64,000 bases of DNA from Mycolicibacterium sphagni (GTDB taxonomy: Bacteria; Actinomycetota; Actinomycetes; Mycobacteriales; Mycobacteriaceae): assembly GCF_002250655.1 (NCBI RefSeq), contig NZ_NOZR01000001.1, positions 124,001-188,000 on the forward strand, written 5' to 3'. Of this stretch, positions 1-64,000 are shown piece by piece; within the stretch, counting starts at the first letter, position 1, and every line of letters starts with the position of its first letter. Below the pieces are notes generated by a model, which was given only the letters and a program-made list of their open reading frames with translations, was not told the DNA's origin and did no database searches. The position numbers and the translations under genes are program-made.

Positions 1-118
1 GCAACCTTGACGCGTTCTCCCTTGCGCGGCGAACGGCGTTCGCGCAGCGGATCTCCGCATCCCCACAGGGAAGGATCTCGCGGACTTCGATGAGTCCGAG
101 CGGAAGGCCGTTCACAAC

Positions 119-580
119 TTGTGCTCGTTCGGTTACCCCGGCGTATGGGTGCCGAAATCGACAAAGGTCTCATCTCTCTATCGTCCCCGCGCGGTGCCTG
201 TCCTCGACGGCTATGTCGCGATGGCCTTTGGGTTCAGCCGCAGAGGCTTCTCGGAGGGAAAGGTTTCTCGCCGCGAGCGCATACAGCGGGTAGTCGATGC
301 CCTCGCCACTTACCTGAATCAGCACCGGGAACACATGACGCAACTGCGCGAATCCCTGCGGGGTTCCGTGGCAGATATCGACGTCGCCTCGGATCTTCGT
401 CTACTCGACATCGTGCTTTGGTGCTCTCAAGATGACAAGGACGAGCGTGCCGGGAAGAGGCGGAACGCTTGGCTGGACGCTGCCGAACGCGCCTATGAAC
501 CGGACCCGCTCACATGCATTGCGGTGACCGCCGGCGTGCCTCCCGAACTAACCATGGAGGTTCTCGACAGTTGGCCATAG
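119..580 (+). CDS. Hypothetical protein, probably 5'-truncated
   Basis: The reading frame is open from position 11, just after a TGA at 8-10, and runs to the TAG at 578-580. The first usable start is a TTG at 119, yet the residues encoded between 11 and 118 (for example ADLRIPTGKDLADFDESERK) look like real protein. The gene has therefore either lost its 5' end or is frameshifted near the window edge. The product has a charged middle (SRRERIQRVVDALATYLNQ) and an acidic helix-rich C-terminus (SDLRLLDIVLWCSQDDKD). I do not recognise the family. It is probably a remnant of a roughly 200-residue actinobacterial hypothetical protein. Confidence 0.4.
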   Translation: MCSFGYPGVWVPKSTKVSSLYRPRAVPVLDGYVAMAFGFSRRGFSEGKVSRRERIQRVVDALATYLNQHREHMTQLRESLRGSVADIDVASDLRLLDIVLWCSQDDKDERAGKRRNAWLDAAERAYEPDPLTCIAVTAGVPPELTMEVLDSWP

Positions 581-915
581 CCCTCACCCCGTCTATAGAC
601 CACAAGTGCATGTTTCGGCGAGTTGTGGATGAAGGCTAATTTCACCTGCCTGTCGCCTTGACCCTGCGATGGTGAAGGCGTCGGCTCTCCGCAGGCGTTA
701 AACGATGCAACATGGCGCTTTAGAAGAAGCTGGAGGCCGTCACGTAGCCACGGCCAGCGAAAGCGTGCTCGACCGATTCGATAATCGCGCAGGGGCCAAC
801 TGCGGCAATGGGCGCTACATCTCCGCCATCCTGAATGTTATGGCCTGTGGCCGCCGACAACACCGGTATCACAGAACGGGCAGGTGGTAGGTAAGGCAGC
901 AGGTGAATCCTATTG
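581..915. other. Intergenic, no gene seen
   Basis: The two flanking genes converge here. A short open frame at 705-890 has no ribosome-binding site and an unprotein-like composition, so I do not call it. No tRNA-like cloverleaf or clear terminator is visible. Confidence 0.5.
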
Positions 916-1428
916 TTAAATGGTCACGCCAATAGCAATAACACAAATCAAGTTCATGATGATCGAAAATACCGTCACGAGAGAATACGGACTACGCCCT
1001 TTGCGCTCCGCATAAGTGGCTGGTGGGGTTTTGAATACCCAAAGCAGGAGCCCACACGTTACTATGAATGCAATGGCAGTCACTGCGATAGCCACGACTA
1101 CGTTTAGATCGGCGGATAAAGCCAATAAGCCGGTAATGATAGGGAGTATTCCAGCTGGAATAATCTGAACGAAATCGGAAACGTACTCAACATAATCAGG
1201 CATCTGCGCGGGATGAGTATTGGGGTAGTACGCGGCATCCGTCGGAACTCCGGCCTTCTGGGCATCTCGGTTAATGTGGCCAAGGAGAGCGCTGTTGGCA
1301 GCGTCAGTAATTAAGGGACTTAGCAGTAATAGGACGATTGCAAAAACTACGGGAAGTAACGGGCTATATCGTTCACTCCATGTTGGCGCGGGAATTGGCG
1401 GCCCATCCGCGAGGAACTGAAGCAGCAT
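916..1428 (-). CDS. Four-TM membrane protein of unknown function (third gene of accessory operon)
   Basis: A 170-residue integral membrane protein. Hydrophobic segments lie near residues 25-45, 85-108, 110-130 and 150-170, with a polar loop of about 40 residues between the first and second. There is no signal-peptidase motif and no recognisable catalytic motif. The ATG at 1428 follows the stop of the preceding minus-strand gene by only 4 bases, so the two are almost certainly co-translated. Base composition is clearly more AT-rich than the mycobacterial core, which suggests transfer. I do not recognise the family. Confidence 0.6.
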   Translation of the reverse strand: MLLQFLADGPPIPAPTWSERYSPLLPVVFAIVLLLLSPLITDAANSALLGHINRDAQKAGVPTDAAYYPNTHPAQMPDYVEYVSDFVQIIPAGILPIITGLLALSADLNVVVAIAVTAIAFIVTCGLLLWVFKTPPATYAERKGRSPYSLVTVFSIIMNLICVIAIGVTI

Positions 1429-1432
1429 CCTA

Positions 1433-1858
1433 TTACTTACTGGTTGAAACTTGTATATTCAGCGTCTCTGTATTTGACGCTGCCGCGCCGCCTGTCAGAT
1501 TCCAAGTCAATTTGGTCACAATGTTCTGATAATTCGCAGCTCCACGACTCGTGAGCTTCTCCTCCGCCGCCCTCTGGCTCTTCCGCGGCCCTCCCCGGTT
1601 CTTCTTACCGGGTCGTGGCGGCAGTGTGAACGAAGTCTTCCACTCTGCATCTGGGGCGGTGCCCTGATAACGGACACTCGGAGAAGTACATTTAGCTTCG
1701 ATTTCAATCGTATACGGAAGATTGCTAATATTCTCGGCGTGCACTCGATGACAATCGACGCCGTTAACGCTAACCGTGCAATTTCCACCAGAAGTGATGA
1801 CTTGACTCACAATTTTAAGCCACGACGGACTGTTATTCGTTGAATCACTACAGCTCAT
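1433..1858 (-). CDS. Small basic/polar protein of unknown function (second gene of accessory operon)
   Basis: A 141-residue protein without membrane segments. The N-terminal half looks like a beta-rich domain with several cysteines (SGGNCTVSVNGVDCHRV). The centre is a strongly basic linker (PGKKNRGGPRKSQRAAEEK), and a second beta-rich stretch follows (TKLTWNLTGGAAAS). It starts with ATG at 1858, 20 bases after the preceding gene's stop, and its stop lies 4 bases before the next start. The basic linker could bind nucleic acid or lipid head-groups, but that is only a guess. Family unknown; AT-rich like its neighbours. Confidence 0.55.
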   Translation of the reverse strand: MSCSDSTNNSPSWLKIVSQVITSGGNCTVSVNGVDCHRVHAENISNLPYTIEIEAKCTSPSVRYQGTAPDAEWKTSFTLPPRPGKKNRGGPRKSQRAAEEKLTSRGAANYQNIVTKLTWNLTGGAAASNTETLNIQVSTSK

Positions 1859-1878
1859 TGTGGTAATCCCCTAACCCA

Positions 1879-2403
1879 TCATTGTTTGGTACCGGAATAA
1901 AACAGCTTTGATAGCTCAGCAAGCGAGCCTAGAATATCGTCGCTGATGTATTCCGGATTTGCCGTCAAGTGCACCAGCTTCTCCGCAAAATATTGGTCAC
2001 CATTATAAAGGTCTGAGGTGCTGTCACCAAATCCCGCCAAGACGATCCCATCCGCCATCATCGGTTGATACATGATGGACCGCGTCAACGAAACGTCGAT
2101 TCGAAGAAAGCGGCAATTTGAATCAAAGAAATCGCGGTATTCTCCGCGTACATACTTAATTAGCCGATCTTCGCTCAACTGAAAATAATTTCCAGTATTC
2201 GATAGGTCTAGAGTTATATCGGAATCATCTAGTGAGGCGATGGACAAGATCGTCTCAACAAACTCCGATGGCGAATTGTTGGTCGTCCAATTCGCAGCAA
2301 TGGCTTCAGCGGAAGCATCGAATACGGCCAGGCCTCCTTCTACAAATTGAATCTGCCGGACCAAACCATCGTCGCGCGGAATGTCTAGGAGCTCCCTTGC
2401 CAC
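1879..2403 (-). CDS. Acidic cytosolic protein of unknown function (first gene of accessory operon)
   Basis: A 174-residue acidic soluble protein that begins with GTG at 2403. The start is chosen because an AAAGGAGG-type ribosome-binding site sits about 8 bases upstream. The sequence is mixed alpha/beta, with no membrane segment and no nucleotide-binding or nuclease motif I recognise. It heads a three-gene minus-strand operon with 1433-1858 and 916-1428. The trio (acidic soluble, basic linker protein, membrane protein) sits next to a broken integrase in AT-richer DNA, so it looks like imported accessory cargo. Function unknown. Confidence 0.6.
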   Translation of the reverse strand: MARELLDIPRDDGLVRQIQFVEGGLAVFDASAEAIAANWTTNNSPSEFVETILSIASLDDSDITLDLSNTGNYFQLSEDRLIKYVRGEYRDFFDSNCRFLRIDVSLTRSIMYQPMMADGIVLAGFGDSTSDLYNGDQYFAEKLVHLTANPEYISDDILGSLAELSKLFYSGTKQ

Positions 2404-2932
2404 GGCAGGTCCTCCTTTGCCTCTGTACGGGAACCTTTAGACTATCGCTCTTAGCCGACAAGCACAGCGCATGCTGCAAATCCAAAGGTAAACGCGAAGT
2501 AGCCGATCCACCCACTTTGCACCGCGCCGCTTCGTGTTCACGCGCCGCTTCGTGTTCAATCGGAAAGCCCTCGAACTGCCCCTGCCTACAGGTGGGAGCA
2601 GCCTCGAATAGCCAGCGTTGCGGCTCCGTGACCATGGAAACGGCTGCCCCACTCGGCCTCCAACAATGAACAGAACAGTTCACCGCCCCGGAATCCTTAT
2701 TGATGCGCAGACCTGCCTAGTTGGGGTACACCCATGCTGGACACCCGGTGCACGCCCTAGCGGTCTCGAAGTGGGGTCTTCTGAAGCATTGATTGACAAT
2801 CGTCCATCAATTCTCTTGAGCCGTAGCCGCTGAAGCGTGTGGTGTGATGTCAGTCAAGCCGAGTTTGAGCTCGATCACTACAGTCGGCATGTCACGAGCG
2901 ATGAACATCGCCGCACGGGTGCTGGTGCAACT
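2404..2932. other. Intergenic region upstream of accessory operon
   Basis: It contains the promoter side of the minus-strand operon and the 18-bp tandem repeat noted separately. A short frame at 2847-2936 ends in an overlap with the GTG of the integrase remnant; it may be the tail of a lost upstream gene. Nothing else can be supported. Confidence 0.4.
2523..2558. repeat. Perfect 18-bp tandem direct repeat (two copies)
   Basis: The unit CGCGCCGCTTCGTGTTCA occurs at 2523-2540 and again directly at 2541-2558, without mismatch. It lies 120-155 bases upstream of the accessory operon's start codon. It could be a regulatory direct repeat or a recent slippage duplication. Confidence 0.85.
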
Positions 2933-3328
2933 GTGAGCCGCCGGAAAGTGCTACCCGACGCGCCGATCACTTGGCTGTCCCTGATTGACGAGTACCTCAC
3001 GTAGTTGCGTGGCGTGGGCCGCTCACCCCAGACGGTCGAGCTGCGCCACTCCCAGCTCCGCTTTGTTGCCAGGGAAATCGGTGCCCATTCGAATGCCGTC
3101 ACTGAGGACGACCTGACGACGTTCTTCGCCTGCTATGGCGAAGAACGGGGCCCGGAGACCCGCAAGAGCTACAGAGCTGCGGTGCGCGCGTTCTTCGATT
3201 AGGCATGGGAGTTCGGCTGAGTGCTGAGCAACCCGGCAGCCGACCTTCCGCGGGTCCAGACGATCAAGCCGACCCCAAGACCCGCCGACGACGGGGCATG
3301 GCACGAGGCCATGGCGGCGGCTCGATGA
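2933..3328 (+). pseudogene. Degraded tyrosine recombinase (phage-type integrase) N-terminal domain
   Basis: Reading from the GTG at 2933, the frame encodes a typical core-binding (SAM-like) domain: WLSLIDEYL, then LRGVGRSPQTVELR, then RKSYRAAVRAFFDWAWEFG-like sequence with SNPAADLPRV after it. It is interrupted by TAG at 3002, TAG at 3200 and TGA at 3218, and ends at TGA 3326. The catalytic R..HxxR..Y domain is absent. Intact relatives have about 300-380 residues. It is a dead integrase marking an old integration event next to the accessory operon. Confidence 0.75.
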
Positions 3329-3344
3329 CGAAGCCCTGTCGATT

Positions 3345-3488
3345 ATGGACGACCCTGGCTACTACCGGCGGAGCATCACCGGACCAATAGACGAGGACTG
3401 GCTCCGATCCGCAGCGCAGGCAGCTGCCGCCGAGAGCGCCGCTTGGCGGGCAGAGATGGAGACGTTGCCCCGATCGCCGCCACCGTAA
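3345..3488 (+). CDS. Small acidic protein or 3' gene remnant (47 aa)
   Basis: The frame encodes a protein-like sequence beginning MDDPGYYRRSITGPIDEDWL and continuing through an Ala/Glu-rich helix (RSAAQAAAESAAWRAEME). The frame is open upstream to about 3312 (LDDEALSI before the ATG), so the true start could be lost where it fuses to the broken integrase. A hairpin follows the stop by about 25 bases, which supports a transcribed unit. Size and composition recall small antitoxin-like or prophage proteins, but I cannot assign a family. Confidence 0.4.
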   Translation: MDDPGYYRRSITGPIDEDWLRSAAQAAAAESAAWRAEMETLPRSPPP

Positions 3489-3513
3489 GAGCCGCTGATC
3501 GGCCCCGGGGGCG

Positions 3514-3530
3514 CCATCCTTCCGGGGTGG
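3514..3530 (+). terminator. Short hairpin, possible terminator
   Basis: CCATCC pairs with GGGTGG around a five-base loop 25 bases after the stop at 3488. The local sequence nearly repeats the stronger hairpin at 3810-3833. There is no T-tract, as is usual in mycobacteria. Confidence 0.45.
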
Positions 3531-3591
3531 TAACGCGTTCATGCGGAGTTGGTGACCTGGTTGTCATCTGGTCCCGCTACCGTCTCAAGCC

Positions 3592-3792
3592 ATGAGGATC
3601 GTCTTGCCGTTGATCGCCGTGGTGTTGCTCGCCGCCGCGGATGCGGAACTCAAGTGGTGGATCCTCGCCGCTATCGCGGCGTACAGCCTCTACCGCGGCG
3701 GCCGGCGGGTAATGCGCTGGCATCGCGCCCAAGCAGTTGCACGCTTAGACCGGCAAGTTGAGATCCACCGCCGCGGGGTCGCGGCCCTCTGA
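3592..3792 (+). CDS. Small single-span membrane protein (66 aa)
   Basis: The N-terminus is a long hydrophobic stretch (residues 1-32, MRIVLPLIAVVLLAAADAEL then WWILAAIAAYSLY). A strongly basic amphipathic C-terminus follows (RGGRRVMRWHRAQAVARLDR). This is a positive-inside, membrane-anchored small protein. No good Shine-Dalgarno precedes the ATG at 3592. A 10-bp-stem hairpin begins 18 bases after the stop, which supports its being an independent gene. Function unknown. Confidence 0.5.
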   Translation: MRIVLPLIAVVLLAAADAELKWWILAAIAAYSLYRGGRRVMRWHRAQAVARLDRQVEIHRRGVAAL

Positions 3793-3809
3793 GCTACACC
3801 TGACTCCGC

Positions 3810-3833
3810 CCCGCCATCCTTCGGGGTGGCGGG
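3810..3833 (+). terminator. Strong UUCG-loop hairpin, probable terminator
   Basis: A ten-base-pair stem (CCCGCCATCC with GGGTGGCGGG, one G-U pair) closes a TTCG tetraloop, right after the small membrane-protein gene. UUCG loops are exceptionally stable. It lacks a T-tract, as many mycobacterial terminators do. It could also serve the converging gene at 3885-4235. Confidence 0.65.
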
Positions 3834-3884
3834 CCGAATCATGTTGCCTACTAGGTGGTTCAGCCCTAGCTCCACAGCCGGTAC

Positions 3885-4235
3885 TCAGTCGTGGCCGCCA
3901 GCGTCTAGGCAGCCCTGTACGTAGTCTTTCTTGACGTTCGTCGCCCCGGCCCGATATCTGGCTTCATATCTGTCCTCGCAGAAATCCGCGCCTGGTCCGC
4001 CTGGTATTCGCAGGTATTCCTTCGCGTCGCGGTAGCCCTGCTGGTAGGACGCTTCGTCACGGGGAGGGCCACCTCGATCGACAGCGACGATAACACCGAC
4101 GGCGGTGAGTGCACCTACCACGGTCGCAATTGCCACCAAAATCTTGCTTCGCTCGGCGTTACCGCCAGGCGGTGTGCGCATTGCCCACATACGCCCGGAG
4201 GTTATCAGGCCGCCTAGAGCACCGACCTCGTCCAC
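3885..4235 (-). CDS. Membrane-anchored small extracytoplasmic protein
   Basis: As written, 116 residues from GTG 4235; ATGs at 4190 or 4181 are equally possible starts and no ribosome-binding site decides. One transmembrane helix (ILVAIATVVGALTAVGVIVA) is followed by an external tail rich in Tyr, Asp and Gly with two cysteines (ADFCEDRYEARY and YVQGCLDAGG) that could form a disulphide. The pattern fits mycobacterial small anchored proteins of unknown role. It is monocistronic and converges with 3592-3792. Confidence 0.55.
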   Translation of the reverse strand: MDEVGALGGLITSGRMWAMRTPPGGNAERSKILVAIATVVGALTAVGVIVAVDRGGPPRDEASYQQGYRDAKEYLRIPGGPGADFCEDRYEARYRAGATNVKKDYVQGCLDAGGHD

Positions 4236-4339
4236 ATTCCCGCTCTAGGGCACCGACGAGCCCCGTCATCGACTCTCCGGTGGCGGGCCAGACCACCGCT
4301 TCGGCTCATCGCTCGGGAAGTGCCGGCGCGAAACGCTCG

Positions 4340-4915
4340 TCGAGCTCCTCCACGGGGGAAAACGTTGGGAGCCAACCGCAACAGTATTTCACCGACAGTC
4401 AGTCACTGGTGATCGACGGGGCGCAAAACCCCGCAGATACCCTCGCGGCGGTGTACCTGGATCCGCAGTCGACGGACTATGTTCAACCGGGCTTGTCGGT
4501 GAACATCGAGACCCCATTCGATGTGCCTCGGGGACTCAATTTTGACCTGTTCAGGTGTGCTTCTGAGGCGCTCGGTGCTGACGGAAACGTCGACCGAGTC
4601 GATGGAGGGGCAGGTTGCGATCGAACATCTCAGCAAGGCGGGTGATCTGATCGCGCTCCTTGACGACGTTCCTAATCGCAGCCCCGGTGACGGCTCCCGT
4701 CCGCTGGCGCTCCCGTCCCGCCGCCACCGGGGCGACAATGTGGTGACCGTCGGCGTCGGGTACCACGTGGCGGCATCGAGCGGGTAGCCCAGCGTCTGAG
4801 CGGACCACACAGCGTGATGACGGTGGTGGATGCAGCCACCCAGAATCTGCCGGCCGGGCTGAACGTAAAGTGGTCGTCTGGTGCCCGCGGGAGCGAGCGC
4901 TGGAGTCTGTCATAG
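4340..4915 (+). pseudogene. Frameshifted remnant of an unidentified protein
   Basis: Protein-like stretches appear in successive frames. First comes QSLVIDGAQNPADTLAAVYL and an Ig/beta-like run to GLNFDLF (to about 4550). Then TESMEGQVAIEHLSKAGDLI appears in another frame (about 4590-4680). Finally MTVVDAATQNLPAGLNVKW ends in TAG at 4913. No single frame spans them, so this is probably a decayed gene. I do not recognise the parent family. Confidence 0.35.
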
Positions 4916-6676
4916 ATCGATCACGACGGTTTCGCAGGGCTGTGAGCAACAGATCAGAATGTTCCCCTCTGCGGGACGCTCCAGGGGCTCGGGGTCGTAG
5001 CGGACGGTCCCCGAAAGCAGCGCGGTCTCACAGTTGTGACATACCCCGGTACGGCAGGACCAGCGAGTCGGGACGTCACACGTCTCGGCGAATTCGAGCA
5101 GAGTGGCGCTGGGCGGTCCCCAGGGAACGGATAGGCCACTGCGTGCGAACTGAACCACGGGGCCGGGTCCGGGCGGCCCCATGGGTGGGTGCGGGGGGAT
5201 CGACGTCGCAGCGATTCCGGGTGTGAGAGCGGCTGCGGCGCCGAAGAGTTCGGAGTGGACGTGGGCGGGATCCAGTCCGTGGCTCACGAGACCGGAGCTG
5301 AGTTCATTCATGAACGCCGACGGTCCGCACAGATAGGCGTGTGCGTCGCGCGGGAGGTCGAGTCGACCGATCGCTTCGCGGGACAGTCGGCCCTGCTCGG
5401 TGAAGTCGATGCCGCTCCGGTCAGCCGGTGCTGGACGACTGTAAAAGATGTGAGAACGACTGCCAGGCAACTGGTTCAGCAAATCGCGGCTCTCCTCGGC
5501 GAACGGGTGTTCCTCTCCGTTGCGGGCGCCGTGCAGCCACCAGAGCGGACGCTGTGAACGTGTAGCGGCGAGCCAGTGCAGCATCGATAGCACTGGGGTG
5601 GCTCCCACTCCGGCGGAGAGCAGAATCAACGGCGCGGGCGCGTCGGTGAGGAAGAAGGTGCCTCGTGGTGCGGCGACGTCGAGGAGATCACCAGGGTGGA
5701 CGTGACCGTGTATGTGACCGCTGGCCAACCCGTGTGGTTCCCGTTTGACGCTGATTCGGTAGTCCGTGGAGCCTGGCCGGTTCGACAACGAGTAATTGCG
5801 AATCAGCGGCGCACCGTTCGGCTCGGGGAAGAGCCGCAACGTAATCGACTGTCCTGGAAGCCATTCCGAAAGGGGTGCGCCCTCGGGGTCAGTTAGCGAG
5901 ACTGAACGCACATGGCGACTCTCCTCATGAACGGCGCTGACTCGCAGTGGCCGAAACCCAGTCCATGCTGGTGGCGGGCTGCTCGCGGCGGCTGTCAGAC
6001 CGACGTTGCCCGCCGATCCCGCCGCGCTCCCGGTCTGCTCCGCCAAGCTTTGTAGGGACGCTCGCCAACCGGCGCTCAGTGCTGGAATCCGCAGTGCGCG
6101 TTGGAGGGCGTCGCGGGGATGCCCGGGCAGGTAAAGCAGTGCATCGATCTCGGCGACTGACACCTGCTCGGGTCCAGAACTGATTTTGACGATGTCCTGG
6201 CCGGCTTCTACTTCACCCTCGTTGATCACCCGACAGTAGAACCCCGGTCGCCCGTGCGAGACCAGCAGTGCCGCCATCCGCGGTTCGCCGATGCGCATGC
6301 CGGCGCGGTAGCAGGTGACCCGCGGTTGGGTGACCTCCAGGACCGCCTGCCCAATCCGGTATCGGTCGCCGATGCACACCTCGTCGTCGGGAAGTCCGTC
6401 GACAGTGAAGTTCTCCCCCAGCAGCCCAGGCACGAGGTCATCACGGTCGAGCACCTCCCCCCAGTGCCGGTAGGAGTCGAGTTGGTAAACCAGGACGGCG
6501 CGATTCTCCCCTCCATGCCCGCCGAGATCACCTTGGCCGTCCCCGTCGACGTTGAGCCGACGCACCATCCGCGGCCCGGTCACCGGGTGCTTCCACGCGC
6601 CGGTGTAGACGGTGCGCTGGTTCCAGTCAACATTCCTCGGCATGCCGACATTCACCGACGTCAGTGTCGCCATCAT
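4910..6676 (-). CDS. MOSC domain - ferredoxin-NADP reductase - [2Fe-2S] ferredoxin fusion oxidoreductase
   Basis: 588 residues with three domains in order. Residues 1-165 are a YiiM-type MOSC domain (GDLGGHGGENRAVLVYQ, QPRVTCYRAG with the candidate molybdenum-ligand Cys). Residues about 240-480 are an FAD/NAD(P)-binding reductase (RNYSLSNRPG flavin motif, LLSAGVGATPVLSML). Residues about 505-588 are a plant-type ferredoxin with CRTGVCHNC and a fourth Cys in NILICCS. It probably passes electrons from NAD(P)H through FAD and the cluster to a MOSC-bound cofactor or an external substrate, as in YiiM/YcbX-like N-hydroxylated-base reduction; this is inference. The ATG at 6676 has AAGGAGAGG upstream. 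It is the last gene of the 8999-4910 operon, 40 bases after its neighbour. Confidence 0.85.
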   Translation of the reverse strand: MMATLTSVNVGMPRNVDWNQRTVYTGAWKHPVTGPRMVRRLNVDGDGQGDLGGHGGENRAVLVYQLDSYRHWGEVLDRDDLVPGLLGENFTVDGLPDDEVCIGDRYRIGQAVLEVTQPRVTCYRAGMRIGEPRMAALLVSHGRPGFYCRVINEGEVEAGQDIVKISSGPEQVSVAEIDALLYLPGHPRDALQRALRIPALSAGWRASLQSLAEQTGSAAGSAGNVGLTAAASSPPPAWTGFRPLRVSAVHEESRHVRSVSLTDPEGAPLSEWLPGQSITLRLFPEPNGAPLIRNYSLSNRPGSTDYRISVKREPHGLASGHIHGHVHPGDLLDVAAPRGTFFLTDAPAPLILLSAGVGATPVLSMLHWLAATRSQRPLWWLHGARNGEEHPFAEESRDLLNQLPGSRSHIFYSRPAPADRSGIDFTEQGRLSREAIGRLDLPRDAHAYLCGPSAFMNELSSGLVSHGLDPAHVHSELFGAAAALTPGIAATSIPPHPPMGPPGPGPVVQFARSGLSVPWGPPSATLLEFAETCDVPTRWSCRTGVCHNCETALLSGTVRYDPEPLERPAEGNILICCSQPCETVVIDL

Positions 6677-6716
6677 GGTCTCCTCTCCTTGGGGCGAAGC
6701 GATGGTCGATCTGGTC

Positions 6717-7980
6717 TCAGCTGAAACCGGGCATCACCGACAGCCCAGTGACGATCGCCGCGGTGCACACCGCCATCGAGACGACATTGCCGATGAACGG
6801 GTGAAAGTGCGGGGGCAGCCGTCGGGCCACCGCCGCGGCGAACGGCGGGCCGGTGAGCGCACCAAGAACCGCCCCGGCCACGATGGCCTGCACAGATCCG
6901 TCGAACGCGAGAACCGTTGCCGGAGCGATGGACACGACGGGAACGAAGGTGGGGTACCAGCCGTAAGTTGCCCATTGGCGGTGCCACAGTGCGACGGCCA
7001 GCGCGGCAGTCAATACTTGTGACGTCAACGCTTCGGGTAGCAGGTTCCCGATATTGCTTGCCATTGCGGGGTTGAGCAGATAGCTGATGACGGTGCCTGC
7101 CAGCAGACCGGCACTGGCCCATTCGTTGCCGATGAACTGGGCATCGGTGAAGTCGGCGATGATCCGACGCGACAGCCATTGCGGCCCTTGCCGATTGGTG
7201 TCGACGAAGTGGTGCGGGGACCCCGCGCTGCAGCGCGGCACGACCACTGTTGGGACCCGCATCCAGGGCAGGTGCCGGCAGAGCGCGAACGCCATCAGTG
7301 CGCTGATCGCCATGCCGGTGGTGGCCCCGACCACGGGGGGAAGACCAAGGGGGCGGCACCCGAAGTTCACCGCGACCAGGGCGATGGGGGTGCTCAACGC
7401 GGCGCCGAGGATCGCGCCGGTCAGCGCCACCGAGCGCCGGCCCCCGTAGACCAGGACGACAGCTGGGGGAACCGAGGCGAACGGGACGAATGTGGGCTGC
7501 CACATGCCCGACACAGCAATCGTCCACCCCCACGCCGCGTTGCTCAGCACCAGTCCGAGGGCTGCGCTGCCCACCGCCCAGCCGAACAGGCCAGTGCCGG
7601 AGGTGACCGGAAAACCCATCCAGCGCTTCTTCGTCCTGAAGCCTTGGTGGGCGAGGTATCCCCCGAGCAGCATCATCGCCCCGGCCACGGCGGAGTGCGC
7701 GTAACCAGGTTCGGTGGTGTCACCCAGGACCCAGGCAGCCCATGACGCACCGTCCAAGTAGTCGCCGTGCCACCTGGTATATCGAGGCATGAACAGCGGT
7801 AGAGACGGGCGCAGCCGGGCCAGAACCTGGAGCATCACCGCCGCAACACCGGCGATGAACACCGCCGTCACCCACAGAGTGAACGCCGAGGCGCGTTCCC
7901 GCGCTGCGGGATCCGGGCAGGTGGGGTTGTCAGGGACCGCCGGCCTGGCCAGGTCGCCGTCGTGGGTGGGTGAAGGTGAA

Positions 7981-7988
<8 letters not shown>
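6717..7988 (-). CDS. Polytopic membrane protein with an internal duplication, unknown substrate
   Basis: 423 residues with about ten hydrophobic segments after a soluble, proline-rich N-terminus. The two halves are homologous to each other: MWQPTFVPFASVPPAVVLVY with VALTGAILGAALSTPIA in the first half corresponds to GWYPTFVPVVSIAPATVLAF with AIVAGAVLGALTGPPFA in the second. Such inverted- or direct-repeat folds are typical of transporters. The GTG at 7988 overlaps the TAG of the 46-aa gene upstream (GTGAGTAG), so translation is coupled. Substrate unknown. The same operon holds a MOSC-ferredoxin enzyme and a hydrolase. Confidence 0.7.
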
Positions 7989-9011
<1,023 letters not shown>

Positions 9012-9114
9012 TCAACACGATGAGGAGTAGCCGGTGCGCCAGCGGGTAGTTTGGCCAGCACAGCACGGCGCCATCCCTAGCGCATCCTGGGTGAACCCCA
9101 GTCGATCAGTGGCG

Positions 9115-11931
9115 TCATGGTGACGTAAGAGCCCCGCCGGGATGCCCCTCCAGGCCCTCGGCGAGGGCGGACGCGAGTTGGCGCCGCGACGTCACTCCCA
9201 TTTTCCGGAAGACCTTGCTGAGGTGGTATTCCACGGTGGACGTCGTGATGAACAGTCGACTGGCGATCTCGGCGTTGGTCGCGCCGGCGCCAGCTTGGCG
9301 TGCCACCTGGGCCTCCTGAGGTGTCAGGCCGAATGGGTTGTCTGTGCGCGGCGCATCAGCTGTCGTCTGGCCAGCCGCGCGGCGCTCGGCACCCGTGCGG
9401 CCGGCGAACGCCGCGGCTCCCATCGCGGTGAACATGTCGTAGGCGGTGCACAGCTGCGCCTGCGCGTCGCGGCGACGCTTCCTACGGCGAAGCCACTCGC
9501 CGTAGAGCAGATGTGCACGGGCGAGCTCGGTGCGCATCGCGGTCTCCGCCAGCCGCCTGATGGCATCCCTGTAGTAAATCTCGGCGTCACTGTCGGCGGC
9601 CATCAATGCCCGCGACCTCGCCAACAGACCTAGAGCCCACGGGGTAGCAGCGGCGGTGGCGCGTTCGGTCAGCCGCGTCAGCGCCGCTTCAGCTGCGGCC
9701 CGGTCTCCGCCACGTACGCCGGCCTCGACGACCTCGGGCAGTACACGGTTCCCGAAGCCTGGCGGGTCATCGTGGAGTATCGGCAATCCCCATCTGAGCG
9801 CCTCCGGGTACCGGCCTAGTCCGAGTTCCAAGACGGTGAGACCCATCAGCGCGAATATCTCCAGAATCGAGGCGCCCTTTTGACGACCCCAATCCGCGGT
9901 CGAGGATGCCACTGCGCGGCTCTCGCTTTCGCGGCCCTGCCAGGCGCGCACTTCCAATAGGACCCCGGTCGTCGCCGGCGGGGGCACCCCGATTAGCACC
10001 GAGATCTCGGCGGCCTCGCCGTAGCTGTTCTCGGCATCGTTCATCTGCCCTGCCCAGGCCTGGCTCGTAGCGAGTCCGGCCAGGGTGATCCGCATCGCCC
10101 CCAACGCCCCCTGGCGGCGCTCGATTGCATGGGCGCGTTCGAACATCGCCCGACGACCTTGCTCGTCCCACACGTCGTCGGCGGCGAACCATCCCAGAAT
10201 CGTTGATGGGATGTCGACATGCGCGGCGACCTCGTCGGTGAACAGCATCGACACCGCGGCTCGCAGCAGCGGGACCGCATCGGCGTAACCGGTGGCGATT
10301 CGGGTGGCGAAACCATCCAGCAGCAGGTCGTTGGCACTGGGCGGCCGACCCGGGTCTCGGGCGGCGCCCAGCGCCGCGTGCGCTACCTCTTCGAGGGTCG
10401 TGCCGGCGGTGTATTGGCGGGCGACGATCGCAGCCTGCATGGCATCGAACAGAACCTGCCTGACCAGGGACGCGTCGGCCGGTTCGACTTTCGTCGCCGC
10501 CTCCAACAGGATGCCGGGGGCATCTTTGTGCCGGGAGAAGAACACCGAGATCGCTGCGCGCAGGCGTTGCACTGCGACGTGCATGCCGGCGTCGTCGAGT
10601 CCCGGAGTTGCCAAATCCAGCAGTGCCTCGGCCAGTAGGCCGTTACCAGCCGCCAGGTACGCCTGCGCAGCAGCCAGGTAGCGCAACCCACGTTCTCGGG
10701 GGTTGGGCGACAGCTCTGCGGCGCGCGTTAAGAACGCGGCCTGCATGGTGTAGCCACCCCGGCGCTGGGCGCGCACCGCCGAGGCCTGCAGGTCAGCGGC
10801 GATCGTCTCCTCGGGAGTCGTCACGGCGGCCGCTCGGTGCCAGGCAGCCTGGTCGTCATCACCGTCACGCTCGGCCACCGTGGCCAGCGCGTCGTGCACG
10901 CGCTGACGATCCTCGGATGTCGCACCGTCGTACACCGCCGAGCGGATGAGCGGATGCCGGAATGCGATACGCGGCTCCAAAGACACGATGCCCTGCTGCA
11001 CAGGGTGATTGGCTGCCGCCGCGGTGACGCCCAGTAACGCACCGGCTCGCTGCACTGTCGACGGCTCATCGTCGGCGCAGGCCGCGGCGACGAGCAGAAC
11101 GGTGCGTGCCTCAGGAGACAGCGCGGCGATCTGTGCCAGGAAGTGAACTTCGACCCGACGCCCGACCGGTAGGCGGCGCGGCAACGGGAACCGCCCGGCC
11201 AACTGTTCGGCGGTGAGTTCCCCGACCAGCTCCAGCATCGCCAGTGGGTTGCCGCCGGTCTCGCTGATCATGCGCGCTGCCACTCGCGGATCCAGCGGCC
11301 CGGATACGGCCTTGTCGAGGAGGGTGTGAGCCGACGCCGGATCCAGCGCAGCGATTCGCCGGGTGGGCAATCCGTCCAACGCGGTCAGGTCACCGGCGTG
11401 CTCTCGGGCGCTGAACACCATGCCGATGGGGTCGGCGTACAGCCGGCGTGCGATGAATCCCAGCACCGCCAGCGATTCCTGGTCCAGCCACTGGGCATCG
11501 TCGATCAGGCAGAGCACCGGGCCCTGCGCGGCGACCTCGGACATCAGCGCCAACGCGGCCAGGCTCACCAAAAGTTGGCTCGGCGGCGGCCCTTCAGTGA
11601 GACCGAATATCACTTCCAGCGCGTTGCGTTGCGGGCCGGCCAGCCTGTTCAGGCGATCGAGATGGGGCAAGACGAGCCGGTGCAGTGCAGCGAATCCCAA
11701 CCGCAGCTCTGATTGCGCTCCGACAATCCACACGGTCGCCGCATCGGTCGCCGAGTCCGCCACGTATTGCAACAAGCGGGTCTTGCCGACGCCGGGTTCG
11801 CCGGCGAACACCAGCGAGCTGCTGAAGCCGCCGCGGACGTCGGTCGCGAGCTTGTCGAGCATCGCACACTCCGCAGCCCGCCCGAGGATGGCACCGATAA
11901 CGCCAGCGTGGTCGATCCGATCATCGGTCAA
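9115..11931 (-). CDS. LAL-type LuxR transcriptional regulator with N-terminal AAA/STAND ATPase
   Basis: 938 residues, the usual size for the MalT/LAL family. The Walker A motif GEPGVGKT is at residues 44-51 and Walker B is VLCLIDDAQWLD. A long TPR-like helical middle is followed by a C-terminal LuxR helix-turn-helix (LTPQEAQVARQAGAGATNAE, then STVEYHLSKVFRKMGV). Such proteins sense a ligand through the ATPase/TPR region and activate nearby promoters. The start used is TTG at 11931; no in-frame ATG or GTG lies just upstream. It lies upstream of the 8999-4910 operon on the same strand and divergent from the hydrolase at 12277, so either is a plausible target. Confidence 0.9.
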   Translation of the reverse strand: MTDDRIDHAGVIGAILGRAAECAMLDKLATDVRGGFSSSLVFAGEPGVGKTRLLQYVADSATDAATVWIVGAQSELRLGFAALHRLVLPHLDRLNRLAGPQRNALEVIFGLTEGPPPSQLLVSLAALALMSEVAAQGPVLCLIDDAQWLDQESLAVLGFIARRLYADPIGMVFSAREHAGDLTALDGLPTRRIAALDPASAHTLLDKAVSGPLDPRVAARMISETGGNPLAMLELVGELTAEQLAGRFPLPRRLPVGRRVEVHFLAQIAALSPEARTVLLVAAACADDEPSTVQRAGALLGVTAAAANHPVQQGIVSLEPRIAFRHPLIRSAVYDGATSEDRQRVHDALATVAERDGDDDQAAWHRAAAVTTPEETIAADLQASAVRAQRRGGYTMQAAFLTRAAELSPNPRERGLRYLAAAQAYLAAGNGLLAEALLDLATPGLDDAGMHVAVQRLRAAISVFFSRHKDAPGILLEAATKVEPADASLVRQVLFDAMQAAIVARQYTAGTTLEEVAHAALGAARDPGRPPSANDLLLDGFATRIATGYADAVPLLRAAVSMLFTDEVAAHVDIPSTILGWFAADDVWDEQGRRAMFERAHAIERRQGALGAMRITLAGLATSQAWAGQMNDAENSYGEAAEISVLIGVPPPATTGVLLEVRAWQGRESESRAVASSTADWGRQKGASILEIFALMGLTVLELGLGRYPEALRWGLPILHDDPPGFGNRVLPEVVEAGVRGGDRAAAEAALTRLTERATAAATPWALGLLARSRALMAADSDAEIYYRDAIRRLAETAMRTELARAHLLYGEWLRRRKRRRDAQAQLCTAYDMFTAMGAAAFAGRTGAERRAAGQTTADAPRTDNPFGLTPQEAQVARQAGAGATNAEIASRLFITTSTVEYHLSKVFRKMGVTSRRQLASALAEGLEGHPGGALTSP

Positions 11932-12276
11932 CGCGTCACCCCACGCCCAGCACCGATGCAGACAATGACACCGCCTGCTACGTCGGCGCTATCTGTCGAG
12001 AACAGAGAACAGAACTGACCATAGAATTCTGGCAGCGATGCGCCAGCTGTGCACTCTAAGAGTCGCGCAACGCGAGGCATCGAGTGCGTGCCAGACGTCA
12101 ATCAGCGAGGAACCCATCCGCCCCGAATCAGCACCCAATCACTGGGGTTCATCCCGGATTCGCGCCCGCCTGGTTCCATGGTCGGCTGCAGTACGTCGGC
12201 GGCGCCGACACGCACACCACGCCCACTGCCTTGCCGGCCCAGGCACGGGACGGCAGCTTCCGAACAGGTGACGTCC
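11932..12276. promoter_or_regulatory. Divergent intergenic region between LAL regulator and hydrolase
   Basis: 345 bases separate the two divergent starts. A reading frame stays open from 12049 into the hydrolase, but conserved sequence begins only at the ATG at 12277. I see no convincing palindromic operator. This region is the natural place for both promoters and for a LAL-regulator binding site. Confidence 0.4.
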
Positions 12277-13164
12277 ATGAATGCTTTTGCCACTCGATAC
12301 AACACGGCGACGATCGAAGGACTCGATGTGTTCTACCGCGAGGCCGGCGATCCGAACAACCCCACGTTGTTGCTGCTGCACGGCTTCCCATCCAGCTCCC
12401 ACATGTTCCGCAACCTGATCAACTCCCTGGCCGACGAATACCACCTCGTGGCCCCGGATCACATCGGATTCGGTCGCTCGGCCATGCCCACCACCACCCA
12501 GTTCACCTACAGCTTCGACCGTCTCACCGAAATCACCGAAGGCTTGATCACTCACCTCGGTCTCGAGCGGTTCGCCCTCTACATTCACGACTACGGCGCT
12601 CCGATCGGCCTACGCATCGCCACCCGCCGCCCCGAACGGATCACCGCGCTGATAACCCAGAGCGGCAACGCCTACGTAGAAGGCTTCACTCCGTTCTGGG
12701 ACATCCTGTTCGCCCACGCCAAGGACCGCGCCGCCAACGAGGACGGCGTGCGGGAAAAGTTCACCCCTGAAACCACGTATTGGCAATACACCCACGGCGT
12801 ACCCGCCGATCGGCTCGACAGGATCGCCCCCGAGACCTGGCAACTCGATCAACTCGGCCTGGACCGCAAGGACAACGACGCCATCCAACTGCAGCTGTTC
12901 TGGGACTACCAGTTCAACCTGGACGGCTACCCCGCGTTCCAGGAGTACTTCCGCACACACCAGCCCCCGCTGCTAGTCACCTGGGGCAAGAACGACGAAA
13001 TCTTCGGCGCCCCCGGCGCTGAAGCGTTCCGACGTGACTTCCCCAATGGCGAATTCCACCTCCTCGACGCCGGACACTTCGCGCTGGAAACCCACGGCGA
13101 GGAGATCAGCGGATACATCCGCGACTTCATGCCGCGAGCACTAGCCACCGCAACGACGAACTGA
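12277..13164 (+). CDS. Alpha/beta hydrolase with Asp nucleophile (haloalkane dehalogenase / epoxide hydrolase-like)
   Basis: 295 residues from the ATG at 12277. The [13 protein letters not shown] oxyanion loop, a nucleophile elbow [10 protein letters not shown] with Asp in place of Ser, the acid region [11 protein letters not shown] and the His in [10 protein letters not shown] are all present. An Asp nucleophile is characteristic of haloalkane dehalogenases and soluble epoxide hydrolases. [13 protein letters not shown] ([12 protein letters not shown]) is also typical of that branch. It is transcribed away from the LAL regulator at 9115-11931, which may control it. A truncated short-chain dehydrogenase follows 49 bases later. 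Confidence 0.8.
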
Positions 13165-13213
13165 CCCGGCCACGCCCACCGGCCGACGACGCCACCATTC
13201 GGAGGACGACAGG

Positions 13214-13390
13214 ATGACCGTGTTACAGGGCAAGATCGCCCTAGTAACAGGCGGGACAACGGGTATCGGCTTGGCCACCGCGCAAAGCATCGCCGCAGAG
13301 GGCGCCTATGTCTTCTTTACCGGCCGCAATCAACCCAGCATCGACACCGCGATCGCATCCATCGGATCCAACGCCACCGGAATCCGCAAC
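13214..13390 (+). pseudogene. Short-chain dehydrogenase/reductase, N-terminal fragment
   Basis: The first 55-60 residues are a normal SDR start: [18 protein letters not shown] (TGxxxGIG cofactor motif) and [19 protein letters not shown]. After SNATGIRN, near 13390, similarity stops abruptly and the frame continues into unrelated sequence antisense to the RbpA-like gene. The catalytic Asn-Ser-Tyr-Lys part is missing (intact SDRs have about 240-250 residues). The ATG has CGGAGGACGACAGG upstream. It is a broken gene whose 3' part was replaced or deleted. Confidence 0.8.
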
Positions 13391-13443
13391 ATGGCGATCA
13401 ACCGGCTCAGGGGAAACTGGCCGGTGCGAAAGATGGCGTGGAG

Positions 13444-13782
13444 CTACCTGCCGCGCTGTGACCTGACGAGCGCGAGGCGCTCCTGGAGCAGTTCATCGAG
13501 TTCTTCGATCGTGCGGCGTTCCAGCAGCATGTCCCAGGGTGTGCGCGGCACTTTGACCTTTTTGGGCTCAGCGGGCTCGCGCCCCGCGATGACCGTGCCC
13601 TCCATGCCGTTGCGGCATTGCCAGGTGCCGGGGATCTCCGCGTCGTCGGCGAACGGTATATCGAACTCTTCGCCGTTCCCGGTGCGATACCGCGCGACTG
13701 AACGCGGCGCCAAATTGTCTTTGCGGTCAGTCTCGTAACTAACCGACCCGAGTCGACTGCCCCTCATGACGCGATTAGCCAT
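13444..13782 (-). CDS. rbpA: RNA polymerase-binding protein RbpA (probable paralogue)
   Basis: 112 residues, closely matching actinobacterial RbpA along its full length: N-terminal [14 protein letters not shown], core [19 protein letters not shown], basic linker [10 protein letters not shown] and sigma-interaction helix [20 protein letters not shown]. RbpA binds RNA polymerase and group 1/2 sigma factors (SigA, SigB) and stabilises open complexes. The start is taken at the ATG at 13782, where MANRVMRGS matches the family N-terminus. In other mycobacteria I recall a single rbpA near ppm1. The surroundings here are quite different (broken SDR, repetitive secreted protein), so this is probably a second copy. 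Confidence 0.88.
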
Positions 13783-13986
13783 CGTCAACAACTTCCTGAA
13801 ACGCACACGCGAAAAAGCTGTGTGCAGGTTAGAGCCAGCCAAGCGGGGCCCCAGATGGCTTTACAACCTTCGTCCACCACTCTAGCCCCAGAGGGCCTAG
13901 GGGACCTTCTTTGGTATGGAATCGTGCCGCCGCCGCGTGGCGAGGTTGCCCCGATCCACCGGCATCGACTGGCCGGAACAGTGCGA

Positions 13987-14877
13987 CTATGCCCTGGCGC
14001 GATGAGCCACTGCGGTGACGCTGCGTGCACCCGCTGCATGCGGGGCCGCGGCGGCAGCCTTGGCGTTTCCCACCGCGGCGGCACCGCCAACCACGAGGCC
14101 GGTGAGGTTGATGCCGGGCCCCTCTTTGGTAACGACTGCGCCGGTTTGCAGAATCGACCCCGCGATCGCCAGCGGGCCGGCGCCGGCCTCGACGACGTTG
14201 CCGGTGCCCAAGACGTCGAACGCCCACCCCAACACAGCGGGACCGCTTGCGCCCTTCGCTATCACCGTCGCACTTCCAAAAAGACTGGTGGCATTGGAGA
14301 GAATGCCTTCGGCGAGGACGTCACCGGTCGCACCGACGTTGACGCCGACATCGCCGTTGCCGACGGCCACCACGCTTCCGTTGCCCAAGAAGTTCACTGA
14401 CAGATTGCCCAGCCCTGTCGCCGAACTGATGTGCGTACCCTGATTCGACAGGTTCACCGCAATATTGCCGAAGTCGGCCGGATCGCCCGCCAATGCCGAA
14501 CTCGTTGCACCCCCGACACCGCCGGCAAAGGCCATCGAAAGATAGCCCTGCGCAACAGATTCACTGTCGTTGCCGAGTGCGGTCGCGGTGTTGAACAGGC
14601 CGCCTGCGGAGGTGACGGCCGTCGCGCCGGTGCCAAACGCGAATGCGCCACCGAAAAGCCCGTTGGCATAAGCGGTCGCGTTGGTGCCGACAGCAATGGC
14701 GATGCTGGTCACGGTACTGGTACAGGATGCGGTGTTACCGATACCGAAGAACGATGCGCAGGAGGCGCTAGCCGAGGGCGCCGCGCTCAGACTGACGGTG
14801 GCCAAGGCCCCGGCGGTCAACGCCCCGAGCAGCGCGGCGCCGGTGAGCGTGATGCGAGTTGCGGTGTGCTGGCCCAT
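13987..14877 (-). CDS. Secreted Ala/Gly-rich repetitive protein
   Basis: 296 residues from the ATG at 14877, which has AAAGGAAC six bases upstream. A signal peptide covers about residues 1-38 (LTGAALLGALTAGALATVSL, then ASAS cleavage region). Two early cysteines (SCASFFGIGNTASC) may form a disulphide. The rest is a run of degenerate repeats with Gly-Asn/Gly-Thr turns (AVGTNATAYANG, AFGTGATAVTSAG, ALGNDSESVAQG). This resembles the beta-roll head repeats of trimeric adhesins and mycobacterial PGRS-like secreted proteins. Probably a cell-surface protein; the exact family is not recognised. Confidence 0.7.
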   Translation of the reverse strand: MGQHTATRITLTGAALLGALTAGALATVSLSAAPSASASCASFFGIGNTASCTSTVTSIAIAVGTNATAYANGLFGGAFAFGTGATAVTSAGGLFNTATALGNDSESVAQGYLSMAFAGGVGGATSSALAGDPADFGNIAVNLSNQGTHISSATGLGNLSVNFLGNGSVVAVGNGDVGVNVGATGDVLAEGILSNATSLFGSATVIAKGASGPAVLGWAFDVLGTGNVVEAGAGPLAIAGSILQTGAVVTKEGPGINLTGLVVGGAAAVGNAKAAAAAPHAAGARSVTAVAHRARA

Positions 14878-15103
14878 GAAGGTTCCTTTATTAGTGGCAC
14901 CCCCGGCGCGTAATTTACGCCTCCGTAAGGCCATTGGCACCCGTAATGGATCAGCCGCGCGAGGCACGGACTCGCCTACCTCGGCACTGCCGAAATCTCA
15001 CCTGGCGGATGACTTTTGCCCACGCACCCGCCAGTGAGTTGAACAAGACTGATAGTCCCAAAAATCACCCACGCAGCCCGTCCACCGTCGTAGGCTGCCA
15101 ACC

Positions 15104-16279
15104 ATGACCGCGCCCGCGCAGCTGCCGTTCCGCCAACGTCATCCACTGCGCTCCCCCGACCAACTGCTCGCCCTGCAGGGCAGCGGGCCGATCCACAAGA
15201 TCCTCACCGCCGTCGGCGACGAGGCCTGGCTGGTCACCGGTTACACCCTGGTGCGCCGGCTGATGGACGACGAACGGCTGGGCCGTACCCACCGCGACCC
15301 GGCCAACGCACCCCGCAGCCGGACGTCGGCGTTGTTCGGCGGCCCGATCGGCGACTTCGACTCCGAACCCACCGACCACGCCCGAATGCGCCAGCTGCTG
15401 CAGCCGCACTTCGGCCCTCGCCATATGCGAACGCTGCAACCCAAGATCGAAGGCTTGTGCACCGCCCTGCTCGACGACATGGAACGCCAGGGATCGCCTG
15501 CCGACCTACTGACCAGCCTGGCCCAGCCACTGCCGATTCTGGTGATCTGCGATCTGCTCGGCGTGCCCTATGAAGACCGAGATCGCTTCCGGCTGTGGGT
15601 CGACGACGCCGCGTTCTCGCCCGACGACGACGTGTCGCTGAAGGGTCTGGAGAAACTGCTCGGCTACGGCATGGAGCTGGTCGCTGCCAAGCGTGCCCAC
15701 CCAGGCGACGACGTCATCTCCCGCCTGTGCGACGAACCCGACCTCGCCGACTTCGAGATCGCCACCCTGGCCATGCAGCTGCTGTTCGCCGGACACGAAA
15801 CCACGGTGACGCAGATCTGGGTCGGCTCGCTGCTCCTGCTCACCAACCCCGACCAGTGGCAGGCCCTGCTTGCCGACCCCGACCTGATCCCCAAGGCTGT
15901 CGAGGAAATCCTGCGCGCGGGCATGGTCGGCGGGGTCGGCGTCCCCCGGTACGCGCGAGCCGACATCGACGCCGACGGGGTGACGATCCGCGCCGGCGAC
16001 CTCGTTCTGCTGGACCCGGGAGCGGCCAATCACGACCCCGAGTTCTTCGCCGACCCTCATCGCGTCGACCTCGCCCGCACCGGCGCCGCCCATGTCGGCT
16101 TCGGCTATGGCTTGCATTACTGCGTCGGCGCCGCGCTGGCCCGCCTCGAGCTCAAGACCGTCTATTCGCAGCTGATCCCCCGGTTCCCGAACCTGCGGCT
16201 ACAGGTCGACCCGTCGACCATGACCGCCGGCTTCCATTCCCTCTCGCACGGCCTGGTCGCCCTGCCCGTGACCTGGTAG
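15104..16279 (+). CDS. Cytochrome P450
   Basis: 391 residues, the normal length for a bacterial class I P450. The I-helix oxygen-activation motif AGHETT begins at residue 229, the ExxR motif lies in EEILR, and the haem-binding loop FGYGLHYCVGAALAR has its Cys near residue 340. It needs a ferredoxin and a reductase, and none is adjacent. It has no membrane anchor. Its neighbours (secreted proteins on the other strand) give no substrate clue. The CYP family cannot be assigned without a search. Confidence 0.93.
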   Translation: MTAPAQLPFRQRHPLRSPDQLLALQGSGPIHKILTAVGDEAWLVTGYTLVRRLMDDERLGRTHRDPANAPRSRTSALFGGPIGDFDSEPTDHARMRQLLQPHFGPRHMRTLQPKIEGLCTALLDDMERQGSPADLLTSLAQPLPILVICDLLGVPYEDRDRFRLWVDDAAFSPDDDVSLKGLEKLLGYGMELVAAKRAHPGDDVISRLCDEPDLADFEIATLAMQLLFAGHETTVTQIWVGSLLLLTNPDQWQALLADPDLIPKAVEEILRAGMVGGVGVPRYARADIDADGVTIRAGDLVLLDPGAANHDPEFFADPHRVDLARTGAAHVGFGYGLHYCVGAALARLELKTVYSQLIPRFPNLRLQVDPSTMTAGFHSLSHGLVALPVTW

Positions 16280-16575
16280 CCACAGCCTGACTCGTTCGTC
16301 AATTTTTCTTGCCAAGTCGGCCTTCCGGTGGTCGCGTTTGTCGTACATTTCTGAGGACGCTGAAATGCAGCCGACCGGTCGGGGTCCCGGTCACAATCAC
16401 GCCGAAGCCCGACCGTCACAAGCGGGTCTCCAGGGGTGGGCTACGCGAAGTGGCCACCCCCTTGGGCCACCGGGCCCCCCGCCCCTGGGGACCACTTGGC
16501 GGCCCTCTACAGCGTCATTTCAGTACCACCCGAAACTAGCCTGTGGTCAGCACGCCTCCCGGCGACAGCGTCTTC
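16280..16575. other. Intergenic region between convergent genes
   Basis: It separates the P450 from the convergent secreted-protein gene. It contains a GC-rich imperfect inverted repeat (AAGTGG at 16448 and CCACTT at 16492, with a GC-rich loop) that could act as a bidirectional terminator. No coding sequence is supported. Confidence 0.4.
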
Positions 16576-17082
16576 TTACGCGCCGGGCGGTGGCTGGTCC
16601 TCCGACCAGAGGCAATCACCACTGAGCACAATCGTGAACAGCTTGGGCAACACGTCCAACGACATCGGCTGCCCTGGCGTGCTCTGCGAATGCACCAGGG
16701 GTGCAAGCACTCCCGCACTCACCACGGTGACCTGATCGGCTCCGCACACGGTGGCCGGATTCAGTGGGGTGGCGGTCCACTGCCCAGAGCGCAGATTCGG
16801 ATTGCGAAAGCCCTGACCATGCAACGTGATCTGCGGCCCGTAGCTCAGCCACCGGCTGGCGGGGTCGAAAGGGGTGACAGCCGGCGTCCAACTGCCGGGA
16901 CGGTCGGGCTGCGGCTGGCAGAACAAATAATCAGCCCCGCCGGGCAGTTGCGTCATGACGTTCGCGAAGTCGATCGGGCACGGCGCACCGGCCTGCGGCA
17001 CCGGGTCGTCGGCACGAGCAGGCCCCGAGCCGAACGACAACGCGGCAGCCGCCACCAGCGCGAGCGCGCCGCAGCGCCGCAC
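16576..17082 (-). CDS. Secreted protein of unknown function
   Basis: 168 residues. A signal peptide (RRCGALALVAAAALSFGSGP, then ARADDP) gives a likely cleavage after ARA. The mature part contains three or four cysteines (GAPCPIDF, YLFCQPQP, TVCGADQ, SGDCLWSED), probably in two disulphides, and no catalytic motif. It follows the acyl-CoA synthetase by only 2 bases on the same strand, so the pair is probably co-transcribed. Family not identified; probably a mycobacterial exported protein. Confidence 0.75.
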   Translation of the reverse strand: MRRCGALALVAAAALSFGSGPARADDPVPQAGAPCPIDFANVMTQLPGGADYLFCQPQPDRPGSWTPAVTPFDPASRWLSYGPQITLHGQGFRNPNLRSGQWTATPLNPATVCGADQVTVVSAGVLAPLVHSQSTPGQPMSLDVLPKLFTIVLSGDCLWSEDQPPPGA

Positions 17083-17084
17083 GG

Positions 17085-18923
17085 CTACCCGTACAACTGG
17101 TCGATGTTGTCGTGGAAGTTGTCCACGACAGCTTTGCGCTTCAGCTTCAGACTCGGCGTCAAATCGCCTGCCTCGACGGTCAATTCACGATCGATAATGG
17201 AGATCCGCTTGACCTGTTCCCAACGGTTGAGGTGCTTGTTCAGAGTATCGACGTACCCCTCGACCATCTCCTTGGTCTTGCCGTCACCGGCGACCTCACT
17301 GAAGGACTTGCCCTCCAAGCCGTTTCGGTCGGCCCACTCGCGGATGGCTTCCCCGTCCAGGCTCACCAGCGCAACGCAGTAAGGCTTGCCCTCGCCATAG
17401 ACGATGATCTCGCTGGCGAAGGGGCACAGGCCCTTGAATGTCGCCGAAATTGCCGAGGGCGCAACATACTTGCCCTGCGAGGTCTTGAACATGTCCTTCT
17501 TGCGGTCGGTGATCCGCAGGTACCCCTCGGCGTCGAGCTCGCCGATGTCACCGGTGTGGAACCAGCCGTCGTCGCCGATCGCCTCAGCCGTGGCCTCGGG
17601 CAGGTCGTGATACCCGCTCATCACGCCCGGTCCCTTGAGCAGCACCTCGCCGTCGTCGGCGATCTCGACGTCTGTGTAGGGCAACGTCCATCCCACCGTG
17701 CCGAACCGGTAAGCCTCCGGACGATTCAACGTCGATGCCGCCGACGTCTCGGTCAGCCCATACCCCTCGAGCACGACGGTCCCGACCGCGTCGAACCACT
17801 GGGCCACATCGCGGTCCAGCGCGGCTGAACCCGAGATGAAGAACCGCAGCCGTCCGCCGAACCGCTGCCGGATGGTGGAGAACACCAGCCGGTCGGCAAT
17901 CGCGTGCTGCAGGGCGAGCCCCGCACCGACCCGATGACCCGCTTGGTTGGCGCGCGAGACCCGCAGCCCCACGTCGACCGCCCAGTCGAACAGACGCTTC
18001 TTGATCCCACCCTCTTCGGCGATCGTTTCGGTGATACGCCCGTGCACTTTTTCGAAGATGCGCGGCACCGCGCCCATGAATGTCGGCCGGATGATCGCGA
18101 GGTTCTCGACGATCTTGTCGACCCGGCCGTCGATGACCGTCGGGAAACCCATCACCAACGGCATTGCCAGCATCACCTTGCCGAACGAATGTGCCAGCGG
18201 CAGCCACAGGTAATTGAGGTCCTTGTCGGACAACACATGTAGCGAGTGCAGCGCCGTCGCCGTGTACGTCCACGCCTCATGGTTGAGCCGCACACCCTTG
18301 GGCTTGCCAGTGGTGCCGGAGGTGTAGATCAGGGTGGCGAGCTGCCCGGGCGAGATCGCCTCGATCCGGTCGGTGACCGCGGTGGGGTTGTCCGCCAACA
18401 GCTGCTTGCCCAGTTGTTCGAGGTCCTCGAGGGTGATCACCCAGTCGTCCTCGCTCTTGCCGTCGATGATCACCACCTTCTCGACGGCGGGCAGTTCAGC
18501 GCGGTGGGCGACCAGCTTGTCGACCTGAGACTGGTTCTCCGCCACCACAACCCGGCTGCCGGAGTTGGCGACGATGAACGAGGTGTCCTCGGCGTTGGTC
18601 GACGGATACACCGTCGTCGTGGCCGCGCCGGCCGACAGAATGCCGAAATCGACGACCACCCACTCGTAGCGAGTCCCCGACGCCAGCGCCACCCGGTCTT
18701 CGGGGTTGATCCCCAGCGCGATCAAGCCGGCCGCGATCAGTTCGACCCGATCACCGACCTGCTGCCAGGTGACGCTCGTCCACCCGTCGTTGTCGGGATA
18801 GCGGAACGCTTCGCTAGTGGGCGTGGCCGCAACGCGGTCAAGGAACAGCCGCGGCACCGACGGTGCCCGGTTGTCGATCTTGCTCACGTCCGGCTGCTCT
18901 TGGGACTTACGCAGGCCTGCCAT
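17085..18923 (-). CDS. Long-chain fatty-acid-CoA ligase (FadD type)
   Basis: 612 residues of the ANL superfamily. The AMP-binding P-loop is LIYTSGTTGKPKG, motif A5 is EGYGLTETS, motif A7 is WFHTGDIG and the hinge/A8 region is ITDRKKDMFKTSQGKYVAP, ending with the catalytic-lysine region SLKLKRKAVV. It activates long-chain fatty acids as acyl-AMP and then acyl-CoA. Length and A8 type match the membrane-associated FACS group (FadD11/FadD15-like) rather than the FAAL group, which lacks this form of hinge. It is divergent from clpC2 and shares a 113-bp intergenic region containing the two palindromes. Confidence 0.92.
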   Translation of the reverse strand: MAGLRKSQEQPDVSKIDNRAPSVPRLFLDRVAATPTSEAFRYPDNDGWTSVTWQQVGDRVELIAAGLIALGINPEDRVALASGTRYEWVVVDFGILSAGAATTTVYPSTNAEDTSFIVANSGSRVVVAENQSQVDKLVAHRAELPAVEKVVIIDGKSEDDWVITLEDLEQLGKQLLADNPTAVTDRIEAISPGQLATLIYTSGTTGKPKGVRLNHEAWTYTATALHSLHVLSDKDLNYLWLPLAHSFGKVMLAMPLVMGFPTVIDGRVDKIVENLAIIRPTFMGAVPRIFEKVHGRITETIAEEGGIKKRLFDWAVDVGLRVSRANQAGHRVGAGLALQHAIADRLVFSTIRQRFGGRLRFFISGSAALDRDVAQWFDAVGTVVLEGYGLTETSAASTLNRPEAYRFGTVGWTLPYTDVEIADDGEVLLKGPGVMSGYHDLPEATAEAIGDDGWFHTGDIGELDAEGYLRITDRKKDMFKTSQGKYVAPSAISATFKGLCPFASEIIVYGEGKPYCVALVSLDGEAIREWADRNGLEGKSFSEVAGDGKTKEMVEGYVDTLNKHLNRWEQVKRISIIDRELTVEAGDLTPSLKLKRKAVVDNFHDNIDQLYG

Positions 18924-18988
18924 GGCGCCGAGTTTATGGACTTCGCCGCAAGACCGGTAGCAAATCGGGAACGGAGCGAACCACTCGC

Positions 18989-19035
18989 CGTCAACTCACG
19001 GTTGACGAATCGAAATCGTCAACCTAGGGTTGACG
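18989..19035. promoter_or_regulatory. Two perfect CGTCAAC-N5-GTTGACG operators at the clpC2 start
   Basis: CGTCAAC-TCACG-GTTGACG lies at 18989-19007 and CGTCAAC-CTAGG-GTTGACG at 19017-19035. The arms are identical and perfectly palindromic, the centres are 28 bases apart (near 2.7 helical turns), and the second copy ends one base before the clpC2 ATG. That placement is typical of repression by occlusion. ClpC2 itself carries an N-terminal helix-turn-helix, so autoregulation is the simplest reading. The divergent fadD could be co-regulated. Confidence 0.85.
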
Positions 19036-19036
19036 A

Positions 19037-19771
19037 ATGGGAGAACCCGTTCGCATCGCCTATCCCGTCCGCCTCGACGACCTGATCGATGCCATCAAGC
19101 ACGTCCACGGCGACGCCCTCGAGCAACTCTCCGACGCCGTTTTGACCGCCGAAACTCTCGGCAATCTCGCCGACCAGCTGATCGGCCACTTCGTCGACCA
19201 GGCCCGGCGTTCGGGCGCCTCGTGGACCGACATCGGCAAGAGCATGGGTGTCACCAAACAGGCCGCCCAGAAACGCTTCGTCCCCAAGATGGCCAACCTG
19301 AATGCCGAGGACCTCGACCCGGCCCACGGCTTCTCCCGATTCACCCCACGGGCCCGTAGCGCCGTCGTCGCCGCCCAGAACGCCGCACACCAGGCCGGCA
19401 ATGCCGAGATCACCGCAGACCATCTCCTCCTGGGCCTGATCACCGATCCCACCGCGCTGGCCACTCCCCTGCTGCGCGCCCAGCAGATCACCCCCGATGC
19501 GGTGCGCGCCGCCATCACGGTGCCACCGCCGGCCGCCGAACAGCCCGCCCTCATCCCGTTCGACACCGAGGCGCGCAAAGCGTTGGAGCTGACGTTCCGC
19601 GAGGCACTTCGCTTGGGCCACAACTACATTGGCACCGAACACCTGCTGCTGGCCCTGTTCGAGGCAGAGGACGAAGACGGCACCCTGCACCGGCTCGGCT
19701 TCGACAAGGCCCGCGCCGACGCCGACATCGCCGAGACCCTCGCCGCGATCACGACGGCACAGAAGTCCTGA
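19037..19771 (+). CDS. clpC2: ClpC2-like Clp N-domain protein with N-terminal HTH
   Basis: 244 residues. Residues 1-95 include a helix-turn-helix (ASWTDIGKSMGVTKQAAQKRF). Residues about 100-240 are a ClpC-type N-domain made of two repeats (FTPRARSAVVAAQNAAHQAG with ITADHLLLGLI; ARKALELTFREALRLGHNY with IGTEHLLLALF). There is no AAA module, so it is not an unfoldase. Mycobacterial ClpC2 is known to bind ClpC1-directed cyclic peptides such as cyclomarin and so act as a decoy. Size and position match M. tuberculosis Rv2667. Two palindromes overlap its translation start, consistent with autorepression. Confidence 0.9.
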   Translation: MGEPVRIAYPVRLDDLIDAIKHVHGDALEQLSDAVLTAETLGNLADQLIGHFVDQARRSGASWTDIGKSMGVTKQAAQKRFVPKMANLNAEDLDPAHGFSRFTPRARSAVVAAQNAAHQAGNAEITADHLLLGLITDPTALATPLLRAQQITPDAVRAAITVPPPAAEQPALIPFDTEARKALELTFREALRLGHNYIGTEHLLLALFEAEDEDGTLHRLGFDKARADADIAETLAAITTAQKS

Positions 19772-19852
19772 GCCATCAAAATCTGGCCCCGGCCCGTCAG
19801 AGGCTCGTCAAGAAATCCCTATCCGCGCGGTGCTCGGCGTATCGATTGAGTC

Positions 19853-21205
19853 ATGACGTTGTCGGAGTTACTTCCCTCGCTCGGCCACGCCGGCCTCGAC
19901 CGGCAACTGTGGCCGTCGACCACACACCTAGACGAACTCGGTCGGGTCTGCATCGGTGGGGTGCCCCTGACCGAGGTCGCCGATGAATTCCGCACCCCCA
20001 CCTACGTCTTGGACGAACAAGACTTCCGCACCCGGATCCGTCGCTACCAGAGCGCCCTGCCGGGCGTATCGATCGTCTACGCCGGCAAGTCGCTGCTGAC
20101 CACCACCATTGCCCGCTGGATCGCTCAAGAAGGGCTCGGCCTCGACGTCTGCTCGGGTGGCGAGCTGGCCACCGCGATGGCCGCCGGCGTGGACCCGGCG
20201 CGGATCATCCTGCACGGCAACGCCAAGACGCCCGATGAGCTGCGTGACGCCGCCGCCATCGGTGTCGGCCGGATAGTTGTGGACTCCCCGCTGGAGATCG
20301 CCTTCCTGGCCGGACAGGTACGCGCACGCCAAACGGTGCTGCTGCGCGTCATCCCCGGCGTGGACATCGGCGGGCATCCCGCAGTCACCACAGGCGTCGA
20401 CGACCAGAAGTTCGGGTTCACCATCGCCGGCGACCGGGCGCGGGACGCCGTCCAGCGCATCCTGAACCAGCCGTGCCTGTCGCTGACCGGACTGCACTGC
20501 CACATCGGCTCTCAGGTCGCCGATCCCACCCTCTACGGCCAGACTATCGCCAGGATGATCGCCCTGATGGCCGACATCCGCACGCGGTTCGGGGTCACCC
20601 TGCCCGATCTGGACATTGGCGGCGGGCACGCGGTGCCCTACGTCGCGGGCGACCCCGAGCTCAACCTCGCCCGCTTCGCCGAGGTCATCGAACACAGCCT
20701 CGAATCCGCCTGTACAGCAGCTGATTTCCCCCGACCCGCATTGACCATCGAACCCGGCCGGGCGATCAGCGCTCGCGCCGGGATCACCCTCTACCGGGTG
20801 GTCGCGGTCAAATCTCAGCCCGGCGGCCGAACATTCGTCGCCGTCGACGGCGGCATGAGCGACAACCCCCGGGTGGCCCTCTACGGCGCGAAATACACTG
20901 TCGCTCTGGCCAACCGGCACACCGCCACACCATCAGCGACGGTGACTGTGGTAGGCCGCCACTGCGAGGCCGGTGACGTGATCGCCCGCGATGTAGAACT
21001 GCCCGCCGACGTGCACCCCGGCGACCTGCTGGCCGTGGCCTGCACCGGTGCGTATCACCACAGCATGGCGTCGAGCTACAACATGGTTGGGCGTCCACCG
21101 CTGGTCGCCGTGGCTGAGGGCCGGTGCCGCCAGCTCATCCGCCGGGAGACCATCGCCGACCTGTTGTCGCGCGACTGTGATGTGCCCTCACTCCCCTGGG
21201 GGTGA
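19853..21205 (+). CDS. Diaminopimelate-decarboxylase-like PLP enzyme (LysA paralogue)
   Basis: 450 residues with the fold-III decarboxylase pattern throughout: PLP lysine K79 in VYAGKS, LHGNAKT, LHCHIGSQ, DIGGGHAVPY, EPGRAI, the active-site Cys in VGRHCEAGD and the PLP-stacking Tyr in GAYHHSMASSYNM. These residues are those of meso-DAP decarboxylase. The housekeeping lysA of mycobacteria sits with argS/hom/thrC, which is absent here, so this is a paralogue that may act on another D- or meso-amino acid. A gene related to alanine dehydrogenase/carboxyethyl-ornithine synthase follows. No Shine-Dalgarno is obvious before the ATG. Confidence 0.85.
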   Translation: MTLSELLPSLGHAGLDRQLWPSTTHLDELGRVCIGGVPLTEVADEFRTPTYVLDEQDFRTRIRRYQSALPGVSIVYAGKSLLTTTIARWIAQEGLGLDVCSGGELATAMAAGVDPARIILHGNAKTPDELRDAAAIGVGRIVVDSPLEIAFLAGQVRARQTVLLRVIPGVDIGGHPAVTTGVDDQKFGFTIAGDRARDAVQRILNQPCLSLTGLHCHIGSQVADPTLYGQTIARMIALMADIRTRFGVTLPDLDIGGGHAVPYVAGDPELNLARFAEVIEHSLESACTAADFPRPALTIEPGRAISARAGITLYRVVAVKSQPGGRTFVAVDGGMSDNPRVALYGAKYTVALANRHTATPSATVTVVGRHCEAGDVIARDVELPADVHPGDLLAVACTGAYHHSMASSYNMVGRPPLVAVAEGRCRQLIRRETIADLLSRDCDVPSLPWG

Positions 21206-21250
21206 GGAGGGCAATCGGGCGGCCCGAACATCGCGGTGCCAGCGCCTGGA

Positions 21251-21448
21251 TCAACCCCAGAGGCGGGGTTTCTTCCACGCTTTCTCATCGCCTACCACGT
21301 CGGTCCACTGACCCGACTCGTACCGGTGCGGCTTTCCCTCGCCGCGTCGGATGACATCGAGCGAGCCGTCGTGGTGCTTGACATACGAGTCGCCGAACCG
21401 CATGTAGTCGTCATTTTCGCCATCCGGCAGCGTCACGATAACGGTCAT
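21251..21448 (-). CDS. Small acidic/aromatic protein of unknown function (65 aa)
   Basis: 65 residues from the ATG at 21448: a hydrophobic first strand (MTVIVTLPDGENDDYMRF), then repeated short beta-type segments (GDSYVKHHDGSLDVIRRGE) and a Trp/Lys-rich end (DEKAWKKPRLWG). It is probably a small all-beta protein. It starts 11 bases after the stop of the 52-aa gene upstream, so the two form a mini-operon. I do not recognise the family. Confidence 0.6.
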   Translation of the reverse strand: MTVIVTLPDGENDDYMRFGDSYVKHHDGSLDVIRRGEGKPHRYESGQWTDVVGDEKAWKKPRLWG

Positions 21449-21459
21449 GATCGGACGCC

Positions 21460-21618
21460 TTAGCGCACGATCTCTGGGATTGAATTGATCCCGTGCAGGA
21501 TCTGCACGGCCAATTCGCCAGCGGCCTTGTCGCCGAGCTTGGAATGAGTCTTGATGATCTCCGCAACCAGCTCCAGGCGATGGAGGTACGGCGTACGAAG
21601 AGTTGTTGGCGAAGCCAT
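21460..21618 (-). CDS. Small helical protein of unknown function (52 aa)
   Basis: The frame runs from ATG 21618 to TAA 21460, with AAGAAGGA about six bases upstream of the start. The sequence is protein-like and helical: MASPTTLRTPYLHRLELVAE, then IIKTHSKLGDKAAGELAVQI. It is co-directional with, and 11 bases from, the 65-aa gene. The pair could be a toxin-antitoxin or regulator-partner module, but nothing in the sequence proves that. Confidence 0.6.
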   Translation of the reverse strand: MASPTTLRTPYLHRLELVAEIIKTHSKLGDKAAGELAVQILHGINSIPEIVR

Positions 21619-21838
21619 GAATTCCTTCTTTTGCCGAACATTTCCGCTCGTAATCGAGCTGCCCGGTACAGTCGACAGTACGCCTATTCTCGACGCCGAG
21701 GTTGACTCTGAGCCGCCCGGTTTGAATCGCTTTGATTTTCAATGGCTCTCAACGTTGGGCGTAGGGTCAGGTCATCGGGATCACGAAGGTCCCGGTCGGA
21801 CCAGGACCTGACGTGCCTGGAGCAAGGCCCCAAAAAAT

Positions 21839-23059
21839 ATTAATGCCCAACCGCTTTCGCTTGGAATTCTCGCCCGCTCCCGCAAGGAGAATGAGCGACG
21901 ACTCCCGATCCACCCGGCACATCTGAGCCGGATCGATCCTGCGCTCCGATCGCGGATATTTCTTGAGCACGGCTACGGCTCAGACTTTGGCGCCACCGAT
22001 GATGCGCTGTGCGAGCTCGTCGGTGGAATTGGCAGCCGCACCCAGCTCATCGATGATTGCGATGTCATCCTGTTGCCCAAAGTCCAGGCCCAGGACCTCG
22101 CGGAAATCCATGAGGGACAAGTTGTTTTAGGTTGGCCACACTGTGTGCAGGATGTCGCGCTCACCCAGGCCGCCATCGACCGGCGGCTGACACTGATCGC
22201 CTTTGAGGCCATGAACCACTGGCGTCCAGACGGCGGGTTCGGTCTGCATGTCTTTCACAAGAACAACGAGCTCGCGGGCTATTGCTCGGTGTTGCACGCC
22301 ATGCAACTGGTCGGGGTCACCGGCAGCTACGGTCGCCGGTTGCGGGCCGCCGTCATCGGGTTCGGCGCGACCGCCCGCGGAGCCATCACCGCGTTGAACG
22401 CCCACGGCGTTGACGATGTGCGGGTGCTGACCAATCGTGACGTCGCCGCCGTCGGTTCGCCGATCCACTCCACCCAGATCGTTCAGATGGGGAACCATCC
22501 CGACGGGTCCGACCGAGTCTGGGCCGACGGAGAAGACGGTCCGATCCCGGTGGCCCGCTATCTCGCGGGCAACGACATCGTCGTCAACTGCGTTCTGCAA
22601 GATCCCAGCGCGCCCTTGATCTTCGTCACCCAGGAAGAACTGGGCGCGTTCGCCAAAGGCAGCCTGATCGTCGACGTCTCGTGTGACGTGGACATGGGCT
22701 TCAGTTGGGCGCGCCCAACCTCATTCGCCCATCCAATGATCGAGGTGGGCGATGGCGTGCACTATTACGCCGTCGACCACAGTCCCTCATATTTGTGGAA
22801 CTCGGCGACGTGGGAGATCAGCGAGGCGCTGTTGCCACACCTCGAGATCCTGCTGGCCGGGCCTGCGGCGTGGAAGGAGAACGCGACCATCTCTCGGGCC
22901 GTCGAGATCCGCGACGGCATCGTCGTCAATCCCAAGATCCTGGCTTTCCAACATCGCGACGAGTCCTACCCGCACGCTGTTCGCATCGGTCGGCACCGCA
23001 CGCGCGGGTCAAAGCCGTTGGGCGAGTTGGCCCTGAACCGGCCGCTACCCTCCAACTAG
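21839..23059 (+). CDS. Alanine dehydrogenase / N5-(carboxyethyl)ornithine synthase-like enzyme with non-canonical start
   Basis: The Rossmann half is clear (RAAVIGFGATARGAITALNA) and a helical C-terminus follows. A TTG at 22073 opens the frame, but the conserved N-terminal domain lies upstream in the same frame: LSLGILARSRKENERRLPIH, then PAHLSRIDPALRSRIFLEHG. That part contains the family's substrate-binding Arg/Lys. Between the upstream TGA (about 21812) and this domain there is no ATG, GTG or TTG. The best candidate is ATT at 21839 in an A-rich tract, or the 5' end is frameshifted. It would reduce an imine formed between a keto acid and an amino acid. It lies downstream of the LysA paralogue on the same strand. 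Confidence 0.65.
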   Translation: MNAQPLSLGILARSRKENERRLPIHPAHLSRIDPALRSRIFLEHGYGSDFGATDDALCELVGGIGSRTQLIDDCDVILLPKVQAQDLAEIHEGQVVLGWPHCVQDVALTQAAIDRRLTLIAFEAMNHWRPDGGFGLHVFHKNNELAGYCSVLHAMQLVGVTGSYGRRLRAAVIGFGATARGAITALNAHGVDDVRVLTNRDVAAVGSPIHSTQIVQMGNHPDGSDRVWADGEDGPIPVARYLAGNDIVVNCVLQDPSAPLIFVTQEELGAFAKGSLIVDVSCDVDMGFSWARPTSFAHPMIEVGDGVHYYAVDHSPSYLWNSATWEISEALLPHLEILLAGPAAWKENATISRAVEIRDGIVVNPKILAFQHRDESYPHAVRIGRHRTRGSKPLGELALNRPLPSN

Positions 23060-23096
23060 TCACGGGCGGCGCCAGCGTTCACCGGAGGATCAGACC

Positions 23097-23687
23097 ATGA
23101 ACCCATCCGGCCGACATGAGGTCGGCAGTGCCGAGGCTACCGACGCCGATGAGCTCGCCGCCGTAGCCGCCGCCACGTTCCCACTCGCCTGCCCGCCCAC
23201 GTCGCCACCCGACGAGATCGCGGCGTTCATCGCCGCTCACCTGTCCCGCGAGCGTTTCGTCGACTACCTGGCCGACCCGTCGCGCACGGTGCTCACCGCC
23301 CGCGACCGCGGCACGATCGTCGGCTACGCCGTCCTCGTCGACGGAGTGGGCGACGACCCCGACGTCGCCCGGGCGGTGACCATCCGTCCCGCGGTCGAGC
23401 TGTCCAAAATCTACGTCCTTGCCGACAACCACGGCTCCGGTGCGGCCGCGGCGCTGATGGCCGCCGCCGCCGACCGTGCCGCCGGCACAGGCGCGCGTTG
23501 CCTCTGGCTGGGTGTGAACCAGAAAAATGAACGGGCGCAACGGTTCTATACCAAGGGCGGCTTCAGGATAGCCGGCACCAAAACGTTCCACCTCGGCGCG
23601 CACACCGAGCATGACTTCGTCATGGTCCGGACACTGCGATCCGACGCCTTGCGCGGACTGGCCCCTGGTTTAGCCGTGGGCCCGTAA
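23097..23687 (+). CDS. GNAT-family N-acetyltransferase
   Basis: 196 residues. The acetyl-CoA site is in KIYVLADNHGSGAAAALMAA (V/I-x-x-x-x-Q/R-x-x-G-x-G/A variant), with the downstream WLGVNQKNERAQRFYTKGGF motif typical of GNATs. It resembles the GNAT encoded just before zapE in M. tuberculosis (Rv2669), and here too it lies upstream of zapE with the sensor fusion inserted between. It starts 37 bases after the dehydrogenase-like gene with GGAGGATCAGACC before the ATG. Substrate unknown. Confidence 0.88.
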   Translation: MNPSGRHEVGSAEATDADELAAVAAATFPLACPPTSPPDEIAAFIAAHLSRERFVDYLADPSRTVLTARDRGTIVGYAVLVDGVGDDPDVARAVTIRPAVELSKIYVLADNHGSGAAAALMAAAADRAAGTGARCLWLGVNQKNERAQRFYTKGGFRIAGTKTFHLGAHTEHDFVMVRTLRSDALRGLAPGLAVGP

Positions 23688-23742
23688 TGTGAACACGTTG
23701 GCGGACCGAACAGGCCGGATCTAGCCGCGAAAGGACACTTGG

Positions 23743-26700
23743 TTGGACGTTGGCTCCGCCTCCGGGCCCGACGATCACGTCGGTCGCGATTTGTCGCTTT
23801 TGGATTGGTCGGCAACTCCCCTTGGCGTTTCGTCCGAGTGGCCGCAGAGCCTGCGGACCGCCGTCAGCATCCTGTTGTCCTCCCGCTTCCCGATGTGGAT
23901 GGCATGGGGACCCGACCTGACGTTCTTCTGCAACGACGCCTACCGGCGCGACACCCTGGGCCGCAAGTATCCGTGGGCGCTGGGCCGGCCCGCGCGCGAA
24001 GTCTGGGCCGAGATCTGGGATGACATCGGCCCCCGCATCGACCATGTACTGGCCTCGGCCGAGGCCACCTGGGATGAAGGCCTGCTGCTGTTCCTCGAGC
24101 GGTCGGGCTACCCGGAGGAGACGTACCACACCTTCTCCTACAGCCCGTTACGCGATGAAGCCGGAGACGTCGTCGGCATGCTCTGCGTGGTCACCGAGGA
24201 GACCGATCGGGTGATCGGCGAGCGGCGGATGGCCACGCTGCGTCTCCTCGGCTCCGATCCGTCGGTGGTGCGCACCGAGCGGGAAATGCTGGCTTTTGCG
24301 GCCCACCAGCTCCACCGCAACGGGTTTGACCTGCCGTTCACGCTGACCTACTTGTTCAACGACGACGGCAGCGCGCGCCTGGCCGGAGCCACCGGGATCG
24401 CCGCCGGTCACCCGGCCGCCCCGGCCACGCTGTCCGCGCACAGCGCGAACGTGTGGCCTGTCGACGGACCGGCCCACGGCCAACCGGTGGTAGTGGACCT
24501 CGACGGCGAACCGTTCATCGACCTGCCGACCGGCGAATGGCAGCAGCCGCCCCAACGAGCGCTGGTCACACCGCTTCTGGCACAAGGGGCGGCGCCCACC
24601 GGCTTCCTGGTCGCCGGTCTGAATCGCTACCGCCCGCTCGACGACGACTACCGCGGATTCATCAATCTGGTCGCGGGCCACATCGCGACCGGCATCTCCA
24701 GTGCCCGCAGTTACGGCGAACAACAGCGCCGGGTCGAGGAGCTCGCCGAGCTCGACCGCGCCAAGACGACCTTCTTCTCGAACATCAGCCATGAGTTCCG
24801 TACGCCGATCACCCTGATCCTGGGACCGGTGGCCGAGCTGCGCACCCGCGAGTTCGGACTCGACGAGCACGCGCAGAAGGAACTGGACGTCATCGAGCGC
24901 AACGGTTTGCGCCTGGCCAAGTTGGTGAACACGCTGCTGGACTTCTCCAGGATCGAGGCGAACCGCATGCAGGCCCAGTACGAGCCGGTGGACCTCGCGG
25001 CGGTCACGGCCGAGCTGGCCAGCGTGTTCCGTTCAGCCATCGATCGCGCGGGGCTCCAGTTGGTCGTGGACTGCCAGACGGTGGACGAGCCCGTGTACCT
25101 GGACCACGACATGTGGGAGAAGGTAGTCCTCAATCTGCTGTCCAACGCGCTGAAGTACACCTTCGACGGCACCATCACGGTGCGGGTGGCCCGCGACGGC
25201 GACGACGCGGTGGTGACCGTGGCCGACACCGGAATCGGTGTGCCTGCCAGCGAGATGCCCAGGCTGTTCGAGCGGTTCCATCGGATCGAGAATGCGCGAG
25301 CCCGCTCCACCGAGGGCAGCGGCATCGGGCTGGCGCTGGTGAAGGAGCTCGTCGGTCTGCACGGCGGCATGATCTCCGCCGACAGTGTCGAGGGTGCGGG
25401 CACCACCTTCACCATCCGGCTGCCGATCGGCGCCGGCCACCTCCCTGCCGATGCGATCACCGCGCCGGAGGCAGGCCAGGCATCATCCGGTATCGCCGAA
25501 CCCTTCGTTCAGGAGGCCTTGCGCTGGTTGCCCCACAGCAGCACCGACGATACGGCCGAGCTGCCGGAGCCTCCGGCGTCGGCCACTGCGCCGCGCCGGG
25601 TGCTGGTCGCCGATGACAACGCCGACATGCGCGAATATCTGGTCCGGCTGCTGCGCGGCGCCGGCTACCGGGTCGACTCCGTGTCCGACGGCCAGCAGGC
25701 GCTGGTCCGGATCCGGGCGGACCTGCCCGACCTGGTGGTCAGCGATGTGATGATGCCGCGGTTGGACGGCCTGGGGCTGGTGGCCGCCCTCCGAACCGAC
25801 ACCCGCACCGTTGGCGTTCCTGTGCTGCTGCTGTCGGCCCGAGCCGGCCAGGAGGCATCCAGCGAGGGGCTGCGGGCCGGAGCCGACGACTATCTGGTCA
25901 AGCCTTTCGCCGCGGCCGACCTTCTGGCACGCGTGCGGGCCAATATCGAACTGGCCCGGTTGCGCACCCATCACACCCGGTGGCGCGCAGCACTGGTCGA
26001 GTCCCTGCAGGAGGCGTTCTTCGTCTGCGATGACGTCGGCGCAGTCATCGAGATCAACAACGCGTTCACCGAGATCCTCGGCTTCGGCCCCGAAGACCTG
26101 CCCTACGCGCCCGAACACCCGTGGTGGCCCGACCCTGAGACCCAGCCCGAGGCTCACCAACAGATCGTCGACGCCTTCCTCAGCATTCCCGAGCAACCGC
26201 ACGGCAGCTACACCGTTCCGGTGAACCATCGCGATGGCCACCGGGTGTGGATCACCGCGAACATCGCCCACGCCGAGGACCCCGAGACCGGCCGCAGCAT
26301 GATGGTCGGGACGTTCCGAGACGTCACCGCCGAGCACTACAGCGGCCAACTCCAGATTGCTCTGGCTGCCCTGAATCAGCAACTTGCACAAGCAGATAGC
26401 GTTGTGGATGCGCTTCGCGGTGCAGTCGAGCAGGTGCGTGAGCAGTGGTCGGCTCGCACGGTGCTGGCCGCGATCTTCACCAACGGCGACACCCCCGAGC
26501 TCCTCGGCGACACCGACGAAGAGCAGTGGGCCGCTCTGCCCGACGCGGTCCGTGATCAGATCACAGCGCTGGGCAACAGCGGTGGCCTGCTGACCGCCGA
26601 TGTCACCATCACAGGTTCGGCGGGTATTGCACTGCAACACCCGCGCGGCACCCTCGTGCTCTGGATCGACCTGCCCGAAGAACGGCCATTCACGAACGAC

Positions 26701-27852
26701 GACCAGACCTTGCTGACAGTGCTCGCCGGCCGCCTCGGACAGGGCCTGCAGCGGGTCCACCAGGTTGATCAGCAGCGGGAAACGGCTCTGGCACTTCAAC
26801 ACTCGATCCTTGGTCCGGCACACCTGCCCGCCGGCTTCGCGGTGCGTTATCAACCCGCGTCGCATCCGCTACAGGTGGGCGGCGACTGGTATGACGTCAT
26901 CGCCCTCGACGACGGCCGCATCGCGCTCGTCGTCGGCGACTGCGTCGGCCACGACCTCACCGCGGCCACCGTCATGGGCCAGCTGCGCAGCGCCTGTCGT
27001 GCACTCCTGCTCGAAAGAGCCAGTCCTGCAGCGACATTGGAAGGCCTCGACCGGTTCGCCGCACGGCTGCCCGGCGCACAGTCCACCACCGCGTTCTGCG
27101 CGATCCTGGATCCCGACACCGGCGAACTGATCTATTCCAGTGCCGGACATCCACCGGCGATCCTGGTTTACGCCGACGGCACCCCCCGCCTGCTCGACGA
27201 CGGCCACTCCATCGCACTGGGCATCCGGCCGGACCGTGAGCGTCCCCAGGCCCAGGTGACAGTACCGGCGCAGGCGACCCTGCTGCTCTACACCGACGGC
27301 CTCGTCGAGCGCAGACGCCGTTCGCTCGACGACGGAATCGACCGGGCGGTCAACCTCATTCGCGACGACAGCGCGCTAGACCTGGACCCGCTGGCCGACC
27401 AGATCATGCAAGGCCTGGCGCCTCCGGGTGGGTACCAGGACGATGTCGCGCTGCTGATCTATCGGCATCCCGCCCCGCTCGAGGTGACCATTCCCGCCGA
27501 CCCGCTCCACCTGGCTCCGGCGCGAGCCGCGTTGCGGGAGTGGCTGAACTCCGCCGGCATCGACCACGAACAGGCGCAGGACGTGCTCGTCGCCGCCGGC
27601 GAAGCCGTCACCAATTCCATCGAGCACGGCTATCGCCACGGCGACGGCGGCACCATCACTCTGCAGGCCATCTCCGAGGTCGACCAGCTGCGGCTGACGA
27701 TCATCGACACCGGCTCGTGGAAACCCAAGCAAACCGGATATACCCATCGCGGCAAAGGCATCCAGATCATGCAGGCGTTGATGGAGGATGTCTCGATCCT
27801 CAACGACACCACCGGCACCGTCGTCCACCTGACGACCAGGATCCGCCGATGA
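23743..27852 (+). CDS. Giant hybrid: PAS/GAF histidine kinase - receiver - PAS - GAF - PP2C phosphatase - RsbW-like kinase
   Basis: 1369 residues from TTG 23743 (AAAGGA about eight bases upstream). Domains in order: PAS-like 1-160; GAF-like 165-330; HisKA with FSNISHEFRTP (His about 350); HATPase with NLLSNALKYTF and DTGIGVP, GSGIGLALVKEL; receiver about 620-740 with VSDVMMPRLDG (Asp about 668) and LVKPF; PAS about 755-880; GAF-like about 890-1010; SpoIIE/PP2C about 1015-1235 with GGDWYDV and GDCVGHD; C-terminal HATPase with GEAVTNSIEHGY and GKGIQIM. It therefore joins a two-component phosphorelay to a Rsb partner-switch in one chain. M. tuberculosis Rv1364c has the PAS-PP2C-RsbW-RsbV part only. 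The STAS gene overlaps its stop. Confidence 0.92.
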   Translation: MDVGSASGPDDHVGRDLSLLDWSATPLGVSSEWPQSLRTAVSILLSSRFPMWMAWGPDLTFFCNDAYRRDTLGRKYPWALGRPAREVWAEIWDDIGPRIDHVLASAEATWDEGLLLFLERSGYPEETYHTFSYSPLRDEAGDVVGMLCVVTEETDRVIGERRMATLRLLGSDPSVVRTEREMLAFAAHQLHRNGFDLPFTLTYLFNDDGSARLAGATGIAAGHPAAPATLSAHSANVWPVDGPAHGQPVVVDLDGEPFIDLPTGEWQQPPQRALVTPLLAQGAAPTGFLVAGLNRYRPLDDDYRGFINLVAGHIATGISSARSYGEQQRRVEELAELDRAKTTFFSNISHEFRTPITLILGPVAELRTREFGLDEHAQKELDVIERNGLRLAKLVNTLLDFSRIEANRMQAQYEPVDLAAVTAELASVFRSAIDRAGLQLVVDCQTVDEPVYLDHDMWEKVVLNLLSNALKYTFDGTITVRVARDGDDAVVTVADTGIGVPASEMPRLFERFHRIENARARSTEGSGIGLALVKELVGLHGGMISADSVEGAGTTFTIRLPIGAGHLPADAITAPEAGQASSGIAEPFVQEALRWLPHSSTDDTAELPEPPASATAPRRVLVADDNADMREYLVRLLRGAGYRVDSVSDGQQALVRIRADLPDLVVSDVMMPRLDGLGLVAALRTDTRTVGVPVLLLSARAGQEASSEGLRAGADDYLVKPFAAADLLARVRANIELARLRTHHTRWRAALVESLQEAFFVCDDVGAVIEINNAFTEILGFGPEDLPYAPEHPWWPDPETQPEAHQQIVDAFLSIPEQPHGSYTVPVNHRDGHRVWITANIAHAEDPETGRSMMVGTFRDVTAEHYSGQLQIALAALNQQLAQADSVVDALRGAVEQVREQWSARTVLAAIFTNGDTPELLGDTDEEQWAALPDAVRDQITALGNSGGLLTADVTITGSAGIALQHPRGTLVLWIDLPEERPFTNDDQTLLTVLAGRLGQGLQRVHQVDQQRETALALQHSILGPAHLPAGFAVRYQPASHPLQVGGDWYDVIALDDGRIALVVGDCVGHDLTAATVMGQLRSACRALLLERASPAATLEGLDRFAARLPGAQSTTAFCAILDPDTGELIYSSAGHPPAILVYADGTPRLLDDGHSIALGIRPDRERPQAQVTVPAQATLLLYTDGLVERRRRSLDDGIDRAVNLIRDDSALDLDPLADQIMQGLAPPGGYQDDVALLIYRHPAPLEVTIPADPLHLAPARAALREWLNSAGIDHEQAQDVLVAAGEAVTNSIEHGYRHGDGGTITLQAISEVDQLRLTIIDTGSWKPKQTGYTHRGKGIQIMQALMEDVSILNDTTGTVVHLTTRIRR

Positions 27853-28157
27853 GCACACCACTGACAGTCCGCACCGAACGGAAAGCCGACGGCCAGGTCG
27901 TACTCCTGGCCACCGGGGAGATCGACGCCAGCAACGTGGCCGACTTCGCCGAAGCACTCAATGCGGGTGTCGCCGACAGCACCGACGTCATCACCGTCGA
28001 CCTCAGCGCGGTGGACTATCTGGACAGCGCGGCGATCAACGCCCTTGCCCCCCATGCCGAATCACTGCAGATCATTGCCAACCCGGTGTTGATGCGCGTG
28101 CTCATGGTCAGCGGCCTGACCGAGCTCGCAAAGATTTGGCCCGCAACGGACCTCTGA
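27849..28157 (+). CDS. STAS-domain anti-anti-sigma factor (RsbV-like)
   Basis: 102 residues, one STAS domain: LATGEIDASNVADF at the start and VDLSAVDYLDSAAINALAP in the core. The Ser in DSAA (about residue 60) occupies the position phosphorylated by RsbW-type kinases. The ATG overlaps the TGA of the giant sensor (ATGA), so translation is coupled. The upstream protein contains both the kinase and the PP2C phosphatase needed to switch it. It should release a sigma factor from an antisigma when dephosphorylated; no sigma gene is adjacent. Confidence 0.9.
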   Translation: MSTPLTVRTERKADGQVVLLATGEIDASNVADFAEALNAGVADSTDVITVDLSAVDYLDSAAINALAPHAESLQIIANPVLMRVLMVSGLTELAKIWPATDL

Positions 28158-28164
28158 GATGGGC

Positions 28165-29181
28165 CTACAGCCCGCCTGGGCTGGTCAGCGCCAGCAGCCG
28201 CGACGTCGCCCGCAGATACTTCTTGCGATAGCCGCCGGCCAGCATCTCCTCGGAGAAGATGGTGTCCAGCTTGGCGCCGGAGGCAACCACCGGAATGCCC
28301 GCGTCGTAGAGCCGGTCAGTCAGTGCGACCAGCCGCAGCGCCACGTTCTGGTCGTCGATCGGGTGCACACCGGTGATGAACACCGTCCTCACCCCCTCGA
28401 TCAGGGTGAGATAACGCGACGGATGCATCGTCGCCAGATGCGCGCACAACGCGTCGAAGTCGTCGAGGGTGGCGCCAGGCATCTCCGCAGCCCGTGCGCT
28501 CACCTCACCGTCGGTCAGCGGCTCGGGCGCCGGCGGCAAACCACGATGGCGATAATCCGGGCCTTCGATCCGCACTGTGGTGAAAATGCTTGCCAGGGTG
28601 TTGATTTCACGTAGGAAGTCCTGTGCGGCGAAGCGCCCCTCACCGAGCTGCTCGGGCAGCGTGTTCGACGTCGCGGCGATCGACACCCCCCGCTCGACGA
28701 GCTGGGACAGCAGCCGCGAAATCAGGGTGGTGTTGCCAGGGTCGTCGAGCTCGAACTCGTCGATGCACACCACCACGTAGTCGGCCAGCAGATCGATGCA
28801 CTCGACGAAACCGAAGACTCCGGCCAGCTGGGTCAACTCACCGAATGTCGCGAACGCCCTGGGATGTTCGGCCGATTCGGGCAGCTCCCGGTAGGAGGAT
28901 GCCAGCAAGTGCGTCTTGCCGACACCGAAGCCGCCGTCGAGGTAGATGCCGACCCCGGGCAGAGTTTCCCGCTTGCCGAACAGTTTCTTCTTCCCTGCCC
29001 GCCGGCGCAGCGCCTCGGCGCAGAACGCCCGGCAGGCGTCCACGGCGGCGGCCTGGGTAGGTTCGGCGGGGTCAGGCCGGTAGGTGTCGAAGCTGACGCC
29101 GGCGAACGTGGGCGGCGGTACGAGTTGAGCCACGAGCCGCTCCGGGGACGCCGTCGGATGCCGGTCGACGAGGCGGTCCAT
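28165..29181 (-). CDS. zapE: AFG1/ZapE-family ATPase
   Basis: 338 residues from the ATG at 29181. Walker A is GGFGVGKTHLL, Walker B is VVCIDEFELDD, and sensor-type residues follow (SIAATSNTLPEQLGEGRF); YFSPLN-type sequence is replaced by RYLTLIEGVRTVF. In proteobacteria ZapE acts at the division site. The actinobacterial role is less clear. It matches Rv2670c in size and context, divergent from the RibD-like gene with about 30 bases between starts. It converges with the STAS gene, leaving 7 bases between stops. Confidence 0.9.
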   Translation of the reverse strand: MDRLVDRHPTASPERLVAQLVPPPTFAGVSFDTYRPDPAEPTQAAAVDACRAFCAEALRRRAGKKKLFGKRETLPGVGIYLDGGFGVGKTHLLASSYRELPESAEHPRAFATFGELTQLAGVFGFVECIDLLADYVVVCIDEFELDDPGNTTLISRLLSQLVERGVSIAATSNTLPEQLGEGRFAAQDFLREINTLASIFTTVRIEGPDYRHRGLPPAPEPLTDGEVSARAAEMPGATLDDFDALCAHLATMHPSRYLTLIEGVRTVFITGVHPIDDQNVALRLVALTDRLYDAGIPVVASGAKLDTIFSEEMLAGGYRKKYLRATSRLLALTSPGGL

Positions 29182-29216
29182 GACACGAACTGTATCGACG
29201 TGTTGCAATCGTGCGT

Positions 29217-30008
29217 ATGCCCGCAAGCACGAACGACCCGGATGGGACGCACTTCACACTGCTGGGCGATGGCAGCACCGGCAGTTCCGTGGATGACGAT
29301 CACCTCGCCCAGCTGTACGCCTACCCGGCCGAGCTGAGCCGCTGCCTGGTCCGGGGCAATGCCATCACCAGCCTCGACGGTGGCGCCGCGACCGACGGAA
29401 CGTCCGGCGGGCTGGGCGGACCCGGGGACCGGCGGCTCTTCCGGGTGCTGCGCGAGCTCGCCGACGTCATCGTCGTCGGTGCCGGCACCGCACGCGCCGA
29501 GAACTACTCAGGCGCGCAGATGACCCTCGCGGAGCGCGCCGAACGGCAGCGACGCGGCCAGAGCGAGGTCCCACCCATTGCGCTGGTGACCCGCTCCGGG
29601 CACGTCGACCACGACCTGCCGGTGCTGACCCGTACCGAAGTGGCGCCGCTGGTACTCACGTGCGACAACGCCGTCGCCGACACCCGCTCCCGGCTGGGTG
29701 GCGCGGCCGACGTGATCGCCTGCTCGGCGGCCGACCCCTCCGAAGTGGACCCGCCCGCCATGCTGGCCGCGCTCGCCGGCCGCGGGCTGCTGCGGGTCCT
29801 CTGCGAAGGCGGGCCGACCCTGACGGGCACATTCATCGAACACGGCCTGCTCGACGAGCTCTGCCTGACCACCGCGCCGAAGCTGGTCGGCGGTGCCTCG
29901 CCGAGGATCGCCACCGGCACCGGTCACGTGCTCACCGGGATGCGGCGAGCACACCTGTTGTCCGATGCCGACGGCTATCTCTTTGGACGCTATACGCGCG
30001 TCGGCTGA
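29217..30008 (+). CDS. RibD C-terminal-domain reductase (Rv2671 type)
   Basis: 263 residues from the ATG at 29217 (a GTG at 29211 is the alternative). It carries the RibD-C/dihydrofolate-reductase-like fold: NAITSLDGGAATDGTSGGLG, ADVIVVGAGTARAENY and the NADPH-binding LRVLCEGGPTLTGTFIE. It lacks the deaminase domain of true RibD. The M. tuberculosis counterpart is annotated as riboflavin RibD but has been reported to substitute for dihydrofolate reductase when overproduced. It starts next to zapE on the opposite strand, as in M. tuberculosis. Confidence 0.9.
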   Translation: MPASTNDPDGTHFTLLGDGSTGSSVDDDHLAQLYAYPAELSRCLVRGNAITSLDGGAATDGTSGGLGGPGDRRLFRVLRELADVIVVGAGTARAENYSGAQMTLAERAERQRRGQSEVPPIALVTRSGHVDHDLPVLTRTEVAPLVLTCDNAVADTRSRLGGAADVIACSAADPSEVDPPAMLAALAGRGLLRVLCEGGPTLTGTFIEHGLLDELCLTTAPKLVGGASPRIATGTGHVLTGMRRAHLLSDADGYLFGRYTRVG

Positions 30009-30044
30009 GCAACTCCGGGTGGCGGTGTCGCTACTGTGGTGGGC

Positions 30045-31619
30045 ATGCGCGATCGTCGAGTCTGGGCCTCCCAGGCCGTAGTCAGCCTCGGCACCGCGGC
30101 GTTGACTGCTTTGCTGACCGGATGTGCCCCGTGGCTGGCCGCAAATCCCCAGTTCGCCAGCGATAAGGCGCACAACCCGTCGGCCCCCACGTCCACCAGG
30201 CCGGCCGGCGGCCCACCGGCGATCGCGGTGCCCAAGAACGAGTTGGGTTGGAAAGACTGCACCTCGAAGGTCTTCGGTGACGCCGGCGTCCCGGCTGCTC
30301 CCGGCGTGATCCTGGAATGCGCCAACTACGACGCCGACCTGGACCCCATCGCCGGTGCGGCCGGCACCATCAGCATCGGCACGGTGCGTGCCCGGTCGGT
30401 GGATACCCCGCCCGACGCCGGCCCGCTGGTATTCACGACCGGCTCCGACATCCCGTCGTCGATGCAGCTGCCGGTGTGGCTGTCCCTGTCAGGTGCCGAC
30501 GTGCTCAAGACCCATCCGATCGTCTCGGTGGACCGCCGCGGCCTCGGCATGTCCAGCCCGGTGGACTGCCGCGACGCGTTCGACCGCCAGGAGATGCGCG
30601 ACCAGGCACAGTTCGAGTCGGGCGACGACCCGGTGGCCAACCTTGGCACCATCACCATGACGGCGACGACGAGCTGCACCGACACCATCGCCCCCGGCGA
30701 CTCGGCCTACGACAACGCCCGAGCCGCCGAGGATCTCGAGCGGCTGCGCAGCACCTGGGACGTGCCCGCCCTGGCGCTGATCGGCGTCGGCAACGGCGCG
30801 CAGATCGCGCTCGCCTACGCCGGATCCCACCCTGACAAGGTGGCCCGCCTGGTGCTGGACTCCCCCGTCCCGCCCGGCGTCGACGCCGAAGCGGCGGCAG
30901 AGGAACAGGTCAAAGGCCAGCAAGCCGCTCTGGATGCGTTCGCCACCCAATGCATCGCGGTCAACTGCGCGCTCGGGCCCGACCCCAAGGGCGCCGTCGA
31001 CGCGCTGCTGACCGCCGCCCGTGCCGGTCGCGGTCCGGGTGGCGTGTCAGTCGCCGTGCTGGCCAACGCGATCGTCACCGCGATGGGCTTCCCCAACGGA
31101 GACCGCATCGGCACCACGGTCAGCCTGGCCAACACGCTGGCGGCGGCACGCGGCGGCGATGCCAACCAGCTGAACAGTTTGATCAACCGCACCCAGTCGA
31201 CGCGCGACAGTGACGGCCAGTTCGTCAACGGCTGCAGCGACGCCCTGAACCGTCCCACCCCAGACCGGGTGCGCGAACTCGTCGTCCAGTGGGGCAAGCT
31301 CTATCCGCAGTTCGGCGCCGTCGGCGCCCTGAACCTGGTGAAGTGCCTGAACTGGCCCAGCGGCCAGGCCCCCAAAGAGCCCAAGGACCTGAAGGTCAAC
31401 GTGCTGCTGCTCGGGGTGCAGAACGACCCGATCGTCGGCAATCAGGGCGTGCCCGCGTCGGCGGCCACCATCATCAACGCCGGCGCCGCGAGCAAACGGG
31501 TGATGTGGCAGGGCATCGGACACGGGGCAAGCATCTACACGGCATGCGCCTTGCCACCGATGACGAGTTATCTCGATAGCGGCGACATGCCGCCCACCGA
31601 CACCTACTGCCCCGCCTGA
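30045..31619 (+). CDS. Exported lipoprotein alpha/beta hydrolase (tripeptidyl aminopeptidase-like)
   Basis: 524 residues from ATG 30045 (GTG 30036 is possible). The signal sequence ends in the lipobox LLTGC, so the mature protein should be lipid-anchored outside the membrane. It shows the SlpD/E tripeptidyl-aminopeptidase pattern: VSVDRRGLGMSSPVDC, a nucleophile elbow IGVGNGAQIAL in which the expected Ser is Asn, LDSPVPPGVDAE, and a C-terminal LGVQNDPIVGNQG plus WQGIGHGAS with Asp and His. It matches Rv2672 in position. The elbow should be checked, since Asn is not a normal nucleophile. Confidence 0.85.
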   Translation: MRDRRVWASQAVVSLGTAALTALLTGCAPWLAANPQFASDKAHNPSAPTSTRPAGGPPAIAVPKNELGWKDCTSKVFGDAGVPAAPGVILECANYDADLDPIAGAAGTISIGTVRARSVDTPPDAGPLVFTTGSDIPSSMQLPVWLSLSGADVLKTHPIVSVDRRGLGMSSPVDCRDAFDRQEMRDQAQFESGDDPVANLGTITMTATTSCTDTIAPGDSAYDNARAAEDLERLRSTWDVPALALIGVGNGAQIALAYAGSHPDKVARLVLDSPVPPGVDAEAAAEEQVKGQQAALDAFATQCIAVNCALGPDPKGAVDALLTAARAGRGPGGVSVAVLANAIVTAMGFPNGDRIGTTVSLANTLAAARGGDANQLNSLINRTQSTRDSDGQFVNGCSDALNRPTPDRVRELVVQWGKLYPQFGAVGALNLVKCLNWPSGQAPKEPKDLKVNVLLLGVQNDPIVGNQGVPASAATIINAGAASKRVMWQGIGHGASIYTACALPPMTSYLDSGDMPPTDTYCPA

Positions 31620-31639
31620 GCCTCTGACCGGTCCTGCCG

Positions 31640-32932
31640 GTGTACGGTGCGGACGTGGCGGTAGCTGAACTCCGATCCGGCCTCGTCAACGCATTCCGAC
31701 CGCGGACTAGTCCTCCGACGACGGCGGCGGTCCTGCGTTCGGTGTTGTGGCCCATCGCAATCATGTCGATCATTCACCGCAGCTACGTGCTGAGCTCCAA
31801 CGGTTACATCACCGACGACTTCGGGCCCGTCTACCGTGCGGTGTCCAACTTCCGTCGCGGCCTCGACATTTACAACGAGCACTTCGACTACGTCGACCCG
31901 CACTACCTGTATCCGCCGGGCGGCACCCTGCTGATGGCGCCGTTCGGCTATCTGCCGGTGTTCGCCTCGCACAACTGGTTCGTGTTCTTCAACACAGCGG
32001 CCATAATCCTTTCCGCCTGCCTGCTGGTGCGGTTGTTCAAACTCCCGTTGAGCTCGGTGGCCCTGCCGGCGCTGCTGCTGGCGATGTTCTGCACCGAATC
32101 GGTCACCAACACACTGGTGTTCACCAACATCAACGGCTGCATCCTGCTGTGCGAGGTGCTGTTCTTCCGCTGGCTGCTCGACGGCAAGATCAGCCACCAA
32201 TGGTGGGCCGGCGTGGTGATCGGGCTGTCCTTGGTGGTCAAACCGGTGCTCGGCGTCTTGCTCCTGCTGCCGCTGCTCAACAAGCAGTGGCGCACCGTGG
32301 TGGCCGCCATCGTCGTGCCGGTGGTCTTCAATGCGGCGGCCTGGCCGCTGGTGCCCGACCCGATGAACTTCGTCGAACGCACGCTGCCCTACATCTTCTC
32401 CACCCGCGACTACTTCAACAGCTCGGTGCTGGGCAACGGTGTCTACTACGGGCTGCCGATGTGGCTGATCCTGCTCCTGCGGGTGGTGTTCCTGGCGCTG
32501 GCGGTGGCCAGCCTGTGGCTGCTGTACCGCCACTACAAGGACCGCGACCCGTTGTTCTGGATGCTGACCTCCTCGGGCGTCCTCCTCATCGCGTCGTGGC
32601 TGGTGCTGTCGCTGGCCCAGGGCTACTACTCGATGATGCTGTTCCCCTTCCTGATGACAGTGGTGCTGCCGAACTCGGTGGTGCGCAACTGGCCGGCCTG
32701 GCTGGCCACCTACGGATTCTTGACGATGGACCGCTGGCTGATGTGGCGCTGGCCGACCACCGGGCGATTCCTGGAGTACATGAAGATCACCTACGGCTGG
32801 TCACTGATGCTGGTCGTGGTGTTCTGTGTGCTGTACTACCGCTATTCCGACGCAAAATCCGAGGGCCGGCTGGCCGACGGCATCGATCCGCCGTGGATGC
32901 GGGCACCCCGTCCCGGTAACGTGAACGCATGA
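31640..32932 (+). CDS. aftC: Alpha-(1->3)-arabinofuranosyltransferase AftC
   Basis: 430 residues with about ten membrane spans, a GT-C glycosyltransferase. The acidic DDF motif lies in the first periplasmic loop (NGYITDDFGPVYRAVSNFRR), followed by EHFDYVDPHYLYPPGGTLLM, as in AftC. It adds 3,5-branch arabinofuranose to arabinogalactan and lipoarabinomannan from decaprenyl-phospho-arabinose, on the outer face of the membrane. Starts at GTG 31640. The order lipoprotein hydrolase - aftC - msrB is the same as Rv2672-Rv2674. Its stop overlaps the msrB start (ATGA). Confidence 0.93.
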   Translation: MYGADVAVAELRSGLVNAFRPRTSPPTTAAVLRSVLWPIAIMSIIHRSYVLSSNGYITDDFGPVYRAVSNFRRGLDIYNEHFDYVDPHYLYPPGGTLLMAPFGYLPVFASHNWFVFFNTAAIILSACLLVRLFKLPLSSVALPALLLAMFCTESVTNTLVFTNINGCILLCEVLFFRWLLDGKISHQWWAGVVIGLSLVVKPVLGVLLLLPLLNKQWRTVVAAIVVPVVFNAAAWPLVPDPMNFVERTLPYIFSTRDYFNSSVLGNGVYYGLPMWLILLLRVVFLALAVASLWLLYRHYKDRDPLFWMLTSSGVLLIASWLVLSLAQGYYSMMLFPFLMTVVLPNSVVRNWPAWLATYGFLTMDRWLMWRWPTTGRFLEYMKITYGWSLMLVVVFCVLYYRYSDAKSEGRLADGIDPPWMRAPRPGNVNA

Positions 32933-33348
32933 GTTCGATCCCAGCCCCCAAGCTCGAACTGACCAACGACGAATGGCGTAAGCGACTGAACCCGGCCGAA
33001 TACGCGGTTCTGCGCGAGGCCGGCACCGAGCGTCCCTTCACCGGCGAATACACCGACACCAAGACCGAAGGTGTCTACACCTGCCGAGCCTGCGGCACCG
33101 AATTGTTCCGCAGCTCAGAGAAATTCGAGTCGCACTGCGGCTGGCCGTCGTTTTTCGACCCGTCGCACTCCGATGCGGTGATCCTGCGGCCGGACGACAC
33201 CCTGGGCATGCACCGGGTCGAGGTGCTGTGCGCGAACTGCCACAGCCACCTCGGGCACGTGTTCAGCGGTGAGGGCTACCCGACGCCGACCGACCAGCGC
33301 TACTGCATCAACTCGATTTCGCTGAAGCTGGTGCCGTCCGAGTCGTAG
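32929..33348 (+). CDS. msrB: Peptide methionine-(R)-sulfoxide reductase MsrB
   Basis: 139 residues. Zinc-binding pairs are CRAC and CANC, the substrate loop is HCGWPSFFD, and the catalytic Cys is in RYCINSISL. It reduces R-methionine sulfoxide in proteins, recycled by thioredoxin. It is translationally coupled to aftC by a four-base ATGA overlap. It matches Rv2674. It converges with the first GGDEF-EAL gene, with 8 bases between the stops. Confidence 0.96.
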   Translation: MSSIPAPKLELTNDEWRKRLNPAEYAVLREAGTERPFTGEYTDTKTEGVYTCRACGTELFRSSEKFESHCGWPSFFDPSHSDAVILRPDDTLGMHRVEVLCANCHSHLGHVFSGEGYPTPTDQRYCINSISLKLVPSES

Positions 33349-33356
33349 TCCGACAC

Positions 33357-35675
33357 CTACTGGGCGGTCGTACCGGAAGCCGGCCGCTGGGCCAAGCGCA
33401 GCAACTCCTCAGGCGAAACCGGCTGTCCGTAGTAGAAGCCCTGCCCCACGTCGCAGCCCAACTCGCGCACCAACTTCGCGGTCGCGGCGTCCTCGACACC
33501 CTCCACCACGACCGTCAGGTCCAGCACGTGCGCGAGTTCGACCACAGCCCGCACGACGGCCGCCGCCCGCGCGTCGACCAGAATCGACGCAATGAAGTTG
33601 CGGTCGAGCTTCACCTCGTCGATCGGCAGGTCGCGCAGATACGACAACGCCGAATAACCACTGCCGAAGTCGTCAATGGCGACCCGAATCCCGTTGTGCC
33701 GCAATTGCTCCAGCACCATGCGTGTCTGCTCCAAGCGGCCCAGGAACAGGTCTTCGGTGATCTCGACCACCAACGATTCCGGGCGCAAACCGCGATCAGC
33801 CAGCGCTTTAACGAGAGTTGCCGGCAGCCCGGAGTTGGCCATCGACGGGGCGAACAGATTCACCGCAACCGGCACGTCGACGCCGGCCTGGCGCCAGGCC
33901 AGCGCATCGTCCAGGGCTCTGGTGATCACCAACTCAGTCACCAATCCCATCAGACCGTGCCGACGAACGAGCGGCAGGAACTCTTCGGGTCCCAGCACAC
34001 TCCCGTCGAGCTGAGGCCAGCGCAATAGCCCTTCCGCGCCGACCATCTCCGCGGTGCGTAGATCGAACTTCGGTTGGTAGACGAGCGTCAGTTCAGCGTT
34101 GTCAACAGCCTGCCGAAGCCTGCCCAGCAGGTGGACCGCCGCGGCACCTCCGCCGTCAGGCGTGGGTGCGGGGGCATCGAAGTGCTGCTCGTCTGCCAAG
34201 TGCATATCCGGGTTGTAGATCTGCACTCCGCGAAACCGGGCCCGCTTGGCGGAATACATCGCGGCATCGGCGCGCCGCAGTAGCTCTTCGGCGGCAAGGT
34301 CCGGGTTGTCGGAATCGGCCATGGCCAGCCCGATGCTGGGTCGCATCAGCAGCTCGTGCCCGCTGAGTTGGAACGGCTCCTCGAAAACCGCCACGATCCG
34401 GCCACCCACCCGTTCTGCCATCGCGGCGCCGCCGACGACCAGGATCGAGAACTCGTCGCCACCGAGCCGAGCCACCGTGTCACCCTTGCGAGCGCAGTCG
34501 CGCAGTCGGCGAGCCACGCCGACCAGCAGGTCGTCGCCGACCAGGTGGCCGAGGTTGTCGTTGACGAGCTTGAAATCGTTGAGGTCGATGGACACGACGG
34601 CCAGCGAAAGAGCTTCGCGCTCATGCAATTGCATGGCATGTTCGAGGCGTTCGTTGAACAGCGCGCGATTGGCCAGTCCGGTCAACGGGTCGTGCATCGC
34701 CTGGTCGGCAACGGTAGCCACCAGCCGCCTGTTCTCTCTGACTGCCACGAACTGCCGAGCCAGAACGGCCACCACCAGAAGGCCCGTGACGAGCAGAACG
34801 GGTGGCGTCTTCAGCAGTGGCACCGGCTGCGCGGCCGCGACGATGCCCGCGAACAGCAGCGGGGCGTAGGGCATCCACACCGAGGTCCAGCCGGGCAGGG
34901 CAAGCGAGTCGCGCTCGTCGTCCTGGCCGTCCCGTGCGGCGACAGCGGCGACGCTGATGAGTAGTAAACCCGCCGCCCACCCGATGTCGGTGATGTTCCC
35001 GGAGCCGTACGCGTCGGTGGCGTCCAGATATGCAAATCCGCTGTCCGACAGAGCAAAACATGCCGCCCCCGCGGTCAGCAGCATGAGCGACAACCGATGG
35101 CCGGCACTCGCGCTGACCAGCACCACCGCCGCGATCGTCAGGACCAGGATGTCGGCTAGCGGGTAGATCATCGAGATCACGAACGCCAGCCGACGGGGAC
35201 CACCGGACACCCACAGCGGCTCCAGGATGGTCACCCAGCTCGCCAGGAAGAGCGATCCCGCGACGATGATCCCGTCAAGGAAAAGCCGGGTGCGGGACTG
35301 GCTGCGGTCAACCGGGAAGAACAACAGGGCCGCGCAGGCGCCCACCGGCAGCAACAGAAATCCGGCATCGGCCACTGAGGGGAACGGAACGTGATGCAGC
35401 GCAACCTCGTAATACGTCGAGATGACTTGGCCGATTCCCCAGCCCGCTAATCCGATGGCTATCGACACCCACACCATCCGTCGGCGCCCGCTCAGCGTCC
35501 GGGAAGCCAGGGCGGCGAAGACGATGCCCGGGATCGTCAGCGCGATGAAGATCAGGTCGTTGACGACGGACACCGTCGGGCTGAGTGACCAGGCGGCCAC
35601 CATCCAGACGACGATCGCGACGAAGACCGCGGCCGCCCCGAGAGCGGCGTGCGAAGTCTTCGGCAACGTGGGCAC
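33357..35675 (-). CDS. Membrane GGDEF-EAL c-di-GMP protein, copy 1 (EGL variant)
   Basis: 772 residues from GTG 35675, chosen for the GGGAGGGG ribosome-binding site just upstream. About nine N-terminal membrane helices (to residue about 310) precede a GGDEF domain with intact RLGGDEF and then an EAL domain. The EAL signature is EGLLRW instead of EALLRW, while the other ligands are present (VNLFAPS, VEITEDLF, IDDFGSGYSALSYL, VKLD, GQGFYYG). It could both make and degrade c-di-GMP, or one domain may be regulatory. It is a tandem paralogue of 35695-38115, 19 bases apart. This pair is not at this position in M. tuberculosis. Confidence 0.9.
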   Translation of the reverse strand: MPTLPKTSHAALGAAAVFVAIVVWMVAAWSLSPTVSVVNDLIFIALTIPGIVFAALASRTLSGRRRMVWVSIAIGLAGWGIGQVISTYYEVALHHVPFPSVADAGFLLLPVGACAALLFFPVDRSQSRTRLFLDGIIVAGSLFLASWVTILEPLWVSGGPRRLAFVISMIYPLADILVLTIAAVVLVSASAGHRLSLMLLTAGAACFALSDSGFAYLDATDAYGSGNITDIGWAAGLLLISVAAVAARDGQDDERDSLALPGWTSVWMPYAPLLFAGIVAAAQPVPLLKTPPVLLVTGLLVVAVLARQFVAVRENRRLVATVADQAMHDPLTGLANRALFNERLEHAMQLHEREALSLAVVSIDLNDFKLVNDNLGHLVGDDLLVGVARRLRDCARKGDTVARLGGDEFSILVVGGAAMAERVGGRIVAVFEEPFQLSGHELLMRPSIGLAMADSDNPDLAAEELLRRADAAMYSAKRARFRGVQIYNPDMHLADEQHFDAPAPTPDGGGAAAVHLLGRLRQAVDNAELTLVYQPKFDLRTAEMVGAEGLLRWPQLDGSVLGPEEFLPLVRRHGLMGLVTELVITRALDDALAWRQAGVDVPVAVNLFAPSMANSGLPATLVKALADRGLRPESLVVEITEDLFLGRLEQTRMVLEQLRHNGIRVAIDDFGSGYSALSYLRDLPIDEVKLDRNFIASILVDARAAAVVRAVVELAHVLDLTVVVEGVEDAATAKLVRELGCDVGQGFYYGQPVSPEELLRLAQRPASGTTAQ

Positions 35676-35694
35676 CGTCGCCCCCTCCCCGGGG

Positions 35695-38115
35695 TTATCG
35701 CATGAGCTCGATCTGAGGGACGTCGCTTTCGGCCCAGCGACACGAGCCCTCGCGGACGGCACAGCCCAAAGTCTGGCAGGTCCCGTCGCTTTCGCATTTC
35801 TGCAAGACCTCGACCAGCTTGTCAGACGGCAGCGGCGGACTGAAATAGTAGCCCTGCCCGACGTGGCAGCCGTGCCGGCGAAGCCAGTCGGCCGTTGCTG
35901 CGGTTTCGATGCCTTCGGCGACGGTGGTCAGGCCCAGTTCGTCGGCCAGGTTGACCACAGCGCGCACCACGGCGGCCGCCCGCTGGTCGGCGGGAATCGG
36001 CGCGATGAAGTGGCGATCCAACTTCACCTCGTCGACAGTGAGGTCGCGCATGTACGACAGCGCCGAGTATCCGCTGCCGAAATCGTCGATGGCGATGCGA
36101 ATCCCATACTCCTGCAACTGATTCAGCACAGTTTTCGTGCGATCCATGTTGTCCAGGAACAGGTCCTCGGTGATCTCGACGGTCAGCTGCGACGGACTGA
36201 GACTTCGGTCGGCCAGCGACTTGGCGAACTTGCCCGGCAACCGCAGATCGGCCATCGATGGCGCGAACATGTTCACCGCGATGGGAACCTCGAGCCCCGC
36301 TGTGCGCCAGCGCAGCACGTCGTCCAGTGCGGTGTTGACCACCAGGTCGGTGATCGAGCCCATCAGCCCGTACCGGCGGACCAGTGGGAGAAACTCGTCA
36401 GGGGCCAGCAGACCCCGCGTCGGGTGTGGCCAGCGCACCAGCGCCTCGACCCCGACGATTGCCGCAGTCCTCAGGTCGAACTTCGGCTGATACACCAAGG
36501 TGAGCTCGAACTGGTCGATCGCGTGCCGCAGCTCCCCCAACAACTGAATCGTGCTCGCGCCGCTGCGGCTCACGGGCAGCGGCCCGCTGGCGAACGGCTC
36601 ACGGTCGGGCACTTCGGCCAGCAGCATCTCGGCGTTGAAGAGATGTACACCGCCGGTGCGGGAACGCTTCGCCGAATACATCGCGATGTCGGCCCGTTTC
36701 AGCAGGTCCTCGGCCGTGAGGTCAGGCTCGTCGGCTTCGGCCACCGCGAGCCCGACGCTGGGCCGGATCAGCAGTTCCTGGCCATCGACGATGAACGGCT
36801 CTTCGAAAGCCTCCACCACCCGGTGTGCGACCAATTGCGAGTTGTCCACCCGGCCCTCGATGAGGACGGCGAATTCATCACCGCCCAGCCGCGCCACCGT
36901 GTCGCCGGCTCGCACGCACCCGTCAATCCGCTCGGCAACCAGGCTCAGCAGTTCGTCACCGACCGGGTGACCGAGGGTGTCGTTGACCACCTTGAAATCG
37001 TCGAGGTCCATGACCAGGACACCGACTGAGAGTGCGTCACGTTCGCGCATCTGCATGGCGTGGTTGAGGTGATCCCGGAAGACGATCCGGTTGCCGACAC
37101 CGGTCAGCGGATCACGCAACGCCTGCTCAGCCACCGCCGCCAGGAGCATGCGGTTTTCTCCCATCACCAACACCTGGCGCGCGCCGAAGGCGAGCAACAG
37201 CACAATCCCGATCACCGGTATCGGTCCGGCCTTCAGATCCTCGGGCGACTCGGTGAACACCGCAACGCTCGCGAACATCAAAGGGACGAAGGGCAGCCAT
37301 ACCGACGTAAACGAAACCGACTGAGCCGCCACAGCTTCACGATGCGCAAAGCCGCGCCCGGTGATAGCCGCGGCGACGAAGAGCGCCAGGCCCAGTAGCC
37401 AGCCGATGTCGAGGACCTGCCCGCTCGTGGGCTGGTACGTTGCCGTCAGGTAGACGAAGCCGCCGTCCGAGATCGCGATACCCGACATGGCCAACGTGAG
37501 CAAGATCAGCGTCAGGCGCTGACCGCGCTGAGCACGGGCCACCACCAGTACGCCGATGGTGAGGACAGCCGCATCCAATACGGGATAGCTGGCCGAGACA
37601 GCCATCTGGAGGCGGTCGACGGGCACCGAATTCCACAGCTCGTCGAGCACGGCGACCCAGCCGACGATGGTGAACGACCCGGCCACGATCAGCCCGTCGA
37701 GGATCAGCCGAGTCCGCGACGTGCGGCTGTGCCCGGAGGAGAGCAACAACAACGCGACCGCGGTGGCGATCGGCAGCACCAGATACGCAGCGTCGGCTAC
37801 CGACGGGTAAGGGTGCTTGACGCCGACGAGCTTGTAGTAGCGCCAGAGCATGGCTCCCACGCTGAAGGAGCCGAGCCCGACCGCCAGCGTGATCCAGGCC
37901 AGGCGCACCCGCCCGCGGCAGGACCGGGCCGTCCAGACCGCGGCGACGAGCGCCACCAGCGACAGCTCGATCATGACGTTGTCGGTGTTGGTGACCAGGG
38001 AAAAGAGCGACGCGCTCGACAACCCGCCGAGCACCAGGAGCCAGCCTGTCATCAGCGCGCAGACGGCCAGACCAACGACCAGTGCCTTTGTCCGCGTCGC
38101 CCTAAGCCCAGTCAC
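35695..38115 (-). CDS. Membrane GGDEF-EAL c-di-GMP protein, copy 2
   Basis: 806 residues from GTG 38115. The architecture is the same as copy 1: about ten membrane helices, GGDEF (RLGGDEFAVLIE) and EAL (VEALVRWPHP, VNMFAPS, VEITEDLF, IDDFGSGYSALSYM, VKLDRHF, GQGYYFSPP), then a Cys-containing tail that copy 1 lacks (LQKCESDG, LGCAVREGSCRW). Both catalytic motifs are intact, so it may be the bifunctional member. It is the first gene of the two, and they are so alike that they must come from a local duplication. The membrane part has no recognised ligand. Confidence 0.9.
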   Translation of the reverse strand: MTGLRATRTKALVVGLAVCALMTGWLLVLGGLSSASLFSLVTNTDNVMIELSLVALVAAVWTARSCRGRVRLAWITLAVGLGSFSVGAMLWRYYKLVGVKHPYPSVADAAYLVLPIATAVALLLLSSGHSRTSRTRLILDGLIVAGSFTIVGWVAVLDELWNSVPVDRLQMAVSASYPVLDAAVLTIGVLVVARAQRGQRLTLILLTLAMSGIAISDGGFVYLTATYQPTSGQVLDIGWLLGLALFVAAAITGRGFAHREAVAAQSVSFTSVWLPFVPLMFASVAVFTESPEDLKAGPIPVIGIVLLLAFGARQVLVMGENRMLLAAVAEQALRDPLTGVGNRIVFRDHLNHAMQMRERDALSVGVLVMDLDDFKVVNDTLGHPVGDELLSLVAERIDGCVRAGDTVARLGGDEFAVLIEGRVDNSQLVAHRVVEAFEEPFIVDGQELLIRPSVGLAVAEADEPDLTAEDLLKRADIAMYSAKRSRTGGVHLFNAEMLLAEVPDREPFASGPLPVSRSGASTIQLLGELRHAIDQFELTLVYQPKFDLRTAAIVGVEALVRWPHPTRGLLAPDEFLPLVRRYGLMGSITDLVVNTALDDVLRWRTAGLEVPIAVNMFAPSMADLRLPGKFAKSLADRSLSPSQLTVEITEDLFLDNMDRTKTVLNQLQEYGIRIAIDDFGSGYSALSYMRDLTVDEVKLDRHFIAPIPADQRAAAVVRAVVNLADELGLTTVAEGIETAATADWLRRHGCHVGQGYYFSPPLPSDKLVEVLQKCESDGTCQTLGCAVREGSCRWAESDVPQIELMR

Positions 38116-38212
38116 TCGGGCCCCCGATCATCTCGGCCACGCAGAACATCTAGCAGAGCGATCGTAGCGAACTTTCGTTTACTCGACTGTGTTTACCTGC
38201 ATCGTCGCGCCG

Positions 38213-38917
38213 CTAGGGCAGCTTGGCGACCAGCTCCTCGACGCCGATTCGCGGCCCGGTGAAGAACGGGATCTCCTCACGCACGTGGCGGCGCGCTTCG
38301 GTGGCCCGCAGATCACGCATCAGGTCGACGATGCGGTACAGCTCAGGGGCCTCGAATGCCAGGATCCACTCGTAGTCACCGAGGGCGAACGCGGGCACGG
38401 TGTTGGCCCGGACGTCCTTGTAGCTGCGGGCGGCCATGCCGTGGTCGGCGAGCATCTTGCGGCGCTCGTCGTCGGGCAACAGATACCAATCCAGCGAACG
38501 CACGAAGGGGTAGACGCAGACGTAGTTGCCCGGCTCCTCGCCGGCCAGGAACGCCGGGACGTGGCTCTTGTTGAACTCGGCCGGCCGATGCAGCGCGACG
38601 GCACTCCACACCGGCGAGACAGCCCGCCCCAGGGTCGTGGTGCGCCGGAAGTCGCTATAGGTGGCCTGGAGCGTCTCGATGTGCTCGGCGTGGGTCCAGA
38701 TCATGAAATCGGCGTCGGCACGCAGCCCGGCGACGTCGTAGAGACCGCGCACCACGACGCCGTTCTCCTCCTGCTGCTTGAGGAACGTGGCGGTCTCGTC
38801 GATGACGGCGGCGCGGGACTCTTCGTCGTAGCCCAGCTCCCCCGGTTCGGCGGCGAACACCGAGAACATCACGTAGCGGATCGTGGCGTTGAGCTCGTCG
38901 TAGTCCAGTTTGGCCAT
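38213..38917 (-). CDS. hemQ: Coproheme decarboxylase HemQ (ChdC)
   Basis: 234 residues from ATG 38917 ([10 protein letters not shown] matches the family start; ATG at 38926 would add three residues). Chlorite-dismutase fold: [36 protein letters not shown] (haem region with the conserved His and Tyr) and [17 protein letters not shown]. It converts coproheme to haem b, the last step of the coproporphyrin route used by actinobacteria. It is 46 bases downstream of hemY on the same strand, as in Rv2676c-Rv2678c. Confidence 0.95.
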
Positions 38918-38963
38918 GGCACCCATCGTGCCACGCGGGACGTCGGCTATCGGTGCGTGGTGC

Positions 38964-40212
38964 TTATCGACGCGTGGCCTCGGCCACGCGTTGCGCGGCC
39001 CGGCCGGCCACCCCCACGCAGGCAGGCACCCCGATGCCGTCCAGATAGTTGCCTGCGATCGCCAGGGTGGCCGGTAGATCCTCCCGCAATCCGGCAGTCA
39101 GCTCGCGATAACCGGGACCGTACTGCGGCATCGCATCCAGCCAGCGGTGCACCAGCACGTCGACCGGGTCCACCGCGAACCCGAACACTGCCTGCAGGTC
39201 GCCGAGCGCCCAGGCAAGCAAGTCGGCATCGGAGGTGGCGCGTGCTACTTGATCGCCGAACCGGCCGAACGACAGCCGCAACAACTCCGCGTTGCCTCGC
39301 ACCCCCCACTTACGGGTCGAAAGCGTAATCGCCTTGGCGTGCAAGCGTTCTCCGCTGGCCACCAGCACACCCGACTGCTGCGGCAGCGGGGCACCGCCAG
39401 GCACCGCCAGCGCCAGCACCGCCGCCGAGGCGACGGGGATCGCGGCGGCCGCCGCGGCGGCGGCCGGCGCGATCCCGGTCAGCAGCGGCGCCAGCCGTGG
39501 CGCCGGGACAGCCACGATCACCGCATCGGCGGACCAGTGCTGCCCGTCGTCGTCGCGCAGGCTCCAGCCCTTCTCATCGGGTTCGATGTGCTGGACGGAT
39601 GTCTGTATCCAGCGCAGCCGGGAGCCGCCAGCCTCACCGACGCCGGGCGGCGGCCAGCGTCGGCGCCGCGGAGCGGATGCCGATGGTGGCCGCCGAGCCG
39701 GCGTAGACGCCGGACAGCATCGGGTCCACCGAGCGCGCGACGACCTGGGCGCCGAACCGGTCGGCGACGACGTCGCCGACGGCCGGGTCGGCGCCGGGGC
39801 GCCAGTGCAGCGGGCGGTTGGGTTCGGCGGCCATCTGCGCAATGGTCGCGTCGTCGACCAAACCGGTCACCGACGCAGCCGAGGTCGGAATGCCGTTGAC
39901 GGTGTCGGCGGGCAGCGGGTGGATGCGGCCCTGGCTGTAGATCGTGGGCCGCACGCCGGTGGTGCTGACCTGCCGGCCGGCCAGGCCGAGTTCGGTCAGC
40001 AGTGCGGGCACCTCGGGGCGGCGCACCACGAAGGCTTCGGCGCCGATGTCCATCCACTGGCCGCCCAGCCGCTCGGTGCGCAGGATCCCGCCGAGCCGGT
40101 CAGCAGGGTCGAACAGTGTGATGTCGGCGTCATCACCGGCCAGCACGCGCAACCGGTAGGCCGCAACCAGACCCGAAATGCCGCCCCCGACAATGCAATA
40201 CCGTGTAGTCAC
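38964..40212 (-). pseudogene. hemY: hemY/cgoX coproporphyrinogen oxidase, disrupted by an internal deletion and frameshift
   Basis: The N-terminal part runs from GTG 40212 (YCIVGGGISGLVAAYRLR, then DRLGGILRTERLGGQWMDIG) to SAAPTLAAA and hits a TGA at about 39634. The rest is in another frame from about 39650 (RLRWIQTSVQHIEPDEKGW) to 38964 ([19 protein letters not shown]). Compared with the M. tuberculosis enzyme as I recall it, roughly 35-45 residues between SAAP-x-x-AAA and the RxxW strand are missing. The enzyme oxidises coproporphyrinogen III. Its GTG overlaps the hemE stop (GTGA). Either the gene is truly broken or this is a sequence error. Confidence 0.85.
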
Positions 40213-41258
40213 AGCGAGTGCACGAGGCCGACCAGATCTGTCAGCACGCCCGGATCGGTGCCAGGCAGCACGCCATGGCCCAGATTGAAGATGTGCCCGG
40301 CTGCCCCCGCGTCGACCGCCAGCCGGCCGTCGTCGACCACTGAGCGGGCCGCCTGCTCGACCGCCGGCCACCCGGCCAGCAGCACCACCGGGTCCAGGTT
40401 GCCCTGCAGCGCGATCTTCGGGCCGACGCGCAATGCCGCGTCGGGCAGCGAGGTACGCCAGTCGACGCCGACCACGGTGGCTCCCGCATCACCCATGGCG
40501 CCGAGCAGTTCGGCGGTGCCGACACCGAAGTGGGTCATCGGCACCCGGTAGTCCGCCAGCGCGGCGAACACCCGCGCGCTGTGCGGCAGCACGTGGGTGC
40601 GGTAGTCAGCCAGCGACAGCGTGCCCGCCCAGGAGTCGAATACCTGGATGGCGTCCACCCCGGCGTCGAGCTGCACCTTGAGGAAGGCGATCGTCACGTC
40701 GGTCAGCAACCCCATCAGCGCGTGCCAGGTCGACGGGTCGGCCAGCATCATCGCCTTGGTCCGCTCGTGCAGCTTGCTGGGGCCGCCCTCGATCAGGTAG
40801 GAGGCCAATGTGAAGGGGGCGCCGGCGAAACCGATCAGCGGCACGTCGCCGAGCTCGCCCACCAGCAGCCCGATCGCGTCGGAGATCGCGCTGACCCGCT
40901 GCAGCTCAAGGCCTTTCATCGCGTCGACATCGGCGGCGGTGCGCACCGGGTGGTCGATCACCGGGCCCACGTCGGGGACGATGTCGAGCTCGATGCCCGC
41001 GCCGCGGAGCGGGACGACGATGTCGGAGAACAGGATCGCCGCGTCGACCCGGTGCCGTCGTACCGGCTGCAGGGTGATCTCGCAGACCAGTTCCGGGTCG
41101 AAGCAGGCCTGCATCATGGTGTTCTTGGCCCGCAGTTCGCGGTACTCGGGCAGCGACCGGCCGGCCTGGCGCATGAACCAGACCGGTACGCGGCTGGGTT
41201 TGCGGCCAGTGGCGGCGGCCAGGTAGGGCGCCTCGGGCAGCTGGCGACGGGTGCTCAT
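40209..41258 (-). CDS. hemE: Uroporphyrinogen decarboxylase
   Basis: 349 residues from the ATG at 41258, the normal family length. Signatures: [16 protein letters not shown] (substrate-binding Arg), [31 protein letters not shown] and [10 protein letters not shown]. It makes coproporphyrinogen III from uroporphyrinogen III. First gene of the hemE-hemY-hemQ minus-strand haem cluster (Rv2678c in M. tuberculosis), with a four-base overlap to hemY. The frame is open further upstream but is unconserved there. Confidence 0.96.
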
Positions 41259-41361
41259 CGCGTCCATGCTGCCACGGGCAGGCGAGCCGAGATCCGCCCG
41301 ATGCCACCAAATCGGCGCGCCTGCCCCCTCGACCTCGACGATAGGGCTAGCGTCAATTGCC

Positions 41362-41943
41362 GTGACCACTGCGGAACCGGCGCTTTTCCGCGAGGCGGTG
41401 GCGGCTATGAATACCGCCGAGGTACGGCCGGAGATCGAACTCGGTCCGATCCGCCCACCTCAACGTCTCGCGCCGTACAGCTATGCGCTGGGAGCCGAGG
41501 TCAAGCACCCCGAAACCGAGATCGTCCCGGAACACTCCGAGGGTGACGCGTTCGGACGGCTGATCCTGCTGCACGACCCCGACGGCTCGGAGGCCTGGGA
41601 CGGCACCATGCGCCTGGTCGCCTATATCCAGGCCGACCTGGACTCCAGCGAGGCCATCGACCCGCTACTGCCGGAGGTGGCCTGGAGTTGGCTGGTCGAT
41701 GCCCTCGACAGCCGCGCCGAGCACGTCACCGCACTGGGCGGCACCGTCACGGCCACCACCTCGGTGCGCTACGGCGACATCTCCGGCCCGCCGCGCGCCC
41801 ACCAGCTCGAGATGCGGGCATCGTGGACGGCCACCACTATGGCACTCGACACCCATGTCCAGGCTTTCTGCGAGGTGCTCGAGCACGCCGCGGGCCTGCC
41901 CCCGGTGGGAGTGACGGACCTGGGTTCCCGCTCCCGCGCCTGA
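41362..41943 (+). CDS. DUF3000 family protein
   Basis: 193 residues from GTG 41362. It corresponds to Rv2680, a conserved actinobacterial protein of unknown function: [20 protein letters not shown] at the N-terminus, [20 protein letters not shown] in the middle and [16 protein letters not shown] near the end. It is soluble, without catalytic motifs I recognise. It is divergent from hemE with about 100 bases between starts, and followed by the RNase D gene 1 base after its stop, so the two are co-transcribed. The echA15 gene found here in M. tuberculosis is absent. Confidence 0.88.
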
Positions 41944-41944
41944 T

Positions 41945-43222
41945 ATGTCAGAACCCGACGACGACGCTGCAGCCGCGGCGTCCAGCGCCCCAGCCGACGA
42001 CGGCCCCGAGCCGACTCCGCTGCTGAGCCCGGCCGAGGGTGTGCCGCCGGTGTCGGTCAGCGTCGACGAGATCGCCCGGGCGGCAGCGCAGCTGGCTAAG
42101 GGCACCGGCCCGTTCGCCGTCGACGCCGAGCGAGCCTCGGGATTCCGGTACTCCAACCGGGCCTACCTGATCCAGATCCGGCGCGCCGGTGCGGGCACCG
42201 TGTTGATCGACCCGGTCAATCACGGCAGCAGCCCGATCGACGTGTTGCGACCAGTGGCCGATGTGCTGGCAACCGACGAGTGGATCCTGCACGCCGCCGA
42301 CCAGGATCTGCCGTGCCTGGCCGAGGTCGGAATGCGTCCGCCCGCGCTGTACGACACCGAACTGGCCGGCCGGCTGGCCGGTTTCGAACGGGTGAATCTG
42401 GCGGCCATGGTGCAGCGCCTGCTGGGCCTTGGGCTGGCCAAGGGGCACGGGGCGGCGGACTGGTCCAAACGGCCGCTGCCCGACGCCTGGCTGAACTACG
42501 CCGCCCTGGACGTCGAAGTGCTGATCGAGCTGCGTGAGGCGATCGCCGGTGTGCTCGCCGAGCAGCACAAAAGCGATTGGGCGGCAGAGGAATTCGAGCA
42601 TCTGCGGTGCGCAGAGGCCACACCGACCCGCCGTGACCGGTGGCGGCGCACGTCGGGTATCCACAAGGTCCGCGACCGGCAGACGCTGGCGGCGGTGCGC
42701 GAGTTGTGGACGGTGCGCGATCAGATCGCCCGGCGCCGCGATATCGCACCGGGGCGGATCCTGCCGGACGCGGCGATCATCGCCGCGGCGGTGGCCGACC
42801 CCAAGACGGTCGAGGACCTGACGAAACTGCCGATCTTCGGCGGCCACAAGCAGCGCCGCAGTGCGCATGTCTGGCTGGCCGCGCTGGAGACCGCCCGCAC
42901 CACCCCGGACCCACCGGACAGCGCCGAGCCGCAGAACGGCCCACCGCCCGCGGTGCGCTGGGCCAAACGCAAGCCCGAGGCGTCGGCCCGGCTGGACGCC
43001 GCGCGCGCACGGCTGTCCGAGCTGTCCGAGCGTGTGCATGTGCCCACCGAGAACCTGGTCTCCCCCGAGCTCGTCCGCAGGTTGTGCTGGGACTGGCAGA
43101 ACAGTGCAGACGTCAGTCGGGCGATCGACAGCGTCCTGCGCGACGGCGGTGCCAGGGAATGGCAACGCGCTCTTGTGGTTCCGGTGCTGACGGTAGCGTT
43201 GGAGCCTGCTCAGACCGAGTGA
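41945..43222 (+). CDS. Ribonuclease D family 3'-5' exonuclease
   Basis: 425 residues. The DEDD exonuclease domain covers about residues 35-200: Exo I in PFAVDAERASGF (D-x-E), Exo II in HAADQDLPCL and Exo III LNYAALDVEVLIEL. An HRDC-type helical domain follows (TLAAVRELWTVRDQIARRRD, then GRILPDAAII). It trims structured RNA 3' ends. It matches Rv2681 and starts one base after the DUF3000 gene. Its 3' end overlaps the convergent hydrolase gene by 13 bases. Confidence 0.93.
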   Translation: MSEPDDDAAAAASSAPADDGPEPTPLLSPAEGVPPVSVSVDEIARAAAQLAKGTGPFAVDAERASGFRYSNRAYLIQIRRAGAGTVLIDPVNHGSSPIDVLRPVADVLATDEWILHAADQDLPCLAEVGMRPPALYDTELAGRLAGFERVNLAAMVQRLLGLGLAKGHGAADWSKRPLPDAWLNYAALDVEVLIELREAIAGVLAEQHKSDWAAEEFEHLRCAEATPTRRDRWRRTSGIHKVRDRQTLAAVRELWTVRDQIARRRDIAPGRILPDAAIIAAAVADPKTVEDLTKLPIFGGHKQRRSAHVWLAALETARTTPDPPDSAEPQNGPPPAVRWAKRKPEASARLDAARARLSELSERVHVPTENLVSPELVRRLCWDWQNSADVSRAIDSVLRDGGAREWQRALVVPVLTVALEPAQTE

Positions 43223-44109
43223 CGGTCGATATGGTCGAAGAAGTGTGTCAGCACCGCGTCGGGTGCTTCGATCTGGGGCCAATGTGCGATGCGCTCGTCG
43301 AGCATCACCACGTCCGCGTCCGGGATGACCTCCAGATAGCGCCGGGCCATGTGTGCGCCCGAGTTGGGGTCCGCCGGTCCGTCGATCAACCGCATCGGGA
43401 CCGTTGTCTCACGCATCGCCCGCACCCACCGGTTGCGGTAGCGGTAGCGGTCGTTGACGAACCTGCCCACCTTGTGGGTGACGCGGGTGCCGTCGTTGTA
43501 CTCCAAGATCTGGTGGAAGAGATCCATCATGCGCCGCGACGGTTTGGTGTCGGGACCGAACATCTCGTTGATCGTCGGCTCGACCAGCCGGCGCGACAAC
43601 GCGGTACCCTGCAGCGGACTCATGATGTCGCCCAATGGAGTTCGCGACAGCAGCTTCTGCAGTGCGCGCGGCGTGTAGGCCTCGTTGAACAGGCCACCGT
43701 TGAGCCAGGTGATGGTGTCGATGCGCACCGGACCCGCCGACTGCCGGCCGGACTCCACGCGGGCCAGCATCTCCTGGCCGACCGAGACACCCAGATCGTG
43801 GGCCAGCAGATGGATCCGGTCGATGCCGAGGTGGGCCAGCAGCGCCTCGTGCATATCGGCGTGGTCGGGCACCGAATACTCGTAGGCCACCGGCTTGGCC
43901 GAGAAGCCCATACCGATCATGTCGGGGGCGATCACCGTGAATCGCGCGGTCAGCCGATCCCAGATCGGCGCCCAGTCGAACGTATTGAAGGGATAGCCGT
44001 GGATCAGCAGCAGCGCGGGGCCGGCACCTTCGACCCGATAGAAGATGTCAAAGCCCAGGTAGTCGAACTGCCTGCCGGCGGCTTTCCACTCTTCGAGTTC
44101 GGCGTCCAC
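43210..44109 (-). CDS. Alpha/beta hydrolase with Asp nucleophile
   Basis: 299 residues from GTG 44109. IHGYPFNTFDWAP is the oxyanion loop, the elbow is LLAHDLGVSVGQ with Asp as the presumed nucleophile, and IDGPADPNSG and LDERIAHWPQIE provide the acid and His region. The pattern is that of epoxide hydrolases and haloalkane dehalogenases. It is inserted between the RNase D gene and dxs, a position where M. tuberculosis has no gene, so it is accessory. Substrate unknown. Confidence 0.82.
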   Translation of the reverse strand: MDAELEEWKAAGRQFDYLGFDIFYRVEGAGPALLLIHGYPFNTFDWAPIWDRLTARFTVIAPDMIGMGFSAKPVAYEYSVPDHADMHEALLAHLGIDRIHLLAHDLGVSVGQEMLARVESGRQSAGPVRIDTITWLNGGLFNEAYTPRALQKLLSRTPLGDIMSPLQGTALSRRLVEPTINEMFGPDTKPSRRMMDLFHQILEYNDGTRVTHKVGRFVNDRYRYRNRWVRAMRETTVPMRLIDGPADPNSGAHMARRYLEVIPDADVVMLDERIAHWPQIEAPDAVLTHFFDHIDRHSV

Positions 44110-44124
44110 GCGGCCAGTGTAGAA

Positions 44125-46041
44125 CTAGTCGAGGTGCTCTCGGGCGGCCTGCTCGTCGGCGTCGAGTGCACCCAGCGCGGCCACCCAACCGGTTACTCGG
44201 CGGGCGATGTTCCGCTCGGTGAGACCCACCGCTTCGAGCACCTCACCGCGACCGGCATGATCCAAGAACTGTTGCGGCACACCAACATCGCGGCACGGCA
44301 CGTCGATCTCGGCGGCCCGCATCGAGGCGGACACCGCAGAACCCACACCGCCGCGCACTCCGTTGTCCTCCATGGTGACCACAAGCTTGTGCGCGCTCGC
44401 AAGGGGCACAACAGCATCCGGCACCGGGATCACCCAGCGGGGATCCACCACCGTCACGCCGATGCCCTGATTACGCAGCCGCTCGGCGACCTTGAGTGCC
44501 ATCGGCGCGAACGATCCCACCGCGACCAGCAACACGTCGTTGCCGAGGCCGTCGGCCGGGCGAGCAAGGACGTCCACCCCGGAAACCCGTTCGAGTGCAG
44601 GAATGTCCTCGCCCACTTCGCCTTTGGGAAAGCGGATGGCAGTCGGGCCGTCGTTGATCTCCAGCGCCTCGCCGAGTTCCTCGCGTAGCCGGGCACCGTC
44701 GCGCGGCGCGGCCACCCGGATGCCGGGCACGATGCTCAGGAGCGACAGGTCCCACATGCCGTTGTGGCTGGCGCCGTCGTTGCCGGTGACCCCGGCCCGA
44801 TCCAGCACCATCGTGACCGGCAGCTTGTGTAGCGCGACATCCATCATGACCTGGTCGAACGCGCGGTTGAGGAACGTCGAATAGATGGCGACCACAGGGT
44901 GCAGCCCGCCCATCGCCAGGCCGGCCGCCGAGGTCATCGCATGCTGCTCGGCGATTCCGACGTCGAACAGCCGGTCCGGGAAGCGTTCCCCGAACGCCGA
45001 CAGGCCGGTCGGTCCCGGCATCGCCGCGGTGATCGCCACGATGTCGCGCCGCTTGGCGGCATAGGAGATCAGCGCCTCGGAGAACACCGACGTCCAGCCG
45101 GGCGCCGAGGACTTCGTGGCCAGACCGGTATCGGGGTCGATGACGCCGCAGGAGTGCATCTGCTCGGCCTCGTCGTTCTCGGCCGGCGCATATCCCATGC
45201 CCTTGCGGGTCACCACGTGCACGATCACCGGGGCATTGAAGCCGCGGGCGTGCCGCAAAGCGGTCTCCACCGCGTGCTCGTCGTGCCCGTCGATCGGGCC
45301 GACGTACTTCAGGCCGAGGTCGGTGAACATCACCTGCGGGGACAACGCGTCCTTGATGCCGGCCTTCACGCTGTGCATGGCCTGGTAGCAGGCCTCGCCG
45401 ACGACTGGCACGCCACGGACCGCGACCCGGCCGCGCTCCAGGAGTCGCTCGTAGCCCGGCTGCAGCCGCAGGCCGGCTAGATGGTCGGCAAAACCGCCGA
45501 TGGTCGGGGCATAGGAGCGGCCGTTGTCGTTCACGACGATCACCACCGGCCGGCGGGCGGCGGCGATGTTGTTCAGCGCCTCCCAGCACATACCGCCGGT
45601 CAGGGCGCCGTCGCCGACCACCGCCACGACGTGGCGATTGCGGTGGCCGGTCAGCTCGAAGGCTTTGGCCAGACCGTCGGCGTAGGACAGTGCCGCTGAA
45701 GCGTGGCTGGACTCGATCCAGTCGTGGTCGCTTTCGGCGCGGGACGGGTAGCCCGACAGGCCGCCGCGCATGCGCAACGTGTCGAAGTCGGCGGCGCGGC
45801 CGGTGAGCATCTTGTGGACGTAGGCCTGGTGTCCGGTGTCGAAAAGGATAGGGTCGTGCGGAGAGTCGAAGACCCGGTGCAGCGCGAGCGTGAGCTCGAC
45901 GACCCCGAGGTTGGGGCCGAGATGTCCACCCGTGGCAGCGACTTTGTGAATCAGGAACTGGCGAATCTCCGCAGCCAGATCGGTCAGCTGCGCTTGGGAC
46001 AGGTGTTGCAGATCTGCAGGGCCGCGAACCTGTTCAAGCAT
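44125..46041 (-). CDS. dxs: 1-deoxy-D-xylulose-5-phosphate synthase
   Basis: 638 residues, full length. Thiamine-diphosphate motif [16 protein letters not shown], the substrate loop [17 protein letters not shown], the central transketolase signature [20 protein letters not shown] and the C-terminal domain [16 protein letters not shown]. It condenses pyruvate and glyceraldehyde 3-phosphate, the first step of the MEP isoprenoid route. It matches Rv2682c (dxs1). Starts at ATG 46041; the next upstream gene on the same strand, nhaA, ends 28 bases away. Confidence 0.97.
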
Positions 46042-46069
46042 TCGGCCAGTCTACGCACCCGTCCGTAGA

Positions 46070-47371
46070 TCAGTCCTGATGAGACTCATAGATGTCGGGC
46101 ACACCGTCGTGGTCGCGGTCACGGTTCTCCTCCTGCCACACCGTGCGGTAATGCCGGTTGCGCAGCCGCAGCACCACCGCCGCGAGCACGGCGGCCAGCA
46201 AACTCCCCGTGAGGACGGCGACCTTGACGACGTTGAGGCGTTCGGAGCCCGGGGCATAGGCCAATTCGCCGATCAGCAGGGATACCGTGAAGCCGATTCC
46301 GGCCAGCATGGAGATGCCGAAGACGTCGATCCAGCGCAATGCCGAGTCGAGGCTGGCGCGGGTCAGTTTGGCCAGTGTCCAGGTGGTGCCGAAGACCCCG
46401 AGCGTCTTGCCGGCGACCAGGCCGAAGACGATGCCCATAGCGATCGGATCACTCAGAGCTGTGACCAAACCGTGATAACCGCCGAACGTCACACCAGCGG
46501 CGAAGAACGCGAACACCGGGACCGCAAAACCCGCCGACAGCGGCCGCATCCGGTGCTCGAACTGCTCCGCGAGACCGGGCCCCGCGTCGGCACCACCGGC
46601 CGCCGCGCTGCGCATTACCGGGACAGTGAAGCCCAGCAGCACGCCGGCTACCGTCGCGTGCACCCCGGACTCGTGGACGAACGCCCAGGTGAGCAGTGCC
46701 AGCGGGACCAGCAGCCACCACGACCGGATCCGCCGCTGCACGAGGACCGTGAACAGCGCCAGCGGGATGAGCGCGACCAGCAGCGCGACCACATTGATCT
46801 TCTCGGTGTAGAACACCGCGATCACGGTGATCGCCAGCAAGTCGTCGACGACGGCCAAAGTGAGCAGAAACGTCCGCAGCGCGCCCGGCAGGTGGGTGGA
46901 GATGACGGCCAGCACGGCAACCGCGAACGCGATGTCGGTCGCAGTCGGGATGGCCCAGCCCCGGGCCGCTCCACCGCCTTCGTGCAGGGTGAAGGCCACG
47001 AATATGACGGCCGGGGCGACCATGCCGCCGATCGCGGCGGCGACCGGAAGTGCGGCGCGGCCGGGGTCGCGGAGGTCGCCTGCGACGAACTCCCGCTTCA
47101 GCTCGAGCCCGACGACGAAGAAGAAGATGGCCAGCAGCCCGTCGGCGGCCCAGCCGCCCAGGCTCAGATCCAGGTGCAGGCCGAGATCGTCGGTGCCGAC
47201 GTGGAAGTCGCCGAGCCGGTCATAGGCCGCCGACCACGGCGAGTTGGCCCAGACCAATGCCGCCGCAGCGGCCAGCAACAGCAACGCCCCGCCGACGGTC
47301 TCCTTGCGCAGGATCGAGGTGATGCGCGACGTTTCCGACCACGATCCCCTGGCGAATAAGGCGTGACGCAT
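46070..47371 (-). CDS. nhaA: Na+/H+ antiporter NhaA
   Basis: 433 residues with about 12 membrane helices. The start at ATG 47371 follows a GAGAGGTGAG ribosome-binding site. The core motifs are [15 protein letters not shown], carrying the paired transport aspartates, and [15 protein letters not shown] (discontinuous helix IV). A hydrophilic tail rich in Asp, Arg and Glu ([16 protein letters not shown]) follows the last helix. It exports Na+ in exchange for H+. It begins 8 bases after the methyltransferase stop. M. tuberculosis has ars-type transporters here instead, so this is a lineage-specific replacement. Confidence 0.95.
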
Positions 47372-47379
47372 CTCACCTC

Positions 47380-48600
47380 TCACCTCTGCAACAGGGCGAC
47401 ACACTCGACGTGGTGGGTCAGCGGGAACGAGTCGAACACCCGAATCTGCTCGACAGAATAGCCGTGTCCCCGATACAAACCGATGTCGCGGGAGAACGAC
47501 GCCGCCTCACAACCGATATGGATCACCCGCGGCACCCCGGCCGCGGCGAGCAGATCGATGATCTCGCGTCCGGCCCCCGATCGTGGCGGGTCGAGCACCG
47601 CGATGTCGGCCCCGTCTCGTTGCGCGCTCAACGCCCGGCGCACCGAATCGGTGAGCACCTCGACGCTCGGCAGATCGGCCAACGCCGCCCGGGCCGCACT
47701 GGAGGCGGCTCGTGAGGTGTCCACCGTCAACACCCGGCCGCCCTCGCCCACCGCGTCGGCCAGGGCGGCGGCGAACAGCCCTGCGCCGCCGTACAAATCC
47801 CACGCCGTGGCACCCTCGATGTTCTGTGCCCAGCCGGCCACCAGGGCGCTGTACGTCGTGGCGGCATCGCGATGCGATTGCCAGAAACCGGTGACCGGAA
47901 CGCGCCAGACCCGCGAGCCCACCCGCTGCACCGCGTCGTAGTCCCCCTCGGCGCGATGGCCCCGCCGCTGCTGACGGTTGTTGCATACGACGTGCCGGGT
48001 GCCGTCGTCGTCGGCGACCACGTGCACCTGATCGCCCGGTTTCCAGCGCGATCCGTCCAGCCCGTCGACCAAGCCGTCGCGCAGCTGACCACAACGCAGA
48101 TCGGTGACCAGCTCGGCACTGTGGTAGCGGTGAAATCCGGCGTGGCCGCCTGCATCCACCGACAGCCGGACCCTCGTGCGCCAGCCGCGGGCAGCACCGT
48201 CACCGAGGGGTTCGGCCACCCCCTCCCAGGGGAAGTCGCCGAGCCGCGCCAGCTGGTTGGCCACCACCTGCCCCTTGAGCACGCGGGCGGCTTCGGGTGC
48301 GGCGAAGGCCAGGTCGCAGCAGCCGGACTTACCCACTCCGGCGATCGGGCACAGTGACTCCACCCGGTCCGGCGACGGTTCGATGATCTCGATTGCCTCT
48401 GCGTGCCAATAGGATCCGCGGTCACCGGTCACGTGCGCCCGAACGACCTCACCCGGCAGGGCATAGCGGACGAACACCACTCGACCGTCATGGCGCGCCA
48501 CGCAGCTGCCCCCGTTGGCGGCCGCGCCGGTTGTGAGCACGAGCTCGACCGCATCCCCCTGTTCCACTATCGCGTCACTCCAGGAAGCCTCGGCGCACAT
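47380..48600 (-). CDS. TRAM-domain class I SAM-dependent RNA methyltransferase (TrmA/RumA type)
   Basis: About 406 residues from ATG 48600, which overlaps the permease stop; a GTG at 48567, 7 bases after that stop, is an equal alternative. It has a TRAM RNA-binding domain ([20 protein letters not shown]), a Cys pair ([10 protein letters not shown]), the SAM motif [17 protein letters not shown] and motif IV with the [11 protein letters not shown] signature, which includes the Pro-Pro of the m5U enzymes. A catalytic Cys candidate lies in [10 protein letters not shown]. It probably makes 5-methyluridine in tRNA or rRNA. It matches Rv2689c. Confidence 0.9.
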
Positions 48601-50590
48601 CACCCGGTGCGTTCTGCGCCTCCAAGTCATGCACACGCTCCGACGAATTGAGTTGCCAGGGAACCGAAGTCACCATCACATTCGGCATGAACAGCAGCCG
48701 GCCCTTGAGCCGCAGCGCACTCTGGTTGTGCAGCACCTGTTCCCACCAGTGGCCGACCACGTATTCGGGGATGAACACCGTCACCACCGTGCGCGGGGCT
48801 TCCTTGCTGATCCGTTTGACGTAGTCAAGCACCGGGCGGGTGACTTCCCGGTACGGGGAGGCAACGACTTTCAGCGGGACAGTGATGTCACTGTCCTCCC
48901 ATTTGTGCACCAGCTGGCGAGTCTCGGAGTCGTCCACGTTGACCGTGATGGCCTCCAGCACGTCGGGCCGGGTGGCTCTGGCATAGGACAGTGCGCGCAG
49001 CGTCGGCATGTGCAGTTTGGAGACCAGCACGACGGCGTGGTTGCGGCTGGGCAGAACCACCTCGCCCTGTTCGGCTTCCTGCTCGGCCAGTTCCCTTGCC
49101 ACCGTGTCGTAATGCTTGTGGATGGCCTTCATCAGGATGAAAAGGCTTGTCATGGCCAGGATTGCGATCCAGGCGCCAGCCAAGAACTTGGTGACCAGAA
49201 CGACAATGAGCACTGCGCCGGTGGCGATGAAGCCGATCGTGTTGATCACCCGCGAGCGCATCATGTGCCCGCGGGCCCGCGGGTCGGTCTCGGTGCGCAG
49301 GTGCCGCGTCCAGTGCCGGACCATGCCGATCTGGCTGAGTGTGAACGACACGAACACGCCCACGATGTAGAGCTGGATCAGCGCGGTGACTTCGGCGCGG
49401 AATGCGACGACGAACGCGATGGCGGCGGCGGCCAGGAACAGGATGCCGTTGGAGAAGGCCAGCCGGTCGCCGCGCGTGTGCAGCTGGCGGGGCAGGTAGC
49501 GGTCCTGGGCCAGGATCGAGCCCAGCACCGGGAAGCCGTTGAACGCGGTGTTGGCGGCCAGCACCAGGATCAGTGCGGTGACTCCGGTGATCAGCCACAG
49601 GCCCAACGGGAAGCCCGCGAACACCGTCTCGGCCAGCTGAGCCACCAGGGTCTTCTGGTGATAGTCGGACGGTGCCCCGCCGAGTTGCTCGGCCGGCCGC
49701 TCGGCGATCTTCACCCCGATCTTGGTCGCGAGCACGATGATGCCGACCAACATGGTGACCGCGATCGAGCCCAACAGCAGCAGCGTGGTGGCGGCGTTCT
49801 TGGACTTGGGCTTGCGGAATGCGGGCACGCCGTTGCTGATCGCCTCCACACCGGTCAGTGCCGCACAGCCCGACGAAAACGCCCGCGCCACAAGGAACAC
49901 CAGCGCAAATCCCATGACGTCGCCGTGCTCGGAGTGCATCGAGAACTTGGCCGACTCGGCCTCAAGATGATCGCCCAGCACGTAGATCTTGAAGAAACCC
50001 CAGATCAGCATGATGAACATGCCGACGATGAAGGCGTAGGTCGGGATGGCGAAGGCGGTGCCCGACTCGCGGATGCCGCGCAGGTTCGCCGCGGTCAGGA
50101 TGACGATGGCGGACACCGCGAACGCCACCTTGTGCTGGGCGATGAACGGAAAGGCCGAGCCGATGTTCGACATCGCCGAGGCCATCGACACCGCGACGGT
50201 CAGCACGTAGTCGACCAGCAGGGCGCTGGCCACCGTCAGGCCCGCCGTCGGCCCCAGGTTGGTGGTGACCACCTCGTAGTCGCCGCCGCCGGATGGATAG
50301 GCGTGCACGTTCTGCCGGTAGGAGGCCACCACCACGAGCATGACCACCGCGACCATCACCCCGATCCACGGCGCCATGGCGTAGGCGGACAGCCCCGCTA
50401 CCGAGAGCACCAGAAAGATTTCCTCGGGCGCGTACGCCACCGAGGACATGGCATCGGAGGCGAAGACGGGCAAGGCAATGCGCTTGGGCAGCAGCGTGTG
50501 GCTCAGCTTGTCGCTGCGGAACGGCTGCCCCAGGACCAGCCGACGGGCGGCGGTCGAAAGCTTAGACACGAGTGCCAAGAGTAGGCCCAT
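48575..50590 (-). CDS. APC-superfamily amino-acid/potassium permease
   Basis: 671 residues from ATG 50590 (GTG 50569 is possible). Twelve predicted membrane helices fill residues 40-450: LPVFASDAMSSVAYAPEEIF is the APC helix-1 signature, and SYRQNVHAYPSGGGDYEVV follows. A cytosolic USP-like C-terminal domain of about 200 residues comes last. The arrangement is that of the large Rv2690c-type permeases. It is divergent from ceoB-ceoC, the RCK potassium-gating proteins, which makes potassium or amino-acid transport regulated by these RCK proteins plausible. Confidence 0.9.
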   Translation of the reverse strand: MGLLLALVSKLSTAARRLVLGQPFRSDKLSHTLLPKRIALPVFASDAMSSVAYAPEEIFLVLSVAGLSAYAMAPWIGVMVAVVMLVVVASYRQNVHAYPSGGGDYEVVTTNLGPTAGLTVASALLVDYVLTVAVSMASAMSNIGSAFPFIAQHKVAFAVSAIVILTAANLRGIRESGTAFAIPTYAFIVGMFIMLIWGFFKIYVLGDHLEAESAKFSMHSEHGDVMGFALVFLVARAFSSGCAALTGVEAISNGVPAFRKPKSKNAATTLLLLGSIAVTMLVGIIVLATKIGVKIAERPAEQLGGAPSDYHQKTLVAQLAETVFAGFPLGLWLITGVTALILVLAANTAFNGFPVLGSILAQDRYLPRQLHTRGDRLAFSNGILFLAAAAIAFVVAFRAEVTALIQLYIVGVFVSFTLSQIGMVRHWTRHLRTETDPRARGHMMRSRVINTIGFIATGAVLIVVLVTKFLAGAWIAILAMTSLFILMKAIHKHYDTVARELAEQEAEQGEVVLPSRNHAVVLVSKLHMPTLRALSYARATRPDVLEAITVNVDDSETRQLVHKWEDSDITVPLKVVASPYREVTRPVLDYVKRISKEAPRTVVTVFIPEYVVGHWWEQVLHNQSALRLKGRLLFMPNVMVTSVPWQLNSSERVHDLEAQNAPGDVRRGFLE

Positions 50591-50703
50591 GGCGATTTGG
50601 CTGTAGCGTTCCCCATACGGTCGTTGTCCGCACACTAGGGTCAGCCACTTCGCGACCCCGGTTCGCTGCGGCTCAACGCACGACGAAGCCGAGAGGACGC
50701 CAG

Positions 50704-51381
50704 GTGCGGGTAGTGGTGATGGGATGCGGCCGCGTCGGGGCGTCGCTGGCCGACGCGCTGTCCCGGATCGGCCACGACGTGGCCGTCATCGACCGGGAGG
50801 CGACGGCGTTCCACCGGTTGTCGCCGGACTTTTCCGGCGAGCGCGTGCTGGGCATGGGATTCGACCGAGAAGTGCTGCTGCGCGCGGGGATCCAGGGGTC
50901 CGACGCGTTCGCCGCGGTGTCCTCGGGCGACAACTCGAACATCATCTCCGCGCGGCTGGCGCGTGAGACATTCGGGGTGACCCGGGTGGTCGCGCGGATC
51001 TACGACGCGAAACGCGCGGCGGTCTACGAGCGGCTGGGCATCCCGACGGTGGCCACCGTGCCCTGGACCACCGACCGGCTGCTGAACACGCTCGTGCGCG
51101 ACAGCGAGACCGCGAAATGGCGGGATCCGACCGGCACCATGGCCGTCGTGGAGGCGACCCTGCACGAGGGATGGGTGGGTCACCGGCTCACGTCACTCGA
51201 GGAGGCCACCGGCGCCCGGGTCGCCTTCGTGATCCGGTTTGGCACCGGCATCCTGCCCGAGCCCAAGACCGTCGTCCAGGCGGGAGATCAGGTCTATTTC
51301 GCGGCAGTGTCCGGGCGCGCCGCCGAGGCGCTGGCCATCGCCGCGCTGCCGCCGGGTCCAGACGTCGGAGAGGGGCACTGA
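50704..51381 (+). CDS. ceoB: Potassium-uptake RCK protein CeoB (TrkA)
   Basis: 225 residues from GTG 50704, with GAGAGGA upstream. An N-terminal Rossmann RCK-N domain (VVMGCGRVGASLADALSRIG, then DREAT) is followed by an RCK-C domain (RFGTGILPEPKTVVQAGDQV). It binds NAD(H) or a nucleotide and gates a potassium channel or transporter subunit. It matches Rv2691 almost residue for residue as I remember it. The partner ceoC starts 1 base after its stop. Confidence 0.95.
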   Translation: MRVVVMGCGRVGASLADALSRIGHDVAVIDREATAFHRLSPDFSGERVLGMGFDREVLLRAGIQGSDAFAAVSSGDNSNIISARLARETFGVTRVVARIYDAKRAAVYERLGIPTVATVPWTTDRLLNTLVRDSETAKWRDPTGTMAVVEATLHEGWVGHRLTSLEEATGARVAFVIRFGTGILPEPKTVVQAGDQVYFAAVSGRAAEALAIAALPPGPDVGEGH

Positions 51382-51382
51382 G

Positions 51383-52066
51383 ATGGGCGACAAACGGCTC
51401 AAGGTGGCAATCGCGGGGGCAGGCGCAGTCGGCCGGTCGATCGCCCGCGAACTGCTCGAGAGCGAGCACGAGGTGACGCTCATCGAGCGCAACGCCGAAC
51501 ATCTCGACGTCGACGCGATTCCTGCCGCGCACTGGCGGCTCGGGGATGCCTGCGAAATCAGCCTGCTGGAGTCGGTGCACCTGCACGACTTCGACGTGGT
51601 GGTCGCCGCCACCGGCGACGACAAGGCGAACGTGGTGCTTTCGCTGCTGGCCAAGACGGAATTCGCGGTGTCGCGCGTGGTGGCACGGGTCAACGATCCC
51701 CGCAACGAGTGGCTGTTCGACGACTCATGGGGTGTGGACGTCGCGGTGTCCACCCCGCGGATGCTGGCCTCGCTGGTGGAAGAGGCCGTCGCGGTCGGCG
51801 ACCTGGTGCGGCTGATGCAATTCCGGCACGGTCACGCCAACCTCGTCGAGATCACCCTTCCCGACGACACACCGTGGGGCGGACGGCCGGTGCGCAAGCT
51901 GATCCTGCCGCGCGACGCCACGCTGGTGACAATCCTGCGCGGTGCTCGGGTGATTGTGCCGGAGGCCGACGAGCCGCTGGAAGGCGGTGACGAGCTGTTG
52001 TTCGTTGCCGCCCCCGAGGTGGAGGACGAGCTGCGGAAGACGGTGCTGTCGGCCGCGACCGGTTAA
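51383..52066 (+). CDS. ceoC: Potassium-uptake RCK protein CeoC (TrkA)
   Basis: 227 residues from ATG 51383. Same two-domain RCK design as CeoB: VAIAGAGAVGRSIARELLES with the acidic ERNAEHLD ribose-binding site, then LPDDTPWGGRPVRKLILPRD and EPLEGGDELLFVA. In M. tuberculosis CeoB and CeoC act together in potassium homeostasis and acid response. It overlaps the convergent MFS gene by four bases at the 3' end. Confidence 0.95.
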   Translation: MGDKRLKVAIAGAGAVGRSIARELLESEHEVTLIERNAEHLDVDAIPAAHWRLGDACEISLLESVHLHDFDVVVAATGDDKANVVLSLLAKTEFAVSRVVARVNDPRNEWLFDDSWGVDVAVSTPRMLASLVEEAVAVGDLVRLMQFRHGHANLVEITLPDDTPWGGRPVRKLILPRDATLVTILRGARVIVPEADEPLEGGDELLFVAAPEVEDELRKTVLSAATG

Positions 52067-53475
52067 CGCTTTACCGGCGGAGGGCCGTCCCGATCCTGGC
52101 AGGCCGCGACGGCGCCCGGCGACGGGCCGGACAGGTTGGGCACGAGGTTGTCGATGCCCGCCGCCGAAACCGCACCCGCGATGAACAGCAGCACGGCAGC
52201 GGTTATCGCGCCACGTCGAAATCCGCTGAAATCCATTGCGCCGCCGACGATCACAGCGGCGAAGGCAATCGCGACAAGGCCCGAGACCCGAGCGACAGCG
52301 TTGTTGATCGCCGAGCCGATGCCGCTCTGGGCAGGGTCGACCGCCGCCAGAACCGCGGCCGTCAACGGCGATACCGTGACCGCCAGCCCGATGCCGAACA
52401 GCACCAGGCCCGGCAGCATCTGCAACCAGATGTTGCCGGTCGTGAATGCCATCAGCACGAAGCCGGCCGCGGCGATCACGGGTCCCACGGCCATGAATCG
52501 ACGGGGTCCGTGCCGGCCTGCCAACTCACCGAACCTGGCGGCCAGCAACAGTGAGAGGACGGGCACCGGCAACGTGGCCAGTCCGGCTTGCGCCGGCGAG
52601 AGTCGGCCCGTCTCCTGCAGGAACAAGGCGATGAGCACCTGTCCCAGCGAAACACCCGCGTAGAGGAACACTGTGGCGAGGTTGCCAACCGCGAAGTTAC
52701 GGGCGGCGAAGATGCCCGGCGGCACCATCGGCGCAGCGGTGTGGCGCTCCCACCAGACGAAGGCGATCAGACAGACCGGACCCACGATCAGCCCGGCAAT
52801 GATCGCCGGGTTGATCCAGCCCAGACGCTGTTGCTCGATCACCGCGAAGACAGTGCTGCCGAGCCCGATCGCGGTGAGCGCCGCGCCGACGATATCGATG
52901 CTCCCGCCCGGCGCGACCGGGCCGGCGGGGAGTCTGCCGGTGAGCGCCAGGGTGATGGCGAGCGGCACCACATTGACGGCGAACACCCACCGCCAACCGA
53001 GGCCTTCGACGAGCAGTCCGCCCAGCAGGGGGCCGACCACGAAGGCGGTCCCGGTCCACGCCGTCCAGATCCCGATGGCGCGGGACTGCGCGGGGCCGGT
53101 GAATCTCGCATTGAGCATCGCCAGAGAGCTGGGGACCAGAAAGGCAGCGCCCAATCCCTGTAAACAGCGCGCCGCGATCAACACGGAGCCACTGGGCGCC
53201 AGCGCGCACAGCAGCGACGCCAGGCCGAACACGACCAGTCCCGCGCGCAGCACCGCCAACCGCCCCAGAGTGTCGGAGATCGCCCCGGCTACCAGAATCA
53301 ACGCACCCAGCGTCAACAGATAGCCATCGATAACCCACTGCTGGGTGACGAGCCCGCCGCCCATCTCCGCCTGGATGGCGGGCAGCGCGAGGTTGACCAC
53401 CGAGCCGTCGAGAAAAGCGATGAAGGAGGCAAGCACGGCGACGGCGACCAACAGGCGGTCGTCGCGGCCGGACAT
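52063..53475 (-). CDS. MFS drug-efflux transporter (DHA2/EmrB-QacA type)
   Basis: 470 residues with 12-14 membrane helices. Motif A-like and motif B/C-type elements are present: LDGSVVNLALPAIQAEM at helix 1, GRLAVLRAGLVVFG in the loop and GAAFLVPSSLAML, with GPLLGGLLVEGLGWRWVFAVN in helix 5. It ends in an extracytoplasmic or cytoplasmic polar tail. It starts 6 bases after the DUF3159 stop on the same strand, so it is probably part of the OB-DUF3159-MFS operon. M. tuberculosis lacks a gene here, so it is accessory. Substrate unknown. Confidence 0.9.
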   Translation of the reverse strand: MSGRDDRLLVAVAVLASFIAFLDGSVVNLALPAIQAEMGGGLVTQQWVIDGYLLTLGALILVAGAISDTLGRLAVLRAGLVVFGLASLLCALAPSGSVLIAARCLQGLGAAFLVPSSLAMLNARFTGPAQSRAIGIWTAWTGTAFVVGPLLGGLLVEGLGWRWVFAVNVVPLAITLALTGRLPAGPVAPGGSIDIVGAALTAIGLGSTVFAVIEQQRLGWINPAIIAGLIVGPVCLIAFVWWERHTAAPMVPPGIFAARNFAVGNLATVFLYAGVSLGQVLIALFLQETGRLSPAQAGLATLPVPVLSLLLAARFGELAGRHGPRRFMAVGPVIAAAGFVLMAFTTGNIWLQMLPGLVLFGIGLAVTVSPLTAAVLAAVDPAQSGIGSAINNAVARVSGLVAIAFAAVIVGGAMDFSGFRRGAITAAVLLFIAGAVSAAGIDNLVPNLSGPSPGAVAACQDRDGPPPVKR

Positions 53476-53481
53476 GGAAGG

Positions 53482-54207
53482 TCAGTCGTTGGTGGCGACG
53501 TCGATATCAGCGTCGGCGTCGTGGGTGCCGGCGTGTGCCGCGTGAGTCGCCCGCTGGGCGACGCGGATCGCCAGATAGGTCACCAGCGCGGCAACTGCGG
53601 TCAGCGGCCAGCCCATCGCGATGCGGGCCACCCCCAGCCAGCCGGTCTGGTCGAGGTCGTAGAGGTGCCGCTGAACCACGAATCGCGACGCGAACACCAG
53701 CACCCAGGTCATCGTCGCGACGTCGAATGCCAGCACAGCGCGGCGGTTGCTGCGCCAGGCACGGTCGTGGCCTTGAATCCAGCTCCAGGCGTAGCCCACG
53801 ATCGGACGTCGAATCAGCACCGACAGCATGAACACCCCGGCCCAGATCAGCGACGTCCAGATGCCAAGCAGGAAATAGCCTTTCGACGCCCCGACCATCC
53901 ACGCGATCAGGGCGCTGATTCCGACACCGATGAAACCGGACACCGCGGGCTGAACAGAATCGCGGCGGATCAACCGCCACACCAGGATGAGGGCGGCTAC
54001 GCCCAACGCCGCGGCGATGGCGGGCATCAAGCCGAAGGCGGTATTGACCGGAATGAGCACCGCGACGGGCAGCGAGGAGTAGATCAGCCCGCTGATCCCG
54101 CCCATCTGGGCCAGCAGCGCCTGGGCCGTGGTCTGCTGCGCAGGAGCCGTCTCGGGGTCTTCGGCGGAGTCTTGGGAGCGGTCGCTGTCTTCGACGGGAC
54201 GGCTCAA
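53482..54207 (-). CDS. DUF3159 integral membrane protein
   Basis: 241 residues from a TTG at 54207 that overlaps the stop of the OB-fold gene (TTGA); no ATG or GTG gives a better start. Six hydrophobic segments, two in front of and four after the polar segment RRDSVQPAV. YAWSWIQGHDRAWR is the family's recognisable polar loop. It matches Rv2693c. Function unknown; membrane-bound. It is coupled both to the OB-fold gene upstream and to the MFS pump downstream. Confidence 0.85.
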   Translation of the reverse strand: MSRPVEDSDRSQDSAEDPETAPAQQTTAQALLAQMGGISGLIYSSLPVAVLIPVNTAFGLMPAIAAALGVAALILVWRLIRRDSVQPAVSGFIGVGISALIAWMVGASKGYFLLGIWTSLIWAGVFMLSVLIRRPIVGYAWSWIQGHDRAWRSNRRAVLAFDVATMTWVLVFASRFVVQRHLYDLDQTGWLGVARIAMGWPLTAVAALVTYLAIRVAQRATHAAHAGTHDADADIDVATND

Positions 54208-54575
54208 GTCTGGATCTCGTAGTGCGGGTTGTAGATGGCCTTCGTGCCGTTCTCCAATGTGCCCAGGCGCCCGCGTACTCGCAGGGCGCGGCCCGATTCG
54301 ATCCCGGGGATGCGGCGCTGTCCCAGCCATACCAGCGTGACGGCGTCAGTACCGTCGAACAGCTCGGCACGCACCCCACCGGCGCAGCCCTTGGCGTTCA
54401 TCTCGACACTGCGCAGAGTGCCCACCATCGTGACCTCTTGGCCGCGCTGGCAATCGATTGCCCGCTGCGCGCCGGTCTGAGCAGCCTCGTCGGTCAGCTC
54501 CTCGACATCCCGCTGCTCAGGGTCCTCCGTCAGCCGACGGGTGAGACGGCGGACAAAACTTTCGGCCGTAGCCAT
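54204..54575 (-). CDS. OB-fold nucleic-acid-binding protein
   Basis: 123 residues from ATG 54575. Residues about 45-120 form an OB-fold: EVTMVGTLRSVEMNAKGCAG, ELFDGTDAVTLVWLGQRR and LRVRGRLGTLENGTKAIY. It resembles the anticodon-binding type of OB domain and probably binds nucleic acid. It matches Rv2694c. Its TGA overlaps the TTG start of the DUF3159 gene (TTGA). It is divergent from the hydrolase at 54697. Confidence 0.88.
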   Translation of the reverse strand: MATAESFVRRLTRRLTEDPEQRDVEELTDEAAQTGAQRAIDCQRGQEVTMVGTLRSVEMNAKGCAGGVRAELFDGTDAVTLVWLGQRRIPGIESGRALRVRGRLGTLENGTKAIYNPHYEIQT

Positions 54576-54696
54576 GGCCTCTCCTGATACTTCAGCGGAT
54601 CACAATGCCAACGCAACGGTAGACCTCTTGGTTCCCGATTGCCATGCGGCATACCCACGGCGGCCGTTGCTAATCTGCCCAGGGCAGGATCATGAG

Positions 54697-55401
54697 ATGA
54701 CCATCACATTTCGCGGCGTGACGGCGGTCCTGCTGCCGGGAACGGGCTCCGACGACGACTACGTCTATCGGGCGTTCGCCGGGCCGCTGCACGGGGTCGG
54801 CGCAGTGGTCTCGACACCGCGGCCCCAGCCGGCTCGGCTGGTCGCCAGCTACCTCGAAGCGCTCGACGACGCAGCCCGGCAAGGCCCGATCGTCGTGGGC
54901 GGGGTGTCCATCGGCGCCGCGGTCACGACGGCGTGGGCGCTGGCACACCCAGGTCATGCGGTAGCGGTGCTGGCCGCGCTGCCCGCGTGGACCGGCGCGG
55001 CGCAGTCAGCACCCGCCGCGCTGTCGGCCCGGCACACCGCCCATCAGCTGCGGACCGCCGGGCTGGTCGCCACCACCGCCCACATGCAGGAGTCCAGCCC
55101 GGCCTGGCTGGCTGACGAACTCACCCGTAGCTGGCTGGGCCAGTGGCCCGAGCTGCCCGAAGCGATGGAAGAAGCCGCCGGCTATATCGCTCCGAGCATC
55201 GCCGAGTTGGAACGGCTGAGCGTGCCGATGGGCGTGGTGGGGGCATTCGACGACCCGATCCACCCGCTTGAAGTGGCGCTCGAATGGGTCTCGGCCGCGC
55301 CGCGGGCGGCGCTGCGGACGGTCAGTCTGGACGACTTCGGCCCCAACCCGGAGGTGCTGGGAGCGGCCTGCCTGGCGGCGCTGGACGAGGCGGCGGGCTA
55401 G
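54697..55401 (+). CDS. Alpha/beta hydrolase (Rv2695 type)
   Basis: 234 residues from ATG 54697. LLPGTGSDDDYVYRAF holds the oxyanion loop, GGVSIGAAVTTAWAL is the Ser nucleophile elbow (G-x-S-x-G), and VGAFDDPIHPLEVA holds the acid. No His-containing C-terminal motif is striking. It is a soluble esterase-like protein of unknown substrate that is conserved in mycobacteria at this place. Confidence 0.85.
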   Translation: MTITFRGVTAVLLPGTGSDDDYVYRAFAGPLHGVGAVVSTPRPQPARLVASYLEALDDAARQGPIVVGGVSIGAAVTTAWALAHPGHAVAVLAALPAWTGAAQSAPAALSARHTAHQLRTAGLVATTAHMQESSPAWLADELTRSWLGQWPELPEAMEEAAGYIAPSIAELERLSVPMGVVGAFDDPIHPLEVALEWVSAAPRAALRTVSLDDFGPNPEVLGAACLAALDEAAG

Positions 55402-55408
55402 GTCTTAC

Positions 55409-56188
55409 CTAGCCGCCGGTGCTGGTGCTGCGCAGCTGCTGCATAGCCGAGCCCGACGCGCTACGCCGTTCGGTCGGCAGCTGACCCTGCGCCTGCTGTT
55501 CCTGCACCAGTGCCTGCTGAGCGGCAGCCATCTGCGCCTGCTGGGCGGCGGCCTGTTGCAACTGCTCGAGCATCGGCTCGGGCAGCTGGACCGGCAGCGG
55601 GGTGCGCACCGGCAGGGGGGTGTCGCCGCGTCGTACGACGGTGTCTCCCAAGGCTTCTCGCGCCTCGGCGACCAGGTTGGGCATCGCTTCGGCCGCGCCG
55701 TTGACCACGCAGCGGATCATCCAGCGGTAGCCGTCGACCCCGATGAAGCGCACCACGCCCGCGCCGGTACCGACGACCTCACGGCCCCACGGGCCATCCT
55801 CGATCGATACCTGGGCGTTGTCTTTGCGCAGCGAGTCGGCAAGTTCGGAAGCCACTTCCCGCCACAGCCCGGGTGATTTCGGTGCCGCGTACGCGGCAAT
55901 GGTGAACCGCCCGTTCGGCGTGACCACCCACACCGCACTCGGCACTCCCTGCTCGTTGAGCTCCACCTGGATCTGGCCGGCGGCGGGCATCGGAACCAGT
56001 ACCGAACCGAGGTCGAGCCGGGCGGCGACGGCGTCGTCGGGGTTGTCGAAATCCTCGACGTCAAAAGGGCCGCCGTCGTATTCGACGAAGTCCTCGATGT
56101 CGGGCTCCTCGGACACCACAGAAGCTTCGGCCTCTGCCGTCTCCTCGGCCGGGGTAGCTGTTTCGTTCTTACGTCTGCCGAATGCCAT
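55409..56188 (-). CDS. DUF3710 family protein
   Basis: 259 residues from ATG 56188; the stop of dut overlaps that codon (TGATG). The N-terminus is acidic and low complexity (ETAEAEASVVSEEPDIEDFV), the middle is a conserved mixed domain (VELNEQGVPSAVWVVTPNGR and VRFIGVDGYRWMIRCVVNG) and the C-terminus is a long Gln/Ala-rich coiled segment (QLQQAAAQQAQMAAAQQALV). It matches Rv2696c. Function unknown. It converges on the hydrolase gene with 7 bases between stops. Confidence 0.88.
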   Translation of the reverse strand: MAFGRRKNETATPAEETAEAEASVVSEEPDIEDFVEYDGGPFDVEDFDNPDDAVAARLDLGSVLVPMPAAGQIQVELNEQGVPSAVWVVTPNGRFTIAAYAAPKSPGLWREVASELADSLRKDNAQVSIEDGPWGREVVGTGAGVVRFIGVDGYRWMIRCVVNGAAEAMPNLVAEAREALGDTVVRRGDTPLPVRTPLPVQLPEPMLEQLQQAAAQQAQMAAAQQALVQEQQAQGQLPTERRSASGSAMQQLRSTSTGG

Positions 56189-56652
56189 CACAAACTCGCA
56201 TGTCCGCCGGAGGATCCGTAGCCGCCCTCGCCACGGGTGGTGTCAGCCAGTCCGGCCTCGTCGAACGAGACCACCTCGACCAGCTCTGGTAGTTCGACCC
56301 GCTGGACCAGCAGTTGGGCGATGCGGTCTCCGCGCCGGATGTGAATCGACGTGGTGGGGTCGAGGTTGATCAACGACACTTTGATCTCGCCGCGATAGCC
56401 GGCGTCGATCGTGCCGGGGCTGTTGACAATCGAAAGTCCAACGCGCGCAGCCAAACCGGAGCGCGGATGGACCAAGCCGACCATGCCGTGCGGGATCGCC
56501 ACGGCAATACCGGTGCCCACCATGGCGCGGTGGCCGGGGGCCAGCTCGACGTCTTGGGCACTGAACAGGTCGACACCGGCGTCCCCGTCATGGGCGCGGC
56601 TGGGCATCGGGAGATCGCGGTCTAGGCGAACCACCGCAAGGCTGGTGGGCAC
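56188..56652 (-). CDS. dut: Deoxyuridine 5'-triphosphate nucleotidohydrolase
   Basis: 154 residues from GTG 56652. All five dUTPase motifs are present: [47 protein letters not shown] and the C-terminal P-loop-like [15 protein letters not shown] trimer that hydrolyses dUTP to dUMP; the length is exactly that of M. tuberculosis Dut. It is divergent from the DUF3093 gene with 25 bases between starts, so the two promoters overlap the coding starts. Confidence 0.97.
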
Positions 56653-56677
56653 GATGCCACAGACTACCCTTGGCCGC

Positions 56678-57154
56678 GTGTCTGGTTCGCGTGTGACCTC
56701 GCAAACCGTGCGGTACCGCGAGCGGCTCTGGGTGCCGTGGTGGTGGTGGCCGCTCGGCCTGGCGCTGGCAGCGCTGATCGCCAAGGAAGTCACGATGGGT
56801 GTCCGCACCCTGCCCGTGTGGCTGCCCTACGCGCTTCTTGGCGCCGTCGCGGCGGGCGTGTTGTTGTGGTTGAGCCGCACCGAGGTACGCGTCGTGACCG
56901 ACGGCGCCGACGTCGAGCTGTGGGCCGGGCAGGCTCATCTGCCGATGTCGGTGGTGTCCCGGTCGGCCGAGATCCCGCGAACGGCCAAGTCGGCGGCACT
57001 GGGCCGCCAGCTCGATCCGGCTGCCTACGTCCTGCACCGGGGTTGGGTCGGCCCGCTGGTCCTGGTCGTCCTCGATGATCCGGACGATCCGACGCCGTAC
57101 TGGCTGGTGAGCGCCCGCCACCCCGACCGGGTGCTGTCCGCGCTGCGCAGCTGA
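56678..57154 (+). CDS. DUF3093 membrane protein
   Basis: 158 residues from GTG 56678. Two membrane helices near residues 20-60 ([19 protein letters not shown] and [17 protein letters not shown]) precede a small cytosolic domain ([20 protein letters not shown], ending [18 protein letters not shown]). It matches Rv2698. Function unknown, but conserved next to dut throughout actinobacteria. Confidence 0.9.
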
Positions 57155-57159
57155 TTGTC

Positions 57160-57462
57160 TCAGGCGGCGCAATCCGTGCAGATCAAGACGCCGTTCTTGT
57201 CGCTGGCCAGCCGACTGCGGTGGTGCACCAAAAAACAGCTCGAGCAGGTGAACTCGTCGGCCTGCTTGGGGACCACCCGTACCGAGAGTTCCTCGCCGGA
57301 CAGATCGGCGCCGGGCAGCTCGAAATTCTCCGCGGAATCGGTTTCGTCGACATCGACCACGGCCGACTGCGCCTCGTTCCGGCGCGCCTTCAGCTCCTCG
57401 AGCGAATCTTCGGACACATCGTCAGTCTCGGTGCGCCGTGGGGCGTCGTAGTCGGTAGCCAT
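57160..57462 (-). CDS. DUF4193 zinc-ribbon protein
   Basis: 100 residues from ATG 57462 with AGGGGAC upstream, exactly the M. tuberculosis length (Rv2699c). An acidic N-terminal half (SEDSLEELKARRNEAQ, VDVDETDSAENFELPGAD) leads into a zinc ribbon (FTCSSCFLVHHRSRLA and VLICTDCAA, four Cys). It probably binds RNA polymerase or RNA, by analogy with other short acidic zinc ribbons. It shares its upstream region with cei, where a perfect CRP-type site lies. Confidence 0.93.
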   Translation of the reverse strand: MATDYDAPRRTETDDVSEDSLEELKARRNEAQSAVVDVDETDSAENFELPGADLSGEELSVRVVPKQADEFTCSSCFLVHHRSRLASDKNGVLICTDCAA

Positions 57463-57552
57463 CTCTTGTCCCCTCGTAACCTCAGCATGGCTTTGTATCA
57501 GCGTCGAACGGATCCGCCAAACGATTCGGGCCCAGATCACGCAGTTCTCGCG

Positions 57553-57568
57553 TGTGATTTACATCACA
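57553..57568. promoter_or_regulatory. Perfect CRP/Crp-type operator (TGTGA-N6-TCACA)
   Basis: TGTGATTTACATCACA is a perfect match to the consensus of the cAMP receptor protein family, and of the mycobacterial Crp (Rv3676). It lies 65 bases before the cei GTG (57633) and 91 before the DUF4193 ATG (57462), so it can serve either or both promoters. Confidence 0.85.
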
Positions 57569-57632
57569 TGTATTGATCTGAACCGATGGGCGTGTTCCAC
57601 CCGCCCTCGCCCGGTGCCTCTAGAGTGCATCC

Positions 57633-58283
57633 GTGGTCGCTCAAATCACGGAGGGCACGGCCTTCGACAAGAACGGTCGCCCGTTCCGACGGCGCAACTA
57701 CTTGCCCGGACTCATCGCGCTCGGCGTCATGTTCGCGGTGACCGCCGTGGTGTGGGGGTTCGTGCTGACCAGGCCGGTCGACGTGCGAGAGGCCGCGGCC
57801 TGCAACCCACCACCACCGGCGGCTGATCCGGCCGCTCCCAAGCTCGGCACGCAGGTGTCGCACTCCGCGATGCTCGACGTCTCGCCGGCCAAGCTCGTCG
57901 ACACCAAGATCCGGGTCCTCAATGCCAGCGGACAGGGCGGACAGGCCGGCGAGGTCGCCGGCGCCCTGCGAGACCTCGGCTTCGCCCAGCCCACCGCGGC
58001 CAACGATCCGATCTACACCACCACCCGGCTGAGCTGTCAGGGCCAGATCCGGTTCGGCGCCAGCGGCCGGGCCGGCGCCGCCGCCGTGTGGCTGGTGGCT
58101 CCGTGCGTCGAGCTCTTCCAGGACGACCGCAAGGACGATTCGGTCGACCTGGCGATCGGCACCGACTTCAGCGCCCTGGCTCACAGTGACGACATCGACG
58201 CCGTCCTGGCGGGCCTGCGCCCGGATGCCAGCGAGCCCGCCGACTCAGCGCTGGTCACCAAGATCCACAACGGCACCTGCTGA
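57633..58283 (+). CDS. cei: Cell-envelope integrity protein Cei (LytR C-terminal domain)
   Basis: 216 residues from GTG 57633. One transmembrane helix (PGLIALGVMFAVTAVVWGFV) leads to an external LytR_C-type domain (IRVLNASGQGGQAGEVAGAL, then LRDLGF) with three or four cysteines (AACNPP, LSCQG, APCVELF, NGTC). It matches Rv2700, which is needed for envelope integrity in mycobacteria. The length is identical. The perfect CRP site upstream suggests cAMP-dependent control. Confidence 0.93.
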   Translation: MVAQITEGTAFDKNGRPFRRRNYLPGLIALGVMFAVTAVVWGFVLTRPVDVREAAACNPPPPAADPAAPKLGTQVSHSAMLDVSPAKLVDTKIRVLNASGQGGQAGEVAGALRDLGFAQPTAANDPIYTTTRLSCQGQIRFGASGRAGAAAVWLVAPCVELFQDDRKDDSVDLAIGTDFSALAHSDDIDAVLAGLRPDASEPADSALVTKIHNGTC

Positions 58284-58288
58284 ACCGG

Positions 58289-59146
58289 CTACGCCAGCGG
58301 CCGTAGTCCCCCGGCGCGATCCAGCGCATCCATGAGCGCGGCCGCGATCCCCGGCGCGGCGGCCAACGTCAGCCCGCCGTCCTCGCCTGAGCCGTCGACC
58401 CCCGGCAGCACCACCAGTGCACCCGCCTCGGTGGCCACCAACGCCCCGGCGGCCCAGTCCCACACATGCAGACCGTGCTCGTAGTGGGCATCGAGGCGGC
58501 CCGCGGCGACCATGCACAGATCCAGCGACGCCGACCCGATCCGGCGGACGTCACGCACCTGCGGCAGGAGCCGGGCCAGCAACGCCGACTGTTCGGCGCG
58601 GCGTTGCGGCGCGTAGCCGAAACCGGTGCCCACCAACGCCATCGACAGCTCCGTCACCGCGCTGCAGCGCAGCGCCACGGACTGCCCGTCGCGGCGGACA
58701 TGCGCACCGTGACCTGCCGCGGCCGAATACACCTCACCGCTGACCACATCGGCCACCGCACCCGCCACCGACACGCCGTCGATCTGTGCGGCAATCGAAA
58801 TCCCATACGCCGGAATGCCATACACGAAGTTGACGGTGCCGTCGATCGGGTCGATCACCCAGCAGATCGTGCCGTCGTCACCGGCCGCCGGACCGCCGCC
58901 CTCCTCGCCCAGGATCAGGTCATCCGGCCGCAGTGTGTCCAGCCGATCTCGCAGCAGCAGTTCGGTTTCGGTGTCGACGACGGTCACCGGGTCGGTCGGC
59001 GTGCTCTTCGTTTGGATTGAATCCGGGCCGGCCGCGTCGCGCCCGCCGCCGAAGATCTCCGCGCGGCGCCGCCGGACGAACGAGGCAGCTTCGGCGGCGA
59101 GCTGCTCAGCCACCGCCCGCAGTTGCTCTGGCCGATTGTCGGTCAC
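58289..59146 (-). CDS. suhB: Inositol-1-monophosphatase family protein SuhB
   Basis: 285 residues from GTG 59146. Metal-binding motifs of the FIG superfamily: ILGEEGGG, WVIDPIDGTVNFVYGIP (WxxDPxDGT) and VWDWAAGALVATEAGA. It dephosphorylates inositol monophosphates and related phosphates, feeding inositol for mycothiol and phosphatidylinositol. It matches Rv2701c. It is divergent from ppgK with 80 bases between starts and converges on cei. Confidence 0.95.
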   Translation of the reverse strand: MTDNRPEQLRAVAEQLAAEAASFVRRRRAEIFGGGRDAAGPDSIQTKSTPTDPVTVVDTETELLLRDRLDTLRPDDLILGEEGGGPAAGDDGTICWVIDPIDGTVNFVYGIPAYGISIAAQIDGVSVAGAVADVVSGEVYSAAAGHGAHVRRDGQSVALRCSAVTELSMALVGTGFGYAPQRRAEQSALLARLLPQVRDVRRIGSASLDLCMVAAGRLDAHYEHGLHVWDWAAGALVATEAGALVVLPGVDGSGEDGGLTLAAAPGIAAALMDALDRAGGLRPLA

Positions 59147-59226
59147 CCGCCTATCGCAGCACAGACAGGCGCGCAGCCACTAGTGTGTGGATCGCGCCGC
59201 CCGCCCGCCTCGCTGAGGAGCAGCCC

Positions 59227-60006
59227 ATGTCTGAGACCGAATCCCCCGCCCCCGGCCAGAATCACATTTTCGGGGTCGACGTCGGCGGCAGCGGTGTCAA
59301 GGGCGGCATCGTCGATCTGGACACCGGCCAACTCGTCGGCGATCGCTACAAGTTGCTCACCCCGCAGCCGTCCACCCCGGATGCGGTCGCCGCGACCATC
59401 GCCGAGGTGGTCCGGCACTTCGAGTGGACCGGCCCACTGGGCGTCACCTACCCCGGGGTGGTGGTCAACGGGGTCGTGCAGACTGCGGCCAACGTCGACA
59501 AAAGCTGGATCGGCACCGACGCCGCCGAGGTCATCAGCAAAGCCCTGGGTGGCCAGCACGTCACCGTGCTCAACGATGCCGACGCCGCTGGCCTGGCTGA
59601 GCAGCGACACGGCGCCGGACGCAACAGGAACGGCGTGGTCGTGTTGCTCACGTTCGGTACTGGAATCGGCTCGGCAGTGATCCACGACGGCCAGTTGCTA
59701 CCCAACACCGAGTTCGGACACCTCGAGGTGGATGGCAAAGAGGCCGAGCACCGTGCCGCTTCCTCGGTGAAGGAACGCAAGGACTGGAGCTACGAGCGGT
59801 GGTCCGAAGAAGTCACAAAAGTGCTGGTCAGCATTGAAAACTTGCTCTGGCCCGACTTGTTCATCGCCGGCGGCGGAATCAGCCGCAAAGCCGACAAATG
59901 GATTCCGCTGCTCAAGAACCGAACCCCGGTGGTTGCTGCGGAACTGCTCAACGAGGCGGGCATCGTCGGCGCGGCGATGGCGGCTCACGCCGACGTCACA
60001 CGCTGA
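59227..60006 (+). CDS. ppgK: Polyphosphate/ATP glucokinase
   Basis: 259 residues from ATG 59227 with GAGGAG upstream. ROK-family kinase: the phosphate-binding GVDVGGSGVKGGIVDLD, catalytic NDADAAGLAEQRHGAGR, GTGIGSAVIHDG and NTEFGHLEVDGKEAEH, where the DExGH-type region of ROK kinases differs. It phosphorylates glucose with polyphosphate or ATP. It matches Rv2702 and immediately precedes sigA, as in M. tuberculosis. Confidence 0.95.
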   Translation: MSETESPAPGQNHIFGVDVGGSGVKGGIVDLDTGQLVGDRYKLLTPQPSTPDAVAATIAEVVRHFEWTGPLGVTYPGVVVNGVVQTAANVDKSWIGTDAAEVISKALGGQHVTVLNDADAAGLAEQRHGAGRNRNGVVVLLTFGTGIGSAVIHDGQLLPNTEFGHLEVDGKEAEHRAASSVKERKDWSYERWSEEVTKVLVSIENLLWPDLFIAGGGISRKADKWIPLLKNRTPVVAAELLNEAGIVGAAMAAHADVTR

Positions 60007-60045
60007 TTTTTCGCCGCTCGGCGCGGTAGAGGCTCACAGTGTCGT

Positions 60046-60051
60046 TACAAT
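60046..60051 (+). promoter_or_regulatory. Candidate sigA -10 element
   Basis: TACAAT, close to the SigA -10 consensus TATAAT, lies about 130 bases before the sigA GTG in the 176-bp gap after ppgK. The sequence about 17 bases upstream is not a good -35. It is only a candidate. Confidence 0.35.
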
Positions 60052-60182
60052 GGTCGACGGCGGCCGCCTACCGGATAGCGGCGAGAATCCACACACGAGA
60101 TCCACGCCAACAGTCCTCATAGCCGACGCTTTCGGTGGCGCGCCCTCGCCCGCCGAGAGCCAGCACGACCGAAAGGGTGTAC

Positions 60183-61703
<1,521 letters not shown>

Positions 61704-61709
61704 TCCGGC

Positions 61710-62090
61710 ATGTCGGCGCAGCGGGTGACCATCGGATCGGGCTCCGAATTCGAGGCGTTCGTCGGCTACTCCCGGGTGGTGCGCACCGGGCCGTTCATCG
61801 CCGTCGCCGGCACCACCGGCGCCGGCCAGGACATCACCGCTCAGGCACGAAATGCATTGCAGCGCATACAAAAAGCGCTGTCAGACGTGGGCGCCGACCT
61901 CTCCGATGTGATTCGCACCCGGATCTTCGTCACCGACATCTCGCGGTGGCGCGACGTCGGTGCGGTGCACGCGGAGTTCTTCGGCACGGTCCGCCCGGCC
62001 GCCACCATGGTGGAGGTCGCCGCGCTCATCGAGCCCGGGCTGCTGGTGGAGATCGAGGCGGACGCCTACGTCGCCGACTCGAACGGCTGA
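61710..62090 (+). CDS. RidA (YjgF) family protein
   Basis: 126 residues, starting 6 bases after the sigA stop. The RidA trimer motifs are GPFIAVAGTTGAGQDITAQA, IRTRIFVTDISRWRDVG and RPAATMVEVAALIEPGLLVE, where the Arg that binds the carboxylate in enamine deaminases appears as TRIFV/RPAAT. It clears reactive enamines or plays a regulatory role. It matches Rv2704. It overlaps the convergent DUF952 gene by 25 bases. Confidence 0.93.
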   Translation: MSAQRVTIGSGSEFEAFVGYSRVVRTGPFIAVAGTTGAGQDITAQARNALQRIQKALSDVGADLSDVIRTRIFVTDISRWRDVGAVHAEFFGTVRPAATMVEVAALIEPGLLVEIEADAYVADSNG

Positions 62091-62431
62091 AACAGGCCGT
62101 CCCCTCCGGGCAGGTACGGGGTGACGTCCCTGACGGCGACCGCCGGCAGCCGGCCGTACAGGTGCGGGAACCTCATCGACTCCGGATCCGTTGGCACTCC
62201 AGGCTCCCAGCGCACCGGGGCGTCCAGCTCCTGCGGGTCGATGTGGAGCAGCACCAGATCGGTTCGTCCGGCGAAGAGCCGGTTGGCCGGAAGGTGCACC
62301 TGTTGGGGCGTCGAAAGGTGGATGAATCCGGCGTCGGTCAGCGATTCGGGGCAAAGTTCGCCAGCGGCCTTGGCAGCCTCCCAGTCTCGCTGTCCACACA
62401 GGTGGAGTAATAATTCCGGATTCGGGTACAT
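62066..62431 (-). CDS. DUF952 family protein
   Basis: 121 residues from ATG 62431. It has the glutathione-transferase-like mono-domain DUF952 pattern: LLHLCGQRDWEAAKAAGELC, DAGFIHLSTPQQVHLPANRL and RWEPGVPTDPESMRFPHLYG, with the conserved FIHLS and FPHLYG boxes. Function unknown. It matches Rv2705c. It has a 25-base 3' overlap with the RidA gene, so the two transcripts may interfere. Confidence 0.9.
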   Translation of the reverse strand: MYPNPELLLHLCGQRDWEAAKAAGELCPESLTDAGFIHLSTPQQVHLPANRLFAGRTDLVLLHIDPQELDAPVRWEPGVPTDPESMRFPHLYGRLPAVAVRDVTPYLPGGDGLFQPFESAT

Positions 62432-62591
62432 ACGACCACACTGCACCACCCGCAACAGGACAGGGCGTGAGACACGACACAGCGCTAAACCCCCGGGGAA
62501 CAAGGCCGAAACAACGAACGTCTGAGACAGTGGAGATACGTGACGGCGACGCCAAGTCGCCGGAGCGCTGAGCACCTTACGGAGGAGCCCA

Positions 62592-62786
62592 ATGATGAAC
62601 GCGACCCTGACCAGTCCCGAATTGACCAAGGCTGATCGTTGCGACCGCTGTGGTGCGGCTGCTCGGGTCCGCGCGAAGCTTCCTTCCGGCGCCGAGCTCC
62701 AGTTCTGCCAACACCACGCCAATGAGCACCAGGCCAAGCTGGTGGAGTTGGCCGCGGTGATCGAAGTGGCTGCGTCGGAGGCATAA
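62592..62786 (+). CDS. DUF7455 small zinc-ribbon-like protein
   Basis: 64 residues from ATG 62592 (ATG 62595 also in frame), with GGAGGA just upstream. A half zinc ribbon (DRCDRCGAAARVRAKLPSGA) with a third Cys and His in LQFCQHHANEHQAKL probably binds one zinc. It is a mycobacterial conserved small protein found near sigA/sigB (compare Rv2708c, on the opposite strand there). Function unknown; perhaps an RNA-polymerase- or ribosome-associated ribbon. Confidence 0.85.
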   Translation: MMNATLTSPELTKADRCDRCGAAARVRAKLPSGAELQFCQHHANEHQAKLVELAAVIEVAASEA

Positions 62787-62846
62787 CCGCAACTCACGGC
62801 CGCGTCGCTGGGCAGGACTGCTGTCGTCAGGAATGCTGGTGTGGTC

Positions 62847-63848
62847 ATGACTGACCAACCCGTCAAGCCATCTCGCCATCACGTGTGGCGGATTTCTCGC
62901 AGGACATTGTCCAAGAGCTGGGACGACTCGATCTTCTCCGAGTCCGCCCAGGCGGGTTTCTGGTCGGTGCTGTCGTTGCCGCCCCTGCTGCTCGGCATGT
63001 TGGGCAGCCTGGCGTACATCGCGCCGCTGTTCGGTCCGGACACCTTGCCGACCATCGAGAGTCAGCTGATCAATTTCGCCAACAGCTTCTTCTCGAAGAA
63101 TGTGGTCAACGAGATCATCCAGCCGACGGTCCGCGACATCATCCAGAGCGCACGCGGCGAGGTGGTGTCGGTGGGCTTCGTGATCAGCCTCTGGGCCGGT
63201 TCGTCGGCCATCTCGGCGTTCGTCGACTCGGTGGTCGAGGCTCACGACCAGACGCCGCTGCGCCATCCCGTGCGGCAACGGTTCTTCGCACTCGGGCTCT
63301 ACGTGGTGATGCTCGTGTTCGTCATCGCCGCGGCGCCGATCATGGCGTTGGGTCCCCGCAAGATCTCGTCGTACCTGCCGGACAGCTGGGACAACGTCCT
63401 GCAGTACGGCTACTACCCCGCGCTGGTGTTGGCCTTGGTGCTCGCGGTGACCATCCTCTACCGGGTGTCACTGCCCAGCCCGCTGCCCACCCATCGCCTG
63501 GTGTGGGGGGCGGTCCTGGCGACGACGGTGTTCGTCGTGGCCACCATGGTCCTGCGTTTCTACCTGACCTGGATCACCAGCACCGGCTACACCTATGGCG
63601 CGCTGGCGACCCCGATCGCGTTCTTGCTGTTCGCGTTCTTCCTCGGCTTCGCGATCATGATCGGCGCGGAGCTCAACGCCGCCATCGAAGAGGAGTGGCC
63701 GGCCCCGACGACGCACGCCTACCTGGTGGGGAGGTGGCTGCGCCGCAAGGCGAAGACGTTGACTCCAACGTCCGAGACCGCCAAAGACGACGGGCAGCTA
63801 CCGCAGCCGGACGCGACGGCGCCGGCCGCGGAGGTCAGCCCTTCTTGA
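62847..63848 (+). CDS. YihY/BrkB-family inner-membrane protein
   Basis: 333 residues from ATG 62847 (GTG 62841 possible). Six membrane helices with the YihY pattern: FWSVLSLPPLLLGMLGSLAY, SLWAGSSAISAFVDSVVEAH and YGALATPIAFLLFAFFLGFA with MIGAELNAAIEEE at the end. Some relatives were once annotated as ribonuclease BN; the family is now thought to be a membrane transporter or envelope protein. It matches Rv2707. The 3' end overlaps the convergent DUF3039 gene by 14 bases. Confidence 0.9.
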   Translation: MTDQPVKPSRHHVWRISRRTLSKSWDDSIFSESAQAGFWSVLSLPPLLLGMLGSLAYIAPLFGPDTLPTIESQLINFANSFFSKNVVNEIIQPTVRDIIQSARGEVVSVGFVISLWAGSSAISAFVDSVVEAHDQTPLRHPVRQRFFALGLYVVMLVFVIAAAPIMALGPRKISSYLPDSWDNVLQYGYYPALVLALVLAVTILYRVSLPSPLPTHRLVWGAVLATTVFVVATMVLRFYLTWITSTGYTYGALATPIAFLLFAFFLGFAIMIGAELNAAIEEEWPAPTTHAYLVGRWLRRKAKTLTPTSETAKDDGQLPQPDATAPAAEVSPS

Positions 63849-64000
63849 GGTTCTCGTAGACGCGCTTGCAGTCTGGGCAGACCGGCGAACCCGGCTTGGC
63901 TGCCCTGGTGACCGGAAACACCTCACCGCACAGTGCGACGACGTGGGTCCCCATCACCGCGCTCTCTGCGATCTTGTCCTTCTTGACGTAGTGGAAGACC
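63835..64000 (-). CDS. DUF3039 family protein (partial, cut by window end)
   Basis: The C-terminal 54 residues are visible, ending at TGA 63835: HYVKKDKIAESAVMGTHVVA, then LCGEVFPVTRAAKPG and SPVCPDCKRVYENLKKG. A CPDC pair plus an upstream Cys suggests a zinc site. It is an actinobacterial conserved protein of unknown function. The 5' end lies beyond position 64000. Confidence 0.88.
   Translation of the reverse strand, partial: VFHYVKKDKIAESAVMGTHVVALCGEVFPVTRAAKPGSPVCPDCKRVYENLKKG

Follow-up and report, generated by a model that had tools for sequence, protein, structure and literature searches.

A conserved accessory three-gene operon in lineage-specific DNA of Mycolicibacterium sphagni, tentatively linked to membrane-based phage defence

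Three adjacent genes of Mycolicibacterium sphagni, here called A, B and C, constitute what is almost certainly a conserved operon, with a homologous set in a genome of another family of the same order (G572). It belongs to the accessory gene content of both genomes. We tentatively propose, with more doubt than conviction, that its products would act as one membrane-based device, most likely in phage defence, by analogy with RexAB. The window that we analysed is a stretch of 64,000 nucleotides within contig C11 of the 6.07 Mb genome.

The trio occupies the minus strand as open reading frames for gene A (1879-2403, GTG start, 174 aa), gene B (1433-1858, 141 aa) and gene C (916-1428, 170 aa, four predicted membrane helices), with 20 bases between A and B and 4 bases between B and C. 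The strand, sizes and spacing given in the initial annotation were thus confirmed. A predicted ribosome-binding site of gene A, AAAGGAGG (2411-2418, minus strand), is placed 7 bases 5' of the GTG. The predicted pI is 4.2 for A, an acidic protein, and 9.35 for B. The composition of the trio is foreign-looking, and the earlier remark that it is AT-richer than the rest of the window was borne out: its GC is 0.492, against a window mean of 0.663 and a lowest value of 0.603 among the 1488-base stretches that do not touch 580-3000. The window minimum over 1488 bases is 0.489, for the stretch starting at 881. Third-position GC is 0.50-0.51 in A, B and C vs 0.73-0.87 in five other genes of the window.

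The locus in G572 was detected with the profile of B alone, and A and C were used afterwards as confirmation. Since it was found independently of A and C, a chance match is very unlikely. There, P0003 (the match of B) is preceded by P0006, a protein of 570 residues whose C-terminal domain corresponds to A, and directly followed by P0004 (the homologue of C). The genes overlap, by 8 bases at the start of the B gene and the stop of P0006, and by 1 base at the start of the C gene and the stop of the B gene. Conserved adjacency in another genome had been set beforehand as a test of the trio, and G572 keeps all three genes with order and strand unchanged, which identifies the trio as a real conserved operon. 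B aligned to P0003 with a score of 104 (maximum of 51 in 1000 shuffles), and C to P0004 with a score of 126 (maximum of 81 in 1000 plain shuffles, and of 84 when the helix positions were kept, again in 1000). The match between A and P0006 is the weakest of the three: the local score was 72 against a shuffle maximum of 58 (n=2000), BLASTP with the C-terminal part gave E 4e-4 in a single comparison, and phmmer ranked P0006 second only to A itself among 2309 frames (E 0.047).

Among 151 congeners of G572, P0006 was present in one, G572 itself. The GC of the G572 trio (0.687) is close to that of its surroundings (0.669), so this copy is not compositionally foreign. The same genome carries a second, truncated copy of P0006 (L060, G572:C23:6260-6505) restricted to the first 82 residues at 85% identity, near a frame that we labelled transposase-like by reading.

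Complete A-B-C loci were found twice, in the window and in G572. A search of ~5.8 billion proteins, which detects only relatives with short exact words in common, returned one relative of C (P0001, 52% identity, E 3.9e-35), one of B (P0002, 45% identity, E 6.9e-27) and none of A. No relative of the trio was present in phage, plasmid or viral collections, and a pattern search of the contigs of the species' genomes with C and B returned none. In the genus sample of 396 genomes, matches were obtained in two genomes for B, two for C and one for A, the own genome being included each time, and it alone held a credible copy of the trio. The other B match (G112) was a basic stretch at a locus where C had no profile match; the other C match (G166, E 0.007) lay within a frame of 536 aa, and its locus had no match to the three-row C profile. 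We rejected both.

In the order sample, the two-row profile of B matched 6 of 387 genomes, five of them outside the own genome. The matches in G492, G543, G573 and G679 were set aside, as no C-profile match occurred at those loci. We did not accept G845, G927 and G956, which gave partial, hydrophobic matches; when 588 frames were searched with the C profile, G845 and G956 reached E 2e-5, and judged by sequence they may be distantly related to C. A candidate for a third trio was in G976 (L068 3412-5417), where a C-like stretch scored 65, 78 and 77 against shuffle maxima of 58, 61 and 62 (2000 shuffles each). It was rejected because the C-like reading is divided between two frames and because its A-like and B-like neighbours, plausible by eye, had no support from profiles: profile A5 had no match at E 10, the best match of profile A4 (E 0.19) lay elsewhere, and in pairwise comparisons at best 20 and 147 of 2000 shuffles were equally good.

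The initial annotation had placed none of the three proteins in a known family, and this held: Pfam, NCBIfam, PADLOC and PHROG returned no convincing family for A, B or C and sub-threshold matches only, the best being that of C to phrog_12382, of unknown function (E 0.0075). PADLOC-DB 2.0.0 had no profile match for A, B or C at E 1, and among the G572 proteins it matched only P0006, to a ZorF model (E 0.91). DUF4747 was absent from all three window proteins (Pfam, E 5). Sequence searches of solved structures gave a best E of 0.089, for P0006. The predicted structures of A and B are too poor to use, with pLDDT of 39.7 for B, modelled from a two-row alignment, and of 35.4 for A, modelled as a single sequence without the first residue. 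A literature search returned no description of the trio, which has no name to search by.

The trio lies in DNA specific to this lineage. The last gene of a tRNA cluster, tRNA-Val(GAC), lies about 1050 bases left of the window, and at its end similarity to congeners stops. We compared 12 congeners, using fetched stretches of 20 kb each and counting pieces of at least 60 bases at E 1e-5; in all 12, nothing matched from the tRNA end up to window position 15083. Shared DNA restarts at 15084 in G004, at 15102 in G009 and at 16049 in G018; in seven of the 12 it does so further right, and in the remaining two the fetched DNA shows no restart. The right edge came out at ~15042 when G004, G009 and G018 were compared with higher sensitivity. 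The lineage-specific DNA thus spans ~16 kb, of which 1-15041 lies in the window; its place is taken by 0.6-0.7 kb in G004 and G009 and by about 2.2 kb in G018. As in a tRNA-anchored island, it begins at a tRNA 3' end, but a far-side direct repeat was not found: no 14-base word of the tRNA region (L004 18401-19000) recurs exactly in the DNA from there to the window end. The ~16 kb may comprise more than one insertion. Elsewhere, the own genome has a stretch of 45 bases (G000:C7:41148-41192) that perfectly copies part of tRNA-Val(CAC), and a 31-base copy of the tRNA-Val(GAC) end at 97% identity occurs in G010 (G010:C202:31288-31318); these copies are possible attachment sites of other elements. 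The lineage-specific DNA also encodes a 938-residue regulator with AAA_16 and LuxR-type parts (9115-11931) and, at 4910-6676, a single protein in which MOSC and YiiM-like parts are joined to FAD, NAD and 2Fe-2S reductase domains.

The genes closest to the trio look broken. The tyrosine recombinase that had been described as broken proved to be a piece of 65 residues (3005-3202, plus strand) flanked by two in-frame TAG stops. In an alignment of 64 residues it is 40% identical to a phage tyrosine integrase, that of the Mycobacterium phage JustASigh (E 6e-6). Five phage records match it: besides JustASigh, these are four records of Gordonia phages, with E 0.4-0.9; the plasmid collection gave no match. 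Pfam scans of nine frames in 3205-4949 and of one at 2618-2833 did not reveal the catalytic domain. The piece is likely a trace of the element that delivered the surrounding DNA. On the other side, a DUF6308 gene is represented at 119-580 (plus strand) by its C-terminal piece, which matches PF19827 from position 112 to 191 of 193 (E 5e-7). The piece to its left (L004 19775-20000) has no Pfam match, and hence this gene looks broken too. A literature search found no mention of DUF6308.

A small membrane protein of foreign composition next to a phage-type integrase piece could also be cargo of a lost prophage serving superinfection exclusion or lysogeny, in which C would block the entry of related phage DNA and A and B would regulate it, the cell not being stopped. 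We consider this quite improbable: phage and viral collections held no relative, no integrase was present among the genes scanned near the G572 trio, and three genes with a partner of 570 residues are much for simple exclusion. The sub-threshold match of a transposase helix-turn-helix (E 0.005) is a further feature of the G572 surroundings.

C is the member that would give the proposed device its place in the membrane. In Kyte-Doolittle profiles, C, P0001 and P0004 each show four hydrophobic segments, by a method crude enough to find three in CarolAnn gp43, for which four are stated in the paper describing it. The loop between segments 1 and 2 is long and net acidic, and the best-kept stretch of the protein, the motif Q...Y.EY..D..Q.IPA, lies where this loop enters segment 2. 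Segments 3 and 4 are joined by a loop with 2-4 basic and 0-1 acidic residues. Basic loops face the cytosol according to the positive-inside rule. Loop 3-4 should therefore be cytosolic, and the long loop 1-2 should lie on the same side despite its net acidic charge. We propose that C would be a membrane effector.

B is a candidate connector. Its two aligned relatives are 50% and 26% identical to it, and seven residues are invariant in the three sequences: C3, C27, H37, C57, W13, W73 and W119. The Cys3-His set is possibly a metal or redox site, judging from conservation. The initial annotation had ascribed a basic linker to B. The window protein is basic, but this is not a trait of the family, as P0002 and P0003 have pI values of 5.7 and 6.4. 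The accompanying idea of nucleic-acid binding is weakened accordingly.

We propose that A is a regulator or coupling domain. A and P0006 share the tripeptide 'DAS', and A has no motif that we could name. As its domain forms the C-terminal end of P0006, A may be the coupling part of a system in which the fused front part may differ. P0006 itself had no Pfam match at E 1; its match to Dynamin_N (positions 124-166) is faint (E 0.8), with 11.7 bits for PF00350 against a cut-off of 27. The P-loop (GxxxxGK[ST]) is absent from both P0006 and A. A dynamin ancestry of P0006 was not supported: 225-344 of 500 shuffles were as good in comparisons with four dynamin-family frames of G572, and an hhalign comparison was likewise negative.

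A is missing the ~400 residues that precede its domain in P0006, which leaves the copy in the window possibly incomplete. Taken further, this would make the window trio a remnant in which A has been shorn of its long sensing part and travels as a passenger in decaying island DNA, next to broken integrase and DUF6308 genes. Yet the frames of A, B and C are all open and tightly spaced, and A has its own strong predicted ribosome-binding site and a start that coincides with the domain border in P0006. Hence, decay into a remnant has in our judgement a low probability, and the preferred reading remains that of a device built from all three products.

The initial annotation had noted that a soluble sensor, a partner and a membrane effector is a layout seen in some anti-phage systems. 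What stands of this is a conserved accessory trio; what does not is any fit to PADLOC or any adjacent defence gene, as the Pfam scans made beside the window and G572 trios found no recognised defence genes. The neighbours in G572 could hint at another use. An AAA_33 gene adjoins the trio, and a CdiA_C gene (L055 13137-14252, E 5e-20) lies about 3.5 kb away. With A being acidic, the trio could serve membrane maintenance or competition, responding to envelope stress or, in an immunity-like manner, to a rival's toxin, with C as the membrane component and A as its acidic partner. However, both genes lie outside the operon, scans at the window locus found neither of them, and the dynamin-like ancestry of P0006 is unsupported. 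We regard such a role as rather unlikely. In G572 the CdiA_C gene is followed by a small gene with no Pfam match.

The defence reading draws on a comparison with known membrane-acting systems. The prophage pairs of Sbash and CarolAnn belong to the same bacterial order as the hosts of the trio. Their descriptions (PMC6426596, PMC6426606) propose that the soluble partner of Sbash gp30/gp31 and of CarolAnn gp44/gp43 opens an ion channel made of four helices. The trio resembles these RexAB-type systems in combining a soluble partner with a small membrane protein for which four helices are predicted (178 aa in gp43, 165 aa in gp31 and 170 aa in C), and in being encoded, like the pairs of Sbash, CarolAnn and lambda, by adjacent genes in prophage or mobile DNA. 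It differs in having three genes instead of two. The position of the conserved loop differs as well, between helices 1 and 2 in C and in a cytoplasmic region between helices 2 and 3 in Sbash gp31. The likeness does not extend to sequence. C scored 31 against CarolAnn gp43, a score reached by 503 of 1000 plain shuffles and by 598 of 1000 in which the helices were kept; against gp44, which is RexA-like and DUF4747-like, 262, 567 and 362 of 1000 shuffles were as good as A, B and P0006, respectively. The trio thus appears, by sequence, not to be homologous to the tested pair, CarolAnn gp44/gp43.

Other systems offer looser parallels. Activation of RexB in Pseudomonas putida caused membrane damage, with no measured depolarisation (PMC12894663). 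Like Csx23 (PMC11014256) and Cam1, membrane effectors of type III CRISPR, the trio would disturb the membrane upon a signal. Unlike the trio, Csx23 combines two helices and a cyclic-nucleotide-binding domain in one chain (PMC11014256), and no CRISPR genes were noticed beside either trio. DynA of Bacillus subtilis delays phage lysis (PMC8844932); by comparison, P0006 has a faint Dynamin_N match and lacks a P-loop, and the window holds the A part only.

We infer a role as cytosolic regulator or sensor for A, a connecting role for B, an effector role for C, and phage defence for the trio as a whole, whose products would form a complex. In the proposed mechanism, A would detect infection or stress, either by itself or together with a partner that senses it. 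B would relay the signal to loop 1-2 of C, whose end bears the best-kept motif. C would then alter membrane permeability and halt growth, as proposed for RexA/RexB. We counted in favour of defence the trio kept in G572, the accessory distribution, the foreign composition, the tRNA-anchored DNA, the integrase piece, the four predicted helices of C with the motif beside helix 2, and the precedent of the Sbash and CarolAnn pairs. Our assessment of the mechanism stays tentative and short of even confidence because no defence model matched, the complete loci are two, A is possibly incomplete, the genes beside the trio are broken and the structure models are poor. A bolder version, to which we give a fairly small chance, would see in the trio a new modular family of membrane defence, in which an A-type domain, standing alone or fused to exchangeable sensors, would drive a fixed B-C unit, with the Cys3-His set of B as a metal or redox switch and C as a four-helix gate.

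The trio defines three protein families that are missing from the four libraries searched and that are conserved as a single operon. Rare modules of this kind surface only when weak profile matches are checked against the neighbouring genes. If the trio acts in defence, it would add a three-part system of regulator, connector and gate, unrelated in sequence to the tested RexAB-type pair, in a host group whose prophages are already known for membrane-acting defence.
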